This document shows positions 1-64,000 of a DNA stretch of 64,000 bases, in pieces. This stretch comes from Ignavibacteriota bacterium. Its GTDB lineage: Bacteria; Bacteroidota; Ignavibacteria; Ignavibacteriales; Melioribacteraceae. The notes below the pieces were generated by a model. It saw nothing but the letters and a program-made list of their open reading frames with translations. It did no database searches and was not told the origin of the DNA. The translations under genes and the position numbers were made by a program. The first letter of the stretch is position 1. Every line of letters starts with the position of its first letter. The stretch is taken from the NCBI GenBank assembly GCA_013112585.1, contig JABFGH010000004.1:205169-269168 (forward strand), given 5' to 3'.

Positions 1-1
1 C

Positions 2-226
2 TTTTCATTGATGGGATTGTTGGAATCAGTAAAAGAAAATTATGAAGCAGCCTTAAAGTACTTTGAACAAGCAGATAGGGATGATCCATTCAATTGGTAT
101 TATATGGCTAAAGCATATCAAAAATTAGGATATTTAGAAACCGCAACGGAACTAATTGTTAAAATTTCGAATTGGAATGAAAACAACCTTAGTTATGCAA
201 TAGTAAAATTGCATTTAAAGCAATAG
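2..226 (+). CDS. TPR-repeat protein, C-terminal fragment (cut by window start)
   Basis: The reading frame is already open at base 2 and runs to a TAG at 224-226, so only the last ~74 residues are present. They contain at least one tetratricopeptide helix pair (NYEAALKYFEQADRDDP, then WYYMAKAYQKLGYLETATEL), the usual A-x-x-Y-F-x-x-A pattern of a protein-protein interaction scaffold. The first in-window candidate starts (TTG at 8, ATG at 11) have no ribosome-binding site and lie inside a repeat, so the true start is upstream. The function of the full protein cannot be told from this tail. Confidence 0.7.
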   Translation, partial: FSLMGLLESVKENYEAALKYFEQADRDDPFNWYYMAKAYQKLGYLETATELIVKISNWNENNLSYAIVKLHLKQ

Positions 227-260
227 GCAATTAGTTAATTTTATTTTGAAAGGAAAAAAT

Positions 261-542
261 ATGAAAGCAGTTTGGAACAATAAGGTAATAGCAGAAAGCG
301 ATAATACAATAGTTGTTGAAGGAAATCATTATTTCCCTCCGGCTGATGTGAATAAAGAATATTTTGAAGAAAGCGATACATCATCAACATGCCCTTGGAA
401 GGGTAAAGCAAGTTATTACACAATTAATATCGACGGCAAAATAAATGAAGATGCAGCCTGGTATTATCCGCAGCCTAAAGAAGCCGCTGCAGAAATAAAA
501 AATCATGTAGCTTTTTGGAAGGGAGTTGAAGTAACCGAATAA
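261..542 (+). CDS. DUF427 domain protein
   Basis: This 93-residue protein matches the DUF427 family, small single-domain proteins of unknown biochemical role. Family landmarks are the opening MKAVWNNKVIAESDNTIVVE, the central YFPPADVN and the CPWKGKASYY segment, then AAWYYPQPKEAA near the end. The ATG at 261 is chosen over an in-frame TTG at 246 because an AAGGAAAA ribosome-binding site sits just before it. It lacks a signal peptide or membrane segment and should be cytoplasmic. It stands alone on the plus strand and is followed by a bidirectional terminator. Confidence 0.85.
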   Translation: MKAVWNNKVIAESDNTIVVEGNHYFPPADVNKEYFEESDTSSTCPWKGKASYYTINIDGKINEDAAWYYPQPKEAAAEIKNHVAFWKGVEVTE

Positions 543-547
543 ATTTT

Positions 548-1135
548 TTATCCTAAAAAGGGGAGAAAAAACCCGCTCCCTTTTTTGTATTCATCCCAAT
601 CTTTATTAAAAACCTCACTTAAGAGATTATCTTCTAATTTAGCCCTTAAAATAAAAAGAGGTAGAAGAATAAAAATCACAGCAGGCAGAACTAAGAAACT
701 TAACAATGCTAATCCGGCGCCTATATCGCTAAGAACTTGAAACAAATATTGAGGATGCCTTACACTTTTATAAATACCGCTTGTAATAAGCCGATGAGAT
801 TTATATACCGCTACTTCAGTGGAATAATATTCGCCTAAAGTTTTGAATGATACCGTTTGCAGCCACGAAAAAACAACAAACATTACCAGCCCAATTATTC
901 TTATAAAATTATAATTATCATAAGCTTTATAATCCAAAGTACCGATACTAAAAACACCTAAAATTTCAAAAATTATAATAAGAGCGGAAACATTAAGAGG
1001 TACTTTCTGCAAATAGGATTTCGGTCGTTTACTCACATTAACCACTTTTCCTTTCATTCCCTTTTTTGAACCTGAAAAGTTAGCAGCCATAGAAACGAAG
1101 AGCGCAACACCAAATAGTATATTTATGGGGTCCAT
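548..1135 (-). CDS. Isoprenylcysteine carboxyl methyltransferase-like membrane protein
   Basis: The 195-residue protein has four to five hydrophobic segments (about residues 5-20, 45-68, 78-97, 137-165) and the ICMT/PEMT signature region LITSGIYKSVRHPQYLFQV (about 115-133), followed by a C-terminal amphipathic tail ending DWDEYKKGSGFFLPFLG. Members transfer a methyl group from S-adenosylmethionine to lipids, isoprenoid thiols or other membrane substrates; the bacterial substrates are mostly unknown. The ATG at 1133-1135 is preceded on the minus strand by AGGAAAA. The 3' end overlaps the DUF427 terminator. There is no functional link to its neighbours. Confidence 0.75.
   Translation of the reverse strand: MDPINILFGVALFVSMAANFSGSKKGMKGKVVNVSKRPKSYLQKVPLNVSALIIIFEILGVFSIGTLDYKAYDNYNFIRIIGLVMFVVFSWLQTVSFKTLGEYYSTEVAVYKSHRLITSGIYKSVRHPQYLFQVLSDIGAGLALLSFLVLPAVIFILLPLFILRAKLEDNLLSEVFNKDWDEYKKGSGFFLPFLG
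555..586. terminator. Bidirectional Rho-independent terminator
   Basis: An A-rich run, GGGAG (561-565), a ten-base loop, CTCCC (576-580) and a T run (581-586) form a hairpin with A/T tails on both sides. It would end the DUF427 transcript on the plus strand. It lies inside the last codons of the convergent methyltransferase gene, so the same DNA is coding on the minus strand. Confidence 0.75.
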
Positions 1136-1307
1136 GATGTTTTTCCTAAAAATTGATTTATAAATGAGCTAAAAAAGCCAATTATCAAAAGATATCCGGG
1201 TGAAATAAAGATCTTAATTTTATGATTTCTACATGTCAAATTTACCTTAGATTAAGCTATTTAGCAAATAGACTTGCAATAGAGTAGATATTCCGCTAAT
1301 TAAATAC

Positions 1308-1324
1308 TTAGCACAAAATTTGCA
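1308..1324 (+). promoter_or_regulatory. Sigma-54-type (-24/-12) promoter upstream of the pilin trio
   Basis: TTAGCACAAAATTTGCA matches the sigma-54 consensus YTGGCACGRNNNTTGCW at all but two defined positions, with exact -24/-12 spacing and an intact TTGCA -12 element. The deviation that matters is AG in place of GG at -25/-24. The predicted start is near 1335, giving a leader of about 40 bases before the ATG at 1375. A gene for an NtrC-type sigma-54 activator lies immediately after this operon. Confidence 0.6.
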
Positions 1325-1374
1325 TTAAATAAGCATCATTGTAAAAGTAAGTTTTATAACTAAAAAGGAAAAAG

Positions 1375-1872
1375 ATGAATACCGGTCAGATGATGATAAC
1401 TCTTGGAGCCATGATGATACTTGGCATGGTTATTTTGAGAGTAAATAATGGCTTTTTAAGTACAAATACTGTGCTTCTTGATGCAAAATTAGGTGTGCTT
1501 GCGGTATCCCTTGCTACTTCAGTAATTGAAGAGGCAACCGGTAAAGCATTTGACGCCGAGACTGATACAAATTCAGTTAATAATCGTGCTGATTTAACTA
1601 GTTCAGGTTCATTAGGACCAGGTGCCGGTGAAGTTTATCCAGACTATAATGATTTTGATGATTTCAACGGATTAGTTTATATCAATAATACAATGCCCTC
1701 GGCAGTTTTTAAGATTGAATGTTTTGTAGGTTATATCAATCCCGTCAACCCGGAAGTATTTGTTTCAACCAGAACATGGCATAAAAAATTGATAGTGCAG
1801 GTTACCAGCGAATCAATGGAAGACGATACAGTAAGAATGAGTGCAATAAACAGTTATTTCTACTTTAGATAG
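1375..1872 (+). CDS. Pilin-like exported protein (minor pseudopilin candidate)
   Basis: The 165-residue protein starts with one long hydrophobic helix (about residues 5-24) followed by a soluble polar domain, the build of a type IV minor pilin. It lacks the usual GFTLIE processing site: the N terminus is MNTGQMMITLGAMM, with Thr where the conserved Glu+5 should be if cleavage follows Gly4. The middle (residues 55-100) is rich in Asn, Asp, Ser and Gly and probably exposed. It heads a three-gene operon with spacings of 8 and 9 bases to the next genes, each with its own AGGA-type site. RBS is AAAAAGGAAAAAG before the ATG. The role in a pilus tip complex is inferred from the operon and the protein shape. 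Confidence 0.6.
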   Translation: MNTGQMMITLGAMMILGMVILRVNNGFLSTNTVLLDAKLGVLAVSLATSVIEEATGKAFDAETDTNSVNNRADLTSSGSLGPGAGEVYPDYNDFDDFNGLVYINNTMPSAVFKIECFVGYINPVNPEVFVSTRTWHKKLIVQVTSESMEDDTVRMSAINSYFYFR

Positions 1873-1880
1873 GATTAAAA

Positions 1881-2501
1881 ATGGGATTTAGTACATTAAT
1901 AGATATTCTCGGTTCAACCCTTATCGGCGGAATGCTTCTCTTAATTCTACTTAGGTTGAATGATGCATCCGTTGAAAATACATACGTTTATGGAGGTGAA
2001 TTGATGGTTCAGCAAAATCTTGTTTCAGTAGTGGAACTGCTTGAACATGATTTTAGAAAAATTGGTTACTGTAAAGATTGGCAGCAGATACCTGATCCAT
2101 CAAAGTCCATTATAGCTGCAGATTCAAACAGTATTACATTTTTAACAGATGAAAATAATGACGGGGTTGTTGATACGATGCGATACTATACAGGACCGCC
2201 GAGTGAACTGTTGGGAACTCCTAATCCAAGAGATAGAAATTTGTACAGAATAGTAAATGGACAATCATTCCATGCAAATCTTGGGGTAACAGAACTTAAA
2301 ATGCAGTTTTTTAATGCTTTGGGAGATTCCATATTTTTCCCAATTACGGTACCAAGTGAAATTTATTCAATGCAGATAAACATTACAGTTGAGAACACTT
2401 CAGCTTATGATAGGAAGTTCAAGCTTGAAGGTGAAGATAATTATTCAACAGCTTTTTGGCGGCAGATTAGATTAGCTGCACGAAATTTAAGAAATAGATA
2501 G
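1881..2501 (+). CDS. PilW-like minor pilin
   Basis: 206 residues. The N terminus MGFSTLIDILGSTLIGGMLLL resembles a prepilin site, but has a one-residue leader (MG) and Asp near the Glu+5 place. The body follows PilW-type minor pilins: an early VVELLEHDFRKIGY helix, then NSITFLTDENNDGVVDTMRY, a calcium-loop-like Asp/Asn-rich stretch, and YRIVNGQ. Minor pilins of this type prime pilus assembly and form the tip complex. AGGATTAAAA precedes the ATG. It is the second gene of the sigma-54-type operon. Assignment rests on recognisable family motifs and on the neighbouring pilin-like genes. Confidence 0.65.
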   Translation: MGFSTLIDILGSTLIGGMLLLILLRLNDASVENTYVYGGELMVQQNLVSVVELLEHDFRKIGYCKDWQQIPDPSKSIIAADSNSITFLTDENNDGVVDTMRYYTGPPSELLGTPNPRDRNLYRIVNGQSFHANLGVTELKMQFFNALGDSIFFPITVPSEIYSMQINITVENTSAYDRKFKLEGEDNYSTAFWRQIRLAARNLRNR

Positions 2502-2510
2502 GAGTGAAAA

Positions 2511-3758
2511 ATGGGTGGTAAAGCGGCAATTCTACTCGTACTGGGCTTTAGCCTAATTTTTATGGTTGCAGGTCATAATTTTGGAAATTTATCTACACGA
2601 TCAGTAGAAAATTTAGCAAAATATTATACCCAAACTAACGCACACAATATAGCTATTAGTGCTGCTAACATGGCAGCCAGCAATATCTTTTTTGATAAAA
2701 ATTGGAATACGGGTTATACCAATGTTCCTTTCAGCAATGGAACTTTCGACGTTTCAGTTGTAACCAGCGGAACTCAAAAAAAAATTATTGCAATTGGAAG
2801 TTACCAGGATGAGCATGATACTATAGAGGTTATACTCGATCCCAGTCACTTCTCAAAATTTGGAAACTTTTACACCACAATGAGTGCGCTGCCTGCAACG
2901 GGCGATACTTTCAACGGTCCGTTTCATACAAACAGCAGTATGAAAACACATGGTACCCCGGTATTTTGGGGTAAGGTTACAAGTCGGTATTCATTAAAAA
3001 TGTATGGTTCGCCAAAAGACCCTAAATTTTACGGCGGGTACGAAAGTGGTGTTAATATTCCCTTAGAGTTTGATACCTCCGGTATGAGATTTAATGCTTC
3101 AACATCAGGGGCGGTATTTAAAGATACTGCTGGCTTGGGACGAAAAGTGGATGTAAAATTGAAGTTCAAAGCATCTGGTAATGTTGAATACAGCAGTATG
3201 ATAAATAATGATGGCGTATGGAGCCCTCCGGTTGATACTCCGCTTGTTGACCTCTCATCAAATGGAATTATATTTGTTGAAAAAGGGAATATTTTTGTGG
3301 AAGGTACCTTAAAGGGAAAGGCGACTATTGTGGCTTCTAAAAAAGGAAAATCCGGCTGCGGTAATATTTATCAGACCGATAATGTTAGATATGCCAATGA
3401 TCCTAAAGCCAATCCAAATGCTAAAGATATTCTTGGAATGGTTGCGGAGGATAATATTAGAATTAAAAAAAATCCTAATACCCTCGGTAAAGATATAATA
3501 ACTCAGGCTTCAATGTTTGCGAAAAATGGAAGTATTGGTCCCGATAATGGACTTGTGCATCAAGGAACTTTGCATAGCTGGCGTATTTTAGGAGGCTTAA
3601 TTGCAAAAACTACACGAGTAACAGCAGACTATAATTATGCAGGACAGCCAACAAACGGCTTAAAATTTGTTCATTCTTATGATGATAGGTTTATGAACAT
3701 GGTCCCGCCGAGCTTTCCTCATACTCGCTATTACGAAATTGTTTCGTGGTATGAATAA
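2511..3758 (+). CDS. PilX/DUF4900-like pilus-associated exported protein
   Basis: 415 residues with an N-terminal hydrophobic helix (MGGKAAILLVLGFSLIFMVA) and a long extracytoplasmic domain. The layout matches DUF4900-type proteins found beside minor pilins: an N-terminal helix with QTNAHNIAISAANMAASNIF like PilX, a region with FNGPFHTNSSMKTHGTPVFWGKV, and a GIIFVEKGNIFVEGTLKG beta-repeat ending. A single Cys lies near residue 284 (KSGCGNIY). It probably belongs to the pilus tip or a pilus-borne adhesin complex. It is last in the operon, has a clear AGGAGTGAAAA ribosome-binding site, and is followed by a strong terminator. Confidence 0.6.
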   Translation: MGGKAAILLVLGFSLIFMVAGHNFGNLSTRSVENLAKYYTQTNAHNIAISAANMAASNIFFDKNWNTGYTNVPFSNGTFDVSVVTSGTQKKIIAIGSYQDEHDTIEVILDPSHFSKFGNFYTTMSALPATGDTFNGPFHTNSSMKTHGTPVFWGKVTSRYSLKMYGSPKDPKFYGGYESGVNIPLEFDTSGMRFNASTSGAVFKDTAGLGRKVDVKLKFKASGNVEYSSMINNDGVWSPPVDTPLVDLSSNGIIFVEKGNIFVEGTLKGKATIVASKKGKSGCGNIYQTDNVRYANDPKANPNAKDILGMVAEDNIRIKKNPNTLGKDIITQASMFAKNGSIGPDNGLVHQGTLHSWRILGGLIAKTTRVTADYNYAGQPTNGLKFVHSYDDRFMNMVPPSFPHTRYYEIVSWYE

Positions 3759-3795
3759 ATAAAGAATTAAAAATCCCACAACCTGGTTAATGAAT

Positions 3796-3828
3796 AAAGC
3801 CCCAATCCAAAGTTGGGGTTTTATTTTT
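3796..3828 (+). terminator. Rho-independent terminator of the pilin trio operon
   Basis: CCCCAA (3800-3805) pairs with TTGGGG (3813-3818), extended by AAA/TTT, and is followed by TTTTATTTTT. It lies 38 bases after the stop codon of the DUF4900-like gene and separates that operon from the NtrC-type regulator. Confidence 0.85.
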
Positions 3829-3972
3829 CCCACTAGTTCACTCTTTGCAATACTTCATCGGTAAAATTTTCAAAAGTAAATATATTTTTATTTTTGAAGG
3901 TGTAAGAATTACCAGATTTTATTATATTGAAAATAATTTTTTGTTATATTTGGCTTAAAACCAAGGGTGATT

Positions 3973-5322
3973 ATGGATAAAAATGCAAGAATACTTATTG
4001 TTGATGATGATGAAACACTTTGTTATCTGCTGAAAGAAGAATTAGTTCAGGAAGGGTTTACTGTTGATATTGTGCATGACGGCAGCGAAGCAATTGATAA
4101 GTTAAAATTTAAGTCGTACGACTTAATGCTGCTTGATTTGGAAATGAAAATTGTTCATGGTGAAGACGTACTGAAAACGGTAAATCAAAACTACCCATCC
4201 ATTCAGGTGATAGTGCTTACCGGGAAAAGTGAAGTTAACACCGCCGTTGAATGTATGAGATTAGGCGCAAGTGATTTTTTAACAAAGCCGTATGAATTTG
4301 ATCAATTATTAGTTAGAATTGAAAAGGCACTTGACTTAAAAGAACTTGTAATTGATAACACAGTTTTAAAATCGCAAATTGCCCAAAAAGCATCATCAGA
4401 AATAATAGGCAAGAGTCCAAAATTATTAGAAGTTACTGAATTAGCAAGAAGAGCCGCCGCTTCTCATTCAAATATTTTATTAGAAGGGGAGACAGGTACC
4501 GGAAAAGAATTATTTGCAGAATTTATTCACAAAAACTCACCAAGAAATAAAAAACCTTTTGTAGTAATTAATTGTGCCTCGCTGCCCGACCAGCTTTTAG
4601 AGAGTGAACTTTTCGGATATGAAAAGGGAGCATTTACTGATGCCAAATCATCCAAGCAGGGTTTAGTTGAAATTGCCGAAGGGGGTACTTTATTTTTAGA
4701 TGAAATCGGTGAACTTAGTTTAACCTTGCAGCCGAAACTTTTAAGATTTTTAGAAAATGGAGAGTTCAGAAGGCTCGGAGGTGTAACAACTTTAAAATCG
4801 GATGTTAGAGTTATCGGCGCTACTAATAAAAACTTGATGGAGGAAGCGGAGAATAAAACTTTTAGAAGAGACCTTCTTTTCAGATTGAATGTAATAACTA
4901 TTACAATACCTCCTTTAAGGGAACGAGGGAATGATATTCTTCTGCTTGCAAAATTTTTCATTCAGAAAAAAATGCCTATTAAAACTAATAAAAAACTGAA
5001 TGCAGAATCTGAAAATGTTTTATCGGCTTATAGCTTTCCGGGCAATGTAAGGGAGTTAGATCACACAATCGAACGTGCAATAATTTTTTCGGAAAATGAT
5101 GAAATAAAAGTATCAGACTTAAACCTGCCCAAAGTTTCTTTCGGTGATGTGTCTGAAACCTTTAACGAAGCTGCTGAAGTTTTAAAACTTGATGAAATAG
5201 AAAAAATTCATATTAAGAAAGCCCTAAATCACTATAATTGGAATAGGGAAGAAACGGCAAGAATGCTTGGTATCAGTCAGAAAACTCTTTATTCAAAAAT
5301 TAAAAAATATAGTTTAAAATAA
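3973..5322 (+). CDS. NtrC-family sigma-54-dependent response regulator
   Basis: 449 residues in the classical three-domain order. The receiver domain (residues 4-118) has the acidic pocket D11-D13, phospho-acceptor D55, T83 and K105. The AAA+ domain (about 143-312) has Walker A GETGTGKE (172-179), the sigma-54 contact loop GAFTDA (219-224; Asp instead of the second Gly of GAFTGA, a common variant) and Walker B LFLDE (240-244). A Fis-type helix-turn-helix (REETARMLGISQKTLYSKI) ends the protein. The ATG at 3973, behind AAGGGTG, is preferred to GTG at 3967. The gene lies between sigma-54-type pilin genes and a kinase, so a PilR-like role in pilin transcription is likely but inferred. TATATTTG at 3945-3952 resembles a Bacteroidota -7 element. 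Confidence 0.9.
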   Translation: MDKNARILIVDDDETLCYLLKEELVQEGFTVDIVHDGSEAIDKLKFKSYDLMLLDLEMKIVHGEDVLKTVNQNYPSIQVIVLTGKSEVNTAVECMRLGASDFLTKPYEFDQLLVRIEKALDLKELVIDNTVLKSQIAQKASSEIIGKSPKLLEVTELARRAAASHSNILLEGETGTGKELFAEFIHKNSPRNKKPFVVINCASLPDQLLESELFGYEKGAFTDAKSSKQGLVEIAEGGTLFLDEIGELSLTLQPKLLRFLENGEFRRLGGVTTLKSDVRVIGATNKNLMEEAENKTFRRDLLFRLNVITITIPPLRERGNDILLLAKFFIQKKMPIKTNKKLNAESENVLSAYSFPGNVRELDHTIERAIIFSENDEIKVSDLNLPKVSFGDVSETFNEAAEVLKLDEIEKIHIKKALNHYNWNREETARMLGISQKTLYSKIKKYSLK

Positions 5323-5329
5323 ATTTTTT

Positions 5330-6430
5330 ATGCCGGAAATAAGGAACAGTAATAACAGAAAATTAGAGAAGCAGTTAAAAGCTGTTGCACATGATTTGAA
5401 TAATATTTTGTCAAGTACAATGCACAGCATAACCCTGCTCAAACAAAAAATTGAAAAGGGGACAGATGAATTTTCACTTGTTGAAATTATCGAAAGCAAT
5501 TCGAATAGAGCAGCCGATATAATAGATGTTTTATTAGATGATAAAAAATCAGTAACTCGCACCTTAAATGTTTCACGATTGTTAAACGAAGTTATACTCG
5601 CATTTTCCAGCACAATTACACCTGAATTAAAAATTAAAACTGATATTGTAGGCGAGGTTTATAAAATATTTGGAATGCGGTCGAATGTTTACAGAATTAT
5701 TATGAATCTGCTTGTTAATGCCAAGGAATCAATTGAGGGAACCGGTGAAATTTATATTTCACTTTCTAACTTAAATAATAAAAAAGCGGCGGAAATTTTC
5801 CCTAATATCAGGGAAGCAAATTATATTCAATTAAGTATTTCTGATACCGGCTGCGGAATCTCGAAAGAAAATATTAGTAAAATTTTTGTTGAAGAATATT
5901 CTACTAAAAATAAAAGCGGCATATCGGGGCTAGGACTGAATATAGTTAAAGAAATTGTAACCTCTATGGGCGGCTACATTTTTGTTGAAAGCGAACTTGA
6001 TAAGGGTTCAACATTCACGGTTCTGTTCCCCGAGTTTAAAAAGAAGGAAATGTCGAAAAAAATTGGTTTGGAAAAAACAATTTTGATTAGCGAGGATGAT
6101 AAGATTTTATTAAAACTTTTAGCCGAGCTCCTCGAATCATACAATTTTAAAGTAATTAAAACAGAAGACGGCGAGGGCTGCTTACAAGAATTTATCAGTG
6201 AAAGCAAAATTGATTTAATTATTATAGATAAAAAAATGCCAAACCTTGATGGTATTGATTGTGTTAGGAAAATTAGAGAAATGAAAATTGATGTGCCTGT
6301 AATTTTATCGTCAGGTTCAAAGGGCGAGGTAAGCAGCGGGTTATTAAAAGAATTAAAAATTGAAAAGGTTTTACATAAGCCTTACGATTTTGAGCAAATG
6401 CTTTCCTTAATTGAAGAGTTAGTTTACTGA
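5330..6430 (+). CDS. Soluble hybrid histidine kinase (NtrB-like kinase plus receiver)
   Basis: 366 residues without a membrane segment. An N-terminal dimerisation helix carries the phosphorylatable His21 in AVAHDLNNILSS, as in NtrB-type kinases. A HATPase_c domain follows with the N box NLLVNAKESI, G1 box DTGCGIS and G2 box GISGLGLNIVK (about residues 110-235). A C-terminal receiver has phospho-acceptor D300 (IIIDKKMPNLDG). It begins seven bases after the NtrC-type gene, so the two form an operon and likely a phosphorelay pair. There is no sensor domain, so the input must come from a partner or from its own receiver. Its last 12 bases overlap the convergent gene. Confidence 0.85.
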   Translation: MPEIRNSNNRKLEKQLKAVAHDLNNILSSTMHSITLLKQKIEKGTDEFSLVEIIESNSNRAADIIDVLLDDKKSVTRTLNVSRLLNEVILAFSSTITPELKIKTDIVGEVYKIFGMRSNVYRIIMNLLVNAKESIEGTGEIYISLSNLNNKKAAEIFPNIREANYIQLSISDTGCGISKENISKIFVEEYSTKNKSGISGLGLNIVKEIVTSMGGYIFVESELDKGSTFTVLFPEFKKKEMSKKIGLEKTILISEDDKILLKLLAELLESYNFKVIKTEDGEGCLQEFISESKIDLIIIDKKMPNLDGIDCVRKIREMKIDVPVILSSGSKGEVSSGLLKELKIEKVLHKPYDFEQMLSLIEELVY

Positions 6431-7102
6431 TTCTTTCTCATCTTCTGATTGGAGATTAATCATCTTTAAATTATTTAAGTAATCAATAAAAATTGGTTTT
6501 TTGATTGCACTCAACTTTTCCAGAATATCAATTATATCATGTGTAGCTTTCTCAATAAATTCTACACGCTTAATTAAAAAGTCCTTTGCCCCTTCATCCT
6601 TATTCAATTCTCTTCTTATTGCCGCAGTTGATAAATTAATTAAAGTTAAAGGCTGTTTTATTTCGTGATTTGCAGTTACAACAGTTGCATTAAAAGTTTT
6701 AACTTTTTCTAATTCAAGCAGTAAATTATTTGTTTCGCTAAATCGTAAGGCAGAATTAATTCGGGCAAGCATTTCATCGCGGTTGAAAGGTTTTTTTATG
6801 TAGTCGAATGCACCTGCGTCAAAACCCTCTTTAATATCTTCGGCATCAGTTAATGCTGTAACTAAAATTATAGGTATATTTTTAGTCTCGTCGTTCTTAA
6901 CTAATTGTCGGCAAACATCAAAGCCGGAAATATCAGGCATCATAATATCAAGTAAAATTAGATCGGGTTTTTCATCAGTTGCTTTCTGAATTCCTGTTTT
7001 ACCTTCGTAGGCAGCAATTACTTCAAAGCCCGCACGCTTCAGTCTGTCTTGTAAAATAAAAACATTATCGGGCTGATCATCGACTACTAATATTTTTTTC
7101 AT
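6419..7102 (-). CDS. Response regulator fused to a DHp (HisKA-like) domain without ATPase
   Basis: 227 residues. An N-terminal receiver (1-120) has acidic residues D8/D9, phospho-acceptor in LILLDIMMPDISG and the KKP loop. It is followed by a helical region with ATVVTANHEIKQPLTLINL, which reads like a HisKA His-box. The protein ends soon after, at about residue 227, with no N, G1 or G2 boxes, so it cannot bind ATP. It could act as a phosphotransfer node or as a decoy dimerisation partner for the large kinase. Its ATG overlaps the stop of that kinase gene (ATGA), implying translational coupling. Convergent 12-base overlap with the kinase at 5330-6430. Confidence 0.8.
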   Translation of the reverse strand: MKKILVVDDQPDNVFILQDRLKRAGFEVIAAYEGKTGIQKATDEKPDLILLDIMMPDISGFDVCRQLVKNDETKNIPIILVTALTDAEDIKEGFDAGAFDYIKKPFNRDEMLARINSALRFSETNNLLLELEKVKTFNATVVTANHEIKQPLTLINLSTAAIRRELNKDEGAKDFLIKRVEFIEKATHDIIDILEKLSAIKKPIFIDYLNNLKMINLQSEDEKESVN

Positions 7103-10100
7103 TCAGTTTTAATTTCTTTTTTCTTTAAACTATTCTCAATCTTTAACGCTATTGCAGAAGTATCGACAGGTTTGGTTAGTATATCATCAAATCCGTTGCG
7201 CTCAATTATCTCGATATCATCGAGCATTGCATAGGCTGTCATTGCAACAACCGGTAAATCTGATATTGCATTATCACTTCGGATTTTTTTTATAGTTTCA
7301 AACCCATCCATTTTCGGCATCATAATGTCAAGTAATACTAAGTCCGGTTTTTGTCTGTCTATAGCAAGCAGGCATTCAATTCCGTTACCTGCCGTAAAAG
7401 TTTTATAACCTAAGTTACAAACAATTTCGCTAACAGTAAATAAGGTATCTTCATCATCATCAACAATTAAAATTATTTCACCCGACGTTGATTCATCTGA
7501 ATTATCGGTGTTTACTTTATTATAGCCGGAAGTATTTTTCATCCAGCTTTGATCTAAGTTTAATCGTTTTCGGATTAGCTTGAGAATATCAAGAGGGTGG
7601 TGCTGCTCCTTTAGAGTTAATTTTTTTATGGCTGTGCTTATTCTACTTATTTCTCCTTCGCTTAAGTTCTGAGATATGCTGATAATTAATGGTATGCCGC
7701 GTGTATTAGAATTTTGATTTAATAAATTAATGAAATTTAATTCATCAAAAGATGGAGCAATTAAATTCACTAAAATTAGTTCGGGTTCCGAATCTAATAT
7801 AATTTTGAATGCTTCATCGTCTACAAAAATATTAGTCAGATGGTATTCAGTTCCAATTTCATTTTGCAGTCTTTCAAATGCACCATCTCCAAAATCTATC
7901 GAAATAATATTTTTAACTTTATCCTGTTTAAAAATTTCTACGTTAGAAATTATTTCCCGTACCCGTTTGGGGTCAGTGTCTTTAAAAATATAATCAAATA
8001 CATCAAATTCATAGCAGAGATCTTCTTCTTCAAAAATAGATGCGATTACAACCGGAACATTTACAGTAGCAGTATTATTTTTTAACTTCATCAATAAATC
8101 CCAGCCGCTCATATCCTCTAAGTCTAAATCAATTGTAATTAAGTCGGGTATATTTTTCGTTAGGTAATCCCAACCATCTTTACCGGTATGACAAATTGTT
8201 GTTTCGTATTCTTCCGAATCTAAATATTTCTCCAGAGTTCTATTCGTTTCGATGTCTCTGCAAATTAATAGAATTTGCTTTTTAGAGTTTACATCCTGAT
8301 GGTTATAAATAATTTGTGAATTCGATTCCTGATCATTTTCATCATGAATAACCTGTGCAGAGTTGGGCAGCACAAGAGTAAATGTTGAACCCTCATTTAA
8401 TTCGCTGTCAACAGAAAGTTCACCTTCCAAAAGCTCGGCATAGCGCTTACAAATTGCTAAACCCAAACCGGCACCGCCGTATTTACGGGATGTGCCATTA
8501 TCTACTTGTCTGAACTCCTCAAATATTACGCTTTGATTATCATGTTCAATTCCAATTCCTGAATCAACTACCTGGAACTCAACAGTATCATTTTCCATTA
8601 TACCAATTTTAAGTTTTACAAAACCTTCATCAGTAAATTTAATAGCGTTGGTAATTAAATTTAAAACAATATGTTCGATTTTACTTTTATCACTTTTTAG
8701 TTTTATATCAAAGTTAGTAGGGTACTCTACTGAAAATTTAATATCCTTATCGTAAATTAATGGTTCTACCGAAGCACTAATTTGTTTCACAAAATCGCTT
8801 AAATCTATCAGCTCGCTTTCAATTTCAATTTTTCCAAAATCAAGTTTTGAAAATTCAAGTATGTTATTAATAATATTAAGCAGCCTTCTTCCGTTTCTTA
8901 AAATTACTCCGTTTCTTTCTTTCGTTTTATTAAGTATTCCTTTTTCTTTAAGTACTAATTCCGATAAACCTAAAATTGAATTTAAAGGAGTTTTCAGTTC
9001 GTGGGACATTGTAGCTAAAAACTGCGATTTAACTCTTGCAGATTCCAATGCCTTTTGTCTTTCAATTTCAAGTTCTTCTGCATTTGCCGTAAGCTCCGTG
9101 TGCAGTGCAATAAGTTTTTGGTTCTGCTCGGTTATATGTTCGTTCTGATCTTGATAGTCCTTATTCAACTCACTTAATTCTCTAACCAGTTCTTCGGCAT
9201 GTTCAAATGCCGCAGCATTGGTTATACCAACCGCCAGTTGTTCATGAATATTTTTTAAGTAGCTAAGCACATTAACCAATGGCTGGGATACAGAGCCTAA
9301 CTCTAATATTCCTATTACCTTTTTATTGTAAACGATAGGGAAGGTGATTAGGTAACTGATTTTTATTTCGGCAGCAGCCGATTTTATAACCGGTTGATAT
9401 TCAGAAAATTTATGCTCGTATGCCTCCTGGTTTTCAAGAACATTTTTATATAAATCAATTTCCTGGTTCTTAGTTACAAAGTTTTTTCCAACTCCATTAT
9501 GCGCAAGCAGTCTTAAGTTCTCATCCTCTTCAACAAGGTATAAAACGCCGTAGTTTAAATTTGTACTTGATATAATTTTTGTTAAAGCCGCTTCCGAAAC
9601 TTCCGAGAGAGTAGGGTTTTCATTTATTAACATCAGAAACTGAGAGTAGTCTTTTTGATCGGAGTCCTTACTTTTTAATTCATCCAGCATCTGATTAAAG
9701 GCTATGCCCAGCTTGCCGATTTCATCATTTGTAATAATTTCTGCCCGGTGATCCAAATCTCCGCTGCCTATTATTTCAACACTTTCAGATAGATTACTAA
9801 TTTGTTTTCTTAGTCTGGTAGTTAATAACAGTACCAGCACTAATGATAAAAGGATACCCGAAGTAATTAGAACTACGATAATGATATTCATTGTAGTTCT
9901 AAATTTTTGAGCTTCCATTGATTTATTAAATATTAGAAAACTAAAATTATCTGAAGGAGTTAAAATATTTTTAGGTGAATATTTTGTAGCTAAAAAGTCC
10001 GAAGATTCCAATTCTTCGATATAAACATATTTAGCATCTTGTCTATCTACATTTTCTATTGAATTTGAAATTGGACTATCTAATTGTGCATTAAGGTATT

Positions 10101-10623
10101 TATTGGATAGGGAAAAGGGTTTATTGTTGATAAGCAGAGCAATTTGAATATTTATATCTTCGCTAATTCTATTAAGAAAATTTTCATTAATTATTTTACC
10201 GTAATAAACAGTTTCGCCGTTCTCCATTTCCTCATAATTAAAAACTATATTAGGAAAATTATTAACAAACTCGCTGATCGATTTAATTCTTGTACCGTCA
10301 CTTTTCATTTGTTTATTGGCGTAATAAACAAAATCCAATTCGGAATTATCCTTTACAGTAAATAGAAAATCGATATTCTTCGTATTGTAATTCCGATTAT
10401 TAAAATCTTTTTGCTTTCTCTTTAGCTCTTCAAATTCATTCTCCATTTTTGTCAGTTCATTTTTAAACCTAAAAACAAAATCATTTTTAGAATAAAGAAG
10501 AGCATTATTTTCTTGTGACAATAGCAAGGTATTTGCCGTCGAATGATAGATAATAGTTGAAGCCGCTGAAACTACTACAACTATTAGGAAAGTAATTAGC
10601 AGTAATTTAGTACTTATTTTCAT
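7099..10623 (-). CDS. Large membrane hybrid histidine kinase with three receiver-like domains
   Basis: 1174 residues. TM1 (7-29), an extracytoplasmic sensor region (30-240), TM2 (246-268), HAMP (270-322), GAF-like domain (325-470), coiled coil (475-530), HisKA with H541 in MSHELKTPLNS, and HATPase_c (about 590-760, EFRQVDNG and GGAGLGLAI). Three receiver modules follow. The first (about 790-905) keeps the Asp in LITIDLDLEDMSG but loses other residues. The second (about 915-1035) has Asn at the acceptor site (ILVNLIAP). The third (about 1050-1170) is complete (VDDDEDT, LVLLDIMMPKMDG, TKP). It sits four bases from a CheY-like gene at the end of the pilus cluster, so it probably senses an envelope or surface signal for pili. 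Confidence 0.88.
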   Translation of the reverse strand: MKISTKLLLITFLIVVVVSAASTIIYHSTANTLLLSQENNALLYSKNDFVFRFKNELTKMENEFEELKRKQKDFNNRNYNTKNIDFLFTVKDNSELDFVYYANKQMKSDGTRIKSISEFVNNFPNIVFNYEEMENGETVYYGKIINENFLNRISEDINIQIALLINNKPFSLSNKYLNAQLDSPISNSIENVDRQDAKYVYIEELESSDFLATKYSPKNILTPSDNFSFLIFNKSMEAQKFRTTMNIIIVVLITSGILLSLVLVLLLTTRLRKQISNLSESVEIIGSGDLDHRAEIITNDEIGKLGIAFNQMLDELKSKDSDQKDYSQFLMLINENPTLSEVSEAALTKIISSTNLNYGVLYLVEEDENLRLLAHNGVGKNFVTKNQEIDLYKNVLENQEAYEHKFSEYQPVIKSAAAEIKISYLITFPIVYNKKVIGILELGSVSQPLVNVLSYLKNIHEQLAVGITNAAAFEHAEELVRELSELNKDYQDQNEHITEQNQKLIALHTELTANAEELEIERQKALESARVKSQFLATMSHELKTPLNSILGLSELVLKEKGILNKTKERNGVILRNGRRLLNIINNILEFSKLDFGKIEIESELIDLSDFVKQISASVEPLIYDKDIKFSVEYPTNFDIKLKSDKSKIEHIVLNLITNAIKFTDEGFVKLKIGIMENDTVEFQVVDSGIGIEHDNQSVIFEEFRQVDNGTSRKYGGAGLGLAICKRYAELLEGELSVDSELNEGSTFTLVLPNSAQVIHDENDQESNSQIIYNHQDVNSKKQILLICRDIETNRTLEKYLDSEEYETTICHTGKDGWDYLTKNIPDLITIDLDLEDMSGWDLLMKLKNNTATVNVPVVIASIFEEEDLCYEFDVFDYIFKDTDPKRVREIISNVEIFKQDKVKNIISIDFGDGAFERLQNEIGTEYHLTNIFVDDEAFKIILDSEPELILVNLIAPSFDELNFINLLNQNSNTRGIPLIISISQNLSEGEISRISTAIKKLTLKEQHHPLDILKLIRKRLNLDQSWMKNTSGYNKVNTDNSDESTSGEIILIVDDDEDTLFTVSEIVCNLGYKTFTAGNGIECLLAIDRQKPDLVLLDIMMPKMDGFETIKKIRSDNAISDLPVVAMTAYAMLDDIEIIERNGFDDILTKPVDTSAIALKIENSLKKKEIKTE

Positions 10624-10627
10624 TTTT

Positions 10628-10990
10628 CTATTTTTGTAATACTGAACGAATTGTAATGATTAGTTCATCAAGATCGTAAGGCTTACCAATAAAGCCGTCT
10701 GCTCCAAGGCGGGAAGAATCCATAGCGCTTTTTACATCTGCATAAGCTGTAAGAACAATAATTTTTGAGCTGTTGCCAGACTCTTTTAATTTTTTAAGAA
10801 TGTAAAATCCATCATTACCGGGTAATTTGAGGTCGAGCAAAATTATGTCGACCTCTTTCTTATTTTCTAAAAATTCAAATGCTGATTCTGCTTGTGTTAC
10901 ATAATCAGTTGTGTAACCAACTTCCTTAAGTTCTTCAGATAATAATGTGCAAAGACTTACATCATCATCAACAATAAGAATAGATTCCAT
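10628..10990 (-). CDS. Single-domain CheY-like response regulator
   Basis: 120 residues that form one receiver domain only: acidic pocket VDDDVSL, acceptor Asp in IILLDLKLPGNDG, switch Thr in LTAYAD and Lys in GKPYDLDEL. Without an output domain it must act through protein contact, as CheY or PilG/PilH do, or as a phosphate relay. It is located between the secretin gene (6 bases away) and the large hybrid kinase (4 bases away), all on the same strand. That placing suggests it carries the kinase signal to the pilus machine; this is inference from context. Confidence 0.88.
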   Translation of the reverse strand: MESILIVDDDVSLCTLLSEELKEVGYTTDYVTQAESAFEFLENKKEVDIILLDLKLPGNDGFYILKKLKESGNSSKIIVLTAYADVKSAMDSSRLGADGFIGKPYDLDELIITIRSVLQK

Positions 10991-10996
10991 TTCAGC

Positions 10997-12253
10997 TTAA
11001 TCCTCGCTGTCATCTGATTTGTTTTTGAACTTGTAATTGTCAATCCATGCATTATGAGCTTTTATCTCCTCTTTTATCGGATTGCCTTTGTCAAGCGTAA
11101 TTCTATCCTTAAGAGTAGGAATGATCTCTGTTTTAATTAAAATTACTACTTCTTTTTTGGCAGTGCTAACAGCATCATATCCGGTTAAATATCTTATACC
11201 AAATACCCACCAAGGCAAATCTTTTAAGAATGGGATACCTCTTCTTGTTGAGATATCTTCATTTACAAACAATCCGCCAATTACAGTTTCCTCGCCATTC
11301 AGCATAAGTACTTCTGTAGAGGCTGTTTGTTTGAATATTTCAGTTGTTATCTGTCCCGGAGTTGCAGAACTTCTTTCAACATCAATTTTTAACAGAACAT
11401 AATCAACACCATCTTCTGAATATAGATGAGGAACAACTTCTATTATTGTTCCGGTTGAAATGAATACATCTGTAACGTTGCCGGCAAAATCTTTCTGTTT
11501 AATTGAAATATCGGAACCAATTTGAATACGTCCTTTATTTTTATCCCTTACCTTTATAGAAGGGGATGCAATAATTTCACCCAGTTCTTCAGTTTCAAAA
11601 AACTTAAATAATGCCGTCGCCGTGCCATCCCAATCACCCATAGAAAAACTTACATCGTCGGGACCAATTGTAAAATCCGGAGGGCGTTCTGTTTGCTGCA
11701 ATGCTCCTGCACCGCCTGCATTTTCCTGCTGCTGTGCTTCCTCAGCAAATGTTCTTAATCCGGAGCCAACATTAAAACCATCGTTTGAAAGCATCCACTC
11801 CCAGTTAATACCTCGTTCGGTAAATTCACTGGTATTTGCTTCAAAAAAGACAGCGGAAATTTTCACCTCGCGTGAATTTACCGGGGCGTAAATATCGCTT
11901 GCAAGCATTGAAGCCGGATCAACTTTACTTTTAACCACAATTACAGTTTCCCGCTCTTCATAAACTAAATTATTGTACTGAACAATAATCAGCAGAGCTT
12001 TCATATACGGCATTCTGTCAATCTCAATACCGATTGGTGTGGTTAGGTTAACAGTTGATACAATTTTTTTTCCTGTTAGTCTTTCACTAATTCCGCTCAT
12101 TACTCCAATTGCCTGATCAAATGGAATATTTTCAGAAAGTGTTATTAACTCTTCAGGGTTAACATTTCCGCTTAGCTGCTTCTCGAGCTGAGGCTGTGAG
12201 TATGCAGGTATTGCGATGATAATTAACAACAGATATACTAGTATTGCTTTCAT
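10997..12253 (-). CDS. pilQ: PilQ/GspD-family secretin, short form
   Basis: 418 residues with a signal peptide (MKAILVYLLLIIIAIPAYSQ). An STN-like segment (about 30-105: ENIPFDQAIGVMSGISERL, RMPYMKALLIIV) is followed by a linker and the C-terminal secretin domain (about 205-395). Secretin landmarks are GEIIASPSIKVRDKNKGRI, the VVPHLY strand, ETVIGGLFVNEDISTRRGIPFLKDLPW and VVILIKTEIIP. Secretins form the outer-membrane channel through which the pilus emerges. It is shorter than usual PilQ proteins (about 600-750 residues), lacking AMIN and with a minimal N region. It follows the PilO-PilP-type gene, the classical pilMNOPQ position. Confidence 0.85.
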   Translation of the reverse strand: MKAILVYLLLIIIAIPAYSQPQLEKQLSGNVNPEELITLSENIPFDQAIGVMSGISERLTGKKIVSTVNLTTPIGIEIDRMPYMKALLIIVQYNNLVYEERETVIVVKSKVDPASMLASDIYAPVNSREVKISAVFFEANTSEFTERGINWEWMLSNDGFNVGSGLRTFAEEAQQQENAGGAGALQQTERPPDFTIGPDDVSFSMGDWDGTATALFKFFETEELGEIIASPSIKVRDKNKGRIQIGSDISIKQKDFAGNVTDVFISTGTIIEVVPHLYSEDGVDYVLLKIDVERSSATPGQITTEIFKQTASTEVLMLNGEETVIGGLFVNEDISTRRGIPFLKDLPWWVFGIRYLTGYDAVSTAKKEVVILIKTEIIPTLKDRITLDKGNPIKEEIKAHNAWIDNYKFKNKSDDSED

Positions 12254-12276
12254 TTGAATTCTCTATGTTTATTTTT

Positions 12277-13143
12277 TTATTCTATTCCAAGTGAAACTTT
12301 TTCTATAATGCCACCTTTATTCAAAATGAATTTTACTTCATTTTTCTTATGGTCAACATCAGTAACATAGCCTAAGTAAACTTTATCTCCTTTGTTAAGC
12401 ACATAAGTTGAGTCTGAATTACCTGAGAGGAATGCACCTTCAGGAAGCAGTGCTAACAATTGAGCTGTTTGAACATCAAGCAGGTTGTCTGTGTTCGGCG
12501 GTATTTCTTTTCTAATAAGTGGGAAGAACACATCGTAAATTCTATTAGGCACAATATTGTTTTCCTGAAATTCTGTTGATGCATAACGGTCATTATCTGA
12601 AAAGTAAACCGATACGCTCATATCATAACCGACTAAATAGCTCGGTCTCCCTTCTTCGTCAACTTCTACTATGTTGTTCATGTTAGAGGTAGTTACTTTT
12701 TTGAGACCTTTACTTCTTTCGATTGCATAAATCAATTTATACAGATCGTTAAAAGTTGCTGTGCCGAATAGCCTATATTCGTAATGGCGGAAATGTTCAT
12801 CTTCCAGTTGTTCTCTAAATTCAATATTTACAAATGATTTTGATGAAAAGAGAGAACTGATATTTACAACAAAGTTATAAAAGTCATACTGGGTAAGATT
12901 TACAGGAATATTGAATTTTCTTAAATCTAAAATTGAATCAAGTTTTGCTACTTCCACATTTAGGTTATCTAATTGAGCAAGCAGTTCCTTTGTATCGTAA
13001 GCATTTAGATTTAATGCCTCCATCTCTTCTTCCTTCTCAGCAATTTTTCCTTCTTGATAGAAGAAAGTGAATGCCGAACCGCCGATTATTATTGCAATTA
13101 ATATTGCAAGTAGAATTAATGTGTTTTTTAATTTTCGGTCCAT
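12277..13143 (-). CDS. PilO-PilP-type fusion protein of the pilus alignment complex
   Basis: 288 residues. A short cytoplasmic start, one TM helix (about 7-29) and a coiled coil (30-70: EEEMEALNLNAYDTKELLAQ) lead into an alpha/beta periplasmic domain (90-185) like PilO. The last ~65 residues (LLPEGAFLSGNSDSTYVLNKGDKVYLGYVTDV, quoted in part: GDKVYLGYVTDVD and KFILNKGGIIEKVSL) resemble the PilP beta-sandwich, which contacts the secretin. In most species PilO and PilP are separate proteins, and PilP is a lipoprotein. No separate pilP gene is present here. It lies between the PilM-PilN and PilQ genes. The PilP part is recognised by position and beta pattern, so it is less certain than the PilO part. 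Confidence 0.65.
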   Translation of the reverse strand: MDRKLKNTLILLAILIAIIIGGSAFTFFYQEGKIAEKEEEMEALNLNAYDTKELLAQLDNLNVEVAKLDSILDLRKFNIPVNLTQYDFYNFVVNISSLFSSKSFVNIEFREQLEDEHFRHYEYRLFGTATFNDLYKLIYAIERSKGLKKVTTSNMNNIVEVDEEGRPSYLVGYDMSVSVYFSDNDRYASTEFQENNIVPNRIYDVFFPLIRKEIPPNTDNLLDVQTAQLLALLPEGAFLSGNSDSTYVLNKGDKVYLGYVTDVDHKKNEVKFILNKGGIIEKVSLGIE

Positions 13144-13144
13144 C

Positions 13145-14692
13145 TTAGTTTGACCAGTCTTTTGTTAGGTTAAAAGTTAAGTTAAATGCAAAAGTTTTTT
13201 TATCTCTTAATGGTTCATAAAAAACGCTTTGCAGGGTTGCCGGACTTTCAAATTCAGCAAATTCCGTAAGGGCTTTGCGCGATCTTGAAAATCCTTCTAC
13301 ACGAATTTGTGTGTCATTAATTTTGCCAATTTTTGTAATCCAGAAATTTCTTTTGCTTGCTACAAACTCAGAAATTTTACTAACTGCTTTACTCCAAACT
13401 TCAGTTCCTTCAGTTGCATTATCCAGTATTGCCTGGCTCTCTTCAAAGGTGGATATCTTTTGTTCGAGAGGAATTATCTGATCAATTATTGTCTGGTTTT
13501 CAGCTCTTATCTGAGTTAGTCTCTGTATCTCACTATCTATTTCACTCATTTGTTTATAGTTTGAAAGTACCGAGTAAGTAAAGAAAAATGTTGCCGCAAA
13601 CAGTAGTGGGAAAATTGCATAACTATGCCATCCAAGCTGTATTGCTTTTTGATTTTCATGAATGTAGCGGGGGAGTATATTTATGCCTTCAATTTTCTTA
13701 TCTATCTCAATAAAGTAATCTTCCGCTGCTGCAATAGGCACTACAAATGATGTTAAGTTTTGTGAGGATTCTTCATCAAGTTTTGAAGTATCGATATTAT
13801 CAAACTTCAAGGCATTTACATCAGCTTCAGGAAAAGTACTATAAAATGAAAGTATAAAGTTTTCCGATGTATCCTCGCCGCATAGCACCACGTTATCTAA
13901 TCGCGGGATATCACCTTTTTCCATTTCCAATAAAATTTTAGAAAAATAAACATCATAGGAGTAGGAACTTTCCGTACCTATTTCCAATCGTGCACCAATG
14001 TGCTTAAGTTTATCTCCTTCTAAAAAGATAAGGCTGCTGTATTCCTTTTCTGTATATACAATTAATGTTAAATCTTCGGGGAAGAATTTCATATTCCTCG
14101 AAACGAAATTGGAAATAGCTACATCAGCACTTTTAATGGTTGGAATTTTGTAATACCGCCTGTTATTAAACAGCGCAAGTGAATCAACAAAGTTAACAGC
14201 TTGCTGCGGACCATCAATAAATACGCATAGCAGAGATTTATCATTAAACTTTATGTAGTCTATTGAGTCTCTGCTGACGGAAATATTTTTAGTTGCTGAA
14301 ATATCTTTTATTATTTCATCAAGCAGCTGTTTCTTGTCGAGAGTTATATCACCTTCAAAAATATGGTAATTTAATCCCGGTTCGCTAATAACAGGAATAA
14401 ATTCGGATTTGTTTAGTTGAAATCCGCCGAGTGAATTGGCAATAAAACTGATATCTGCGTTATCTAAAGTACTACTATCTTCACTGTCAAAGTCAACATC
14501 CTCAAACGAGAGGTCGCTGCCGGCACCGGAAGAATAATCATTTACTCCGTCATCAACTTCGGCAAATTCAACTTCGCCTTTGTTAACATGTGCCGATAGT
14601 GTTTGATGAAGCGAAATACCATTTTTTGTTTTTGATAACACAGCGAGTTTAATATCGCCGGATTCATAATATACACTTATTACTGGTTTCAT
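13145..14692 (-). CDS. PilM-PilN fusion protein
   Basis: 515 residues. The first ~330 form a cytoplasmic actin-like fold as in PilM (MKPVISVYYESGDIKLAVLSK at the start, then LTLIVYTEKEYSSLIFLEGD and DNVVLCGEDTSE later). Then comes the PilN hallmark INILPRY (about 337-343), one TM helix (about 355-377), a coiled coil (380-430) and a periplasmic ferredoxin-like domain (FWITKIGKINDTQIRVEGFSRS). In canonical pili PilN's N-terminal INLLP peptide binds PilM; here both are joined in one chain. It starts one base after the PilT gene stop and ends one base before the PilO-PilP gene. An acidic insert (about 45-75) is unusual. Confidence 0.75.
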   Translation of the reverse strand: MKPVISVYYESGDIKLAVLSKTKNGISLHQTLSAHVNKGEVEFAEVDDGVNDYSSGAGSDLSFEDVDFDSEDSSTLDNADISFIANSLGGFQLNKSEFIPVISEPGLNYHIFEGDITLDKKQLLDEIIKDISATKNISVSRDSIDYIKFNDKSLLCVFIDGPQQAVNFVDSLALFNNRRYYKIPTIKSADVAISNFVSRNMKFFPEDLTLIVYTEKEYSSLIFLEGDKLKHIGARLEIGTESSYSYDVYFSKILLEMEKGDIPRLDNVVLCGEDTSENFILSFYSTFPEADVNALKFDNIDTSKLDEESSQNLTSFVVPIAAAEDYFIEIDKKIEGINILPRYIHENQKAIQLGWHSYAIFPLLFAATFFFTYSVLSNYKQMSEIDSEIQRLTQIRAENQTIIDQIIPLEQKISTFEESQAILDNATEGTEVWSKAVSKISEFVASKRNFWITKIGKINDTQIRVEGFSRSRKALTEFAEFESPATLQSVFYEPLRDKKTFAFNLTFNLTKDWSN

Positions 14693-15922
14693 TTATCCAA
14701 TCGCTTTTAGTAATTGTAACATTCTTGTTTTATTATTTGAGTATGCAAGAGCATTTTCACTTGAGATTTTTCTTTTCTTGTATAATCTTATCAAATCCTG
14801 TTCCATTGTTATCATTCCCTGCGGTCCGCCCTGTGTAATCATGCCGTAAATTTCACTTGTATTGTTGTTTTTAATTGCAGCTTTTACCGATGGTGTGACG
14901 ACAAGCACTTCTTTAGCCAATATCCGCTTGCCATCCAGAGATTCGACTAATTTCTGAGAAATGACTGTTGTTAGTACATCCGCCAATCTATTCCTTACAC
15001 GCTCCTGTTCAACAGGGTTTACTTCGGCAATAATTCTGTCTATAGATTCTACCGCAGATGAGGTGTGAAGTGTAGAAAATACTTTATGACCTGTATCTGT
15101 TACCTCTAAAGCGGCTAAAATTGTCTCCGGATCTCTCATCTCACCAATTACAATAATATCCGGATCCTGACGTAAAGACTGTACAACACCGTCTTTAAAT
15201 GAAGGAACATCGCGTCCAACCTCTCTATGCCTAATTATGCACGCTTCGGATTGATGAACATACTCGATAGGGGAGGCGATAATTACAACATGCGCAGGGT
15301 CAAATTTATTATGATAGCCTATTACTGAGTCAAGTGTGGTAGATTTACCGGAACCTGTAATACCGGTAACAAGTGTTAAACCGAATTTTACATAGTTATG
15401 ACTCATCGATTTCATTGCATAAGGATGAAATTCAAGAGCCTCAATAGGCATAACTGATACCGCAATAGAACGCATATTGAGTGCAAGTGAATCTAAGTCA
15501 AAATAGGCATCAGCTCTAAATCGAACGTCTTTTTTCCCTTTCTCGTAATAGAAAGAATAACTGAAGTCAATGTTTCTATCTTTAAGAAGCATTTTACGCT
15601 GATTACTTGTAAGTAAACTAAGGATTAGTGTTGTTGTTTCATCCGTCGTAAACTGCGGAAGGTCTTTAACTCTTTCCTTTTTACCAAACACTCTAAACCA
15701 GATAAATGCATTGTTGCCATGACCGCCGATTTCCACATCGGATGCAGTTCGCTCAATCATTAAACTGAGAATTTTATTCGCCAGTTTATGAAGCATCAAT
15801 TTATCTTCGGGGTTAAGGTTTTCTATATTGTCCGATATGTAGCTTACCCGTTCGGGTCCTAGTACAATTTCCGGAATTTGTTTGGAAAAGTTCTCTAATA
15901 TTTCTTTTGCTGATCCTAACAT
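14693..15922 (-). CDS. pilT: PilT-family type IV pilus ATPase
   Basis: 409 residues. Hexameric PilT ATPases power pilus retraction. Walker A GITGSGKS (187-194), Walker B IIVIGE (256-261) followed by MRD, and the His box TGHKVFSTLHT (around 279) are intact. The C-terminal helices GMITQGGPQGMITMEQDLIRLYK match PilT's GM-x-TMDQ region. The Asp box normally reads EDPIE-F/Y-VH but here is ASPIEYVH (216-223), so the conserved Glu-Asp pair is Ala-Ser. There is no zinc-binding Cys cluster, in agreement with PilT rather than PilB. It is located 72 bases after pilB and directly abuts the PilM-PilN gene. Confidence 0.85.
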   Translation of the reverse strand: MLGSAKEILENFSKQIPEIVLGPERVSYISDNIENLNPEDKLMLHKLANKILSLMIERTASDVEIGGHGNNAFIWFRVFGKKERVKDLPQFTTDETTTLILSLLTSNQRKMLLKDRNIDFSYSFYYEKGKKDVRFRADAYFDLDSLALNMRSIAVSVMPIEALEFHPYAMKSMSHNYVKFGLTLVTGITGSGKSTTLDSVIGYHNKFDPAHVVIIASPIEYVHQSEACIIRHREVGRDVPSFKDGVVQSLRQDPDIIVIGEMRDPETILAALEVTDTGHKVFSTLHTSSAVESIDRIIAEVNPVEQERVRNRLADVLTTVISQKLVESLDGKRILAKEVLVVTPSVKAAIKNNNTSEIYGMITQGGPQGMITMEQDLIRLYKKRKISSENALAYSNNKTRMLQLLKAIG

Positions 15923-15994
15923 TTTGGGCGTACTTCTCTTATTTTCTGATTGATTTATATCACAATATTATATTCGAAAATTTTTTTTGTAAGT

Positions 15995-17785
15995 TTATTC
16001 ATCCATTGTTGAAGCAAGTACTTCTTCTAATGATGTTAAGCCGTCTTTTACCTTTTCAAGCCCTGATTCCCGCAGACTTAAAGTTCCATCTTTTTTAGCT
16101 TGTCTTCTAACAGCTTCTTCATCAACTTCATTACCTGAATTAACAATAAGTTCTCTAATTTCCTTTGTAAAATAGAGTGCTTCGTGAATTGCCATTCTGC
16201 CTTTGTAACCTGTTCTATTACATTTTTCGCAGCCATTGGCTTTGTACATCTCTACTTGCTTCCATTCATCAATATCGAGATTTGCAGCTTTTAATAAATC
16301 CTCGTCAATTTGTTCAACTCTCTTTTTGCAGTCAGAGCATAATCTTCTTACCAATCTTTGAGCTACAATTATATTAATTGCATAAGAAATCAAAAACGGT
16401 TCAACACCCATTTTGTATAAACGTGCAACTGCACTGGGTGCATCATTTGTATGGAGTGTTGAAAATGTTAGGTGACCGGTATTAGCAAGTTTAATTGCAG
16501 TTTCTGCTGTTTCCTTATCACGCATCTCACCAACTAAAACTATATCAGGGTCATGCCTAAGTATAGATCTAATCGCCTGCTCAAAATCCATTTTGTAACC
16601 AATTTTAAGCTGGCGTGCACCTTCAATAACATACTCAACCGGGTCTTCTACCGTAAGTACATTTTTGGTCGGATCAATTACCTGGTAAAGTGCGGCAACA
16701 AGAGTAGTTGATTTACCGCTTCCGGTAGGTCCTGTCATAATCACCATACCCTGCGGCTGTGAAATTGACTTTTGAAATGCTTTTAATGAATAACCGGTTA
16801 GTCCAATTTTGCTTATATCTTTAAGTACTTTACGGTCATCTAAAATTCTAATTACAATTGTTTCAAATTTATTTTTAAGTTCTGTTCCTACCATCGGTAA
16901 TACAGAAACTCTGTAACGAATTATATTATGATCAATTTCACGCTGAATAAAACCATCTTGAGCGGCTTCTCTTTCAAATCTGTCCATTCCTTTTGCACGG
17001 TCTTTAACAACAGCCATAACAGCTTCGGGCATTGTATTTTCTTGCGTATGCCAAAGCATCAGTTTACCGTCAATTCTAAAATGGATTTCAGTTTTGTTGC
17101 CGCTTTTGGGTACTACGTGAATATCACTCACGCCCTTACGTACGCCTTCAACAAGTGCTGCTTCAATTAAATTTACAAGCGCACTTTTATTAATTTCAGC
17201 GTCAAGTTCTTCTTCGTTTAAGTTTGCTTCATCCGGTTCAATTGATAATTCCTCATCGGATTCTTCAATCATTTTCAGATATTCATTTTCCGGGGGAACT
17301 AAAACTTGAATTAGTTTATCATAATCTTTTTTACGAAGAAAATTTATTTCATACTTTTTAGCGTTTATGGAATATGCAATTTTACTTAATGATCTATCGG
17401 TAGGATCAATTGCCGCTAAAATTAATTTGTCGCGCATTCTGCCGTTAAAACTGAAGGGGATTACCTTATGAGTTAGAAGCATTTGTTTAACTTCATCACT
17501 CTGCGAGTCAATCATCTTTTTAATTTCTTCAATTTTGGATTCAGGAAGCTCATCTAAATTTATGTTGAGTTCCTTAAAGGCATACAGAACGGCTACTTCT
17601 CTAAATATTAAATCATGATCAAAACCAAACTCATCAACCAAAATTTGTGCTAAATTTCTTTTAAGTTTGTTCTGATCTTGTGCTTTTATTTGAAGTGATT
17701 TTTCTAAAAGTTCAGAATCTATTATTCCTTTTTTAAGAAGCAGGTAACCAATTTTATCCGTCATTTCCAGTTGAGTATCAAACAT
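15995..17785 (-). CDS. pilB: PilB-family pilus extension ATPase
   Basis: 596 residues. An MshEN-type N-terminal domain (about 1-165) precedes the GspE/PilB motor. Walker A GPTGSGKS (352-359), Asp box VEDPVEYV (379-386), Walker B DIVLVGEMRD and the His box TGHLTFSTLHTND are all canonical. Two CxxC pairs (C483/C486 and C519/C522) form the zinc site typical of PilB. The protein drives pilin addition at the inner membrane together with PilC. An acidic linker lies at 172-198. It ends 72 bases before pilT and starts four bases after the pilC stop, so pilC-pilB-pilT are likely co-transcribed. Confidence 0.95.
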   Translation of the reverse strand: MFDTQLEMTDKIGYLLLKKGIIDSELLEKSLQIKAQDQNKLKRNLAQILVDEFGFDHDLIFREVAVLYAFKELNINLDELPESKIEEIKKMIDSQSDEVKQMLLTHKVIPFSFNGRMRDKLILAAIDPTDRSLSKIAYSINAKKYEINFLRKKDYDKLIQVLVPPENEYLKMIEESDEELSIEPDEANLNEEELDAEINKSALVNLIEAALVEGVRKGVSDIHVVPKSGNKTEIHFRIDGKLMLWHTQENTMPEAVMAVVKDRAKGMDRFEREAAQDGFIQREIDHNIIRYRVSVLPMVGTELKNKFETIVIRILDDRKVLKDISKIGLTGYSLKAFQKSISQPQGMVIMTGPTGSGKSTTLVAALYQVIDPTKNVLTVEDPVEYVIEGARQLKIGYKMDFEQAIRSILRHDPDIVLVGEMRDKETAETAIKLANTGHLTFSTLHTNDAPSAVARLYKMGVEPFLISYAINIIVAQRLVRRLCSDCKKRVEQIDEDLLKAANLDIDEWKQVEMYKANGCEKCNRTGYKGRMAIHEALYFTKEIRELIVNSGNEVDEEAVRRQAKKDGTLSLRESGLEKVKDGLTSLEEVLASTMDE

Positions 17786-17789
17786 GCTG

Positions 17790-19133
17790 CTATCTCATCA
17801 TCGGGTTTTTCGGACTAATAGTTGCTGTTTCTGCTGAAACTAATGTTAACAGAATCATCACAATCATAATAACCATTGCAATAAATACTTGAACAAGTTC
17901 GATTATGTTTTTCATTCTAAACACGGTCTCACTTTCGTAATAGTTGGCGAGCTGTTTAGCTGTATTTTTTATTGTACCGGTTTCTTCGGCTGAGTGGAAT
18001 CTTGAAATTGCCGTTTCGGTAAACACCCCGCTGGCTTCAAACGATTCAGTTAACCCGACTCCTTTTTTAAGCATAAGCGGAATTGCAATATTTTTAATTT
18101 GCTGTTCAAAGTATTTGTTGCCAGTTGCTTCTGCTGCAATTCTAATTGGTTCAATACTTTCTGCGGCGCCGCTATACAAGGTGTAAAAAACTCGGCAGAA
18201 TACTTCAATTAATGTTTTATGAACAAGCGAACCAATTACCGGCATTTTAAGCAGGTGTTTATCAACAAACAGCCGTCCTTTTTGGGTTGCAGCAAACCGC
18301 CAAAATAGAATAGGCGGAATTATAACGAATAAAGAAATTAGTACTGGATTGGCTATTAAAAAATCACTCATATCAAGAGTGAAGGCTGTCATTGGGGGTA
18401 AATCAATATCAAATTTTTGAAATAATTTTGCCGTTGCCGGAAAAATATATGCTACGTAAAACAACACTGCGAGAAATAAAACGAATAAGGTAATGAATGG
18501 AGTTATTAACGCACTCCTTAAATCTTTTCTAAACTGATTTCTTCTCTCTAAAAATTTTGCTGTTGCCCGGTATATTTCTGCCATGTTACCGCTCTTGGAT
18601 GCAAGTCCAAGCATATATGCGGTAAATTTGCCAAATATGTTTTCGTATTGTAAGAATACTTTCTGGCTATCGGCGCCTTTTTTAAGATCGTTATTTATCT
18701 GCTTAAGTGTTTCTCTTAAAGTTTTATTTTCTAAATCGTTCACAAGTAGAGTCATAATTTCACTGTACGGCAGTTTCTGTTCTAATAATTCGGAACTAAT
18801 TTTTACGAATGATAATATATCTTGTGCTGGCGGTTTTGCTGTATATTCAAAAAGATATTTGTTTACTGAAACTACATTGTATCCAAGCTTTGTTAATGCC
18901 TTCTCTACCTCTTCTTTGCTGAAAGCTTTTTGTTCGCCCTTGACAGGTTTTTCATTCCCTTTTCTAATCTTATAAATGAATGTGCTTTTCTTTTCAACTT
19001 TTTTGAGCTTAAGTTTTTTCTTTTCAACAATTTTACTAATCCTTGTTTTTCCTTCCTTAAATGAAGGAGCATTTAGATTACCTGTTATTGTTTGTCCGTT
19101 TAAGTTTACTGCACTAAATCTTATCTCAACCAT
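17790..19133 (-). CDS. pilC: PilC-family inner-membrane platform protein
   Basis: 447 residues with the duplicated T2SSF fold. Membrane helices are at about 208-232, 262-280 and 415-437. The repeats carry the family motifs FLERRNQFRKDLRSALITP and GLTESFEASGVFTETAISRFHSAEETG (quoted only in part, key residues Gly-Glu-E-T-G). PilC forms the platform that couples the PilB and PilT motors to pilin insertion. The N-terminal ~75 residues include a basic stretch (SKIVEKKKLKLKKVEKKST) longer than in many homologues. A terminator separates it from the pilin gene upstream, which would let pilin be made in excess. Confidence 0.92.
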   Translation of the reverse strand: MVEIRFSAVNLNGQTITGNLNAPSFKEGKTRISKIVEKKKLKLKKVEKKSTFIYKIRKGNEKPVKGEQKAFSKEEVEKALTKLGYNVVSVNKYLFEYTAKPPAQDILSFVKISSELLEQKLPYSEIMTLLVNDLENKTLRETLKQINNDLKKGADSQKVFLQYENIFGKFTAYMLGLASKSGNMAEIYRATAKFLERRNQFRKDLRSALITPFITLFVLFLAVLFYVAYIFPATAKLFQKFDIDLPPMTAFTLDMSDFLIANPVLISLFVIIPPILFWRFAATQKGRLFVDKHLLKMPVIGSLVHKTLIEVFCRVFYTLYSGAAESIEPIRIAAEATGNKYFEQQIKNIAIPLMLKKGVGLTESFEASGVFTETAISRFHSAEETGTIKNTAKQLANYYESETVFRMKNIIELVQVFIAMVIMIVMILLTLVSAETATISPKNPMMR

Positions 19134-19160
19134 GGCTCTTTGCTTTTTATTTTGATTAGA

Positions 19161-19196
19161 AAAGGGCTGTTAAGTATTTCTACCTAACAGCCTTTA
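19161..19196 (-). terminator. Rho-independent terminator between pilin and pilC
   Basis: Read on the minus strand, GGCTGTTA (19192-19185) pairs with TAACAGCC (19172-19165), then CTTTTCT follows. It sits 63 bases after the pilin stop and before pilC. It may be partly read through, giving more pilin than machinery mRNA. Confidence 0.8.
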
Positions 19197-19259
19197 ATTA
19201 TGAATTGCTAACAGATTGTGAAATAACAAGTCTGTTGGAAGTTCAGGGGAATAGAGGAA

Positions 19260-19652
19260 TTAACTTCTTCCCTCAGTAAATACTGAATTCACTGAATCCT
19301 TAGTAACTGTTGTTACAATCCTCCAGTCATAATCGCCATCGGCTGGTAGACCTGTAATAGTAACTTGTGCATTGGCACCGCCAGTAGCACCACTTGCTGC
19401 ATAAGAACCATTAGCATTAGATAATAAAGCTGCTGGAACTGAAAATCCTACAAAGCTGTTACCGCCACCTGCCATTGCAGTAGGTTTTCTGTAATACTGC
19501 TGTGCCATAGCACCGATTGTTGTACAGTCTGATACTACCGCATCTTTAGCTGCTTCTTCTGAACTGGCTGTAAATACATTGATACCAACTACTACTGCAA
19601 TACCAACTATGATAACGCCCAATACGATAAGTAATAATTGTTGTTGACCCAT
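19260..19652 (-). CDS. Pilin-like major subunit candidate
   Basis: 130 residues: MGQQQLLLIVLGVIIVGIAVVVG forms an N-terminal hydrophobic helix, followed by EEAAKDAVVSDCTTIGAMAQQYYRKP, the amphipathic continuation typical of a pilin, then a small Gly/Ala-rich globular domain. It sits at the head of the pilC-pilB-pilT cluster, behind its own terminator, and looks like the main pilus subunit. The processing site is atypical: if cleavage follows Gly2, the leader is a single dipeptide and Leu replaces Glu+5. AGGAG lies 7 bases before the ATG. A close paralogue lies directly upstream. Confidence 0.75.
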   Translation of the reverse strand: MGQQQLLLIVLGVIIVGIAVVVGINVFTASSEEAAKDAVVSDCTTIGAMAQQYYRKPTAMAGGGNSFVGFSVPAALLSNANGSYAASGATGGANAQVTITGLPADGDYDWRIVTTVTKDSVNSVFTEGRS

Positions 19653-19718
19653 TGTGAAACTCCTATGTTATTTGAATAAAGTTATTTTGTTGATGTTTAT
19701 TTTATTTGCTAATTACTA

Positions 19719-19735
19719 TTAAATAAATGTGCCAA
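19719..19735 (-). promoter_or_regulatory. Possible sigma-54-type promoter of the pilin gene
   Basis: On the minus strand TTGGCACATTTATTTAA has a perfect TTGGCAC -24 element, but the -12 element is TTTAA instead of TTGCW. Placement (about 70-80 bases before the ATG) agrees with the better site at 1308. Because the -12 GC is missing, this may be chance. Confidence 0.35.
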
Positions 19736-19826
19736 AGTATTTTGTTCTGTTTTTATTCATTTTTTAAGTTTTTTTAACATTTTTTTTTGACTTAGCATTT
19801 TCTACATGTAAGTATTGCTTAACACT

Positions 19827-20207
19827 TTAATGAATTATTGCTGTTTGGATAGTTTTAGGTGTTACCGTTACCGATATGCTTACTGAATCGTTCCCGGTTA
19901 CAACATCATTGCCTATTCCGGTTATAACAATATCGTCAGCGTTTACAACAGCTTCATATCTGCCGGATGCAGTTACAACCAAATCTGCAGGAATTTTCCA
20001 GTCTGTAAATTTTCTTCCGCCGCCAAGTAATGATCTTGGTCTCTGATAATATTGCTGAGCCATAGAAGCAAGATTAAAGGCTTCGTTAATCATGTTGTCG
20101 CGCTTTGCTTCTACTGCACTTGTCTTGAAAAGGGTTATTCCCAGTATTACCGCAATTCCTACTACGATAATTCCGAGTACGATAAGTAGAAGTTGTTGTT
20201 GTCCCAA
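19827..20207 (-). CDS. Pilin-like paralogue with TTG start
   Basis: 126 residues, nearly identical to its neighbour over the first 15 residues (MGQQQLLLIVLGIIVVGIAVILG) and sharing the MAQQYYQRPRSLLGGG region, but with a different C-terminal half. No ATG or GTG fits: the homology begins exactly at a TTG (20205-20207), and GGAG lies 9 bases upstream. It also has the dipeptide MG leader and lacks Glu+5. It may be a second pilus subunit or a minor variant; the TTG start suggests lower output. It is the first gene of the 14 kb minus-strand pilus cluster. Confidence 0.7.
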   Translation of the reverse strand: MGQQQLLLIVLGIIVVGIAVILGITLFKTSAVEAKRDNMINEAFNLASMAQQYYQRPRSLLGGGRKFTDWKIPADLVVTASGRYEAVVNADDIVITGIGNDVVTGNDSVSISVTVTPKTIQTAIIH

Positions 20208-20262
20208 TTTTCAAGTCTCCGTTATTTATGTGGAAATTATTTCTTTTGTTTTAATCTGGATA

Positions 20263-20279
20263 AAGAATAATTATGCCAA
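20263..20279 (-). promoter_or_regulatory. Weak sigma-54-like site upstream of the pilin paralogue
   Basis: The minus strand reads TTGGCATAATTATTCTT: a good TTGGCA -24 element but TTCTT at -12. It begins 72 bases before the TTG start, like the other candidate sites. It is listed for the pattern only. Confidence 0.25.
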
Positions 20280-20452
20280 TATTATTATTTGAATACAGTC
20301 TGAAAACAAACTTTTTGTAAGCCGGATAGCGTATCGCGAAAAACTTACATGTAGTTGAGCAATTTTTACAATAGTAGTTTTTACTTCTTTTTTGGTTGGC
20401 AGGGTGTGGGTTTTTGAGGTTGAAGGTTTGAAAGTTTTTAAGCTCCATGGGT

Positions 20453-20492
20453 GCATGATTGCATGTATGCATGGTTGAATGATTGCATGATT
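20453..20492. repeat. 8-base tandem repeat, five units
   Basis: Five consecutive octamers: GCATGATT, GCATGTAT, GCATGGTT, GAATGATT, GCATGATT. The same degenerate ATGGTTGN-type octamer forms eight units at 46248-46311. Confidence 0.8.
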
Positions 20493-20574
20493 GTTTGTAA
20501 AGCGAAATTTATTTCGGGAGTAAATTATTATTTGTAGGGACCAAAGAAGGAGGTGGTTGAGTGAATAATTGAAA

Positions 20575-20728
20575 GATTGCAAGCCTGCCTACCGGGGGTA
20601 GAATTGAATTATTTGTTGCAAGTTTCAAGTTGGCAGGTTACAGGTTGAAAGGATTGAAGCATTGAAGGATTTAATGTTTGAATGGAAACCCGTATTAATA
20701 TTATCGATTCTACGATTACCGATTGTCG
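20575..20728 (+). repeat. Direct repeat copy A (~154 bases)
   Basis: Begins GATTGCAAGCCTGCCTACCG and ends near ACGATTACCGATTGTCG. It contains TTTCAAGTTGGCAGGTT and TTTGAATGGAAACCCG in the same order and nearly the same spacing as copy B at 21272-21425. Identity is roughly 80-85% by eye. Confidence 0.85.
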
Positions 20729-20890
20729 TAAATACTTTTCACATTTGCCATTTCACGTCTCTACATCTTCAGGATTATCAAGATTGAAAGATTATTAAAA
20801 TTGAAGATTGAAAAAGCAATTAATTTTTAAGTTTTTAACCCCGTAAGGAGTGGAATTATTATAGAAAATCAAACACCAGTAAATATTAAA

Positions 20891-21038
20891 ACTCCGAGGG
20901 AGTGACATGTTTTTTTCAAATCGAATTGCTAAAGATTATTCATAAAACGTTTTTGTTCTTAGCGTCTCTGCGTCTTAGCGTGCGATGCTTATTTCTATTC
21001 ACGAAGAGCCGCAAAGAGCAATGTCACTCCTACGGAGT
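20891..21038. repeat. Inverted repeat pair around CTTAGCGTCTCTGCG motif
   Basis: ACTCCGAGGGAGTGACAT (20891-20908) and the reverse complement of ATGTCACTCCTACGGAGT (21021-21038) agree at 16 of 18 positions. Between them lies CTTAGCGTCTCTGCGTCTTA (20958-20977), a motif that also occurs in the 32.6 kb spacer. Confidence 0.7.
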
Positions 21039-21271
21039 CCTCAATTATGTTTCTATAAAAATATCATACCTTCGGAATTATTAGGGTTGAATGATAAAAG
21101 GATTATCAAGATTATCAAGATTGAAAGATGAAAGGACTCTGAGGCTAAATGATTTTCTTCATTTATATTTTCGATTATTCGATTATTCGATTACCGAACG
21201 TCAGCTAGTAATAGATTGATTAAATTGCCGTCACACTTCGACTGGGCTCTGTGTGACTTTCTAGATTGTAT

Positions 21272-21425
21272 GATTGCAAGCCTGCCTACCGGAGGTAAGA
21301 TTTAATAATTGGTTGCAGGTTTCAAGTTGGCAGGTTGCAGGTTGAAAGGGTTGAAGGATTACATGATTTAATGTTTGAATGGAAACCCGCATTTATATTA
21401 TCGATTATACGATTACCGATTTTCG
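21272..21425 (+). repeat. Direct repeat copy B (~154 bases)
   Basis: Second copy of the repeat at 20575-20728. It starts GATTGCAAGCCTGCCTACCG and contains TTTCAAGTTGGCAGGTTGCA, TTTAATGTTTGAATGGAAAC and ATACGATTACCGATTTTCG. It is followed after six bases by a REP-like palindrome. Confidence 0.85.
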
Positions 21426-21431
21426 ATTAGC

Positions 21432-21453
21432 GCCTGCCTGCCGATTAGGCAGG
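21432..21453. repeat. REP-like palindrome, copy 1
   Basis: A 22-base palindrome-containing unit (GCCTGCCTGCC-GATTA-GGCAGG). Its exact reverse complement occurs at 48030-48051, next to the same TCGATTATACGATTACCG neighbour (21401-21418 here), so a larger element exists in two orientations. Confidence 0.8.
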
Positions 21454-21564
21454 ATAAACGATTACCGAACGGGCAGGATTATCGTACTAAAACACTTTGT
21501 GTGCCCTGATGAAGCCGTTATACTTCTACACTACTAAACTTCTAAACTCCTACACTTCTGCTTT

Positions 21565-23847
21565 TTAGACCACTGCCTGCAAATCAGAAGAGGTATCTTT
21601 CTGGTTTAACCACTCATCAATAATGATTTTTAGGAATTGAACATTTATCGGTTTTGCAATGTAGTCATTCATTCCGCCTGAAAGGCAGCGTTCCCTGTCT
21701 TTCATACTCGAGTGAGCCGTTAATGCAATAATAGGTATACTGCTTATATCACCTTCGAGTGATCTAATTTTTTCAGTTGCAGCAATGCCGTCCATACCTT
21801 CCATTTCAACATCCATTAAAACTAAATCAAATCTGTAAGACTTAATCGCTTCAATTGCTTCTGCACCGCTCGATACGGCGTCAACCAGATAACCAATTTC
21901 TGTGAGTATTTTTAATTCAACTGCCTGATTACTTTTGTCGTCTTCAACTAATAAAATACGCTTATTACTAACAGTCTTTTTCGGCATTCCGGAAACGTTG
22001 GAACTCTTTTTAACTTCAGTTTTGTTTTCTGGTTTCACTTCGGATTTATCGCCGGTTTTACCACTATTATCTTTTTGTTCAATTATATTTTCATTATCAA
22101 ATCTAAACTCGGTTGTAAAGGTAAAAGTAGAGCCTTCGTTAACATTGCTTTCAGCATATATTTCACCGTTCATCATGGTTACTAATTCTTTACATATTAC
22201 CAAACCTAAGCCTGCACCTTCTGTTTCGGGATTTTTATATTTTACTTTTTTATCGGCATCAAATATTGTGGGCAGCTTATCAGCAGGTATGCCGCAGCCG
22301 GTATCTTTAACTTCAGTAATTAATTTAATGTTTGAGTTTTCAATTTCTTCAATTCCCACTTTCACGGATATCTCACCGGTTTCGGTAAACTTAGCTGAAT
22401 TACCGAGCAGGTTAACTAATATTTGTCTAAATCTTATAGCATCACCGATTAAAGTTTTAGGTATATCAGTAGCAACACTTTGAGTAATCGTTAAGCTCTT
22501 TTTTACCAGTGGTGCAATCATCGAAATTGATTTTTCAATAATACCCTTCATCTCAAATTCCGATTCCTCAATTTCCATTTTACCGGATTCGATTTTATAG
22601 AAATCTAAATTATTATTGATAATATCAACTAAACTATCGGCAGATATTTTTGCGCTTCTGGCAAAGTCACGCATCTCATTTCCGTCATTAAATAGTTCAC
22701 CTTCAATAAGTGTTAAGTACCCGATAACCGAATTCATTGGCGTGCGCAATTCATGATTCATTTTGGCTAAAAATTCAGATTTACTATTGCTTGCTTTAAG
22801 CGCTTTAACTGAATTTTTTTCAGCTTTCATTTTAGATATTTGAAGCTGCTTAATTGCTCTATTTCTATCCTGTTCAGCTTGCACCTGTCTTGTAATATCC
22901 TGAATGCTCCCTTCATAATATAAGAACTCATCATTTTCATCGAATATTACTTGAGCATTCATCTTAACATTTATTTCATGCCCTTCGTTTGCTTTAAAGG
23001 TAACTTTATAATTTTTAATCTTTCCATGTGTTTCAAGCAGTTTTATAAAACTTTCATAATCCTTTTCATTTTTGAAAAAATCATCGGGGAATTGTAAATC
23101 TTTAATTTCAGACTCTTCGGTATAACCTAATATTTTTTGAAAGGAAGGATTACTTATTAGCAGTTTCCCGCTTTTTTCATATTGAAAAATTCCTTGTACT
23201 GAATTTTCGAAAATACTTTTAAATTTACTTTCGAGCATTTTCGCTCTAAATGCTTCATATAGTGATTCTTTTCTTAATCTATAATTTATTGAACTTGCAA
23301 CCACACTCATTAAACTAATTAGAAGCACAAAAAGAACTGAACCCCAAACATTAGGTAAAAAGTAAATCGATCTATCATTTAGCAGTATTGATGCTGCAAA
23401 TACTAAGTTATAATAAATGGAAAGAATAATTTGGTGCTGAACTTCCCAGCCGAGGAACAGGGCAGAAGTAAAAATAAGTAGCGCCAATATTAGTGAGTTA
23501 ATTAAAATTGAATCGGGTATTAGCAAGATCATTGAACCGAACGATGCAATCAATGATAACAGAAGTATATGGAGAATAATAAATGGATGTTTTTTACCGA
23601 ATTTGAAATAAGTTGAAGCTAATATAATAAATGCGATTATTGTTGCAATAACTCTCCCAAAGTATATTTCTATTGAAAATTCGGCGTAATATCTGATTTC
23701 AAAAAGAAGAGCTAAGAGTCCGGCAACAGAGGTAATAATTGCTATCAGTCTTATCGGTAAAATAAGCAGCTTTTTATTTTCCTCTTTTATAAATTTTTCA
23801 CTCTCGGCACTATTTAGCTGTTTCTTGTTTTTTTTTCTCATTTTCAT
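21565..23847 (-). CDS. Membrane hybrid histidine kinase with PAS domain and receiver
   Basis: 760 residues. Five to six hydrophobic segments (about 27-205) form a membrane input region with little extracellular loop. A PAS domain follows (about 215-325: IFENSVQGIFQYEKSGKLL), then a short coiled coil, HisKA with H365 (MNHELRTPMNS), HATPase_c (GNSAKFTETG, DTGCGIPADK, GAGLGLVI) and a C-terminal receiver with D679 (DLVLMDVEMEGMDG). The architecture resembles BarA/LuxQ-like hybrid kinases. No cognate regulator is adjacent; the nearest are the pilus-linked ones 10 kb away. A sigma-54-like site lies about 60-76 bases upstream. Confidence 0.9.
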   Translation of the reverse strand: MKMRKKNKKQLNSAESEKFIKEENKKLLILPIRLIAIITSVAGLLALLFEIRYYAEFSIEIYFGRVIATIIAFIILASTYFKFGKKHPFIILHILLLSLIASFGSMILLIPDSILINSLILALLIFTSALFLGWEVQHQIILSIYYNLVFAASILLNDRSIYFLPNVWGSVLFVLLISLMSVVASSINYRLRKESLYEAFRAKMLESKFKSIFENSVQGIFQYEKSGKLLISNPSFQKILGYTEESEIKDLQFPDDFFKNEKDYESFIKLLETHGKIKNYKVTFKANEGHEINVKMNAQVIFDENDEFLYYEGSIQDITRQVQAEQDRNRAIKQLQISKMKAEKNSVKALKASNSKSEFLAKMNHELRTPMNSVIGYLTLIEGELFNDGNEMRDFARSAKISADSLVDIINNNLDFYKIESGKMEIEESEFEMKGIIEKSISMIAPLVKKSLTITQSVATDIPKTLIGDAIRFRQILVNLLGNSAKFTETGEISVKVGIEEIENSNIKLITEVKDTGCGIPADKLPTIFDADKKVKYKNPETEGAGLGLVICKELVTMMNGEIYAESNVNEGSTFTFTTEFRFDNENIIEQKDNSGKTGDKSEVKPENKTEVKKSSNVSGMPKKTVSNKRILLVEDDKSNQAVELKILTEIGYLVDAVSSGAEAIEAIKSYRFDLVLMDVEMEGMDGIAATEKIRSLEGDISSIPIIALTAHSSMKDRERCLSGGMNDYIAKPINVQFLKIIIDEWLNQKDTSSDLQAVV

Positions 23848-23906
23848 AATCTCATACTGCTTCTTTTTGGGGTTTTACAATTCTTTATTTAGCATATTCA
23901 TAAATA

Positions 23907-23923
23907 AGTAATATCTATGCCAA
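23907..23923 (-). promoter_or_regulatory. Possible sigma-54-type promoter of the 760-residue kinase
   Basis: The minus strand reads TTGGCATAGATATTACT: a full TTGGCA -24 element, correct spacing, and TTACT at -12 (Ala-for-Gly change in the GC pair position, AC for GC). It lies 60-76 bases before the start codon. The rest of the 23848-24148 spacer shows nothing else clear. Confidence 0.35.
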
Positions 23924-24148
23924 CATGATTTTAAGCACAATTATTAAATAAAATGTCAACATTTCGGGTAATTTAGCGTGTCTGTCAATTTAACGTACCA
24001 TCAAAAGTCAATACTATGCTACTGATTTTATTATCGAAAAAAAATTGGTATGATTTAGGGCACATTTGATATTTAATTCACTTTTTTAGAGCAAAAAGTT
24101 ACTAATGAAAAAATTACATCAAATTGTGCGAAAAGATGTGAATTTTAC

Positions 24149-24808
24149 CTAATCTTTCCAGATAAAATCGAATAGAAGATAAGAGGCGGTGAGCATAATT
24201 ACATCGTAGCAAACCAGTACGGCAATCTCAACAAAAGCGTCGCTTATTGTGTCGCCGTCGATTGAAAATTTTGTTAATTCCAATAAAGTTAAAATAAGCG
24301 GCAGTAGAATTGGGAATGATAAAACAGGATACAAAGTACCCTTAGAACTGGCTTTTGAAATAATTGCAGCAATTATTGTTGAGGAAACTGCTATGCCGAT
24401 ATTCCCAAAGAAAAATGAAATTACGAAGAGGGTGAAATTCTCTATTACGAAAGATTCAAACAGTAAGGAGTATAGCGTAGTAATAAAAATATTCATCAAA
24501 AAAACTAAGAGCAGATTAAAAAGTAATTTGCCGCTGTAAATAGTTGCAGGTGCTGCAATTAACTGAAGTGTTAAAGTTGTTCCTCTTTCTTCCTCGGAAA
24601 CAAACGCCCTTGATAAACCCGACATTGCCGAAAAGAAAATAACAACCCAAAGCAAGCCGCCGGTTAAGTAGCCGGAAATTTTTTCGGTACCGATTGAAAA
24701 TAAAATTACACTGATAGTTACAAGTATAAACATCGCTAAGGCATTTATAGCATAACGTGTTCGTAATTCCGAATTCCAATCTTTACTGAATAATGCTAAA
24801 GCTTTCAT
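24149..24808 (-). CDS. ccmB: CcmB haem-export ABC membrane subunit
   Basis: 219 residues with six hydrophobic helices and the CcmB-type N terminus MKALALFSKDWNSELRTRYA. The FFSAMSGLSRAFVSEEERGT loop after helix 2 is the family's best conserved segment. CcmB is the integral membrane part of the CcmAB ABC complex, which uses ATP to release holo-CcmE for cytochrome c maturation. It follows ccmA by three bases and is the last gene of this minus-strand run. Other ccm genes lie 18 kb away. Confidence 0.92.
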   Translation of the reverse strand: MKALALFSKDWNSELRTRYAINALAMFILVTISVILFSIGTEKISGYLTGGLLWVVIFFSAMSGLSRAFVSEEERGTTLTLQLIAAPATIYSGKLLFNLLLVFLMNIFITTLYSLLFESFVIENFTLFVISFFFGNIGIAVSSTIIAAIISKASSKGTLYPVLSFPILLPLILTLLELTKFSIDGDTISDAFVEIAVLVCYDVIMLTASYLLFDFIWKD

Positions 24809-24811
24809 AGA

Positions 24812-25441
24812 TTACTTGTACTTTTCAATTTCAATTATTTCATCGCAGAGCGCTAAATCACTGCTCTCGTTGGATGCTATTATTACTAAATTATCACTTA
24901 ATTTATTTTTGATAGTGCTGTAAACAATAGATTTACCTGCTTCATCAAGGTTGGATGTAGGTTCATCTAAAATTAATAATTGGGGTGAATGCATTAAAGC
25001 AAATATAAATTTCATTCGCTGTTTCATTCCCGATGAATAGCCGCGTAATTCATCATTACCTCTATCGCCCAACTGAAAATCCTCTAATAGTTTTTCGGCA
25101 TTATCTTTATCAAATTTATTGCCTCTTATTTTTGTAAAGAACTCTAAATTTTCCAACGCAGTAAACTCGTCATACAAAACCAAATAAGGTGATACAAAAC
25201 CGAGATGATCATGTAATTTTTCCGGTTTAATTTCTTTGCCATTTAAAGTGTGTTCAATTTTTCCGGAGGTGGTTGAAGTTATTCCCGCAATAATTTTTGC
25301 AAGTGTAGATTTACCGGAGCCGTTTCTGCCTGAAAGTCCGTAAACCCTGCCGGTGGTAAGCGTTAAATTTATATTCTTAAAAATCAGTCTTCTACCGAAA
25401 ACCTTTTGAACATTATTTAGTGAAAGAGAATAGTTAGTCAT
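24812..25441 (-). CDS. ccmA: CcmA haem-export ABC ATPase
   Basis: 209 residues with a single ABC domain. Walker A GRNGSGKS (38-45), the ABC signature as YSSGMKQRM, Walker B LLILDEPTSNLDE and the H-loop replaced by IASNESSDL (Ser/Asn rather than His), which is often degenerate in CcmA. It pairs with CcmB. The start ATG overlaps the stop of the metalloprotease gene (ATGACTAA), so translation is probably coupled. Confidence 0.9.
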   Translation of the reverse strand: MTNYSLSLNNVQKVFGRRLIFKNINLTLTTGRVYGLSGRNGSGKSTLAKIIAGITSTTSGKIEHTLNGKEIKPEKLHDHLGFVSPYLVLYDEFTALENLEFFTKIRGNKFDKDNAEKLLEDFQLGDRGNDELRGYSSGMKQRMKFIFALMHSPQLLILDEPTSNLDEAGKSIVYSTIKNKLSDNLVIIASNESSDLALCDEIIEIEKYK

Positions 25442-27119
25442 TAAATACCGCTATTTTACCTTTCATAATTTCGGATTCTCGTTTAGTCACATAAACATAA
25501 ATTCCAGCCGATACTGCATCTCCATAATTATCCTTACCATCCCAGGTTACTTTCGGTTCATCACTAATTGAATCAACATTCAGCTTTGCCGAGTAAATTA
25601 AATTCATGCTGACAGAAAAAATTACAAGTTCAGCTTCGGGAGAGTTGTTATTTATACTAACCGGAATGTTAACCCGAGGATATTGTGTTGTAACATAGGG
25701 CTGAGGGTAAGGGTAATCTAATTGTCTAACTACCAGGATCGGTTCGTTTGGAATATTATTTAAAATATTTTTCTGAAGAAATAATCTACTATTGGATGAA
25801 GTTAAACTCGTATTAAAAAAATAATTATCAGTTACTTTTATTTCTCCGCCGGAATTTACCGAAGAAAGCTCAAATGTAAAGGAGGTAATTGCAGGGTCAT
25901 CTGCATCATACCCGCCGGTTATATCTGCATTAGTTACTACTGCAATTAATGTATCGCTTCGTCCCTGCGTTTCATCAACATACTGTATGTAATTATTAGA
26001 CATTGCAAATGATGAAATATTGTTGGCATCGGAGGGGGGTAAGTAAAGAACTTTTAAGAGCGGTTTTATTAACGGGTAATTTTCTCCCTCTTCAAAGTAT
26101 GGAAAAGTAATACTCTTTCGGGGACCCGTAAAATGCATCCATTCTCCGAACTCATTAAATTCTCTTTTAAAAGAAGTACCTTCTTCGACTAATGCATTTT
26201 CTATGGCTCTTAAAGCACGCTGGTCAACCATAAAATCCCAGGTTCTTTTTAATACATTAAAACCATACTTTTTTTGAAGAAAAATATTCCATATCGCCAG
26301 GTCATAACCGTCATTTGTTCCAGGGTCAAATCTTCCAAATGTCCTTGCAGGATTAGAAAAGTAAGTATGCATGTAGGCATAGTAATCATTCACTTCATCA
26401 AAAACGAATTCCTCAAAAGCTGTAGCCGTAAGTTCATAATAAAAACGGTCGCTTCCTTGGGGCGAGTCTCTATAACCGCCTATTTGTATAGCATGATGAA
26501 ATTCGTGAGCCACAGTTGCCCGTGCAGCTTCAATGCCGTGTGTAGCAAACGATCTGCCGATAAAGTCATTATCTATATGAATGTAACTCGTTGAAGTAAG
26601 TCCGGTTACTGATGTTTCGGGAATTGTTGCACCGTAGTATGGAATATTAATAATATAAATATCATACTTATCATCTCCGCCTTCAATGCCGTCAGAAGGA
26701 GGAACAGGATAGCCTAATTTAGTAATTTCAAAATTATAGGTTGAATCTAAAGCAGCAGCAAGTAAATTTAAGTCGTACCCCGGTTTATTTACTCCGCTTG
26801 AATCATAATGAATTTTGAAATATCCGCCGGGAGTAACCATGCTGTTTGTAAGTATTAACCTCGAAAACATCGGCTGCATTATTTTTTGCTGCTCGGGAGT
26901 AAACTGATCAAAATAATTTTTCACATCACTTACCAAACTAAATCCGCATTTGTTTGATGCATCAGAATCAGCCGTTTTTTTTAATTGGGGTAAATTCTTA
27001 AACTTGCCCGAATAGGAATGCATCTCTAAAAATGAATTGTATAAGGAATCAAGATTCTGAGCTGCTGCGGATAACAACGGCAGCCATAGTAGGAATAAAG
27101 AGAGCTTTAATATTTTCAT
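25434..27119 (-). CDS. Secreted putative zinc metalloprotease (MXAN_6640-like)
   Basis: 561 residues with a signal peptide (MKILKLSLFLLWLPLLSAAA). The zinc-binding HExxH motif is HEFHH (H205, E206, H209) within ATVAHEFHHAIQIGG. Before it lies DNDFIG, and later an EFVFDEVNDYYAYM segment that may give the third zinc ligand. The C-terminal ~85 residues form an FlgD-like beta-sandwich (VTWDGKDNYGDAVSAGIYVY), related to type IX cargo tails but ending MKGKIAVFND without a clear sorting signature. Substrate is unknown. It overlaps the FG-GAP gene upstream by four bases and ccmA downstream by eight. Confidence 0.75.
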   Translation of the reverse strand: MKILKLSLFLLWLPLLSAAAQNLDSLYNSFLEMHSYSGKFKNLPQLKKTADSDASNKCGFSLVSDVKNYFDQFTPEQQKIMQPMFSRLILTNSMVTPGGYFKIHYDSSGVNKPGYDLNLLAAALDSTYNFEITKLGYPVPPSDGIEGGDDKYDIYIINIPYYGATIPETSVTGLTSTSYIHIDNDFIGRSFATHGIEAARATVAHEFHHAIQIGGYRDSPQGSDRFYYELTATAFEEFVFDEVNDYYAYMHTYFSNPARTFGRFDPGTNDGYDLAIWNIFLQKKYGFNVLKRTWDFMVDQRALRAIENALVEEGTSFKREFNEFGEWMHFTGPRKSITFPYFEEGENYPLIKPLLKVLYLPPSDANNISSFAMSNNYIQYVDETQGRSDTLIAVVTNADITGGYDADDPAITSFTFELSSVNSGGEIKVTDNYFFNTSLTSSNSRLFLQKNILNNIPNEPILVVRQLDYPYPQPYVTTQYPRVNIPVSINNNSPEAELVIFSVSMNLIYSAKLNVDSISDEPKVTWDGKDNYGDAVSAGIYVYVTKRESEIMKGKIAVFND

Positions 27120-29227
27120 TCTATTTTCTGTAAACTAAAATAATTTTCTGAAGTATTAGTATAAATAAGTATCTGACTTTTATTAAAATCTGCCGCAAAA
27201 TAATCTTTGCAGTTTAAGTAATCAATATAATAAATAAGTTTAACCTTTTTGTTTTCAAGGTCAACTTGATATTGTGATAAACTGTTGTTTTGGTAACCCC
27301 ATAATGAGTATTGATTTTTATCTGCTCTGTAACTCAGTTTCAAATTATTAATTTCAATTTTGCTTGATAAAAAAAGATCACTCAATAATATTACTTTGCT
27401 ATTTAATAAGATGAATGAATTTTCATTTGAATTCATGAATGAATGCATTTGAACTTTTTCACTATCATTCATCCATTCAGAGTTTAAGTTACTAAGATTC
27501 ACCTTTGAAGTATCGGTCTCAAAAATTGTATCTGAAATAAATGAAGAGGGCGGCTGAAGAAAACTGCGGATGAATTTTATTGTAGAATCTTTTTGCGTCC
27601 AATAAAAAGTAGTATCGGTATTACCAGCAATAATAAGCCCCGCAACTACATTGCTGTCAATGTATTCCGTATATAAACTTTGTGTATTAGTGTTATAACT
27701 TTCTACACGCAGCTCGCCTTCAGATAAAGTTAAGGCTGCAAATCTATTAGGTAAGCCGTTCGTTATCGATGACGAAAAATAATCTGCATCAATAATTTTC
27801 TGTTTTGTAAAAATTCTTTTTGTAGATAATGATTGATCTTGCGTGTTAAATAAAATTTCATCGAAATGTTTTCCCGTTCCGTTAAAACAAATAAATCTAA
27901 TATTTTCCTCGGTTTGTTCTGCTATTTTAATTTTACTAAAACCGGTTGTAATATTTTGCTTGTAGTACTTAGCAATGCCAAACTGATTATTTAACAGGAA
28001 TAAAATAAATGCCGAATTCTTTTCATCAAAATAATATAGATACATTTTTTTACCTGCGTTTACCAAACCAAAAATATCGGGGGAACAACTTGCAGCAATG
28101 TTTAAATTATTTTTTTTATCGGCTGTATATATTTGATAGATATAACCATCGGAATCAACAAGGCATATACTTTCTTTATTATTTGTCAGCGGAATAAAGT
28201 CATTAATAGCACCACTTTTAAAAAGCAGAATCGGTTTTGAATATTCATTATCTGTCAGTGCGGTTGAAACTAATAGCTGACTATTATTTTTATCTAAAAA
28301 AAGAAAATCATTTTTATCGTCATTATTAATATCCTTAAAAATAAAATCTGAATTTTCAACATCATCAATTAAGGTTTGCGTATTTTCAAATGAAGAAACC
28401 GAATCGCCGTAAATAGCATTTATACTGCTGCCGGTGGAGTAAATTATATCAATGAATCCGTCATTATTAAAATCAGATATAATCTGATTAAGTAATTTAT
28501 CATTCAGTTTAATTTTCCGTTCATCCCTAAAACCATTCCCTTCATCATTTGCAAAAATTATTATTGAATTTTCCAGCTCGTCAAATGCAATTAATTCCGG
28601 GTAGCCGTCATAATCCAAATCGATTAAATTCACGGTTGAAAAAATTCGATTCGTGAGCAGTCGTTCTTCAAATAATTTGAAACGCTTTTGAGTTAAAATA
28701 GAAATGCCGTTAAAATTTGTTCCTCCAATAATTGCTTCAAGTATGCCGTCATTATTAATATCACCGGTGCACATTACAGAGGGGTATGATTCAAATTCAA
28801 TTTTGTTAAGCAGATTAATTGTTCCCTTCGGGGTGAATGAAATAAGACCGGCTAATTTTTCTTTACGGGAAATAAAAATATGATGCTGACCCAGCCCGTC
28901 AAAATTATTAAATTTTTTCAGATCACTAATTAAGTAGAAAAAGAATTTATCTATTGAATTATCGTAGCCGTTTTTACTACCGGGGTGCAGTGTAATTCTT
29001 TCATTCTTGGAGCCGAATGTAATTAAGTCTGTAATTGAATCCTGATTGTAATCAATAGCTGCAATTTTTTGTTTGTTTTTAAAAGATGGAATTTTGTTTA
29101 CCGCACCGAAGCCGTTTAAGTTTATTTGGGCAGTTGTTGGGGATAATAAAAAAAAGAAAAGTAAAATGTTAATTAGAAACGTGACGAGTTTTAAGCCGCC
29201 TTTGCCTTCGTTCAAGCGCTTGTTCAT
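27116..29227 (-). CDS. Exported FG-GAP/VCBS repeat protein
   Basis: About 703 residues. A signal peptide (GGLKLVTFLINILLFFFLLSP) is followed by Asp/Asn calcium-loop repeats typical of an FG-GAP beta-propeller: DYNQDSITDLI, DINNDGILEAII, DLDYDGYPELIAF, DFNNDGFIDIIY and DINNDDKNDFLFL. The later part is less regular. It is likely surface or periplasmic. The ATG at 29227 (MNKRLNEGK) is chosen; another at 29266 is possible. Either way the gene overlaps the end of the thioesterase gene by 59-98 bases, and no later start preserves the signal peptide. Confidence 0.7.
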   Translation of the reverse strand: MNKRLNEGKGGLKLVTFLINILLFFFLLSPTTAQINLNGFGAVNKIPSFKNKQKIAAIDYNQDSITDLITFGSKNERITLHPGSKNGYDNSIDKFFFYLISDLKKFNNFDGLGQHHIFISRKEKLAGLISFTPKGTINLLNKIEFESYPSVMCTGDINNDGILEAIIGGTNFNGISILTQKRFKLFEERLLTNRIFSTVNLIDLDYDGYPELIAFDELENSIIIFANDEGNGFRDERKIKLNDKLLNQIISDFNNDGFIDIIYSTGSSINAIYGDSVSSFENTQTLIDDVENSDFIFKDINNDDKNDFLFLDKNNSQLLVSTALTDNEYSKPILLFKSGAINDFIPLTNNKESICLVDSDGYIYQIYTADKKNNLNIAASCSPDIFGLVNAGKKMYLYYFDEKNSAFILFLLNNQFGIAKYYKQNITTGFSKIKIAEQTEENIRFICFNGTGKHFDEILFNTQDQSLSTKRIFTKQKIIDADYFSSSITNGLPNRFAALTLSEGELRVESYNTNTQSLYTEYIDSNVVAGLIIAGNTDTTFYWTQKDSTIKFIRSFLQPPSSFISDTIFETDTSKVNLSNLNSEWMNDSEKVQMHSFMNSNENSFILLNSKVILLSDLFLSSKIEINNLKLSYRADKNQYSLWGYQNNSLSQYQVDLENKKVKLIYYIDYLNCKDYFAADFNKSQILIYTNTSENYFSLQKIE

Positions 29228-29654
29228 ATCTTCGTATTTCGTCTTCACTTTCAGGCTGTATCTCAAAAGTTTTAACAGGATTATTATCTTTATCTATACC
29301 TACAAATGTAAGATAAGCAGTATTGGAATGAAACTTTTTTCCGTCAATGGGCGTTTCGGCAAAAACTTTTACACCTACTTCTACCGAGGTATTAAACGCA
29401 CGGTTTACCGAAGAAAGAAGTGTTACAACATTACCAAGTTTTATAGGGTGAAGAAAATCGATTCTATCAACGGAGGCAGTTACGCAAACTCTTTGCGAAT
29501 GTTTTGCCGCTGAAATTGCAGCACAGATATCAATCCAATGCATCAGCTGCCCGCCGAGTAAATTACCCAATTGATTTGTGTGATTAGGTAAAACTAATTC
29601 CGTCATTGTTACAAATGAACTACTAACCTTCTTTATAATTTTTTTGTCATTCAT
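29169..29654 (-). CDS. Acyl-CoA thioesterase, hotdog family (YciA/BFIT-like)
   Basis: 161 residues forming a single hotdog domain. Family features are the MTELVLPNHTNQLGNLLGGQ segment, which gives the catalytic Asn and substrate loop, then HWIDICAAISAAKHS and the TASVDRIDFLHPIKLGNVV strand. It hydrolyses acyl-CoA to free acid and CoA in the cytoplasm. The ATG at 29652-29654 is preferred to TTG at 29666; it overlaps the bamD stop (ATGAATGA). The C-terminal basic tail (ERRQRRLKTRHVSN) lies inside the overlapping FG-GAP gene. Confidence 0.88.
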   Translation of the reverse strand: MNDKKIIKKVSSSFVTMTELVLPNHTNQLGNLLGGQLMHWIDICAAISAAKHSQRVCVTASVDRIDFLHPIKLGNVVTLLSSVNRAFNTSVEVGVKVFAETPIDGKKFHSNTAYLTFVGIDKDNNPVKTFEIQPESEDEIRRYEQALERRQRRLKTRHVSN

Positions 29655-30399
29655 TTGTATCGCCAATCAGTTCACCTTTAAGATTTAATACCTCTTTATA
29701 ATTAGAATTGTCCGTGTACTTTAGTAAATAAGTATTAATATCGGTTAGGGCTTCCGGTATTTTATTCTTTGAAATTAGTAATTGAATTTTTCTATAAAGT
29801 GCATCAGCGGCAAACGGTGTATCGTGATAAGTTTCGGCAACATTTTGATAATATTTAATTGCTGCATTAGTGTAATCCATCTTCTCATAAATTCGGGCAC
29901 TGCCGAATTCCTTTCGAGCTAACTTTTCATTTAGCTGCTGAATTTTCTGCTCTGCTTCTTCAACTTTAGGATTTGCAGGAAAGAAATCGAGAAACGCTTG
30001 AAATTCCTGAATAGCTTTTTTGGTATATGCCTGGTCTAATTGATAATTTGGAGAGAGCTGATAGTAAGATTCGGCAAGCATGTATTGAGCTTCAGGCACA
30101 TAAGTACTTGCGGGAATATCTCTTATTAATTTACTGAACTCGTAAGCTGCTAATAAATATTCCTCTCGGTTAAAATATGTTAATCCTAAATGATATTGTG
30201 CATCATCATTAACTGCGCTGCCGGGGTACTGCAGTAATATTGATTGAAATTCTCTAATAGCGTCTTGATAATCCTCATCTGTGAACAGCTCAAACGCATA
30301 GTTGTAATGTTCTTGAGAGGTTAAAACTGTTGTATCAACACTTCCGGAACAGCCTGCAAAATATGCAGCTGCTAAAATTAACAATCCAAATTTCTTCAT
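29647..30399 (-). CDS. bamD: BamD-like TPR outer-membrane assembly lipoprotein
   Basis: 250 residues. Lipoprotein signal MKKFGLLILAAAYFAGC with the lipidated Cys at about 17. Five TPR-like helical hairpins follow: YNYAFELFTDEDYQDAIREF, DDAQYHLGLTYFNREEYLLA, EAQYMLAESYYQLSP and so on, as in BamD/ComL. BamD works with the Omp85 protein BamA to insert beta-barrels. ATG 30399 is preferred to an upstream TTG at 30432 because it fits the signal peptide. Downstream overlap with the thioesterase gene suggests an operon. Confidence 0.85.
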   Translation of the reverse strand: MKKFGLLILAAAYFAGCSGSVDTTVLTSQEHYNYAFELFTDEDYQDAIREFQSILLQYPGSAVNDDAQYHLGLTYFNREEYLLAAYEFSKLIRDIPASTYVPEAQYMLAESYYQLSPNYQLDQAYTKKAIQEFQAFLDFFPANPKVEEAEQKIQQLNEKLARKEFGSARIYEKMDYTNAAIKYYQNVAETYHDTPFAADALYRKIQLLISKNKIPEALTDINTYLLKYTDNSNYKEVLNLKGELIGDTNE

Positions 30400-30484
30400 T
30401 ATTATCAAGTTGCTCCTGTTTAATATATCCAAAAAATAAAGCTCAAAATTTAACTAAAAATTCATCTCATTCAAAAAAATAAGA

Positions 30485-31099
30485 TTATTTACTTCTTACA
30501 GTAAAAAATAAATATATGGTTACCGCAGCGGCGCCAATTGCAATTGCAGGTTCAAGCAGACTGGAAAAAAATGGTTCTGCCGGAAGTTCAGATTGCGTAA
30601 ACGGCAAGGTTCGGTTTTCTGCTGTTTGAATAAACTCATAATCTAAAGTATCTAGACTTGAATTTTCAAACTTAATCACGTCCGAAATTTTTCCGTTCAC
30701 CGAGATAAAGTAACTGCCGTTCAAATCAATTTTTCTTTCAACTAAATAATTACCGAAAAGTCCATCTCTGAATGTGTCGGTATAATCAACATCAGCAGTG
30801 TTGAGAGTAAGTTCAAGTATAATCGAATTATTACTTCCGCTTGTATTAAGCCGGTATTCATTTTCATTAAAGGATGAAATAAAATTCGATTTCAGCAGCT
30901 TCATTTCCTCAGATGAATAATAAATGAATTCCAGGTTTTTGGAATCGCCGGGCAGCGCATCGGAAATTCCTATTACGGTTTTTTCAACTAATTGGTCTAT
31001 CACTTCTAAATTAGTTTTTACTTGAGCCACTAAACTGCTGCCGAGTATTAAAAGAGAGGTAAATACTATTACAAAAATTCTGTTCAATTTGAGATACAC
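30485..31099 (-). CDS. Exported protein of unknown function with C-terminal membrane helix
   Basis: I do not recognise this family. From GTG 31097-31099 it has 204 residues: a signal-like start (LKLNRIFVIVFTSLLILGSSLVAQ), a polar domain of ~150 residues with strands such as NSIILELTLNTADVDYTDTF, and a C-terminal TM helix (PAIAIGAAAVTIYLFFTV) with a short basic end. GTG is chosen for the signal peptide and an upstream GGA; TTG at 31159 would add a poor N terminus. It is 85 bases upstream of bamD on the same strand and divergent from the PorQ-like gene, so an envelope role is plausible. Confidence 0.6.
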   Translation of the reverse strand: MYLKLNRIFVIVFTSLLILGSSLVAQVKTNLEVIDQLVEKTVIGISDALPGDSKNLEFIYYSSEEMKLLKSNFISSFNENEYRLNTSGSNNSIILELTLNTADVDYTDTFRDGLFGNYLVERKIDLNGSYFISVNGKISDVIKFENSSLDTLDYEFIQTAENRTLPFTQSELPAEPFFSSLLEPAIAIGAAAVTIYLFFTVRSK

Positions 31100-31273
31100 A
31101 TTTATTCCGTAATCCAAAAAAATTAAATTCAAAATGTTGTTTTGTAGATGAAAAATCAAGCCTCAATTTAAAGTATCGGTATTCACAAAAATTTAGTTTA
31201 TCGGCTGCTGCTTTGTTAATCGTAAAAAAATTATTGCTTATAACATTTATAAATGAAATAGTTCCTTTTAAAT

Positions 31274-31317
31274 GTGAAAGGTGAAAGGTGAAAAGGCAGA
31301 ATTCAGAATTCAGAATT
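31274..31317. repeat. Two adjacent 7-base triplications
   Basis: GTGAAAG x3 (31274-31294, last unit imperfect) is followed two bases later by CAGAATT x3 (31297-31317). A related run in inverted sense, with CTGAATTCTGACTTCTGAAT, lies at about 48216-48240. Confidence 0.75.
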
Positions 31318-31430
31318 CGAGGGCAGAAGAAAATGAATAAAATCAATGGTCAATAATTTTTCATAATATTCAATTGGCTTGCCTTTATAATCAATAATAT
31401 TTAATATCGCTTTGTCAATTTGAGGATTTT

Positions 31431-32369
31431 ATGAGATTTACAAAAACTTTTGTATTAACTATTACATTTTTTATTTCTTTAAGTATTGCTGCTCAGCAAA
31501 ATACTTATGATTTTTTAAGATTGGATACGAGTCCGCGCGCAGCAGCTTTAGCCGGAAGTTTTGTCTCAAATTTTGATGATCCAAATGTTATTTTTTACAA
31601 CCCTGCCGGTATAAATTCCTTAGAAGAAACTCCGGTTTCTTTTTCATTTCTAAAACACTTGTTAGACATTAACTCGGCAAGCCTTGCTCTATCAAGAGAG
31701 TTTGAAGGTATCGGAAGATTTGGAGCCGGGGTTCAATATATTAATTACGGTACTTTTACCGGTGCAGATGCCGATGGAAATAAAACAGGTGATTTTGGAG
31801 CAGGGGATATAGCTTTAACTTTAGGCTATGCAAATAAATTAGATGCTAATACTTTTTACGGTGTTAATGTTAAATTTATCTATTCCGGTATAGAAGACAG
31901 ATCATCCACCGGTATCGCTTTCGATCTCGGATTACAATATTTAATTCCCGAAGCCAAGTGGAGTTTCGGATTTTCAGTATTAAACTTGGGCACACAAATC
32001 AGTTCCTACTACTCGGCAAAAGAAGATTTACCTTTAGATATTAGACTTGGTTTTTCTAAGGAGTTGAAACACATTCCTTTCCGCTTCTACTTCTCGTTTA
32101 TTAAATTGAATGAGAAACAGGAAAAAACATTAGATAAATTAAAACAATTTACATTCGGCGGTGAGATACGTTTAAGTAAATCGATAAAATTAAGAATTGG
32201 ATATGACAACGAGAAACGCCGTGAACTTAAAATTGGAACCTCTGCCGGCTTGGCAGGCTTTCACGTGGGACTCGGAATTTTAATTCAAGACTACAATATT
32301 GATTACGCTTTTTCTCAAATGGGGGATATCGGAAGTCTGCATAGATTTGGGATTACGACTTCATTTTAA
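31431..32369 (+). CDS. PorV/PorQ-family outer-membrane protein (PorQ-like)
   Basis: 312 residues. A signal peptide (TFVLTITFFISLSIAAQQ) is followed by a FadL-like beta-barrel. The mature start NTYDFLRLDTSPRAAALAGS and the FYNPAGIN motif are characteristic of the type IX secretion family proteins PorV/PorQ. PorQ and PorZ deliver lipopolysaccharide anchor to the type IX attachment complex; PorV shuttles cargo. The DFLRLDTSPRAAA start and the length favour PorQ. GAGG precedes the ATG. Cargo proteins with type A sorting tails occur at 48.6-51.9 kb, in agreement. Confidence 0.75.
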   Translation: MRFTKTFVLTITFFISLSIAAQQNTYDFLRLDTSPRAAALAGSFVSNFDDPNVIFYNPAGINSLEETPVSFSFLKHLLDINSASLALSREFEGIGRFGAGVQYINYGTFTGADADGNKTGDFGAGDIALTLGYANKLDANTFYGVNVKFIYSGIEDRSSTGIAFDLGLQYLIPEAKWSFGFSVLNLGTQISSYYSAKEDLPLDIRLGFSKELKHIPFRFYFSFIKLNEKQEKTLDKLKQFTFGGEIRLSKSIKLRIGYDNEKRRELKIGTSAGLAGFHVGLGILIQDYNIDYAFSQMGDIGSLHRFGITTSF

Positions 32370-32984
32370 TTTTTTAACAACAAGCGCCAGCTAAATTATA
32401 TTGAAATTAATTTCTTTATCAAATCTTTGCACACATTGGCTTAAATTCCTCATTTGAAGTGTCCTTCTTCCTTCTCAAACTTTCACTAAAATAAAAACTA
32501 CAACGATTATAGAAAATGGGATGCCGCATCTGTCAGCGGACGGATTTCAAGCGGAACATATATCCCCGTTTCATTTAGAAACCGGTGTGCCGGTTATCTT
32601 TAGGTTACTACAATCTTATCTCTGCGTTCTTAGCGTATTTTTATCTCTGCGAACTCGGCGTGAAAAAGCCTTTTACGCAAAGACCGCTAAGCAGAAATAC
32701 GCTAAGTACATAAAGAAAGCACTACTTTCCTGTTTGCAGTTTTTTCTTTTATTTATGCGCCAGGCGTACCGGTAAATTTGTGAAAAGTAAGAAGATGATA
32801 ATTATGAAATAGAATAATAGCTGCCCAAATCAAATCAGTAAATTATAAACTAAGCTAAAAAAAATCGGGACTATTTGTTTCTCTACTAAGCGTTGGATTT
32901 CTTCAAGGGTTTATCTTATCTCATTGTCTTCTTTCAGTCATTTTGTTATATTAATTTATTGTTGAAACATTAAAGGAGTTCACA
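32370..32984. repeat. 615-base spacer with inverted repeats
   Basis: There is no supported gene. Perfect 12-base arms CTTAGCGTATTT (32629-32640) and AAATACGCTAAG (32695-32706) enclose a second CTCTGCG..CGCAAAGA pairing. A further palindrome, AACCGG-TGTG-CCGGTT, lies at 32580-32595. It belongs to the same motif family as 20958-20977. Confidence 0.75.
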
Positions 32985-34478
32985 ATGAAAATTCGCCTTC
33001 CTGAATCTGCATACAATTTCACTTCCTTAACCGGGGCAACTATAGCAATAATCAGTTTTTTTATGATAGCTTTTCTATTTATCATTGCTCAGTTTCATAC
33101 CGAAGGAGGAGCTTATCTCGGTTTAGTGATTTACATTATTCTCCCGGTATTTTTAATCTTTGGCTTAATTCTTATTCCAATAGGAATGTACTTAAAGAAG
33201 AAGAAAATTGCTGCCGATAAAGCGGAGGGGAAATTTCCCAAAATAGATTTAAACAATGTTAGACACAGAAACGCATTTTTTATTTTTGCTGCGGGAACGG
33301 TTGTACTGCTTTTCATTTCTGCATTCGGCAGTTACGAGGCATTTCATTATACAGAATCTGTTGAGTTTTGCGGAACCGTGTGCCATACCGTTATGGAGCC
33401 TGAATTTGTTGCCTATCAAAACTCGCCGCATGCGCGGGTAAAATGTGTTGAGTGCCATGTAGGTGAAGGTGCCGATTGGTATATGCGGTCGAAGCTTTCC
33501 GGACTTTACCAGGTTTACGCTGCAATTATGAAAACGTATCCTAAACCTATTCCAACACCTATTTCAAATTTACGCCCCGCAAGAGAAACCTGCGAAAGAT
33601 GCCATTGGCCCGAAAAATTTTATGCGAATGAATTGAGAATTGAAAAACATTATTTATCCGATGAAGAAAACACTCCTTGGGATATTTATCTAAAAATGAA
33701 AATTGGCGCTTCACACAGTGCAAAGGGATTAGAGGAAGGAATTCACTGGCATATTAATCCTAATATTAAAGTGGAATATGCAGCAACTGATGATCAAAGG
33801 GAAAATATTCCGTGGGTTAGATACACCGATTTAGTATCAGGTGAAGTAATAGATTATATTGATGAATACAGTGATTTTGAAAAGAGTGATTTAGACACAT
33901 TGATTGTGAGAAAAATGGATTGTATGGATTGCCACAACAGACCTTCGCATAGTTATCAGCCGCCTGCATTTTTTGTAAACAATGCTTTATCTGCCGGTAC
34001 AATGCCCGCTGACTTACCCGAGATTAAATATCTTGCAATGGAAATTTGTGCTGAAGAATTTTCAACTATGGATACAGCAATGATATTTATTGAAAATGAA
34101 ATTCAATCCTATTACGAAGAAAATTATCCTGAGGAAGATAAAGAGAAGATAGATTTAGCTGTTACAGGTTTACAGAATGAGTTTAAGAAAAATATTTTTC
34201 CCGAAATGAAAGTACGATGGGACGTTTACCCCAACCACATTGGGCATGTTGAGTTTAACGGCTGCTTCCGATGCCATAATGAAAGCTTAGTTTCTGATGC
34301 GGGTTATTCAATTTCGAATGACTGTAATATGTGCCATACAATTATTGCACAGGGTAACCCGGATAATTTAGAAGTTACTTCAATTACTGAATCACTTGAA
34401 TTTAAACACCCCTCCGATATTGATGAAGCCTGGAAGGAAATGGTATGCGTTGACTGTCATACAGGGTTGAATCCATAA
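32985..34478 (+). CDS. NapC/NirT-family membrane multihaem cytochrome c (seven haem sites)
   Basis: 497 residues with two N-terminal hydrophobic helices (13-37, 42-68) and a third at 96-114 anchoring a large periplasmic domain. Haem-binding motifs begin at C129 (CGTVCH, a CX3CH site), C154 (CVECH), C203 (CERCH), C313 (CMDCH), C427 (CFRCH), C447 (CNMCH) and C488 (CVDCH). The spacing EFCGTVCHTVMEPEFVAYQNSPHARV is NapC/NrfH-like, shown here by key residues only. Such proteins pass electrons from the quinol pool to periplasmic reductases or extracellular acceptors. AAAGGAG precedes the ATG. No reductase gene is adjacent. It depends on the ccm genes in this window. Confidence 0.9.
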   Translation: MKIRLPESAYNFTSLTGATIAIISFFMIAFLFIIAQFHTEGGAYLGLVIYIILPVFLIFGLILIPIGMYLKKKKIAADKAEGKFPKIDLNNVRHRNAFFIFAAGTVVLLFISAFGSYEAFHYTESVEFCGTVCHTVMEPEFVAYQNSPHARVKCVECHVGEGADWYMRSKLSGLYQVYAAIMKTYPKPIPTPISNLRPARETCERCHWPEKFYANELRIEKHYLSDEENTPWDIYLKMKIGASHSAKGLEEGIHWHINPNIKVEYAATDDQRENIPWVRYTDLVSGEVIDYIDEYSDFEKSDLDTLIVRKMDCMDCHNRPSHSYQPPAFFVNNALSAGTMPADLPEIKYLAMEICAEEFSTMDTAMIFIENEIQSYYEENYPEEDKEKIDLAVTGLQNEFKKNIFPEMKVRWDVYPNHIGHVEFNGCFRCHNESLVSDAGYSISNDCNMCHTIIAQGNPDNLEVTSITESLEFKHPSDIDEAWKEMVCVDCHTGLNP

Positions 34479-34481
34479 ATT

Positions 34482-34609
34482 GTCATTGCATTGAACTTGC
34501 CCACCATTATTTTCGGTGTGACTTTTCCTGCACGACAGTATTGCGTGAACTCAATTTACATTATGGTGAGATTGCTTCATCCCGAAAAAAACTCGGAATT
34601 CGCAATGAC
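34482..34609. repeat. TCATTGC / GCAATGA bounded repeat
   Basis: GTCATTGC (34482-34489) and GCAATGAC (34602-34609) are perfect inverted ends. The interior has GTGAGATTGCTTCATCCCG, a phrase found in widely dispersed bacterial intergenic repeats. It is about 128 bases and non-coding. Confidence 0.6.
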
Positions 34610-34751
34610 TAATGAAATGATTTGCAAAGTACCCTTTAGGAATTAGTCAAATAAAAGTTAAGGGCATTATTTATTCGGATAGACTTCTTTACTATATTTA
34701 CTATTCATTATAAAAGTTTTATTTATTTATCAAATCATCTAAAAAAATTCA

Positions 34752-35375
34752 GTGTTAAAAAATATCATTTATTTTGGAGTTAGTATTATTCTTTTTTTTG
34801 CGGGAGTTATTGTTTACGGAATTATACTAAATATTAGAGAAGATACCTTAGCCGAAGCAATGGACAAAAAAGGCATAGAGGATTTAGGTGATGTTTATCT
34901 GCTAATTGATAAAAAAAATTTCACTATTGAATTGTTTTCAGATTCTATGCTTGTTAAAAAATACAAAGCTGCTTTTGGAAATAATTCAAGTCCGGTTAAA
35001 ACATCTTTAGATGATAATGTAACGCCGACAGGAAATTTTATAATTTGTAACAGAGATACTGCTTTTCTTTACCACAAGCTGCTTCAGATTAACTATCCGA
35101 ATTTTAACCAGATATCAGAGTTTTACAAAAATAATTACATTGATCGTGACGAATATAAAAAACTAATTGCCGCAGTTTCAGAATATGATTTTTTGCCCGA
35201 AGAGGGTTTTAAAAAACAACGCATCGGAATTCACGGAATTGGTGAGTACAATTTAATATTTAAGAATTTACCATTTGCATTTAACTGGACGAACGGTTCA
35301 ATTGCAGTAAGCAACGAAGATATTGATGAATTGTATACCGTTACCAATATCGGAACAAAAGTAGAAATTAGATAA
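34752..35375 (+). CDS. L,D-transpeptidase (YkuD) homologue with Ser at the catalytic Cys site
   Basis: 207 residues: an N-terminal TM helix (4-27) then a YkuD-like domain. Family L,D-transpeptidases cross-link peptidoglycan through a Cys in the motif HG-x14-20-S/T-NGC-I/V. Here H161 is in IGIHGIG, but the nucleophile motif reads WTNGSIAVSNEDIDEL, so S183 (TCA) stands for Cys. The closing GTKVEIR matches the family end. GTG 34752 is the only start that keeps the TM helix; its ribosome-binding site is poor. It precedes an Omp85 gene by 75 bases. A binding or altered-catalysis role is possible; activity is uncertain. Confidence 0.75.
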   Translation: MLKNIIYFGVSIILFFAGVIVYGIILNIREDTLAEAMDKKGIEDLGDVYLLIDKKNFTIELFSDSMLVKKYKAAFGNNSSPVKTSLDDNVTPTGNFIICNRDTAFLYHKLLQINYPNFNQISEFYKNNYIDRDEYKKLIAAVSEYDFLPEEGFKKQRIGIHGIGEYNLIFKNLPFAFNWTNGSIAVSNEDIDELYTVTNIGTKVEIR

Positions 35376-35450
35376 TATAATTTTTTGCAATTAAAAATAT
35401 TTTTAACTGCCTAATAAAAATAAATAGATTTTTTTTACCCAGGAAAAAGA

Positions 35451-37616
35451 TTGACAATATCATTAAATCCTAAAATTCTAATCATCGTTGTATTTAGCTT
35501 TTTGATGCTTTGTTCAAATTATAGTGCACAGCAATTAGGCAGATATGAACTTGTTAGTATTAATTTTGAGGGGAACGAAAAAATTGATTCCGATAGACTA
35601 ATTGACGTAATAACTTCGCGCGAATCACCCGGCTGGTTTTCAAAATTCCTTAATAGCATTTCGGAAAACTGGGGTAACGAAATTGTATATTTTGATTCTC
35701 TCCTAATTATTAATGATTTAGAATTGCTGCAGAATTTTTATTTCGACAACGGATTTTTTAAATCAGATTTTTCTTATAAATACGAACTTGATAACGATGC
35801 TTTGCAAGCAGAGTTGACTTTTATAATCGAAGAAAACGACCCCTCATTTTTCAGCGGTTTTCAAATCTCTAATCTCGATAATATTATTCCACCCTTTGCC
35901 GAACGGATTACAGAAGAAATAATTGATATTGATACAACCGAAAGGTATTCACGTCAGTTGGTTGAACAGAAAATTATAGAGACAAATCGTTATTTGCGCG
36001 ATCATGGGCATATGCTCGTTTCAAATAAGCCGCCGGTAATTACTGTTGATACAAGTTTAAATACAGCCTCTGTTTTTATTGATTATGATTTTGGAAGACG
36101 ATACAAAATTAGTGAAGTTAATGTAAATAAAACCGGCGAAGGTAAAGACCTTGTTTCAAAAAAATTAGTACGTGATTTAGTAGGAATTAAACAGGGCGAT
36201 TACTATAGCTTTTACGAAACCGAAAGAGCACAGATACGATTATATAGAACAAATCTTTTTAACTCTGCCTTAGTTACCGGCACCATTGCCGATACTTTAG
36301 CCGGAACTGTTCCCATTGATATTAGTACAGATATAGGTTTATTGGATGAACTTTCACCGGAAATTTTAGTGAATGATGATAATGGTTTGAATTTAGGTTT
36401 TGGATTAGGATACACAAAAAAGAATTTTTTAGGTGATGCCCGTAAACTTTCCGTTAGTGCTTCCGCGGCTTCACAAAACCCTATTGAATTTTTTACAACT
36501 TTTTCATTAACCGATACATCGCTTTATGGTTATACCGATGCGCGTATTGCGTTTGAACAGCCTTTCATTTTTGGTTATCCCATTAATACAACTTTGGAAT
36601 CATTTGTAACTTTACAAAAACGTAAAGAGGAATGGAATGCAACTATTTTCGGTGCAGGGTTAAAATTTGATTTTGAACTGCCGAGAAGAACTTACCTCAC
36701 TTCAATTCAAACTTATCTGAGATGGGAAAACTCTGAGTTTATTTTCAAAGAAAGATTTATACGAAATTCACTAAACGTTTTTGCGCGTATTATTACTCTG
36801 GAAGATACACCCGAACAAGATTCTCTTTTAAGCGAAATAAAAAGAACACCGCTGGATGATCTTCCGACAATTTCCCGCAATGCAATTCTGGGTGTTAATA
36901 TGGGTGCAAATAAAACTGATAACCTTCTTTTTCCAACTGAAGGATACCGCCTTTCTATTCTGCTTGAAGATGGTAATTCGATTCCTTTTTTAGCAAGTGA
37001 AATTGGAAAGTACAATTTTAAAGACCCTGTTTATTATAAAGTTGTAGTTTCAACAAGTTTATTTTTACCTGTTTATAAGAAAAAAACATCTGCGTTCGGA
37101 CTCAAATTTAAAGTCGGTCACATCCATGCATATAAAGGGCTCAAATCAAATATTTCGCTCAACCAGCGTTTTTCCAGCGGGGGAAGCAACTCAATTAGAG
37201 GATGGAATGCTTTGGAATTGGTGCCTGAATTTAATACCGCGAATGTGGAGGATTTATTGAACCTGCAGAATTTTACACTTCAGGATTTTAATTCATTATT
37301 CAGCCGCGGTTTAACTCCCGGCGGGTTCTTCAATTTTGAAGGTTCGATTGAAACTCGAAATAGAATTACCGACGCTTTCGGCACAGCATTATTTGTTGAT
37401 TACGGAAATACCTGGTCAAGCTACAAGGATGTTCAATTAAAAAAAATTGCAATTGCTGCCGGATTCGGATTTAGAATTTATACGAGTTTTGCGCCTATCC
37501 GATTTGATATCGGCTTTAAGGCATATGACCCATTTGATGAAACGTGGATAACCGATAAATCCAAAAAATTGTTTAACGAAATTGCATTCCATATTGGAAT
37601 TGGGGAAGCGTTTTAA
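35451..37616 (+). CDS. Omp85/BamA-family outer-membrane protein
   Basis: 721 residues. After a signal peptide (PKILIIVVFSFLMLCSNYSA) come about three POTRA-like modules (residues 33-300; YELVSINFEGNEKIDSDRLI opens the first, YKISEVNVNKTG another), then a 16-strand barrel to the C terminus with SSGGSNSIRGW near the L6 loop and a final aromatic strand. Omp85 proteins insert other barrels (BamA) or act in related transport (TamA). It could be BamA or a second Omp85. The TTG start at 35451 is supported by AGGAAAAAGA directly upstream. Confidence 0.85.
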   Translation: MTISLNPKILIIVVFSFLMLCSNYSAQQLGRYELVSINFEGNEKIDSDRLIDVITSRESPGWFSKFLNSISENWGNEIVYFDSLLIINDLELLQNFYFDNGFFKSDFSYKYELDNDALQAELTFIIEENDPSFFSGFQISNLDNIIPPFAERITEEIIDIDTTERYSRQLVEQKIIETNRYLRDHGHMLVSNKPPVITVDTSLNTASVFIDYDFGRRYKISEVNVNKTGEGKDLVSKKLVRDLVGIKQGDYYSFYETERAQIRLYRTNLFNSALVTGTIADTLAGTVPIDISTDIGLLDELSPEILVNDDNGLNLGFGLGYTKKNFLGDARKLSVSASAASQNPIEFFTTFSLTDTSLYGYTDARIAFEQPFIFGYPINTTLESFVTLQKRKEEWNATIFGAGLKFDFELPRRTYLTSIQTYLRWENSEFIFKERFIRNSLNVFARIITLEDTPEQDSLLSEIKRTPLDDLPTISRNAILGVNMGANKTDNLLFPTEGYRLSILLEDGNSIPFLASEIGKYNFKDPVYYKVVVSTSLFLPVYKKKTSAFGLKFKVGHIHAYKGLKSNISLNQRFSSGGSNSIRGWNALELVPEFNTANVEDLLNLQNFTLQDFNSLFSRGLTPGGFFNFEGSIETRNRITDAFGTALFVDYGNTWSSYKDVQLKKIAIAAGFGFRIYTSFAPIRFDIGFKAYDPFDETWITDKSKKLFNEIAFHIGIGEAF

Positions 37617-37690
37617 AAATCCCCACCACAATTCTGCTACTTCAATTTTCTTACCTCTCGAATGGTACTCGACAACCTTCATAACTGCCA

Positions 37691-37973
37691 CAAAGACACG
37701 AAGACTAAAAGGTATTACCTTACTACAAACTCAACTGCGCTGTTAGTACCAATATTTTGCTGCTTGTTTTGCACTACTCTAATTTTTCTTCGTGTCTTTG
37801 GGACTTCGCGGCTGAAAAACGAGTATTGCATTCTCCTAACTCAATTTTAACTCCCTATAGTTTTCCATTTCTTTGCTGTGAAGGAAGAATCTTCAAAAGA
37901 TTTAAAAACAATACTGCCGCAAAGGCACTAAGTCACAAAAGTTTTTTTCTTCGTGACTTTGAGACCTAGTGGC
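37691..37973. repeat. Two inverted repeats of the AAAGACACGAAG type
   Basis: In the 478-base spacer 37617-38094: CAAAGACACGAAGA (37691-37704) and TCTTCGTGTCTTTG (37787-37800) form perfect 14-base arms. A second pair, 37915-37935 with 37953-37973, matches at 15 of 21 positions. Coding sequence is not evident. Confidence 0.8.
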
Positions 37974-38094
37974 TGAAAAATGAGTACAATATTTTTTTAT
38001 CCCAAGTATAACTTCCTAAAGTAATTCATTTTAATTTTTTTGTTGTCTATAATATTTTAAGTAAATTTGCTGACTAAATTTTATGGGAAAGTAA

Positions 38095-38970
38095 ATGATA
38101 TCAAGCATGACAGGATTTGGTAAAGGAACTGCATCAATCGGCAGTTTGGTTGCCGAAGCTGAAATTAAAAGTTTTAACAGCCGATTTTTAGATTTCTCGA
38201 TCAGAGTGCCGCGAAAAATAGCTAATAGAGAATTTGAAATAAGAAATCTTATCAAAAAAGAAATTAAGCGGGGTAAGTTAAATCTTACTGTTAAAATTAA
38301 AAAAGAAGGAATTGATGAAGACTTTGTTTCATTAAGCACAACCGATTTGAACAACACTTTAGGTCTTATTAAAAAAATAAAAGACACGGCAAAAATTTCT
38401 GATGATATAACTCTCACTCATTTACTATCTTTTCAAAATTCATTTATTAATGATGAAGAAAATGACAGCGAGGATGAATTCAAAGTAGCGATTGAGGCAA
38501 TAAAATTAGCAATTGCCGAACTAAAAAAAATGAGACTTGAAGAAGGTAATGAATTGGCAAACGATTTAAGATTGAGAGTCTCGAACATTGAAAAGACCAC
38601 CTTAAAGATTGAAGAGCAGAGCAGAGATTCCGTTGACGATTATTTCGGCAAGCTGCGCGATAGAGCAAAACAGTTAACCGAAGATATTGTTGAATATGAA
38701 GATAGACTAAATGCTGAACTTGCACTGTTAGCAGAAAAGTATGATGTAACTGAAGAATTTGTAAGATTGAAAAGTCACATCAAATTATTTTTAGAAACAC
38801 TAAATAACTCCGATGAAGCCGGCAGAAGATTAAATTTTATAATGCAGGAAATGAATAGGGAAGTAAACACAATAAACAGTAAAACAGTTTCCACAGAAAT
38901 TGCACATTACGGAATCTACTTGAAAGAAGAGATAGAAAAGATTCGTGAGCAAATACAAAACATAGAATAA
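38095..38970 (+). CDS. yicC: YicC/YloC-family endoribonuclease
   Basis: 291 residues. The N terminus MISSMTGFGKG (quoted part) is the invariant family start. The C-terminal part has NFIMQEMNREVNTINSKT, the other conserved block. YicC acts as an endoribonuclease that affects small RNA turnover. The gene stop is directly followed by the gmk ATG with no gap. In many bacteria yicC-gmk-rpoZ occur in this order, as here. AAAGTAA is the only weak site before the ATG. Confidence 0.93.
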   Translation: MISSMTGFGKGTASIGSLVAEAEIKSFNSRFLDFSIRVPRKIANREFEIRNLIKKEIKRGKLNLTVKIKKEGIDEDFVSLSTTDLNNTLGLIKKIKDTAKISDDITLTHLLSFQNSFINDEENDSEDEFKVAIEAIKLAIAELKKMRLEEGNELANDLRLRVSNIEKTTLKIEEQSRDSVDDYFGKLRDRAKQLTEDIVEYEDRLNAELALLAEKYDVTEEFVRLKSHIKLFLETLNNSDEAGRRLNFIMQEMNREVNTINSKTVSTEIAHYGIYLKEEIEKIREQIQNIE

Positions 38971-39564
38971 ATGTCGTTATCAAAAGGAAAATTATTAGTT
39001 TTTTCTGCACCGAGCGGAGCAGGTAAAACAACAATTGTAAGGTCGGTGCTTAAGGAATTCCCGGAGTTAGCTTTTTCTATTTCTGCAACTACAAGAAAAA
39101 AAAGAGAAACTGAAGTTGACGGTGAACATTACTTTTTTATCACCGAAGCTGAGTTTAAGAAAAAAGTTGATAACGATGAATTTGTTGAATGGGAAAAATT
39201 TTACGATTATTATTACGGTACATTAAAAAGTCATATTGAAGATTTAATTGATAATGGAATTAATGTTGTTCTTGAAGTTGATGTTAAAGGTGCTTTAAAT
39301 ATAAAGCAAGTTTACCCGGATTCTGTATTGATCTTTGTTATGCCGCCGAGTTTTGATACATTAAAGGAAAGATTAATTAAGCGCAATACGGAATCGGAAG
39401 AAGATTTATCAAAACGATTGGAACGGGTTGAGCTGGAACTTAGTTATAAAGACAAATTTGAAAATATAATTGTAAATGACGATTTGGAAAAAGCAAAAAA
39501 CGAAGCAAAAAATATTATAAAAAATATATTAAATGGAGTTAGAAATGGAAATAGTACCAATTGA
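38971..39564 (+). CDS. gmk: Guanylate kinase
   Basis: 197 residues. P-loop APSGAGKTT (13-21), GMP-binding region TTRKKRETEVDGEHYFFI and the EWEKFYDYYYGT lid segment are canonical. It phosphorylates GMP to GDP with ATP. It starts directly after the yicC stop and overlaps rpoZ by 20 bases, so the three genes are an operon. Length is normal for the family. Confidence 0.96.
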   Translation: MSLSKGKLLVFSAPSGAGKTTIVRSVLKEFPELAFSISATTRKKRETEVDGEHYFFITEAEFKKKVDNDEFVEWEKFYDYYYGTLKSHIEDLIDNGINVVLEVDVKGALNIKQVYPDSVLIFVMPPSFDTLKERLIKRNTESEEDLSKRLERVELELSYKDKFENIIVNDDLEKAKNEAKNIIKNILNGVRNGNSTN

Positions 39565-39838
39565 TTTCAAAGAGATACACGCAAGAGTATCGAACGTGTA
39601 CGAAGCTGTTGTTGCCGCAGGTAAAAGAGCCCGTACAATAAACGACAATAATAAATTAGAATACAATCAACTGCTCAGCACAATTGTAGGCGCTGCTGAA
39701 GATGATTTTGAGGAAAAAGAAAATCCGGATCAATTGAAGCTTTCACTCGAAATGGAAAAAAGACTTAAACCACATCAGCAGGCAATGAAGGAATTGCTGG
39801 ACGGCGAATTGAAATTTGAATACAAAGATGCCGAATAA
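39545..39838 (+). CDS. rpoZ: RNA polymerase omega subunit
   Basis: 97 residues. It has the omega core VYEAVVAAGKRARTIN (quoted part) with the KRARTIND helix typical of Bacteroidota-type RpoZ, and an acidic middle. Omega helps assemble the beta-prime subunit. ATG 39545 is chosen over 39533 because the GGAG at 39535-39538 is a ribosome-binding site for it. It starts inside the end of gmk. The operon order supports the call despite the short length. Confidence 0.88.
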   Translation: MEIVPIDFKEIHARVSNVYEAVVAAGKRARTINDNNKLEYNQLLSTIVGAAEDDFEEKENPDQLKLSLEMEKRLKPHQQAMKELLDGELKFEYKDAE

Positions 39839-39885
39839 TGGATGCGTGTAATTCCTTTACAGCAAAAATTGTAAAAAAAATTTTA

Positions 39886-39916
39886 GGAGGCAGCGTTCTT
39901 AATAAACATTGCCTCC
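39886..39916. other. Hairpin in the 39839-40089 spacer
   Basis: GGAGGCA (39886-39892) and TGCCTCC (39910-39916) form a 7-base stem with a 17-base loop. The right flank is A-rich, so it does not look like a plus-strand terminator. The remaining spacer appears to hold no gene. Confidence 0.5.
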
Positions 39917-40089
39917 AACTAAAAAAAAATCAAAAAAAAACTGCAGTTAAACATTCCGCTAAAACAAAATTAATTCATTCAGCGTCGCCCTTAATCTTAA
40001 CTCATCAATTTTTATCAGAAATATTTTATTTATCTATTGATTGTGAGTGCCAAAGTTATAATTTAAGAACCATAACTTAATTGTGAAAA

Positions 40090-40845
40090 ATGAGTAGTGT
40101 AAAAAAATATATATTAGAATCACTAAAAGATCAGAAGGAAATTTTCGGCGATATTTTATATGAAAAATCAATTAATATTGAAGTTAAGGAGCGGCAGGAA
40201 ATAAAATCAGATAGATGGCATGTTGCCGAAAAAACTGAAGTAAAAACGGATAACAATTTGTTTATGGAAGATTTTCAAAAAGCGGATAATTTGGCTTCAC
40301 TAAATGACATGATAAAGGAATGCCAAAAATGTTCGCTTGGTAAAACACGAAAAAGTTTTGTGTTTGGTGTTGGTAACCCCAATGCAGATATAATGCTTAT
40401 TGGTGAAGCCCCCGGCGCAGATGAGGATGAACAGGGAATACCGTTTGTAGGCAGAGCAGGTAAATTATTGACGGATATTCTAATAGCAATTAATCTACAA
40501 AGGGATGAAGTTTACATTGCGAATATTGTAAAGTGCCGTCCGCCCAAAAACCGAAATCCATTACCGGAAGAAATGGAAACATGTATGCCTTATCTTCACA
40601 AACAAATTGAATTAGTAAAACCAAAAGTTATATTGTGTTTAGGTTTAGTTGCCTCAAATGCTTTACTTAAAAACAAATCTACCTTAACAGGTTTGCGCGG
40701 TAATGTTTATGAACTTAATGATATAAAAGTTATGGCTACATACCATCCGGCGGCTTTATTACGCAACCCAAACTGGAAAAAAGGCTGCTGGGAAGATGTT
40801 AAAAAATTTAGAAAACTGTATGATGAATTAGTAGCACGGAATTAA
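40090..40845 (+). CDS. Type-4 uracil-DNA glycosylase
   Basis: 251 residues. A variable N-terminal ~70-residue extension precedes the family 4 UDG domain. Four Cys for the [4Fe-4S] cluster are C78, C81, C149 and C165. Motif [20 protein letters not shown] (residues about 104-123) holds the catalytic and binding elements, and HPAALLRNP (about 221-229) is the C-terminal active-site motif. It removes uracil from DNA. It is two bases upstream of dnaB, linking repair and replication genes. Confidence 0.93.
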
Positions 40846-40847
40846 AA

Positions 40848-42302
40848 ATGTTAAAAGCAGTAGGACAAAATTTCGACATAGAGAAATTACGAGCAGTATC
40901 CAAGCAATCACCCGCGGCAGTTGAAGTGGAAATGGCAGTACTGGGCGCAATGATACTGGATAATGAATCTGTACCCAAAGCGTTTGAAGTATTAAAGCCT
41001 GAATATTTTTTCGATAAGAAACACCGCTTAATTTTTGAAGCAATGAATTCACTTTATGAATCGAATGAGCCGATTGATAATGTTTCGCTATACGAGGAGC
41101 TGCGCAAGGACAGTAATGAAAAAATAAACAAGGTTGAAGAATCGGGCGGTGCAACTTACATCTCAAAATTATCCGAAGATATTTCTTCTGCTGCAAATAT
41201 TGATTATCACGCAAGAGTAGTTTTAGAAAAGTGGATACTGCGGCAATTAATAAATACAGCTATGGATATTGCCGGTTCTGCTTACGAAGGCAACCGTGAT
41301 GTTTTTGATCTTTTAGATGAAGCTGAATCGAAAATTTTCACTATTTCGGAAGAGGGGACTAAAGAGTCATTTACATCAATGGAAAAAGCTGTTAAAGAAG
41401 CATTGGAATTGATAGAAGCAATCCATTCAAAAAATGTTTCATCCTTTTCTGTTGCCACAGGTTATTTTAATTTAGATGATATGCTCGGCGGATTTCAAAA
41501 GTCTGATTTGATTATTGTTGCCGCACGTCCATCGATGGGTAAAACAGCTTTTGCTCTTTCAGTGGCTCGTAATGCCGCAATTGATCATGGAGTACCAATC
41601 GCAATTTTCAGTCTAGAAATGTCAACTACTCAGCTTGCAACAAGATTAATTTCGGCGGAAGCACGAATAAACGCGCACAGTGTAAGGACCGGAAAGTTTA
41701 GAGCCGAAGAGGGAGCAAAAATTAGCCGTACGGTTCACAAGTTAAGTAAAGCTCCCATTTATATTGATGATTCACCCGGATTGACAATATTGGAGCTTCG
41801 TTCAAAAGCGAGGCGGTTAAAAACTGAAAAAAATCTCGGATTGATAATTGTTGATTATCTTCAGTTAGTTACATCTTCGGTAAGAGTTGAAAGCCGTGAA
41901 AGAGAAATATCGATAATCTCTCGTTCGTTAAAAGCACTGGCTAAGGAATTGAATGTACCTGTTGTTGCATTATCACAGCTTAACCGTGCCGTTGAATCGC
42001 GGGCAGATAAAAAACCTATGCTTTCCGATCTAAGAGAATCAGGTTCAATTGAACAGGATGCTGACGTTGTAATGTTTTTGTACCGACCGGAGGTTTACGG
42101 AATAACACAATACCCGAATGATAATATGTCAACGGAAGGCGTTGCAGAAGTTATAGTGGGTAAGCAGCGTAACGGTCCTACCGGCGAGGCGAGATTAAAA
42201 TTTATAAAAGATTATGCTCGATTTGAAAATTTAGACTTGAGCTACGGCGGGATTGAACCGGAGTCGCTGCAAGAATCAAGTGATGATGAATTCCAGATTT
42301 AG
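40848..42302 (+). CDS. dnaB: Replicative DNA helicase DnaB
   Basis: 484 residues. The N-terminal domain (about 20-125, VEMAVLGAMILDNESVP) is followed by a linker and a RecA-like domain with Walker A AARPSMGKTAF (about 225-235), Walker B LIIVDYLQL, the SQLNRAVESRADKKP loop and SDLRESGSIEQDADV. No intein interrupts it. DnaB unwinds DNA ahead of the fork. It starts two bases after the UDG stop. The minus-strand terminator of the ccm run lies 70 bases downstream. Confidence 0.97.
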   Translation: MLKAVGQNFDIEKLRAVSKQSPAAVEVEMAVLGAMILDNESVPKAFEVLKPEYFFDKKHRLIFEAMNSLYESNEPIDNVSLYEELRKDSNEKINKVEESGGATYISKLSEDISSAANIDYHARVVLEKWILRQLINTAMDIAGSAYEGNRDVFDLLDEAESKIFTISEEGTKESFTSMEKAVKEALELIEAIHSKNVSSFSVATGYFNLDDMLGGFQKSDLIIVAARPSMGKTAFALSVARNAAIDHGVPIAIFSLEMSTTQLATRLISAEARINAHSVRTGKFRAEEGAKISRTVHKLSKAPIYIDDSPGLTILELRSKARRLKTEKNLGLIIVDYLQLVTSSVRVESREREISIISRSLKALAKELNVPVVALSQLNRAVESRADKKPMLSDLRESGSIEQDADVVMFLYRPEVYGITQYPNDNMSTEGVAEVIVGKQRNGPTGEARLKFIKDYARFENLDLSYGGIEPESLQESSDDEFQI

Positions 42303-42370
42303 TCTTTACTGCTGCACTTAAATTCAGTCACCATGCGACTGTTACTGCCTTGAAATAAATTTCGTAATAC

Positions 42371-42397
42371 AAAAAAGCCCCGAAAATTTCCGGGGCT
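42371..42397 (-). terminator. Rho-independent terminator of the ccmCDEF operon
   Basis: Read on the minus strand, AGCCCCG (42397-42391) and CGGGGCT (42382-42376) form a stem, followed by TTTTTT (42376-42371). It lies 25 bases after the ccmF stop. The plus-strand side lacks a T run, so it is one-directional. Confidence 0.88.
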
Positions 42398-42421
42398 ATA
42401 AAATTGAGAAGGGTTAAAGTT

Positions 42422-44839
42422 TTATGCTTGTGATTCTTTAGTTCTTCTTATTGTTGAAATAACAAATCCGAATGTAACCAGCAGAACACCAAGCCAAACT
42501 AAATTTATAAAAGGTTTAATGCTGGCATCAATAGTAAGTATTTCCTGCTTAGCAATAATTTCTTCACTCTCTTCAGTTTGTGCAGCATCAAGTTTTGAGA
42601 ATGCTAAATTAACAGTACCGCCTGCATCAAGATTTTTCATTTCAATTCGCAGATTAGCATCTTCCAATTCAACGTTTTCAAAACTTCTGTTACCTTCGCG
42701 TGTTACCATCTTAGGTTCTAAAGTTTTTGTTTTATTTCCATACTCAACAAGCAATTGTGCACCAATCTTAAATTCTTTTCCTTCCTGCATCGACTGCATT
42801 GCATCGGGCGGAAAATTAAAATTAGTGAATGTTATTTTTATGTTTTCAAAGCTAAAGCTTTCACCCTTTTTAAGTGTTGCACTTTCACTAACACCATGAT
42901 TGTGTGCGCCTGCTTTACCTTCATCGTAACCAACCGGTGAAATATAAAAATCATTGGTAAAGCTCGATAGAATATCAGGTTCGCGCATCAAGCTGTTGTT
43001 AAACTCGGCAATAAACATAACCGGTTTAATAGTTGAGACTTTGTTTCCTTGTTTAATATCAATATTAAAATGATATTTTTTGCCGTTATCAAAAGGAGCC
43101 CAGCCGGTGAAAGTAACTTCCCTTCCGAATACTTCTTTTGGCTCACCCTTAATTAATTCAACCTGTTTACTCTTAGTAAAACCGCCTGTAGCAACAACAC
43201 CAAGCATAAACAATGCAATACCTATATGAGCAATGTAGGCACCCAAATAAGTTTTTCTTCCTCTGAATATTTTATATGCTATTTCAGCATTTACAACAAG
43301 AGTAAATGCAGCGGCAAATGTAAATAGCACAGCCATTAAATCATAAACACCGCCGATAATTACAATTGCGAGAGTTACAACTACAGTTCCTACAATTGAG
43401 TTTCTTGATTCCTTGATAATATCTTTACCTTCGGTGTATTTCCATTTTACCAAAAGGCTAAAGCCATTAAGCAAACCAATGATAATTGCAATTGGCAGGT
43501 TAAGTTCATTATAAAAGGTAAGCTCAACTGCAGTACCGAAAATTGGAGCTGAAGTACCTGCAAGAATAATAATTGCGGATGCAATTAAAGCAACCGAGCC
43601 GGTAAACAAAGCTAACTCACGAGAAAGCGCACTGCCTTCTTTTGAAAAATTCTCATTTAAGTATTTCCATCTGTAAGCTAATGCGCCAAAACCGATAAAT
43701 GTAAATGAAAGAATAAATCCGAGAAGAAGAACAAATACTACTCTGCCCGGTGCAACAAATGAATGCACGGAAGCATCACTTAAAATTCCGCTTCGTGTAA
43801 GGAATGTACTGTATAGAACCAGCACGTAGGTCATAATACAAAGTATAAGATTTGTTTTTACAAATCTTCCTGCACCGCCTTCTTTTTGTGTTTTCTTTTG
43901 AACAAGAAGAGTATGAACTGAAGCAACGCCAATTATCCAGGGCACAAGTGAAGAGTTTTCAACAGGGTCCCAGCCCCAGTAACCGCCCCAGCCTAAAACC
44001 CCGTAAGCCCAATAGCCGCCGAGCATAATTGCGAGTCCTAATACCATTGCGCCCGAAAGCACCCAGGGGAGTGATTGTTTAACCCAATCTTTATATTCAT
44101 TACTCATTAAGGCAGATAGCGCAAATGCAAAAGGTACGGTGGACATTGCAAACCCGACAAACAAAATTGGCGGATGGATCTGCATCCAGAAATTCTGAAG
44201 CAGCGGATTTAATCCCTTTCCTTGAACAATAAAATCCTTAATCGCTATTCCGTTAGCGGAAAGCAGCCCATACAAGTCGGAATTCATTTGTATGAAACTT
44301 GTTCCGTTGCTCGAATCTTCAAAATAGAAACTTTGTATAAATGGAAGCGATAAAAAGCTTTCATTAATATTTTTGATATTTATAAAAACAGGGTCAGTCC
44401 AGATATATGAAAATGGATTTTTGAGAAGCGGGTTAACCATTATCAGTAAAAAGGTTAGTGCTAAAGTAAAAACCATCATTACACGGTTCTCAAGATCACC
44501 CCGTTTGGAAGTGTATTCTAAAAGTATTAAACCGGTAATTGCGGTAAATAAAAGCCATAGCATAAAGCTTCCTTCTTGACCCGCCCAAAACGTTGACATT
44601 AATAGTCCGGTTGAAAGATCGCTGCCGCTGTAATTATAAACATATTTATATTGATAAGAATGTGTAAGTATTGCATGAAGCAGCATTGCACTTGAGGCAA
44701 TAACTAAAATTGCCATTGAGTGGTAACCGATTCTTGCAAACTTTAATGTATTAGTATAACCCTTATGAGTGTAATAATACATTATTATTGTAAAAACGCT
44801 GGCAGCCAGTGCCAGGGTAAGTAATATATTTCCAAACAT
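42422..44839 (-). CDS. ccmF: CcmF haem lyase component
   Basis: 805 residues with about 13-15 membrane helices. The WWD domain is present: GWGGYWGWDPVENSSLVPWI (about 275-294). FFxQxHP-like IHPPILFVGFAMST gives conserved His. A periplasmic stretch (about 565-770) is longer than in the E. coli protein (about 650 residues in total). CcmF attaches haem to apocytochrome. It ends the minus-strand ccmCDEF operon, 16 bases after ccmE. No ccmH is seen. Confidence 0.93.
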   Translation of the reverse strand: MFGNILLTLALAASVFTIIMYYYTHKGYTNTLKFARIGYHSMAILVIASSAMLLHAILTHSYQYKYVYNYSGSDLSTGLLMSTFWAGQEGSFMLWLLFTAITGLILLEYTSKRGDLENRVMMVFTLALTFLLIMVNPLLKNPFSYIWTDPVFINIKNINESFLSLPFIQSFYFEDSSNGTSFIQMNSDLYGLLSANGIAIKDFIVQGKGLNPLLQNFWMQIHPPILFVGFAMSTVPFAFALSALMSNEYKDWVKQSLPWVLSGAMVLGLAIMLGGYWAYGVLGWGGYWGWDPVENSSLVPWIIGVASVHTLLVQKKTQKEGGAGRFVKTNLILCIMTYVLVLYSTFLTRSGILSDASVHSFVAPGRVVFVLLLGFILSFTFIGFGALAYRWKYLNENFSKEGSALSRELALFTGSVALIASAIIILAGTSAPIFGTAVELTFYNELNLPIAIIIGLLNGFSLLVKWKYTEGKDIIKESRNSIVGTVVVTLAIVIIGGVYDLMAVLFTFAAAFTLVVNAEIAYKIFRGRKTYLGAYIAHIGIALFMLGVVATGGFTKSKQVELIKGEPKEVFGREVTFTGWAPFDNGKKYHFNIDIKQGNKVSTIKPVMFIAEFNNSLMREPDILSSFTNDFYISPVGYDEGKAGAHNHGVSESATLKKGESFSFENIKITFTNFNFPPDAMQSMQEGKEFKIGAQLLVEYGNKTKTLEPKMVTREGNRSFENVELEDANLRIEMKNLDAGGTVNLAFSKLDAAQTEESEEIIAKQEILTIDASIKPFINLVWLGVLLVTFGFVISTIRRTKESQA

Positions 44840-44855
44840 AGTTTCTCCTAACTAC

Positions 44856-45245
44856 TTAAGAGCTTGCAGTTGCATCAAATTGCTCTTCATATTTTGATGG
44901 ACATTTGGTAAGTATTTCAGTGGCTTCAAATCTATTGTTGCGGTATTTACCTGTAACTACAACACTTGTTGAAGATTCAAAATTATTTGGGATTGCTCCC
45001 TTATAAACTACCTTCATTTCATTACCCTGGGCATCTTCCATAAAAAAAGCAAACAAATTGTTTTCTCTATCAACTTGATAACTTTTAGCTTTTACCCATT
45101 GTCCGGTAGCTTTCATTGTTTTATCTGATTGTTTAATTAATGCAAAGTTTTCTTCGTACGATACATTTGTTTGTGTAAACAAATATGCCATTATTCCAAA
45201 GAATACAACTATTATAATTCCGCCGAATATATATTTTGAATTCAT
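44856..45245 (-). CDS. ccmE: CcmE haem chaperone, Cys-type (CxxxY)
   Basis: 129 residues. An N-terminal TM anchor (4-24) leads to an OB-fold. In most CcmE proteins a His in HDEKYMPPE binds haem covalently. Here the site reads KCPSKYEEQ, with C115 in place of His and Y119 kept, the CxxxY variant known from Desulfovibrio and archaea. The strand VVVTGKYRNNRFEATEIL that precedes it is conserved. It receives haem from CcmC and passes it to CcmF. The start follows the ccmD stop by three bases. Confidence 0.93.
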   Translation of the reverse strand: MNSKYIFGGIIIVVFFGIMAYLFTQTNVSYEENFALIKQSDKTMKATGQWVKAKSYQVDRENNLFAFFMEDAQGNEMKVVYKGAIPNNFESSTSVVVTGKYRNNRFEATEILTKCPSKYEEQFDATASS

Positions 45246-45248
45246 CTT

Positions 45249-45386
45249 TTAGTTCTCCTTCAACTCTTTTTCTATTTTTTTTAATCTCTTATCAGTGTTG
45301 AACAGAAATGTAAATACTCCCGCCCAAACAACCAGTACAATAAAAAGTACAACATATATTGAATTATTTTCTAAAAACTCCAACAA
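45249..45386 (-). CDS. ccmD: CcmD-like small membrane protein
   Basis: A 45-codon frame between ccmC and ccmE on the minus strand. It encodes one TM helix (about 10-29, YVVLFIVLVVWAGVFTFLF) followed by a basic-acidic helix (DKRLKKIEKELKEN), which is exactly the CcmD layout. CcmD aids release of holo-CcmE from CcmABC. The start is TTG at 45386 or 45383; GAGG lies six bases before the first, inside the end of ccmC. It ends three bases before ccmE. The position between ccmC and ccmE strongly supports the call. Confidence 0.85.
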   Translation of the reverse strand: MLEFLENNSIYVVLFIVLVVWAGVFTFLFNTDKRLKKIEKELKEN

Positions 45387-45388
45387 GA

Positions 45389-46102
45389 TTAACCTCTTAT
45401 TAATTTACGTGAAAGTTTATCTTTAATAATTATTGATTTATAACTGATATTCCACATCCAATAGTATAAAATTGTAAAAGCCAATAGCGATAAGTAGAAT
45501 ATCAATTGCATATTAGCATTCATCTTAAAATCTACAACAGGTCCCGATGTATCATCATTAGCCGAACCCGGATGCAGACCGGTCATAATTCTCGGCATTA
45601 TGAAAATAAAAAACGGCACGGTTAAAAATGAAAAAATTGAATATACCGCTGAAAGTCTTGCACGCTTATCCTCGTTTTCAACTGCGGACCGGAGTGCGAA
45701 TAGTGAACCGTAAATGAGCAGTAAAACAAAAATGCTGGTCTCACGCGGATCCCAATGCCAAAATGCACCCCATGTAAACTTTGCCCAGATAGATCCGGTT
45801 ACAGTTGCTAAAATGCAGAATACCATTCCCAATTGAAGAGCAGCGTTTGACTTTGCATCATCATCTAAATTTTTATTCTTCAGATATTTAACACCGTAGA
45901 TCATTGCCATTAAAAAGGCAATTACAGCAAGCCATGCCGTAGGTACATGAAAGAAAATTATTTTAGCTTTTTCTTCGAGACCCGGAATATTTGGGAACTG
46001 GTACCAAACCGAAGGACTGGGAACGATTGGGAAAGCAATGCCGGCAACAATTATAAACGACATTAAGATAAACAAACCTATTTTCCAGAGCAGACTAACC
46101 AT
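45389..46102 (-). CDS. ccmC: CcmC haem transporter
   Basis: 237 residues with six helices. The WWD-type region WGAFWHWDPRETSIFVLLLI (about 115-134) and the flanking His residues FFHVPTAW and MTGLHPGS bind haem at the periplasmic face. CcmC loads haem onto CcmE. It is the first gene of ccmC-ccmD-ccmE-ccmF; ccmD begins at its last codon. No strong promoter is visible in the repeat-rich spacer upstream. Confidence 0.93.
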   Translation of the reverse strand: MVSLLWKIGLFILMSFIIVAGIAFPIVPSPSVWYQFPNIPGLEEKAKIIFFHVPTAWLAVIAFLMAMIYGVKYLKNKNLDDDAKSNAALQLGMVFCILATVTGSIWAKFTWGAFWHWDPRETSIFVLLLIYGSLFALRSAVENEDKRARLSAVYSIFSFLTVPFFIFIMPRIMTGLHPGSANDDTSGPVVDFKMNANMQLIFYLSLLAFTILYYWMWNISYKSIIIKDKLSRKLIRG

Positions 46103-46247
46103 TTATTACTTTCAATTATTATACAATTTCAATTAAAGGATTTCGGATATATTATTCCTAAATTGATTGGTAAAAATAGAAAACAAAAACTAAATAAACA
46201 AAGCAATCTGGAATACAAAAAATAAAGATGAATGACTGGGTGGCTGC

Positions 46248-46311
46248 ATGGTTGAATGGTTGTATGGTTGTATGGTTGCATGGTTGAATGGTTGCATGGC
46301 TGAATGACTGG
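46248..46311. repeat. 8-base tandem repeat, eight units
   Basis: Eight consecutive octamers of the form ATGGTTGN: ATGGTTGA, ATGGTTGT, ATGGTTGT, ATGGTTGC, ATGGTTGA, ATGGTTGC, ATGGCTGA, ATGACTGG. Same unit family as at 20453-20492. It lies in the non-coding 46103-46645 spacer. Confidence 0.9.
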
Positions 46312-46419
46312 AGGGTTATCAGGTTGCAAGTTTGCAGGTTTCAAGTTAATTAATATTATTCTGGTATTATCCCTTGAAAAATGTTTTTGTTATTTGATAC
46401 TCGCCTGCCTGCAGGTTTG

Positions 46420-46538
46420 CTATTTGTGTTTTGTCATTTGCTATTTGTTATTTGTGATTTGTTGTTTGTCATTTGAAATTTGTTATTTGTTATTTGTTAT
46501 TTGAAATTTGTTATTTGAAATTTGTTATTTGTGTTTTG
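46420..46538. repeat. 7-base tandem repeat, seventeen units
   Basis: Seventeen heptamers in perfect phase, consensus TTATTTG with every unit ending TTTG: CTATTTG, TGTTTTG, TCATTTG, CTATTTG, TTATTTG and so on. It lies about 110 bases before the dGTPase start codon. TTTG resembles the Bacteroidota promoter element, so an effect on that gene is imaginable but unproven. Confidence 0.9.
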
Positions 46539-46645
46539 TTGTTTTAAGATTTGAATTTTGTTTTTTGTAATTTGCTATTTGCTATTTGCATTTTGGAATT
46601 TTTCCTTTTTAATTTTCACTTTTTCCTTTTTAATTGGCTGTTAAT

Positions 46646-47917
46646 ATGAAAAATAATTTTTACAACGAATTCGACATCGAGCGGCTGAATGAAAGTCCGC
46701 GCGAAGATTACAGATCACCTTTTCAAATTGATAGGGATAGAGTAATTCATTCCTCTGAGTTTAGAAGACTGCAGGGCAAAACGCAGGTGTTTTTACCAGG
46801 CGAATATGATTTTTACAGAACCCGCCTAACCCACTCGATTGAAGTTGCACAAATTGGTCGATCCATCTGCAACTATATTTCAAAAATTGAAAGAGACCTG
46901 TTTGATGAAGATTATTTTATTGATCCGGATTTAGTGGAAGCCGCATGTTTGGCTCATGATTTAGGGCATCCGCCGTTTGGACATGCTGGCGAACGTACAC
47001 TGCATAAATTAATGAAATCCTATGGCGGATTTGAAGGCAATGCCCAAACATTACGATTGATTACAGAAGTATTTTACCGTACCGAAGAGAGCCGAAGAGG
47101 GATGAATCCCTGCCGCGCATTTTTAGATAGTGTGCTCAAGTACAAAAAAATGTTCGGTGAAATGGATGATCCATTCAATCATTTTCTTTATGATTATCAA
47201 AAAACATATTTGGATTTTGTTTTCGGCGGCGAAAAGTTTCCGGATGAAATTCAGCCGGAAGATAAGCTGAATAATTTTAGAAGCATCGAATGCCAAATAA
47301 TGGATTGGGCGGATGATACTGCATACGCTGTTAATGATCTCGTTGATAGTATTTCAGGCGGATTTATAACTATCGCTAAACTTGTAAGTTACGGCAATAA
47401 AAATTCGGGCAGATTTACAGATAATGAAAATAAATATCTCGAAGAAATGATTGAGTGGATTAAAGCGGGAAAGTTCAAAGCTAAATTTGGTTCGCAGATT
47501 GGAGATATAATTACGGCATGCAAAATTAAAAAACGCTCAACATTCATGGATGCAAAAACCAACCGTTATAAATATTTTCTTGAAGTTGATAATGAAGTTT
47601 TTGAAAAAGTACAATTTTACAAAAATCTTTCCGTGGAATTAGTTTTCCGTTCACCGCAGCTTCACCAACTTGAGTTTAAGGGTGATTTTATGATCAGCAA
47701 GATTTTTAATGTGCTCGAAGAAAACTACATTCAAAATTCCGGTAATGCAAAGCTGGTGCCCGATTTTTCCCACAATATCATCCGCAATGAAAAAGATAAA
47801 ATTGAGCGCGCACGCTTAGTCTGCGATTATGTAGCCGGAATGACCGACAGTCACGCAATGAGAAACTACAAGCGCTTGTTTGATCCGGATTATAGTTCGC
47901 TGGTTGATTTGGTGTGA
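46646..47917 (+). CDS. dgt: Deoxyguanosinetriphosphate triphosphohydrolase
   Basis: 423 residues. The HD-domain metal site is H63 (TRLTHSIEVAQIGR), H104-D105 (AHDLGHPPFGHAGE) and a later D in QIMDWADDTAYAVNDLVD. The EFRRLQGKTQVF (39-50) motif is the dGTPase signature. It hydrolyses dGTP to deoxyguanosine and triphosphate. ATG 46646 is chosen over TTG 46634; no convincing ribosome-binding site is visible for either. The tandem-repeat spacer lies just upstream. Confidence 0.9.
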   Translation: MKNNFYNEFDIERLNESPREDYRSPFQIDRDRVIHSSEFRRLQGKTQVFLPGEYDFYRTRLTHSIEVAQIGRSICNYISKIERDLFDEDYFIDPDLVEAACLAHDLGHPPFGHAGERTLHKLMKSYGGFEGNAQTLRLITEVFYRTEESRRGMNPCRAFLDSVLKYKKMFGEMDDPFNHFLYDYQKTYLDFVFGGEKFPDEIQPEDKLNNFRSIECQIMDWADDTAYAVNDLVDSISGGFITIAKLVSYGNKNSGRFTDNENKYLEEMIEWIKAGKFKAKFGSQIGDIITACKIKKRSTFMDAKTNRYKYFLEVDNEVFEKVQFYKNLSVELVFRSPQLHQLEFKGDFMISKIFNVLEENYIQNSGNAKLVPDFSHNIIRNEKDKIERARLVCDYVAGMTDSHAMRNYKRLFDPDYSSLVDLV

Positions 47918-48520
47918 ACGTTTAGACGTAGAGACGTTGAAACGTAAAGAAGTAAATTAGTAAGGCTGAGATTGCCTGCGGAAGGCAGGTTCATCGAAGC
48001 CCGACGGACAAGTAAAACCTCTCGAAAATCCTGCCTAATCGGCAGGCAGGCGGTAATCGTATAATCGAAAATGAAAGATGTAAAGACGTTGAGACGTAAA
48101 GATGTAAAAATTTATAGGTGTAGAGGAAGAATAGGAGTTTGGATTAAATTTGAGTGGCGGAGTCTGAATGCGGCGGGCTGTCACTTCCTAAAATTGGTTT
48201 ACATGTTTTTATTCTGAATTCTGACTTCTGAATTCTGCTTTGCGCTTTCCACTTTCCCATTTGAATTTAATTAGATAATAAACTATTTTTATTGCGAGGT
48301 TAATTTTAAGGTATTGGGTATGTGCTTAGGAACGTCATGATTGGATTTGCATTTTTTAAGTTTCGTTGGATTTATATCTTGCAAAAATGAAAATACTGCA
48401 TAATGCAAAAATTACAGTTGATAAATTTTTAAGTAAATAAAAAACAATTGGTTGCAAAATTGCTCGGAGTGTTATCTTGCATTTACTGCATGATAGCATT
48501 CTTGAGTGCTTAATAATTTT
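47918..48520. repeat. Non-coding spacer with dispersed repeats
   Basis: No gene is supported. It holds AGACGT-rich phrases at 47925-47950 and 48085-48105, the inverted REP-like unit at 48030-48051 beside CGGTAATCGTATAATCGA, and a TTCTGAATTCTGAC run near 48215-48240. The last 70 bases lead into an attC-like half site. Confidence 0.7.
48030..48051. repeat. REP-like palindrome, copy 2 (inverted)
   Basis: Exact reverse complement of 21432-21453. The neighbouring CGGTAATCGTATAATCGA (48051-48068) is the exact reverse complement of 21401-21418, so both pieces moved or duplicated together. Confidence 0.85.
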
Positions 48521-48546
48521 GCGGCTTATTAAATATGTTATATGGC
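48521..48546 (+). other. attC-like half site upstream of the type IX cargo pair
   Basis: GCGGCTTAT, seven bases, then GTTATATGGC (48537-48546). The latter is the perfect reverse complement of GCCATATAAC at 51881-51890, which follows the second cargo gene. GCGGCTTAT recurs at 52909-52917 and as GCCGCTTAT at 52046-52054. The left half of the site is not recognisable. Confidence 0.4.
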
Positions 48547-48590
48547 TCGTTTAATTAACAATATCAAAAACAAATTCATAGTAAGGTCAT

Positions 48591-49733
48591 ATGAAACGGC
48601 CAGCTTTCTTTTTCGTCTTTGCTCTTTTTACTTTGTCGCTTTTTGCACAAGAGACAATACCTGACAAGCAGTTTATGCTTGGTTGTACAAATGTAGGATC
48701 ATCGGAACAAGTTACGCACTACATTAATGCCGCTGGTGAGGTGTGGCAATACAGAAGCGGTAATTTTATTTACGGAGGTGTTTATAGTAACTCGCTTGTA
48801 ACAGTTGGTAATGCAAATTTTCAAAGTGCAGATTGGCCCGGATTTAATTTCAATTGGTTATTTGGTGAACCTTACTGGTCATTAGGCTTATACAAAGTTA
48901 CTAACTCAAAACAACCAAGCAAGTATTTTTATTTGGATGCTAGAGATAGTTTTTTTGGTAGTGCAACATCTCAAGATTTTTATATTTACTTTGATCATAC
49001 CGATGGTGAGTATAAAAAGCACAGACCAACACAGCCCTTTATCCAAATCAATAATGGCGATGTTATTAGGATATGGGATATTTTCGGATGGGACCCTACA
49101 ACAAACGGATTGCAAAATTATTGGAGCAATGTATTAGTTTTAGTAAATGATGGTAATAACCATCCTCGATTGATTTGGGGACCTTACCCGAACAAGGATT
49201 TTGTTGTTTCATACTACAAAATTTATAAAAAGAAAGGATTACAAAATTTCGCACTCTATACGACGACCACTAATGCGGAATATATTGATCTGCAAGAAAC
49301 GTTATTAGTAGGCCCGCCTGTAGCAAATGAAACCACAGCAAAATATAAGGTAACGGCAGTTGGCTATTTAACTGAGACTTTAAATGAAACCAGTGCGAGT
49401 AATGTAGTTGAAGCAAGAGTTGCTGGTGATCCGTCTCAAAAAATTGGTCACAACCATAATACTTCAATTAAAGAATTTACGTTAGATCAGAATTATCCAA
49501 ACCCGTTTAACCCGGCAACTGTAATATCATATTCTGTTGCTGAAAATTCTTTTATCTCTCTTAAAGTTTATGATGTTTTGGGTAACGAAATAACCGAATT
49601 GGTTAATGAGGTAAAAGAACCGGGTAATTATTCTATCTCATTTAATGCTTCTGCCCTTCCGAGTGGCATATATTTTTACACGGTGATAGCAAATGGTTAT
49701 ACTTTAACAAAGAAGATGCTATTAGCAAAGTAA
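48591..49733 (+). CDS. Type IX-secreted protein with type A sorting domain
   Basis: 380 residues. Signal peptide (PAFFFVFALFTLSLFAQE), then about 270 residues I do not recognise, with many aromatic and Asn residues (HPRLIWGPYPNKD, WSNVLVLVNDGN). A fibronectin-like bridge (about 215-285: SYYKIYKKKGLQNF) leads to the C-terminal sorting domain QNYPNPFNPATVISYSV...LPSGIYFYTV (about 300-380, key residues only). The domain sends it across the outer membrane by the type IX system. AAGGTC precedes the ATG. It is paired with the next cargo gene, 41 bases away. Confidence 0.8.
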   Translation: MKRPAFFFVFALFTLSLFAQETIPDKQFMLGCTNVGSSEQVTHYINAAGEVWQYRSGNFIYGGVYSNSLVTVGNANFQSADWPGFNFNWLFGEPYWSLGLYKVTNSKQPSKYFYLDARDSFFGSATSQDFYIYFDHTDGEYKKHRPTQPFIQINNGDVIRIWDIFGWDPTTNGLQNYWSNVLVLVNDGNNHPRLIWGPYPNKDFVVSYYKIYKKKGLQNFALYTTTTNAEYIDLQETLLVGPPVANETTAKYKVTAVGYLTETLNETSASNVVEARVAGDPSQKIGHNHNTSIKEFTLDQNYPNPFNPATVISYSVAENSFISLKVYDVLGNEITELVNEVKEPGNYSISFNASALPSGIYFYTVIANGYTLTKKMLLAK

Positions 49734-49773
49734 ATTTATAAAAGTTATATCACCGACAAGCAAGGAGCTGACA

Positions 49774-51876
49774 ATGAAACAAATAATATTTTTGATTTTT
49801 ATTTTAGTGGTTTTTCTAAAAGGTATGTACGCACAAGAGCTAATATGGAAGCATACCGGAGGACCGATGGGAGGTATTGTCGGTGATATGGCTATTAATT
49901 CAAAGGGAGAAATTTATGCCGGTGTATACCCATCCTGGAATGTATACACCGGCTTGTATAAATCAACTGATAATGGAGAAAGTTGGTTTAAAGTTGAAAC
50001 ACAATTCGAAGATTTTGAAGTCTATACAATTTACATAACTAAAGAAGATCATATCTGGGTTGGAACAAATTTTCAAGACAGAATTTATCTTTCAACTGAT
50101 AATGGAGCGACCTGGGAAAATAAAAAAACCGGTTACAACACTAATGAATGCTGGGCATTCGGAGAAAGTAAAGATGGAATTATGTTCGCTGGAGATGGAC
50201 AGTATATTCAATTATATCGTTCGACAGACTACGGAGAAAATTGGGAGCTATCGGCAAATCTTCGTCCATTAGTTTTTGCTACCGCTTCAAATAATATAGT
50301 TTATACCGGAACGCACGATGGTTTATTTACAACAACAGATAATGGTTTAACGTGGGCACAGAATAACTTTCTTGCAAACATTCCTGTTTCGTCAATTCTC
50401 ATAGACTCTAATGATAATATTTATTGTGGAACTGGTTACTATGCCAATGGAAATGGAGTTTTTTATTCAACTGATGGAGGACAAAACTGGACACAATTAG
50501 GATTATCCGGTAAAGTGGTTTTATCTTTATCATTTGACTCACAAGGAAATATTTATGCGGGGACTAAACAAGATGGATTATTCAAGACTATAGATATGGG
50601 TCAAACCTGGCAACAATACAACAATGGGCTTTATCGTAAAGATGTTTTTAGACTTAAACTTAATAAACAAGATCATATTTTCGTTGGTTCTGAAAATGAA
50701 GGAATATTTCGTTCAACAAACTATGGAGAATCATTTGAGCATATTGGATTGCCTATTTCCAAAGTCAATAACATTGTTTTCAGTGGCGATAGTTTAGTTT
50801 TTTCTGCAACACCCTCTGGCGTTCAAGTATACCAAACTCATAATAAAGAATGGAAAAACCTTGGACTTCATAATGTTGAAGCAATAACTATAGCATCAAG
50901 CAACCATTTATATGTTGCTACATTTGATGAAGGATTATACAAGTCTACAGATTTGGGTAAATCTTGGTCATTAACCAATCTTACGCAAGATTCACTTATG
51001 TCAGTTTACAATGTTTTAGCTATAAACAATGATACAATATTTGCTGCTACAGAATTCAATTTAAGAATGTCTACTAATGGTGGTTTAAACTGGTCAGCTA
51101 CTCCAATAAAAACTACTTTTTTTTCAAGAGTACTATACTTGGATCATAACTCAAATTTATGGGTTAGCGGTTTTGGAGTAAATAATTATATATTGTATAG
51201 ATCAAGCAATCAAGGTATAACTTTCGATTCAGTTTATTATGGATTCTATTGGTTATATCAAAATTCTTTATCAGTAACCAGTAATAATTTTGTATATGTA
51301 TCAGATTTGCCTCCTGAAATCGGAATAACACGTTCATCAAACTATGGTCTAACTTGGAATAATGTTTTACCCAAGCAAATTTCAAAGAGTGTATTCGGAA
51401 ATCACCAAGGTTTGGTTATTGCTGGCTCTGACAGCATTTTTACTTCAATAGATTTTGGGAATACTTGGAACTATCAAAAGTATTTAGGATATGAAAACTT
51501 CACGACTGAAATAGAGTATTATAATGGGAAGTATTATCTTGGAACAGACAGAACTGGTCTGTATGTAGTTGATGTAATTACTTCAGTAGATGATAAAGAA
51601 AAGAATTTACCAAAATCTTATCAATTGTTTCAAAATTTTCCTAACCCGTTTAATCCTCTCACAAAAATAAAATTCAAGGTTCAAAAATCGGAATTTGTTC
51701 AAATAAGAGTTTATGATATACTTGGGAAAGAAATAAAAACATTATTAAATGAGTATAAAACAATCGGAAGTTATGAGGTTGAATTCGATGCAAGCGATTT
51801 ACCAAGCGGTGTTTATTTCTACAGAATGGTAAGTGGAGAATATTCAGAAACAAAAAAGATGTTGTTATTAAGATGA
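49774..51876 (+). CDS. Asp-box propeller protein with type A sorting domain
   Basis: 700 residues. Signal peptide (MKQIIFLIFILVVFLKGMYA) then about twelve Asp-box (BNR) hairpins of the type STDNGESW, STDNGATW, STDYGENW, TTDNGLTW, STDGGQNW, TIDMGQTW, STDLGKSW, STNGGLNW and SIDFGNTW, giving one or two beta-propellers as in Ycf48-like and sialidase-like proteins. The C-terminal FQNFPNPFNPLTKI...LPSGVYFYRM (from about 622) is a type IX sorting domain. It is probably a surface binding protein. AAGGAG precedes the ATG. GCCATATAAC begins five bases after its stop. Confidence 0.85.
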   Translation: MKQIIFLIFILVVFLKGMYAQELIWKHTGGPMGGIVGDMAINSKGEIYAGVYPSWNVYTGLYKSTDNGESWFKVETQFEDFEVYTIYITKEDHIWVGTNFQDRIYLSTDNGATWENKKTGYNTNECWAFGESKDGIMFAGDGQYIQLYRSTDYGENWELSANLRPLVFATASNNIVYTGTHDGLFTTTDNGLTWAQNNFLANIPVSSILIDSNDNIYCGTGYYANGNGVFYSTDGGQNWTQLGLSGKVVLSLSFDSQGNIYAGTKQDGLFKTIDMGQTWQQYNNGLYRKDVFRLKLNKQDHIFVGSENEGIFRSTNYGESFEHIGLPISKVNNIVFSGDSLVFSATPSGVQVYQTHNKEWKNLGLHNVEAITIASSNHLYVATFDEGLYKSTDLGKSWSLTNLTQDSLMSVYNVLAINNDTIFAATEFNLRMSTNGGLNWSATPIKTTFFSRVLYLDHNSNLWVSGFGVNNYILYRSSNQGITFDSVYYGFYWLYQNSLSVTSNNFVYVSDLPPEIGITRSSNYGLTWNNVLPKQISKSVFGNHQGLVIAGSDSIFTSIDFGNTWNYQKYLGYENFTTEIEYYNGKYYLGTDRTGLYVVDVITSVDDKEKNLPKSYQLFQNFPNPFNPLTKIKFKVQKSEFVQIRVYDILGKEIKTLLNEYKTIGSYEVEFDASDLPSGVYFYRMVSGEYSETKKMLLLR

Positions 51877-51880
51877 GAAC

Positions 51881-52070
51881 GCCATATAACCTGCCAATCA
51901 AGCGGACGCCGTATTTGGTTTCGGCATTTTCATAATTATTGGCTTTGTAGTTCCGTGTAAAATTACTTTGTAAAGTAGTTCTGTTAAATAAATTTTTTTA
52001 TAAATATAAAGTTGTTGGTATTATTCGGCATCCTTGTTATGAGGCGCCGCTTATCGGCCACGCCGTTACA
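51881..52070 (+). other. attC-like recombination site (long form)
   Basis: The left arm is CGCCATATAAC (51880-51890) then CAAGCGGACGCCG; the right arm is CGGCATCCTTG and GTTATGAGGCG, followed by GCCGCTTAT and GCCGTTAC. Outer arms pair at 9 of 11 positions, inner arms share CAAG and GCCG. The 45 bases at 52024-52068 match 52886-52930 at 38 positions. At ~190 bases it is longer than typical attC sites (57-141). Confidence 0.45.
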
Positions 52071-52085
52071 CACTATCGGGAAAAT

Positions 52086-52697
52086 ATGAATACAAAAGAA
52101 TACTTCTTAGATTATTGCCAAAAACTTGACAATCTAGTTGTACTTGATGAAGATGAACAGAACGAAATGTTCGATGGTTTTATAGAGTTTGCGAAATCAA
52201 ATAAAGAGGACTTAGTACCACTCATCAAAGATATTTCGCCAGAGCGGGGTGAATTACTAAACTGTATTTATGATAACTTGATGAGTCAAATTGATATTTG
52301 GCAAAAATTCTTCGTTGATGAATTAAAAAGACTATTTAGCTTTGCAGAATATTCTGAAAATTATAGAGAAGTATTTGTTGCCTTAGATGCTTTTTCTTAT
52401 ATAACTGTTGACGAGGATAAATCATTTTTTGAGGAAATTAGAGAGGAACTATTATCTCGAACTTATTCTTCAAATATATCAATAAAAAGAAAAGCTGTAT
52501 GGATGATGGGAGATTTTCTTTTTGAGAATAATGTTGCATATGTTAAAAGACTAGATGAATTGATATATGATCTTGATTGGAAAACTCGTTGCTTGGCACA
52601 TTTAGCATTAAATGAATTATATGGTAAAAATGAATATGCCAATATGGATCTGATGGATAAAATAAAATATAAATTCAAAAATGTATTTGATTTCTGA
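52086..52697 (+). CDS. Helical-repeat (HEAT-like) protein of unknown function
   Basis: 203 residues, all-helical by eye, acidic, without signal peptide. The C-terminal half (SIKRKAVWMMGDFLFENNVAY and WKTRCLAHLALNELYG, partly quoted) has the alternating helix pattern of HEAT repeats, often used in protein binding. I do not recognise a specific family. Small single genes like this between attC-like sites are typical integron cassette cargo. GGGAAAAT precedes the ATG. Confidence 0.6.
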   Translation: MNTKEYFLDYCQKLDNLVVLDEDEQNEMFDGFIEFAKSNKEDLVPLIKDISPERGELLNCIYDNLMSQIDIWQKFFVDELKRLFSFAEYSENYREVFVALDAFSYITVDEDKSFFEEIREELLSRTYSSNISIKRKAVWMMGDFLFENNVAYVKRLDELIYDLDWKTRCLAHLALNELYGKNEYANMDLMDKIKYKFKNVFDF

Positions 52698-52701
52698 AAG
52701 T

Positions 52702-52933
52702 GTTTAACAAGCTGCTCAACGCTGAACGCCATTCTGCGTGGGCGGGAAGTGGTAAAAATAGAGTGTAGAGTTTATACAAAAATTGGAGTTAAAGTATCGT
52801 AAATGCGTTCTCGATTTATCGGATGTAACAAGGTGACCAGTCCGCCGCGGCGGATTTGCATAAAAATTAAGGTGAGCTGTTTTAGTTCGGCATTTTTGTT
52901 ATGAGCGGCGGCTTATCAGCAACGCCGTTAAAA
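52702..52933 (+). other. attC-like recombination site (second copy)
   Basis: GTTTAAC (52702-52708) fits the RYYYAAC core and is followed by AAGCTGCTCAACGCTGAACG. The right half TTCGGCATTTTTGTTATGAG to CGCCGTTA (52886-52930) is 38/45 identical to the first site. GTTAAAA at 52927-52933 stands where GTTRRRY is expected. A 14-base palindrome TCCGCCGCGGCGGA lies inside (52841-52854). Confidence 0.45.
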
Positions 52934-52975
52934 ACTAAATAATATTCAATCAATAAGCACTTATTGGATAAGAAT

Positions 52976-53581
52976 ATGATTATAAATATCAACGAAGTTT
53001 ATCAATTCAAAATATCATTGAATAATTCCAAACCATTGATCTGGAGAAGAATAGTAGTTCCTTCTACTTATTCATTTTGGGATCTGCACGTTGCTATTCA
53101 AGATTCCATGGGCTGGCTCGATTACCATCTTCATTTATTTTCAATCAAAGACCCAATAACAAATCTTGAAGTCGAAATTGGAATTCCCGATGAAGAAGAT
53201 GATTTATTCAATAGAACTATTTTGGATGACTCTAGAATAAAAATAAAAAATTATTTTAATGAAGATAATCCGAAAGCCCGGTATGAATATGATTTTGGTG
53301 ATTCCTGGATTCATACTGTCAAATTAGAAAAAATACTCCCGGCTGCAATAGGTGAAACCTATCCTAAATGTACTGCCGGAAAAATGGCGTGCCCTCCGGA
53401 AGATTGCGGCGGCGTTCATGGTTACTATCATTTATTATCTGTATTAAGCGATCCTGAAGATGAAGAATATAGCGAAATGATCGAATGGTTGGGCGGCGAG
53501 TTTGATCCGGAATATTTTGATCCTACTGAAGTGTTCTTCGATGATCCGAATGAAAGATTTAACGAAATGAATGAATTTTAA
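52976..53581 (+). CDS. Plasmid pRiA4b ORF-3-like protein
   Basis: 201 residues. It matches the pRiA4b ORF-3 / IS1096 passenger family: VYQFKISLNNSKPLIWRRIV (about 6-25), the FWDLHVAIQDSMGW helix, YEYDFGDSWIHTVKLE and CPPEDCGGVHGYYHLL. The role of the family is unknown; it is frequent on plasmids, transposons and integron-like islands. ATG 52976 is chosen over TTG 52964 because GGATAAG lies just ahead. It sits directly after an attC-like site, in keeping with mobile cargo. Confidence 0.88.
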   Translation: MIININEVYQFKISLNNSKPLIWRRIVVPSTYSFWDLHVAIQDSMGWLDYHLHLFSIKDPITNLEVEIGIPDEEDDLFNRTILDDSRIKIKNYFNEDNPKARYEYDFGDSWIHTVKLEKILPAAIGETYPKCTAGKMACPPEDCGGVHGYYHLLSVLSDPEDEEYSEMIEWLGGEFDPEYFDPTEVFFDDPNERFNEMNEF

Positions 53582-53663
53582 GTGTTACTAAATTTTGTTA
53601 AGTTTTGTAAAATAAATTTTATCTAAAACTCGGTTTTAAATATTAAGGATAGGAAAAATAAAC

Positions 53664-53972
53664 ATGGATACAGACGATCTATCTGAAGAAGCTTATCAAG
53701 CTGTTATTATAAATTCAGAATTGTTTCATCACGATTTAACACTACAATTTGGAGTGTTGGCTGGAAGATGTAAAAATGAAGAGGAATACTTAGCAAATTC
53801 ATTGTTAATGATTGAATATTGGGAGTCTGATATTGACATTGTGCTTACTGAGATATTTTATGATAATCCCCCTGATAAAAATAAATTTAAGTCTAAATTA
53901 GCAGAATTGAAAAAATCAATTAAAGGTGTTCAAAAAATTCCATTTGAAAAAAGAAAACCGCAAAGATGGTGA
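53664..53972 (+). CDS. Small acidic protein, unknown function
   Basis: 102 residues, no signal peptide or membrane segment, mainly helical (ANSLLMIEYWESDIDIVLTE). I recognise no family. It has AGGATAGGAAAAATAA before the ATG and stops four bases before the UPF0158 gene, so the pair probably forms an operon. The C-terminal end is basic (PFEKRKPQRW). Confidence 0.6.
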   Translation: MDTDDLSEEAYQAVIINSELFHHDLTLQFGVLAGRCKNEEEYLANSLLMIEYWESDIDIVLTEIFYDNPPDKNKFKSKLAELKKSIKGVQKIPFEKRKPQRW

Positions 53973-53976
53973 TATC

Positions 53977-54396
53977 ATGAATTTAACAGATGAAAAAATA
54001 AAACAAATAGCAGAAGAGCTGGATTTAGGGATGAAAGTATATGTTCATAAAGAAACCCTAGAAATTAAAAGCATAATTGACTTTGATGATAATTTATACG
54101 CAGACCCGGAGTCTTGGCAAGAAGACATTGATGAAATTGAAGCTAATTATGACAAATATTTTGAGTTTTATGGAATGGATTCTAGAGAATCATTCAGGGT
54201 AATGGCTGACTTTGCTGATACTGTAACTGATAAAGAATTGAAAATGAAATTAGAATTAGGATTGAATCTTTCAAAGCCGTTCCGAAACTTCAAAGATATA
54301 ATAGATGCAGAGACAGATTATAGGGAAAAGTGGTTTAAATTTAAAAATCAAAAGTCTATTGATAATGTTAGAGCACAATTAGCTGATAGAGATTAA
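53977..54396 (+). CDS. UPF0158-family protein
   Basis: 139 residues. The pattern of LTDEKIKQIAEELDLGMKVY at the start, then DNLYADPESWQEDIDEIEAN and MADFADTVTDKELKMKLELG, followed by KPFRNFKDII, fits the UPF0158 family of small cytoplasmic proteins of unknown role. ATG 53977 with GGTGATATC ahead is chosen over 53926, which would overlap the previous gene. The pair of genes could be a small accessory module. Confidence 0.75.
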   Translation: MNLTDEKIKQIAEELDLGMKVYVHKETLEIKSIIDFDDNLYADPESWQEDIDEIEANYDKYFEFYGMDSRESFRVMADFADTVTDKELKMKLELGLNLSKPFRNFKDIIDAETDYREKWFKFKNQKSIDNVRAQLADRD

Positions 54397-54414
54397 TTAA
54401 CGATTATATGAATT

Positions 54415-55215
54415 ATGAAAATTATTAAGAATATTATTTTTACACTCAGTTGTATAGTAATTTCTGCAAGCTGCGACTTGTTAGAAAGTGATGAAACCAA
54501 AGTAACTGCTTTAGATAGTAAAGTTGAATTCAAAATATTTGAATCTTATGAAACACTCAACAAGGTTGAGGAGCCCAAAGTATATATTGAAATGAAAACT
54601 GAAAAAATTTACGGTTGTTTCAATTTTTCAATTTTAACAGAGCAATCTATCAGCAGTAACAAAATTGATATTCAAATACTTGGTATTTATAAACCGGGCG
54701 TCTGTCTTACTGCACTCGGTCCGGCATCGCGAAGAATAAGACTGGGTAGTCTTTCGGGAGTTTATGAAATAACTATTCGGAATAATCAGTTTAATGATAA
54801 ATATAATTTGTTAATAACCGATTCTCTGATAATAAGCGATGGAAAAGATACTGACAATACAAAATCACTTACTTCATTTCTTCATCGCTACCCCCAAAAT
54901 TCCTTTGCTTACTTATTCGGTTCGTTAGATTCGCTAAAATATTTTAGGGAAGAATTTATAGATACACTTTCTACTGTAATAAATATTGAAGAATTTTTCT
55001 TCTCTGAATTCGCAAGCATACCATATCTAGAATCAAGTCAAGGTCATCAATATGATGCCCCGGCAAAATATTTCAATTATGAAAGCGAAGAAGACTTCAA
55101 CCGGATAGAAGGTGTAATGAAATCCTTTATTGAAAAGCAATCACCTGAAAATAGTAGTTATTCTATATCAATAATAAATTGGAAAAATCAAAAAATAAGG
55201 AGCTGGTTATTTTAA
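54415..55215 (+). CDS. Putative lipoprotein, unknown function
   Basis: 266 residues. Lipobox ISASC with the Cys at about 20 (MKIIKNIIFTLSCIVISASC). The body (GCFNFSILTEQSIS, VCLTALGPASRRIRLGSLSG) is beta-rich. I do not recognise the family. The ATG 54415 lies 18 bases after the previous stop. The frame ends at 55215, shortly before a decayed gene. Confidence 0.6.
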   Translation: MKIIKNIIFTLSCIVISASCDLLESDETKVTALDSKVEFKIFESYETLNKVEEPKVYIEMKTEKIYGCFNFSILTEQSISSNKIDIQILGIYKPGVCLTALGPASRRIRLGSLSGVYEITIRNNQFNDKYNLLITDSLIISDGKDTDNTKSLTSFLHRYPQNSFAYLFGSLDSLKYFREEFIDTLSTVINIEEFFFSEFASIPYLESSQGHQYDAPAKYFNYESEEDFNRIEGVMKSFIEKQSPENSSYSISIINWKNQKIRSWLF

Positions 55216-55269
55216 ATGCTATGCATCCGGTAAATCAACCTGTTTTTAAAACATGCAGTCAAGTTCGAT

Positions 55270-55647
55270 TTGCTGTATGGTCATTGGTTAGTATTAACTT
55301 TGACGTTTGATATGGTAGTTTTTAATAAACAATACACCACTAAGTTTTCAGGGGAATTTAAAATTTCTAAATCCAACCCGAAACAGGGTGATAGTTGGTG
55401 GGTCCTTCCAACTGTGCAAGATTCAACAAATAATTTAACTACTGTAGAAGTTATTGATCAATTAGTTACCCCGGCAGGTATATTTAATGATGTAGTTAGT
55501 AATAAGTCTTATGATCCTTATTTTTCTGATACTGTAAATGTTTATTACGTAAAAGGTATTGGGCATGTTGGAACTATTAGGGGAACAGATACTATGTTAG
55601 TTAATTATATAAAAGTAGAGGATTTAGTTTATGGAGAAAAATTCTAA
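55270..55647 (+). pseudogene. Remnant of an exported protein gene (N terminus missing)
   Basis: The 125-residue frame starts at a TTG with no ribosome-binding site or signal peptide. The protein looks like the C-terminal part of a lipoprotein-type beta-domain (TTVEVIDQLVTPAGIFNDVV, VYYVKGIGHVGTIRG). The upstream bases have no in-frame start; the N-terminal part is probably lost or in another frame. Alternatively a short gene begins at ATG 55312. Confidence 0.45.
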
Positions 55648-55803
55648 ATTAAATTGCTCCGTTGAGCTTTTCAAAAAATAAGGTTGGCGCGTAATTTTAA
55701 TCACCTGTTGTTAATTAAGCGAACCGTTCCGCTCAACAGTCCGGCTGATAAAACCGGGCGGGAGACATATCGGAAACATCTTTATAAATTTAAGAGGCTT
55801 ATA

Positions 55804-56454
55804 ATGAAGACCTTTTTAATTATTATCTTTTTACCCTTTATAGCATTAGCTCAAAGTGAATTTATTAAGAAGGGTCATTTTGGTGTGGGTGCAAATTTTG
55901 GTTTTGTAACGAATGCTGTAATGAATGGAAGCGGGGGATCATTTGGAATGTCAATAGGCGGCATTGGGGAATTTGGGGCTGAATATATTAATGCTGAAAT
56001 TACTAATGAATCATCAGAGTACAGCTCCTCATCAACACTCCTTTATATAGCTTATAATGTTAAAAGAAAAAATAACAAAAGTAATTTTAAATTATTGCTT
56101 GGTTTTATGATATCTAAATTAAGTAATAGATTTGAAAACTCCGGCATTGCAGTTGGGTTTTCATTTACAATTCGTGCAATCGAGACAGAAAAAATTATGC
56201 TGCTGCCGGCACTAAGTATGGTTTATGGTTTTTTAGAAGTGGAAGAAAGATCATATTATGGAAATTATTTTCCTGAAAGGGATAGTTATATACTAAATAC
56301 CCGCAGTATTTCACTCGAAGTAAATTTGAAAGTAAAATTATCTGAGAACATGAGCTTTATCATTGGTCCATCAATTGCTAAAAATTTGAATAATACTGAA
56401 AACTCAATAGCATATTCAATATTAGGCGGGTTATTACTTGACCTGGAGATGTAA
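55804..56454 (+). CDS. Outer-membrane beta-barrel-like protein
   Basis: 216 residues with a signal peptide (MKTFLIIIFLPFIALAQ) and alternating beta strands (GHFGVGANFGFVTNA, SNFKLLLGFMISKLSNRF) ending ILGGLLLDLEM. This is the shape of a small outer-membrane barrel. No family is recognised further. ATG 55804 follows AGAGGCTTATA and gives a proper signal peptide; the frame is open to 55684 but without a usable start. Confidence 0.6.
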   Translation: MKTFLIIIFLPFIALAQSEFIKKGHFGVGANFGFVTNAVMNGSGGSFGMSIGGIGEFGAEYINAEITNESSEYSSSSTLLYIAYNVKRKNNKSNFKLLLGFMISKLSNRFENSGIAVGFSFTIRAIETEKIMLLPALSMVYGFLEVEERSYYGNYFPERDSYILNTRSISLEVNLKVKLSENMSFIIGPSIAKNLNNTENSIAYSILGGLLLDLEM

Positions 56455-56508
56455 TAAGAATTACGGCAAAGTTTTATTAATAAATAAAAAATAAATAAAT
56501 TTATACTT

Positions 56509-56671
56509 GAACTACTCAGTAGTTCATTCCCGCATTGTTATCTTTTACCTCTTCAGGGAAATTTTGTACGACTACAAAGTAGTCAAATATAAATAACCAT
56601 AGGTGGAACCTATGGAATAAAAAAATTACATATACCAGCAACCCCGGCGGGGTTGAAGAATAATTATTCTT
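56509..56671. repeat. Array of five consecutive palindromes
   Basis: GAACTACT-C-AGTAGTTC (56509-56525), GACTAC-AAA-GTAGTC (56570-56584), CCATAGGT-GGA-ACCTATGG (56597-56615), CAACCCC-GGC-GGGGTTG (56639-56655) and AAGAATAATTATTCTT (56656-56671). All arms are perfect. They lie in the non-coding spacer 56455-56899 with no T run behind any of them. Confidence 0.9.
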
Positions 56672-56899
56672 GTAATTTGAACTCAGTCAAAATTACTAAC
56701 GAGTAAATCAAAACTGTGATTGTATTGGAGAATTTTTCCGCAAGGAGCAGAGTAATTTTTTTAATAAATTAAGTGGAATTACCAACCATAAAATGTAAAT
56801 TACAGCAGATAAGTTTTTAAGACATACTTTTTAGTCACATTAATAGTCTAAATTTAATTTATTAAGTTTTTATCACAAACTAAAATAATGGAGTTAATA

Positions 56900-57226
56900 A
56901 TGGCAGAAGCAAAAGGATTAAAAAAACCGGTAAAATTAAAAAGTGATTTAGCAGGCTTTCTAGGTGCAACAGAACTTCCTAGAACAGAGATCACTAAAAA
57001 ATTATGGGATTACATTAAAGAGAATAAACTTCAAACAAAAACTGAAAATGGGAAACCTGAAAATGCGGGCAAATACATTGTAGCAGATGCAAAACTGCTG
57101 CCGATATTTAAGAATACAAAATCAACAAGTAAGTCAGGTAAGCTGACCGACCTTACCAACATGAAAGAAGGCGAAACAATAAACATGATGCAGATGGCTG
57201 CGGTTGTAGGCTCAAACATCGAATAA
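56900..57226 (+). CDS. SWIB/MDM2-domain protein
   Basis: 108 residues. The SWIB fold is seen in LAGFLGATELPRTEITKKLWDYIKEN (partly quoted, key residues L-x-x-F-x-G, R-x-x-I/V-x-K-x-L-W-x-Y-I) and ADAKLLPIF. SWIB domains are best known from eukaryotic SWI/SNF and from Chlamydia, where they may bind DNA. The C-terminal ~30 residues are specific. ATG 56900 is used with GGAG at 56890-56893; the ATG at 56888 overlaps that site. Confidence 0.88.
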   Translation: MAEAKGLKKPVKLKSDLAGFLGATELPRTEITKKLWDYIKENKLQTKTENGKPENAGKYIVADAKLLPIFKNTKSTSKSGKLTDLTNMKEGETINMMQMAAVVGSNIE

Positions 57227-57302
57227 GAAATAATTGCCGTTAATTTTTTATAAGCTGTTGAACTAAAAGTTTTGCAGCTTATTTTTTTTAACACCGAAAG
57301 AA

Positions 57303-57836
57303 ATGAGAAACAATATGAACATCACAACAATTAGAATTTTGCTTCCCGCCGGTTTAATATTGCTTGTGCCTTTAGTTGCAATGCAGTTTACCAATGAAGT
57401 TAATTGGAGCTTTGCTGATTTTATTGCTGCAGGTGTGCTGTTAATAAGCATTGGTCTCGCTTATGAATTCGTCATAAGAAAAAATAGCAGCACAACATAC
57501 AAAATCGCTTTCGGTGTTGGGTTAGCCGCAGCACTTCTTCTTATCTGGTCAAATCTTGCTGTTGGAATTATCGGCAGTGAGGATAACCCTCTCAACTTAA
57601 TGTACTTTGGTGTAATTGTTATAGTAGTTATCGGAGCCGCAGCTGCACGACTAAAACCGAAAGGAATGTCTCGTGCGATGCTAATGGCTGCATTTGCTCA
57701 AACTTTATCAGCAATTATTGCCATAGTTGTAGAATTTGAAAATACCACAATAAGTTCAATTGAAATTATTTTAGTAAATGCTTTTTTCATTGCCCTGTGG
57801 GTTGGTTCAGCGTTTCTATTCAGTAAAGCAAAATGA
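57303..57836 (+). CDS. Integral membrane protein, unknown function
   Basis: 177 residues with five to six hydrophobic helices (about 9-26, 37-57, 66-88, 97-115, 123-142, 151-173). I do not recognise the family. GGFxxA-like small residues are frequent and an alpha-helical bundle is expected. Start ATG 57303 (or 57315). It follows the SWIB gene by 76 bases and is 36 bases before the Phd-type gene. Confidence 0.7.
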   Translation: MRNNMNITTIRILLPAGLILLVPLVAMQFTNEVNWSFADFIAAGVLLISIGLAYEFVIRKNSSTTYKIAFGVGLAAALLLIWSNLAVGIIGSEDNPLNLMYFGVIVIVVIGAAAARLKPKGMSRAMLMAAFAQTLSAIIAIVVEFENTTISSIEIILVNAFFIALWVGSAFLFSKAK

Positions 57837-57872
57837 GGAGTGTAATAATTATAGAAAGTGAAATAGAAAAAA

Positions 57873-58091
57873 ATGAATACATATACATATAGTGAAGCAA
57901 GACAAAACTTATCTGCAATTTTAGATAAAGCCAAGAAAGATGGTAAGGTTTTGATCAAAAGAAAAGATGGTTCTCTCTTTGAGTTAAAAGCTTTAATTAA
58001 AAGTAAATCTCCATTGAATGTAAAAGGAGTAAATGCAGCGATTAATAAAGAAGACATAATTGATATCCTTAAGGAAGTTAGAGAGCGATAA
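57873..58091 (+). CDS. Orphan Phd/YefM-type antitoxin
   Basis: 72 residues. The start MNTYTYSEARQNLSAILDKA is typical of the Phd/YefM DNA-binding antitoxin fold, followed by VLIKRKDGSLFELKAL. These normally repress their own operon and neutralise a toxin (RelE, Doc or VapC-like). No toxin frame follows in 58092-58311, nor precedes it. It may protect against a toxin elsewhere, or be a remnant of a lost pair. Confidence 0.75.
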   Translation: MNTYTYSEARQNLSAILDKAKKDGKVLIKRKDGSLFELKALIKSKSPLNVKGVNAAINKEDIIDILKEVRER

Positions 58092-58311
58092 TAAAAACAA
58101 GACCTAAATAGACCTCATCATTCGACAAAATAAAAAAATCAGTATGATTACTGAATTTTGTTAACATGAAATTTAATATTTTTACCTCATCAATATCATT
58201 TTTTTGATAAAAGCTATTTCAAACTGAACCATTGGAATGATATTACGATAGTATTTCTCTATTTCATAAATTGATTAAAATTAACTTAGTGAATACATTA
58301 CTCAGGAAAAA

Positions 58312-58956
58312 ATGAAAATCAGAAAATTAGTTATTGCGGTTAGTCTTTTACTTGTTAGTTCAAATATGCAATCTCAATTAATTCAATCCTACGGTATTAA
58401 AGCGGGATTTAACAATTCTAAACAGAACTGGCATTATTCAGAGAAATCAGGTTTTGATGCTTCTCATATCCATTCAATAACGGGATTCAATTTGGGGCTA
58501 TTTTTTGAGTCAAAAATTTTCTCAAATTTTAATTTGCTTACCGAAATAACATATTTACAAAAAGGACACACAACTGTTTTACCAAGAATTATTAGAGCAC
58601 AAGACGGTTCCGGCTATATTGAACAGGGTGAAAATGAAACGGAGCATAAGTTTCATTATCTAAGTGTACCGATTTTTCTGAAGTATCAAACTCAAGTTTC
58701 GGTTTTGGGACCCTTTTTAGCAGTAGGACCGAGTTTGGAATATTTATTATCATATCCGCAATCAAGTGGATACGATCATTTTGAAAAATTAAATCTGGCT
58801 CTTAACTTATCAACCGGAGTAGAGTTTTCATTTAACTTTCTTCCAAAAATTCTCATAGAAATTCGTTACAATTTCGGCTTAACGAACTCTTTCGAAAATG
58901 AAAATGTTACAGTTGATAATCGCTCTATCATATTTCTTTTTGGAATAAAATTATAA
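58312..58956 (+). CDS. PorT-like outer-membrane beta-barrel protein
   Basis: 214 residues. Signal peptide (LVIAVSLLLVSSNMQSQ), then GIKAGFNNSKQ, FNLGLFFESKIFSNFNLLTE and IFLKYQTQVSVLGPFLAVGP strands with a final RSIIFLFGIKL. The pattern matches the outer membrane protein beta-barrel domain (PorT-type, eight strands) common in Bacteroidota. The role is unknown. AGGAAAAA precedes the ATG. Confidence 0.8.
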   Translation: MKIRKLVIAVSLLLVSSNMQSQLIQSYGIKAGFNNSKQNWHYSEKSGFDASHIHSITGFNLGLFFESKIFSNFNLLTEITYLQKGHTTVLPRIIRAQDGSGYIEQGENETEHKFHYLSVPIFLKYQTQVSVLGPFLAVGPSLEYLLSYPQSSGYDHFEKLNLALNLSTGVEFSFNFLPKILIEIRYNFGLTNSFENENVTVDNRSIIFLFGIKL

Positions 58957-59086
58957 TTAGGCGAACCGACCTGTCGCCATAAATTTTTCTCGGGTGTAAT
59001 GATCGGACAGTAACACACATCAAATAGATTTCTGACTTTTATTGAAATATCTTAGATTCAAAAATAAATGGGAGAGCAAGCGATCA

Positions 59087-59467
59087 ATGGATTACGAAGT
59101 ATCAATCGCCGATAACGGCAATTATATCATCATCAAATACTACGTGCCTATGACCACAGAAGTTGCGTTGAAGTCAAGTTCGGAACTAATGGACTTATCT
59201 GAGCAGCATAATATCAAAAGGTTCCTCTTCGATATGCGGGAATCAGCTAACGTTCAATCAATTACCGCCAATTATAATTTTGCAAACAAAGAGGTTCAAA
59301 CATTCGAGTTCCCAAGAAACTCGCTTTCCGCATTCCTAGTGCGACCCAATGATAATTCTCATGACTTTATAACAACAGTGTTTTTGAATGCCGGCTATGC
59401 TGTTGAAAAATTCACATCTGAGAAAAAAGCAGTTAATTGGCTTACCGCCGAACTGAAAACCAAATAA
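59087..59467 (+). CDS. STAS/SpoIIAA-like protein
   Basis: 126 residues, soluble. The core pattern is IIIKYYVPMTTEVALKSSSE followed by NIKRFLFDMRESA (strand-helix-strand with FDMR in the phosphoacceptor loop region) and later FLNAGYAVEKFTSEKKAVNWL, as in STAS/SEC14-like or SpoIIAA-like proteins. ATG 59087 with GGAGAGCAAG ahead is chosen over TTG 59042. A regulatory protein-binding role is plausible, not proven. Confidence 0.6.
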   Translation: MDYEVSIADNGNYIIIKYYVPMTTEVALKSSSELMDLSEQHNIKRFLFDMRESANVQSITANYNFANKEVQTFEFPRNSLSAFLVRPNDNSHDFITTVFLNAGYAVEKFTSEKKAVNWLTAELKTK

Positions 59468-59619
59468 GAGGATTGATCGATCACGTGAATAGATTTTTAA
59501 TTTTCGAATTTCATCAATTCAGTATTTCCGGCAGTCAGTTCTTTGTAAATCCCCTCTGTTTAAGTAAATTTAATAAGAGATTATAGATTAAGAAATAAAT
59601 ATTATTTTGGAGGTCGGTC

Positions 59620-62600
59620 ATGAAAATGACTTTGGCAATTATCTTTTTCGCAATTAGTTTCTTCACTTCACCGGCAGCTTCAGCGCAAAACAAAAACACA
59701 GATACACTTCTAACAGAAAAAACTTTTTCCGGATTAAAACTCCGCAGCATTGGTCCAGCATTAAAGTCCGGTCGTATTGCCGACATTGCAATCAACCCGA
59801 ATGACTTAAATCAATGGTATGTGGCGGTCGGTTCCGGCGGAGTTTGGAAAACCAATAACTCCGGCACTACCTGGAAACCGATTTTCGATGATCAGACTTC
59901 CTATTCAATCGGATGCGTAACATTGGACCCATCCAATTCAAATATTGTTTGGGTCGGCACCGGTGAGAATGTTGGCGGAAGGCACGTTGCTTATGGCGAC
60001 GGAATTTACCGAAGTATGGACGGCGGCGAAAGCTGGAAAAATATGGGACTGAAGGAATCTTTTCATATCTCAAAAATTATTGTTCACCCAGAAAACCCGG
60101 ATGTAGTTTGGGTTGCGGCACAAGGACCATTATGGTTTAAGGGCGGCGAGCGAGGTTTGTATAAAACAACCGACGGCGGAAAAAAGTGGAATAAATATTT
60201 AGGCGATGATGAATGGGTTGGTGTGACTGATATTGTTATCGATCCCCGCGACCCGGATATTTTATATGCAGCAACCTGGCAGCGCCACCGAAATGTAGCA
60301 GCTTACATGGGCGGCGGTCCCGGCTCAGGCTTGCATCGTTCATCTGACGGTGGAGTAACATGGAAGGAATTAACTAAAGGTTTACCAAAATCGAATATGG
60401 GTAAAATTGGTTTAGCAATTTCTCCTCAAAATCCAGATGTACTTTATGCCGCAATTGAACTTGATAGAAGAAGCGGAGGTGTTTACCGTTCGAAAAATAG
60501 AGGTGAATCATGGGAGAAAAGATCAAACACTGTTTCCGGTGCAACAGGTCCTCATTATTACCAAGAGCTTTACGCGAGTCCGCATAAGTTTGATAGACTT
60601 TACTTGATGGATGTGCGCACACAAGTTTCAGAAGACGGAGGGAAAACTTTCCGCAGAATGAAAGAACGGCACAAGCATTCCGATAATCATGCAATTGCTT
60701 TTAGACCAAATGACCCCGATTATATTTTAATGGGTACTGACGGCGGGCTTTATGAAACCTTTGACCTCGCTGAGAATTGGAAATTTATTCCCAATTTGCC
60801 CGTTACACAATTTTACAAAGTTGCCGTTGATGATGCAGAACCATTCTACACCATTTACGGCGGAACGCAGGATAATTCAACCCAGGGCGGACCTTCACGT
60901 ACTTCATACTCACGCGGCATTGTTAATTCCGATTGGTTTATTACCTGGGGCGGAGACGGACATCAGCCCGCGATTGAACCGGGCAATCCCGATATCATGT
61001 ATTCGGAATCTCAGCAGGGTGTTTTGGGACGTGTCGATAGAACTACCGGCGAGACTATGCTAATTCAGCCTCAGCCCGAGGCAAATGAAGGATTCGAGCG
61101 TTTCAATTGGGATTCCCCTATTCTTGTAAGCCCCCATTCACCAACACGAATTTATTTTGCATCGCAGCGTTTATGGAGATCGGATAACCGCGGCGACAGC
61201 TGGACAGCAGTTTCAGGTGATCTTACGCGCAACCAGGAACGTATTACTCTTCCGATAATGGAAAAGACCTGGAGCTGGGATTCTCCTTGGGATGTTTACG
61301 CAATGTCCACCTACAATACAATAACATCAATTGCAGAATCACCTTTACAGGAAGGATTGATCTACACCGGAACTGATGATGGGTTTATTAATATCACCGA
61401 GGATGGCGGAAAAAATTGGATGCAGATTGAAGTCAGCGAACTGCCCGGTGTTCCTAAAACAGCTTTTGTAAATGATATTAAAGCTGATCTGCATGATGTT
61501 AATACAGTTTATGCTGCATTGGATAATCATAAATTTGGTGATTTGAATCCATACCTTTTTAGGAGCAATGACCGCGGTAAAAGCTGGGTATCGATAAAAG
61601 GAAATATTCCCGATAGAACTTTAGTATGGCGTGTTGTACAAGATCATGTTAATCCGAATTTACTTTTTACAGGGACAGAATTTGGAATATATTTTACTGT
61701 TGACGGCGGAACAAGATGGATAAAATTAACCGGCGGTGTTCCAACAATTTCATTCCGAGATCTCGCAATACAACGAAGGGAAAATGATCTCGTCGGTGCT
61801 TCATTCGGGCGCAGCTTTTATGTTTTGGATGACTACAGTGTGCTGCGCAATATTAATGAAAAGGAACTTGAGAAAGAAGCGATCCTATTTCCTACCCGTA
61901 AAGCTTGGTGGTACATTCCTCAAAGATATGGTGCAATTATGGGCGGTTCAGATTTTACGGCACCGAATCCGCCTTACGGGGCTGTGTTTACTTATTATCT
62001 AAAAGAGGAATTAAAAACCTTAAAAACATTGCGGAAGGAAAAAGAGAAAGAGCAGATAAGCAAAAATCAAAACGTTAAATTCCCCGGCTGGGATAAAGTT
62101 GAAGCAGAACGAAGACAGGATAAACCTCAAATTTGGCTTACCGTAAAAGATGCCGAAGGAAATGTGGTTAGACGAATTGAAGCTAAAAATAGAAAAGGTA
62201 TAAATCGTACATCATGGGATTTGCGATACCCTGCAACAGATGGATTAAGCAGCAAAGCAGATCTGAAACGCAATTACAGAGGTGCTCGTGTAGCGCCGGG
62301 CAAATACAGCGCCGTGCTTTTTAAAGAGACCGATGGAAAAGTTACGCAGTTAACAGAGCCTATTACTTTTGAAGTTGAAAGATTATTTGAAGGTGCACTT
62401 GCCGGCGCTGATCCAAATGAAACCGCTGCATTCTGGAAAGAACTAGAAAGATTTAATAAATCCTTGTCGGCAATATCAAAAGCGCTTAACAATGGATTAG
62501 ACAAAGTTAGTTTAATGCGGGGCGCATTAGAACGCACTGAAGCAGCGCCCGGAAAATTAGACGGCGAGCTTCATGAGTTAAGGCAGTTGTTACTTGATCT

Positions 62601-62880
62601 TGATGAAAAATTGAACGGCAACAGGTCAAAATCTGAAATTGGAGAAAACAGAAACCCAACAATAAGAAAGCGGTTAAGTGTTGCAGAATCTGGAACTCTT
62701 TCATCAACTTATGGTCCTACACCAATGCACAAGCGCAGTTTAGAAATTGCAGCCGAACAATTTGCCGAATTAAAAATTGAGTTGGAAAATATTTTGAATT
62801 ACAGAATTCCATTGGTTGAAAAAGCATTAATAGAAGCTGGCGCACCTTGGATCGAGGGTCAGCCTATACCGGAGTATTGA
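59620..62880 (+). CDS. Large secreted Asp-box/VPS10-like propeller protein
   Basis: 1086 residues. Signal peptide (MTLAIIFFAISFFTSPAASA). About ten Asp-box hairpins (TNNSGTTW, SMDGGESW, TTDGGKKW, SSDGGVTW, SKNRGESW, SEDGGKTF, SDNRGDSW, TEDGGKNW, SNDRGKSW, TVDGGTRW) form sortilin/VPS10-type propellers (about 25-740). A C-terminal Ig-like and helical region (about 800-1086) follows. The family is annotated as glycosyl hydrolase or BNR-repeat protein, but no catalytic site is assured. There is no type IX sorting tail. G+C looks higher than in neighbours, which may mean recent transfer. GGAGG precedes the ATG. Confidence 0.85.
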   Translation: MKMTLAIIFFAISFFTSPAASAQNKNTDTLLTEKTFSGLKLRSIGPALKSGRIADIAINPNDLNQWYVAVGSGGVWKTNNSGTTWKPIFDDQTSYSIGCVTLDPSNSNIVWVGTGENVGGRHVAYGDGIYRSMDGGESWKNMGLKESFHISKIIVHPENPDVVWVAAQGPLWFKGGERGLYKTTDGGKKWNKYLGDDEWVGVTDIVIDPRDPDILYAATWQRHRNVAAYMGGGPGSGLHRSSDGGVTWKELTKGLPKSNMGKIGLAISPQNPDVLYAAIELDRRSGGVYRSKNRGESWEKRSNTVSGATGPHYYQELYASPHKFDRLYLMDVRTQVSEDGGKTFRRMKERHKHSDNHAIAFRPNDPDYILMGTDGGLYETFDLAENWKFIPNLPVTQFYKVAVDDAEPFYTIYGGTQDNSTQGGPSRTSYSRGIVNSDWFITWGGDGHQPAIEPGNPDIMYSESQQGVLGRVDRTTGETMLIQPQPEANEGFERFNWDSPILVSPHSPTRIYFASQRLWRSDNRGDSWTAVSGDLTRNQERITLPIMEKTWSWDSPWDVYAMSTYNTITSIAESPLQEGLIYTGTDDGFINITEDGGKNWMQIEVSELPGVPKTAFVNDIKADLHDVNTVYAALDNHKFGDLNPYLFRSNDRGKSWVSIKGNIPDRTLVWRVVQDHVNPNLLFTGTEFGIYFTVDGGTRWIKLTGGVPTISFRDLAIQRRENDLVGASFGRSFYVLDDYSVLRNINEKELEKEAILFPTRKAWWYIPQRYGAIMGGSDFTAPNPPYGAVFTYYLKEELKTLKTLRKEKEKEQISKNQNVKFPGWDKVEAERRQDKPQIWLTVKDAEGNVVRRIEAKNRKGINRTSWDLRYPATDGLSSKADLKRNYRGARVAPGKYSAVLFKETDGKVTQLTEPITFEVERLFEGALAGADPNETAAFWKELERFNKSLSAISKALNNGLDKVSLMRGALERTEAAPGKLDGELHELRQLLLDLDEKLNGNRSKSEIGENRNPTIRKRLSVAESGTLSSTYGPTPMHKRSLEIAAEQFAELKIELENILNYRIPLVEKALIEAGAPWIEGQPIPEY

Positions 62881-62931
62881 TTTATTTTTTAAATTATTTT
62901 TATAAATAAAAAAAAAATTATCGGTGAAAAA

Positions 62932-63384
62932 ATGAGTAAAAAAGAATCTGTCGAAAATTTTATTTCAATATCAAAATTAGCGGTAGTTGGAGTTTCAAGC
63001 AGCGGTAAAAAATTCGGCAACACAATTTTTAAGGAATTGAAAAAAAAGGGTTATGAAGTTTATCCTATTAACCCTGCTGCGGATAAGATCAATGGCGAGG
63101 TTTGCTACAAAGATATTGACTCACTGCCCGAAAAAGTTGAAGGTGTAATTACCGTTGTTCCGCCGGCAGCAACTGAAAAGATAGTTGAAGATGCAAACAT
63201 TGCAGGCATCAATTCCATCTGGATGCAGCAGGGTTCTGAATCAGAAAAAGCAATAAATTATTGCAATGAAAATGGTATTGATGTTATTCACGGAGAATGT
63301 ATTTTAATGTTTGCTGAGCCGGTGGAATCAATACACAAATTTCATAAATGGCTTTGGAAAATTTTTGGTAAACTGCCGAAGTAA
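62932..63384 (+). CDS. CoA-binding domain protein (YccU-like)
   Basis: 150 residues. Rossmann-type CoA-binding motif AVVGVSSSGKKFGNTIFKEL (quoted part, about 17-36), then GYEVYPINPAADKINGEVCY and VVPPAATEKIVEDA, and the WMQQGSESEKAINYC stretch. These are the features of the YccU/CoA_binding_2 family. Likely a small nucleotide- or CoA-binding regulator. GTGAAAAA precedes the ATG. Confidence 0.88.
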   Translation: MSKKESVENFISISKLAVVGVSSSGKKFGNTIFKELKKKGYEVYPINPAADKINGEVCYKDIDSLPEKVEGVITVVPPAATEKIVEDANIAGINSIWMQQGSESEKAINYCNENGIDVIHGECILMFAEPVESIHKFHKWLWKIFGKLPK

Positions 63385-63415
63385 ATTTTTAATTAGTTGA
63401 ATAATGGAGTTAAAA

Positions 63416-63793
63416 ATGAAAAAGTTATCCATTGTATTTATTGTTTTATCAATTGTGCTTTTGATTTCTTCTTGCTCTTCTCCAAATAATCCTGGAGAAA
63501 GTTTACTTGTGATTGAATCACTACAAAATGAAATTAAAATAACAAACAATAGTCAAGAAACTATTTACCTTTTTGTGGTAGATCAGGAGGCAGCAGCTTT
63601 AATTAATTGGGCTCCATTTTTTGACGAACCATTAGTTTATTCCGGTGAAAGCATTTTTTTTAGCTATGAAGAGATTTACAATGGGGAAGGAAGACCAGCC
63701 GCAAAAGGCGACGTGATAATAATTTATTTTTGGGACGGCTCTGATACTGATATAGAAAGACCGATCATCCACAATAAAACTATTACGTTGTAA
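63416..63793 (+). CDS. Putative lipoprotein, unknown function
   Basis: 125 residues. Lipobox LISSC with the Cys near residue 20 (MKKLSIVFIVLSIVLLISSC). A small beta domain follows (EIKITNNSQETIYLFVVDQE). No family recognised. ATG 63416 is used, as the upstream ATG 63404 overlaps the GGAG ribosome-binding site. A terminator follows 38 bases after the stop. Confidence 0.6.
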   Translation: MKKLSIVFIVLSIVLLISSCSSPNNPGESLLVIESLQNEIKITNNSQETIYLFVVDQEAAALINWAPFFDEPLVYSGESIFFSYEEIYNGEGRPAAKGDVIIIYFWDGSDTDIERPIIHNKTITL

Positions 63794-63831
63794 TTCAGAA
63801 AGAGCTTCAAATATCGTTAAACAAAATCGCT

Positions 63832-63862
63832 AAACCCCGTTTGGAAGAACGGGGTTTTATTT
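63832..63862 (+). terminator. Rho-independent terminator of the last chromosomal gene
   Basis: AACCCCGTT (63833-63841) pairs with AACGGGGTT (63848-63856) over a short loop, followed by TTATTT. It closes the lipoprotein gene just before the insertion element. Confidence 0.9.
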
Positions 63863-63873
63863 ACAATGGATCG

Positions 63874-64000
63874 TGTATAGTCCTGAAATAGGTTGACTAA
63901 AAAAGTCAACAAAAACCAGGACAAAAGTATGAAAAAACAAAAAAGAAAGTATAGTGAATCCTTTAAAATAAAAGTAATAAACTCGGTTTTAGAAGGAAAA
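63874..64000 (+). mobile_element. IS3-family insertion sequence, left end (cut by window end)
   Basis: The sequence TGTATAGTCCTGAAATAGGT begins like the terminal inverted repeat of IS3-type elements, with TG at the tip. GTTGACTAAAAAAGTCAAC is an internal inverted repeat just after it (63892-63910). A transposase frame starts 55 bases inside. The right end, the direct repeats and the second frame are beyond the window. Confidence 0.7.
63929..64000 (+). CDS. IS3-type transposase OrfA, N-terminal part
   Basis: The 24 residues visible (MKKQKRKYSESFKIKVINS, then VLEGK) fit the helix-turn-helix start of IS3/IS911-type OrfA (KRYSEEFKxKVV). ATG 63929 follows AGGACAAAAGT. It runs off the window end, so completeness is unknown. 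Confidence 0.75.
   Translation, partial: MKKQKRKYSESFKIKVINSVLEGK

Follow-up and report, generated by a model that had tools for sequence, protein, structure and literature searches.

Our analysis of a 64,000-nt stretch of the chromosome of an uncultured Ignavibacteriota bacterium (contig JABFGH010000004.1, hereafter the window) indicates that the region 48,310–55,390 is likely the remnant of a chromosomal integron lacking an integrase, in which two cassettes, each ended by an attC site, follow a probable decayed attI; we put the probability of this reading at roughly 85%. A preliminary description of the window had suggested a possible chromosomal integron array, and this proposal is supported by the complementarity of the cassette boundaries, the covariation within the attC sites, and the presence of the same attC family beside intI in relatives. 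The array is likely to be a remnant because no IntI was found in its own genome though many relatives have one. The features of the region, all on the + strand, are as follows.

48,261–48,290, + strand: promoter-like stretch, TTG-N20-TAnnTTT, predicted to drive the first cassette
48,310–48,345, + strand: head (leader) element, GGTATTGGGTA..TG.TTAGG....TC..GATTGGA
48,460–48,539, + strand: probable decayed attI, crossover predicted after G48537
48,538–52,065, + strand: cassette 1, two genes plus attC
48,591–49,733, + strand: cassette 1 gene 1, 380 aa, type IX secretion sorting tail (Por_Secre_tail, PF18962, 3.7e-10; TIGR04183)
49,774–51,876, + strand: cassette 1 gene 2, 700 aa, BNR/sortilin-like propeller with type IX sorting tail (PF15902, 1e-21; PF18962, 1.4e-12)
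51,881–52,069, + strand: attC 1, about 189 nt, with R'' at 51,881–51,890, L'' at about 51,893–51,911, L' at about 52,045–52,058 and R' at 52,065–52,068 (from alignment, pair count and model)
52,066–52,927, + strand: cassette 2
52,086–52,697, + strand: cassette 2 gene, 203 aa, near-orphan, predicted helical at low confidence
52,699–52,931, + strand: attC 2, about 233 nt, weaker arms, possibly decaying
52,976–53,581, + strand: PRiA4_ORF3-family gene (PF07929, 1e-64), possibly a former cassette 3 without a recognisable attC
53,664–54,396, + strand: 102-aa gene and UPF0158 gene, possibly a former cassette 4
55,240–55,386, + strand: weak attC relic, central part only (24.4 bits, model positions 27–201; E 2e-4 in the window, 0.016 for the genome)

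The start of each cassette complements its own attC

The two cassettes lie head to tail. In both long sites, the R'' box directly follows the stop codon (at 51,881 and 52,699) and GTTA stands at the end (52,065 and 52,927). The preliminary description had noted a shared motif followed by GTTA at three places, all of which are present: GCGGCTTAT at 48,521–48,529 is followed by GTTA at 48,537, GCCGCTTAT by GTTA at 52,065, and GCGGCTTAT again by GTTA at 52,927. A recount by eye agrees with its figure of 38 equal positions of 45 between 52,024–52,068 and 52,886–52,930 (7 of 45 differ), and a repeat search finds the 3' halves of the window sites 83% alike over 52 nt. The perfect complements that it saw around the cargo pair are also there, as GTTATATGGC (48,537–48,546) is the exact reverse complement of GCCATATAAC (51,881–51,890) at 10 of 10 positions.

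The first bases of both window cassettes complement their own R'' (10/10 for cassette 1 and 9/10 for cassette 2; 6/6 and 5/6 over the variable positions), with the crossover at G^TT. Such agreement is specific to the cassette. Specifically, a cassette start and its own R'' agree at 5.74 of 6 variable positions on average, versus 2.18 for 506 foreign pairs, and the observed agreement sum of 132 was approached by none of 20,000 permutations, all of which remained at or below 83. These figures derive from the 23 of 30 cassettes, in seven arrays, in which R'' was found by the L-box motif alone; the other seven were left out, and four of these score 9–10 of 10 by complementarity. The starts of three of the 23, all first cassettes (those of the window, L060 and L048), were placed by complementarity itself, while 20 of 23 are independent of it. 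The notion of small gene units delimited by attC-like sites is retained as an integron-type array, with two corrections: the left boundary looks like attI, and the last good attC comes before the pRiA4b gene.

The attC sites are long and their arms covary

We aligned 26 attC sites over 252 columns, comprising the two window sites, three from elsewhere in the same genome and 21 from arrays in five relatives; the sites were picked by motif, so the pair counts lean towards structure. With a structure model of four R pairs and sixteen L and spacer pairs, 96.0% of cells are paired between R''-L'' and L'-R', versus 82.1% in shuffled and 25–45% in slid alignments, and cells changed on both sides number 59 versus 17.9. 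Window site 1 is paired at 19 of 20 positions and window site 2 at 17 of 20. Furthermore, every one of the 26 sites has C and A in two columns of the L'' side, corresponding to extrahelical G and T of the bottom strand. Consistent with this, part of the account of attC in PMC2727003 describes as conserved a G and a T of that strand which are extrahelical and 6–8 nt apart.

The preliminary description had counted a failure to fold into an attC hairpin against its proposal, and the outcome differs between the whole sites and their arms. Over their full length, the bottom strands of both window sites are no more stable when folded than shuffled sequences (z −0.64 and 0.05). In 12 of 23 sites, namely the two of the window and 10 of the 21 from relatives, the arms do not pair with each other in the best full-length fold. 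When the middle is taken out and only the arms are folded, 0 of 200 shuffles are as low as site 1 and 8 of 200 are as low as site 2; arm pairing is good in site 1 and weak in site 2, and the arms covary over the 26 sites. Site 2 may be decaying. A search of Rfam gave no match at the gathering score. The covariance model that we built from the 26 sites, a check proposed at the outset, finds both window sites at 145.8 and 105.1 bits, both being among its training members.

The sites had been described as longer than usual, and at about 189 and 233 nt they extend well beyond the 45 nt first seen. Sections of two papers give attC lengths of 57 to 141 bp (PMC12901181) and 57 to 142 nt (PMC2727003); the window sites fall outside 57–142 nt, limits that represent a described range and not a mechanistic requirement. 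Covariance matches listed across the order measure 186–259 nt, the model having been trained on sites of 186–233 nt. Long sites are not the sole kind, since a 59-nt candidate attC with 10/10 complementarity is present in genome G089. The default maximum attC size of IntegronFinder is 200 bp. A run with a maximum of 200 bp is stated in a passage of PMC13203075.

Further copies occur in the genome and across the order

The absence of other copies had been named as a point against an array, and it does not hold: many copies are found in the same genome and in relatives. Searching the 4.94-Mb genome for the 23-nt 3' half with at most three mismatches gave six places, versus one for the reversed control. 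Two are in the window, three (on contigs C10, C20 and C25) have 1–2 mismatches, and the one on C3, with 3 mismatches, is probably due to chance. At E<1e-7, the covariance model yields 12 matches in this genome, of which five are training sites and seven were not used in training: two each on C4 (the window), C10, C17 and C25, and one each on C20, C3, C11 and C13.

Beyond this genome, 119 of 164 genomes of the order match the long-attC family at 1e-8 (at most the best 13 candidates per genome scored). In a sample of the phylum, 42 of 395 genomes match (33 of the same order and nine outside it; best five candidates per genome scored); most of the nine are weak or short, and one, in G342, reaches 130 bits. 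The 3' half is carried by 25 named contigs, of which 12 are labelled Ignavibacteria, Ignavibacteriales, Melioribacteraceae or Stygiobacter, 11 Bacteroidota, Bacteroidetes or Bacteroidia, one Kapabacteria and one Labilibaculum. The attC family and intI co-occur: 62 genomes of the order have both, 6 intI only, 57 attC only and 39 neither (Fisher p 3e-6).

The left end resembles an attI

Two of the three places originally taken as attC-like are attC sites, and the third, at 48,521, is rejected as one; the covariance model finds no site there, attC arms are lacking, and the place resembles attI instead. When three attI scores are applied at fixed position, the 78 nt at the left junction rank 1, 3 and 1 among 597 GTTA places, none of 1000 shuffles scores as high, and the core by itself ranks 2, 2 and 8 of 597. 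The attI that best matches the junction is the one before the homologous cassette in G059. In the same genome, clear attI cores stand before the first cassette on C17 and C20, and C10 has a core with A for G. We retain the attI reading because the fixed-position tests and these paralogs support it, and 48,460–48,539 is quite probably a decayed attI.

Alternatively, IntI acting in trans may have inserted the cassettes at a secondary chromosomal site, so that the left end never was an attI. In line with such an insertion, attI profiles built from 20, 10 and 11 sequences do not single out the left junction (only 20 of 29 sequences entered the first profile, and locus L021 is without a match in a later profile scan), its mean attI score of 7.6 is well below the 27.8–37.2 of genuine attI left out in turn, and no intI remnant adjoins it. 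The ranks and shuffles above, the look-alike junctions before the first cassettes on C10, C17 and C20, and the match to the attI in G059 argue against it, and we regard a secondary site as unlikely.

Around the attI-like cores on C17, C20 and C10, no intI was found in the stretches read. The attI on C17 (L196, position 3046) and that on C20 (L197, position 2993) are 78% identical over 169 nt, and each stands before cassettes.

The 36-nt leader occurs six times in this genome (3 mismatches in one copy), whereas the other 163 genomes of the order gave no match to it. Beyond the window, its copies (in G000) are at C5:232994, C10:161054, C11:56460, C16:51717 and C20:86736. It precedes the cassette junction by 227 nt on C4 (the window), 136 nt on C10 and 256 nt on C20, so that three of the attI-like platforms without intI stand behind it. 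The C5 copy has a weaker attI-like place at 232 nt and no attC was found there, no attI is seen by eye at the C16 copy, and C17 has an attI and no leader.

The motif TTG-N20-TAnnTTT, which we take to resemble the Bacteroidota promoter consensus, lies 49 or 53 nt before five of the six leader copies, versus a background of 0.025 per 70 nt, the copies being related and not independent. Our best guess is that the leader and the motif upstream of it form a predicted cassette promoter. A sigma-70 scan found 26 sites versus 31.3 expected. Between the HD-domain gene and the array, 47,916–48,124 contains short 8-nt tandem-like repeats (AGACGTNN), and stretches related to them precede the C20 platform.

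The array may have extended further

The 102-aa gene and the UPF0158 gene beyond the last good attC are 60–68% and 59–60% identical to genes that neighbour each other on attC-bearing contigs of G060. Because of these matches, the array may once have reached about 55.4 kb, near the end of the weak attC relic.

The PRiA4_ORF3-family gene has relatives 75–78% identical to it at L098, L101 and L136 (in G095, G100 and G116), which stand in other neighbourhoods; by eye, two PRiA4_ORF3-family relatives sit after attC-like stretches. A search for an empty site through five loci of pRiA4b relatives matched no other ORF of the window, except for type IX tails in one. The G116 locus at first resembled an empty site, but by eye the two ends of its pRiA4b gene are nearly complementary, and this gene may itself be a cassette.

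Many relatives carry an integrase not found in this genome

A search with the TIGR02249 profile found no IntI over the cut-off in the genome (4.94 Mb in 77 contigs, 99.97% complete), the best piece scoring 82.8 bits versus 265, and no convincing intI remnant is present near the array or in the window. In particular, no intI stands next to the array, as it would in a complete integron. The preliminary description had advised looking for intI and had listed a genome without integrase as a point against its proposal, and this one point does stand against it. A broken tyrosine recombinase piece is present at C16:24409–24807 (G000, L003), 28–30% identical to the IntI of relatives over about 140–150 residues. 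It was rejected as IntI, as this identity is comparable to that of Xer-like proteins (22–31%).

Of the 164 genomes of the order, 57 have an IntI over the cut-off and 68 have one at 1e-35. In G140 and G048, the array directly follows intI, and twelve sites were read in G140. At 24 of 30 intI loci (L017–L046), an attI-like core ending in GTT lies 105–218 nt after the intI stop codon, indicating that intI in this order runs towards attI and the cassettes; the other six loci are without a GTT core.

Homologs of both cassette 1 proteins are found together in G059, G060 and G111. At L173 (G059) and L176 (G060), DNA similarity to cassette 1 begins at 48,537, the predicted crossover, and at L174 it begins 5 nt before this position. 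Over the three loci, identity is 0.82–0.85 in the 60 nt after the crossover versus 0.52–0.62 in the 100 nt before it. At L173, an attC stands just before the cassette 1 homolog with intI on the same contig, and L174 has, in order, the C-terminus of intI, attI and the cassette 1 homolog. Hence both the attC family and a homologous first cassette are found beside intI in relatives. In G111, a pattern search of the 8 kb read gave no attC.

IntI is able to act in trans, and the genome is in 77 contigs, so an active IntI encoded in a gap or on a plasmid could be missing from the assembly and keep the array mobile. This is improbable in view of the near completeness of a genome with no place over the IntI cut-off, and of the position of the array well inside a 269-kb contig with no adjoining intI. 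That the shared stretches are an unrelated repeat dispersed between genes, as the likeness of their central parts and the insignificant full-length folds might suggest, is very hard to reconcile with the cassette-specific complementarity, the covarying arms, the position beside intI in relatives and the break of similarity at the predicted crossover.

Taken as an integron remnant, the array would have formed as follows. IntI would fold the bottom strand of each attC into a hairpin in which R''-L'' pairs with L'-R', the two extrahelical bases would mark the strand of the folded site, and IntI would join attC to attI or to another attC at G^TT. Cassette 1, with its two type IX cargo proteins, and cassette 2, with its near-orphan protein, would have been captured in turn, intI would have been lost, and the promoter with its leader (48,261–48,345) is predicted to drive the first cassette.

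Some cassettes carry type IX cargo

Both proteins of cassette 1 end in a type IX sorting tail. Such tails are present in 10 of 53 cassette ORFs of relatives, the cassette 1 homologs being among those scanned. Among 58 ORFs lying upstream of intI in three relatives there is at most one, as the listing covers 25 of 128 families and could omit one Por_Secre_tail member. The cassette 2 protein has one other relative (71%) in a protein search, and within the order it occurs in one of 164 genomes, its own; its predicted structure was set aside (pLDDT 45.7). Single cassette ORFs of relatives match AbiTii, reverse transcriptase, HNH nuclease and AbiEii-like AAA families, possibly representing defence cargo.

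Relation to known integrons

A CALIN, a term of IntegronFinder, is a cluster of attC sites lacking an integron integrase, and such clusters are proposed, in passages of PMC9024848, to be degraded integrons. The window holds an integron-derived array of this already known kind, namely a CALIN in which the attC sites are unusually long and a probable attI relic is left. It shares with other CALINs two neighbouring attC sites and no IntI over the cut-off, as judged by our own covariance model and the TIGR02249 profile. It differs in the probable attI in front, in attC lengths of about 189 and 233 nt, and in that at least seven other contigs of the genome carry further sites or pairs of this kind.

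Complete integrons are reported in Chlorobi and Ignavibacteriae in a passage of the same paper. These belong to the lineage studied here, in which the long attC family stands beside IntI in relatives, whereas no IntI was found in this genome; the passage is silent on long attC, secretion cargo and lone attI. Transcription of intI towards attI is called atypical in an excerpt on the chromosomal integrons of Treponema (PMC3607928), and the 24 of 30 loci above share this orientation; Treponema belongs to another phylum and is likened by gene orientation, not by sequence. With the large attC sites of the Vibrio VCR type, as far as a section of PMC2727003 describes them, the window sites have in common R and L boxes, extrahelical G and T, a spacer and a long variable terminal structure. 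They differ in that the terminal part is longer still and that 12 of 23 sites, the two of the window among them, keep their arms apart when the whole site takes its best fold.

Literature searches gave nothing on topic, by title or start of abstract, for integrons with type IX secretion cassettes, and nothing for lone or multiple attI, both weak negatives as few subscription papers were within scope. For Ignavibacteria integrons and attC, a search with the same mostly open-access scope gave PMC9024848 alone.

Implications

What looks new is the long-attC family, the type IX cargo in cassettes, and the presence of several intI-less attI platforms in one genome. Tentatively, these could form a distributed integrase-less integron, in which several attI platforms, at least three with the same lineage-specific promoter-leader, would express cassettes and be refilled in trans by a visiting IntI, with the long-attC family partly hidden by a 200-nt ceiling; we consider this possible and rather doubtful. 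As many long attC exceed the 200-bp maximum of the kind used in the cited portion of PMC13203075, the cassette pools of the order may be undercounted. The finding makes cassette expression from attI platforms after intI loss testable. Furthermore, the enrichment of type IX tails among cassette ORFs over ORFs upstream of intI suggests that integrons of this order may shuffle surface or secreted proteins.
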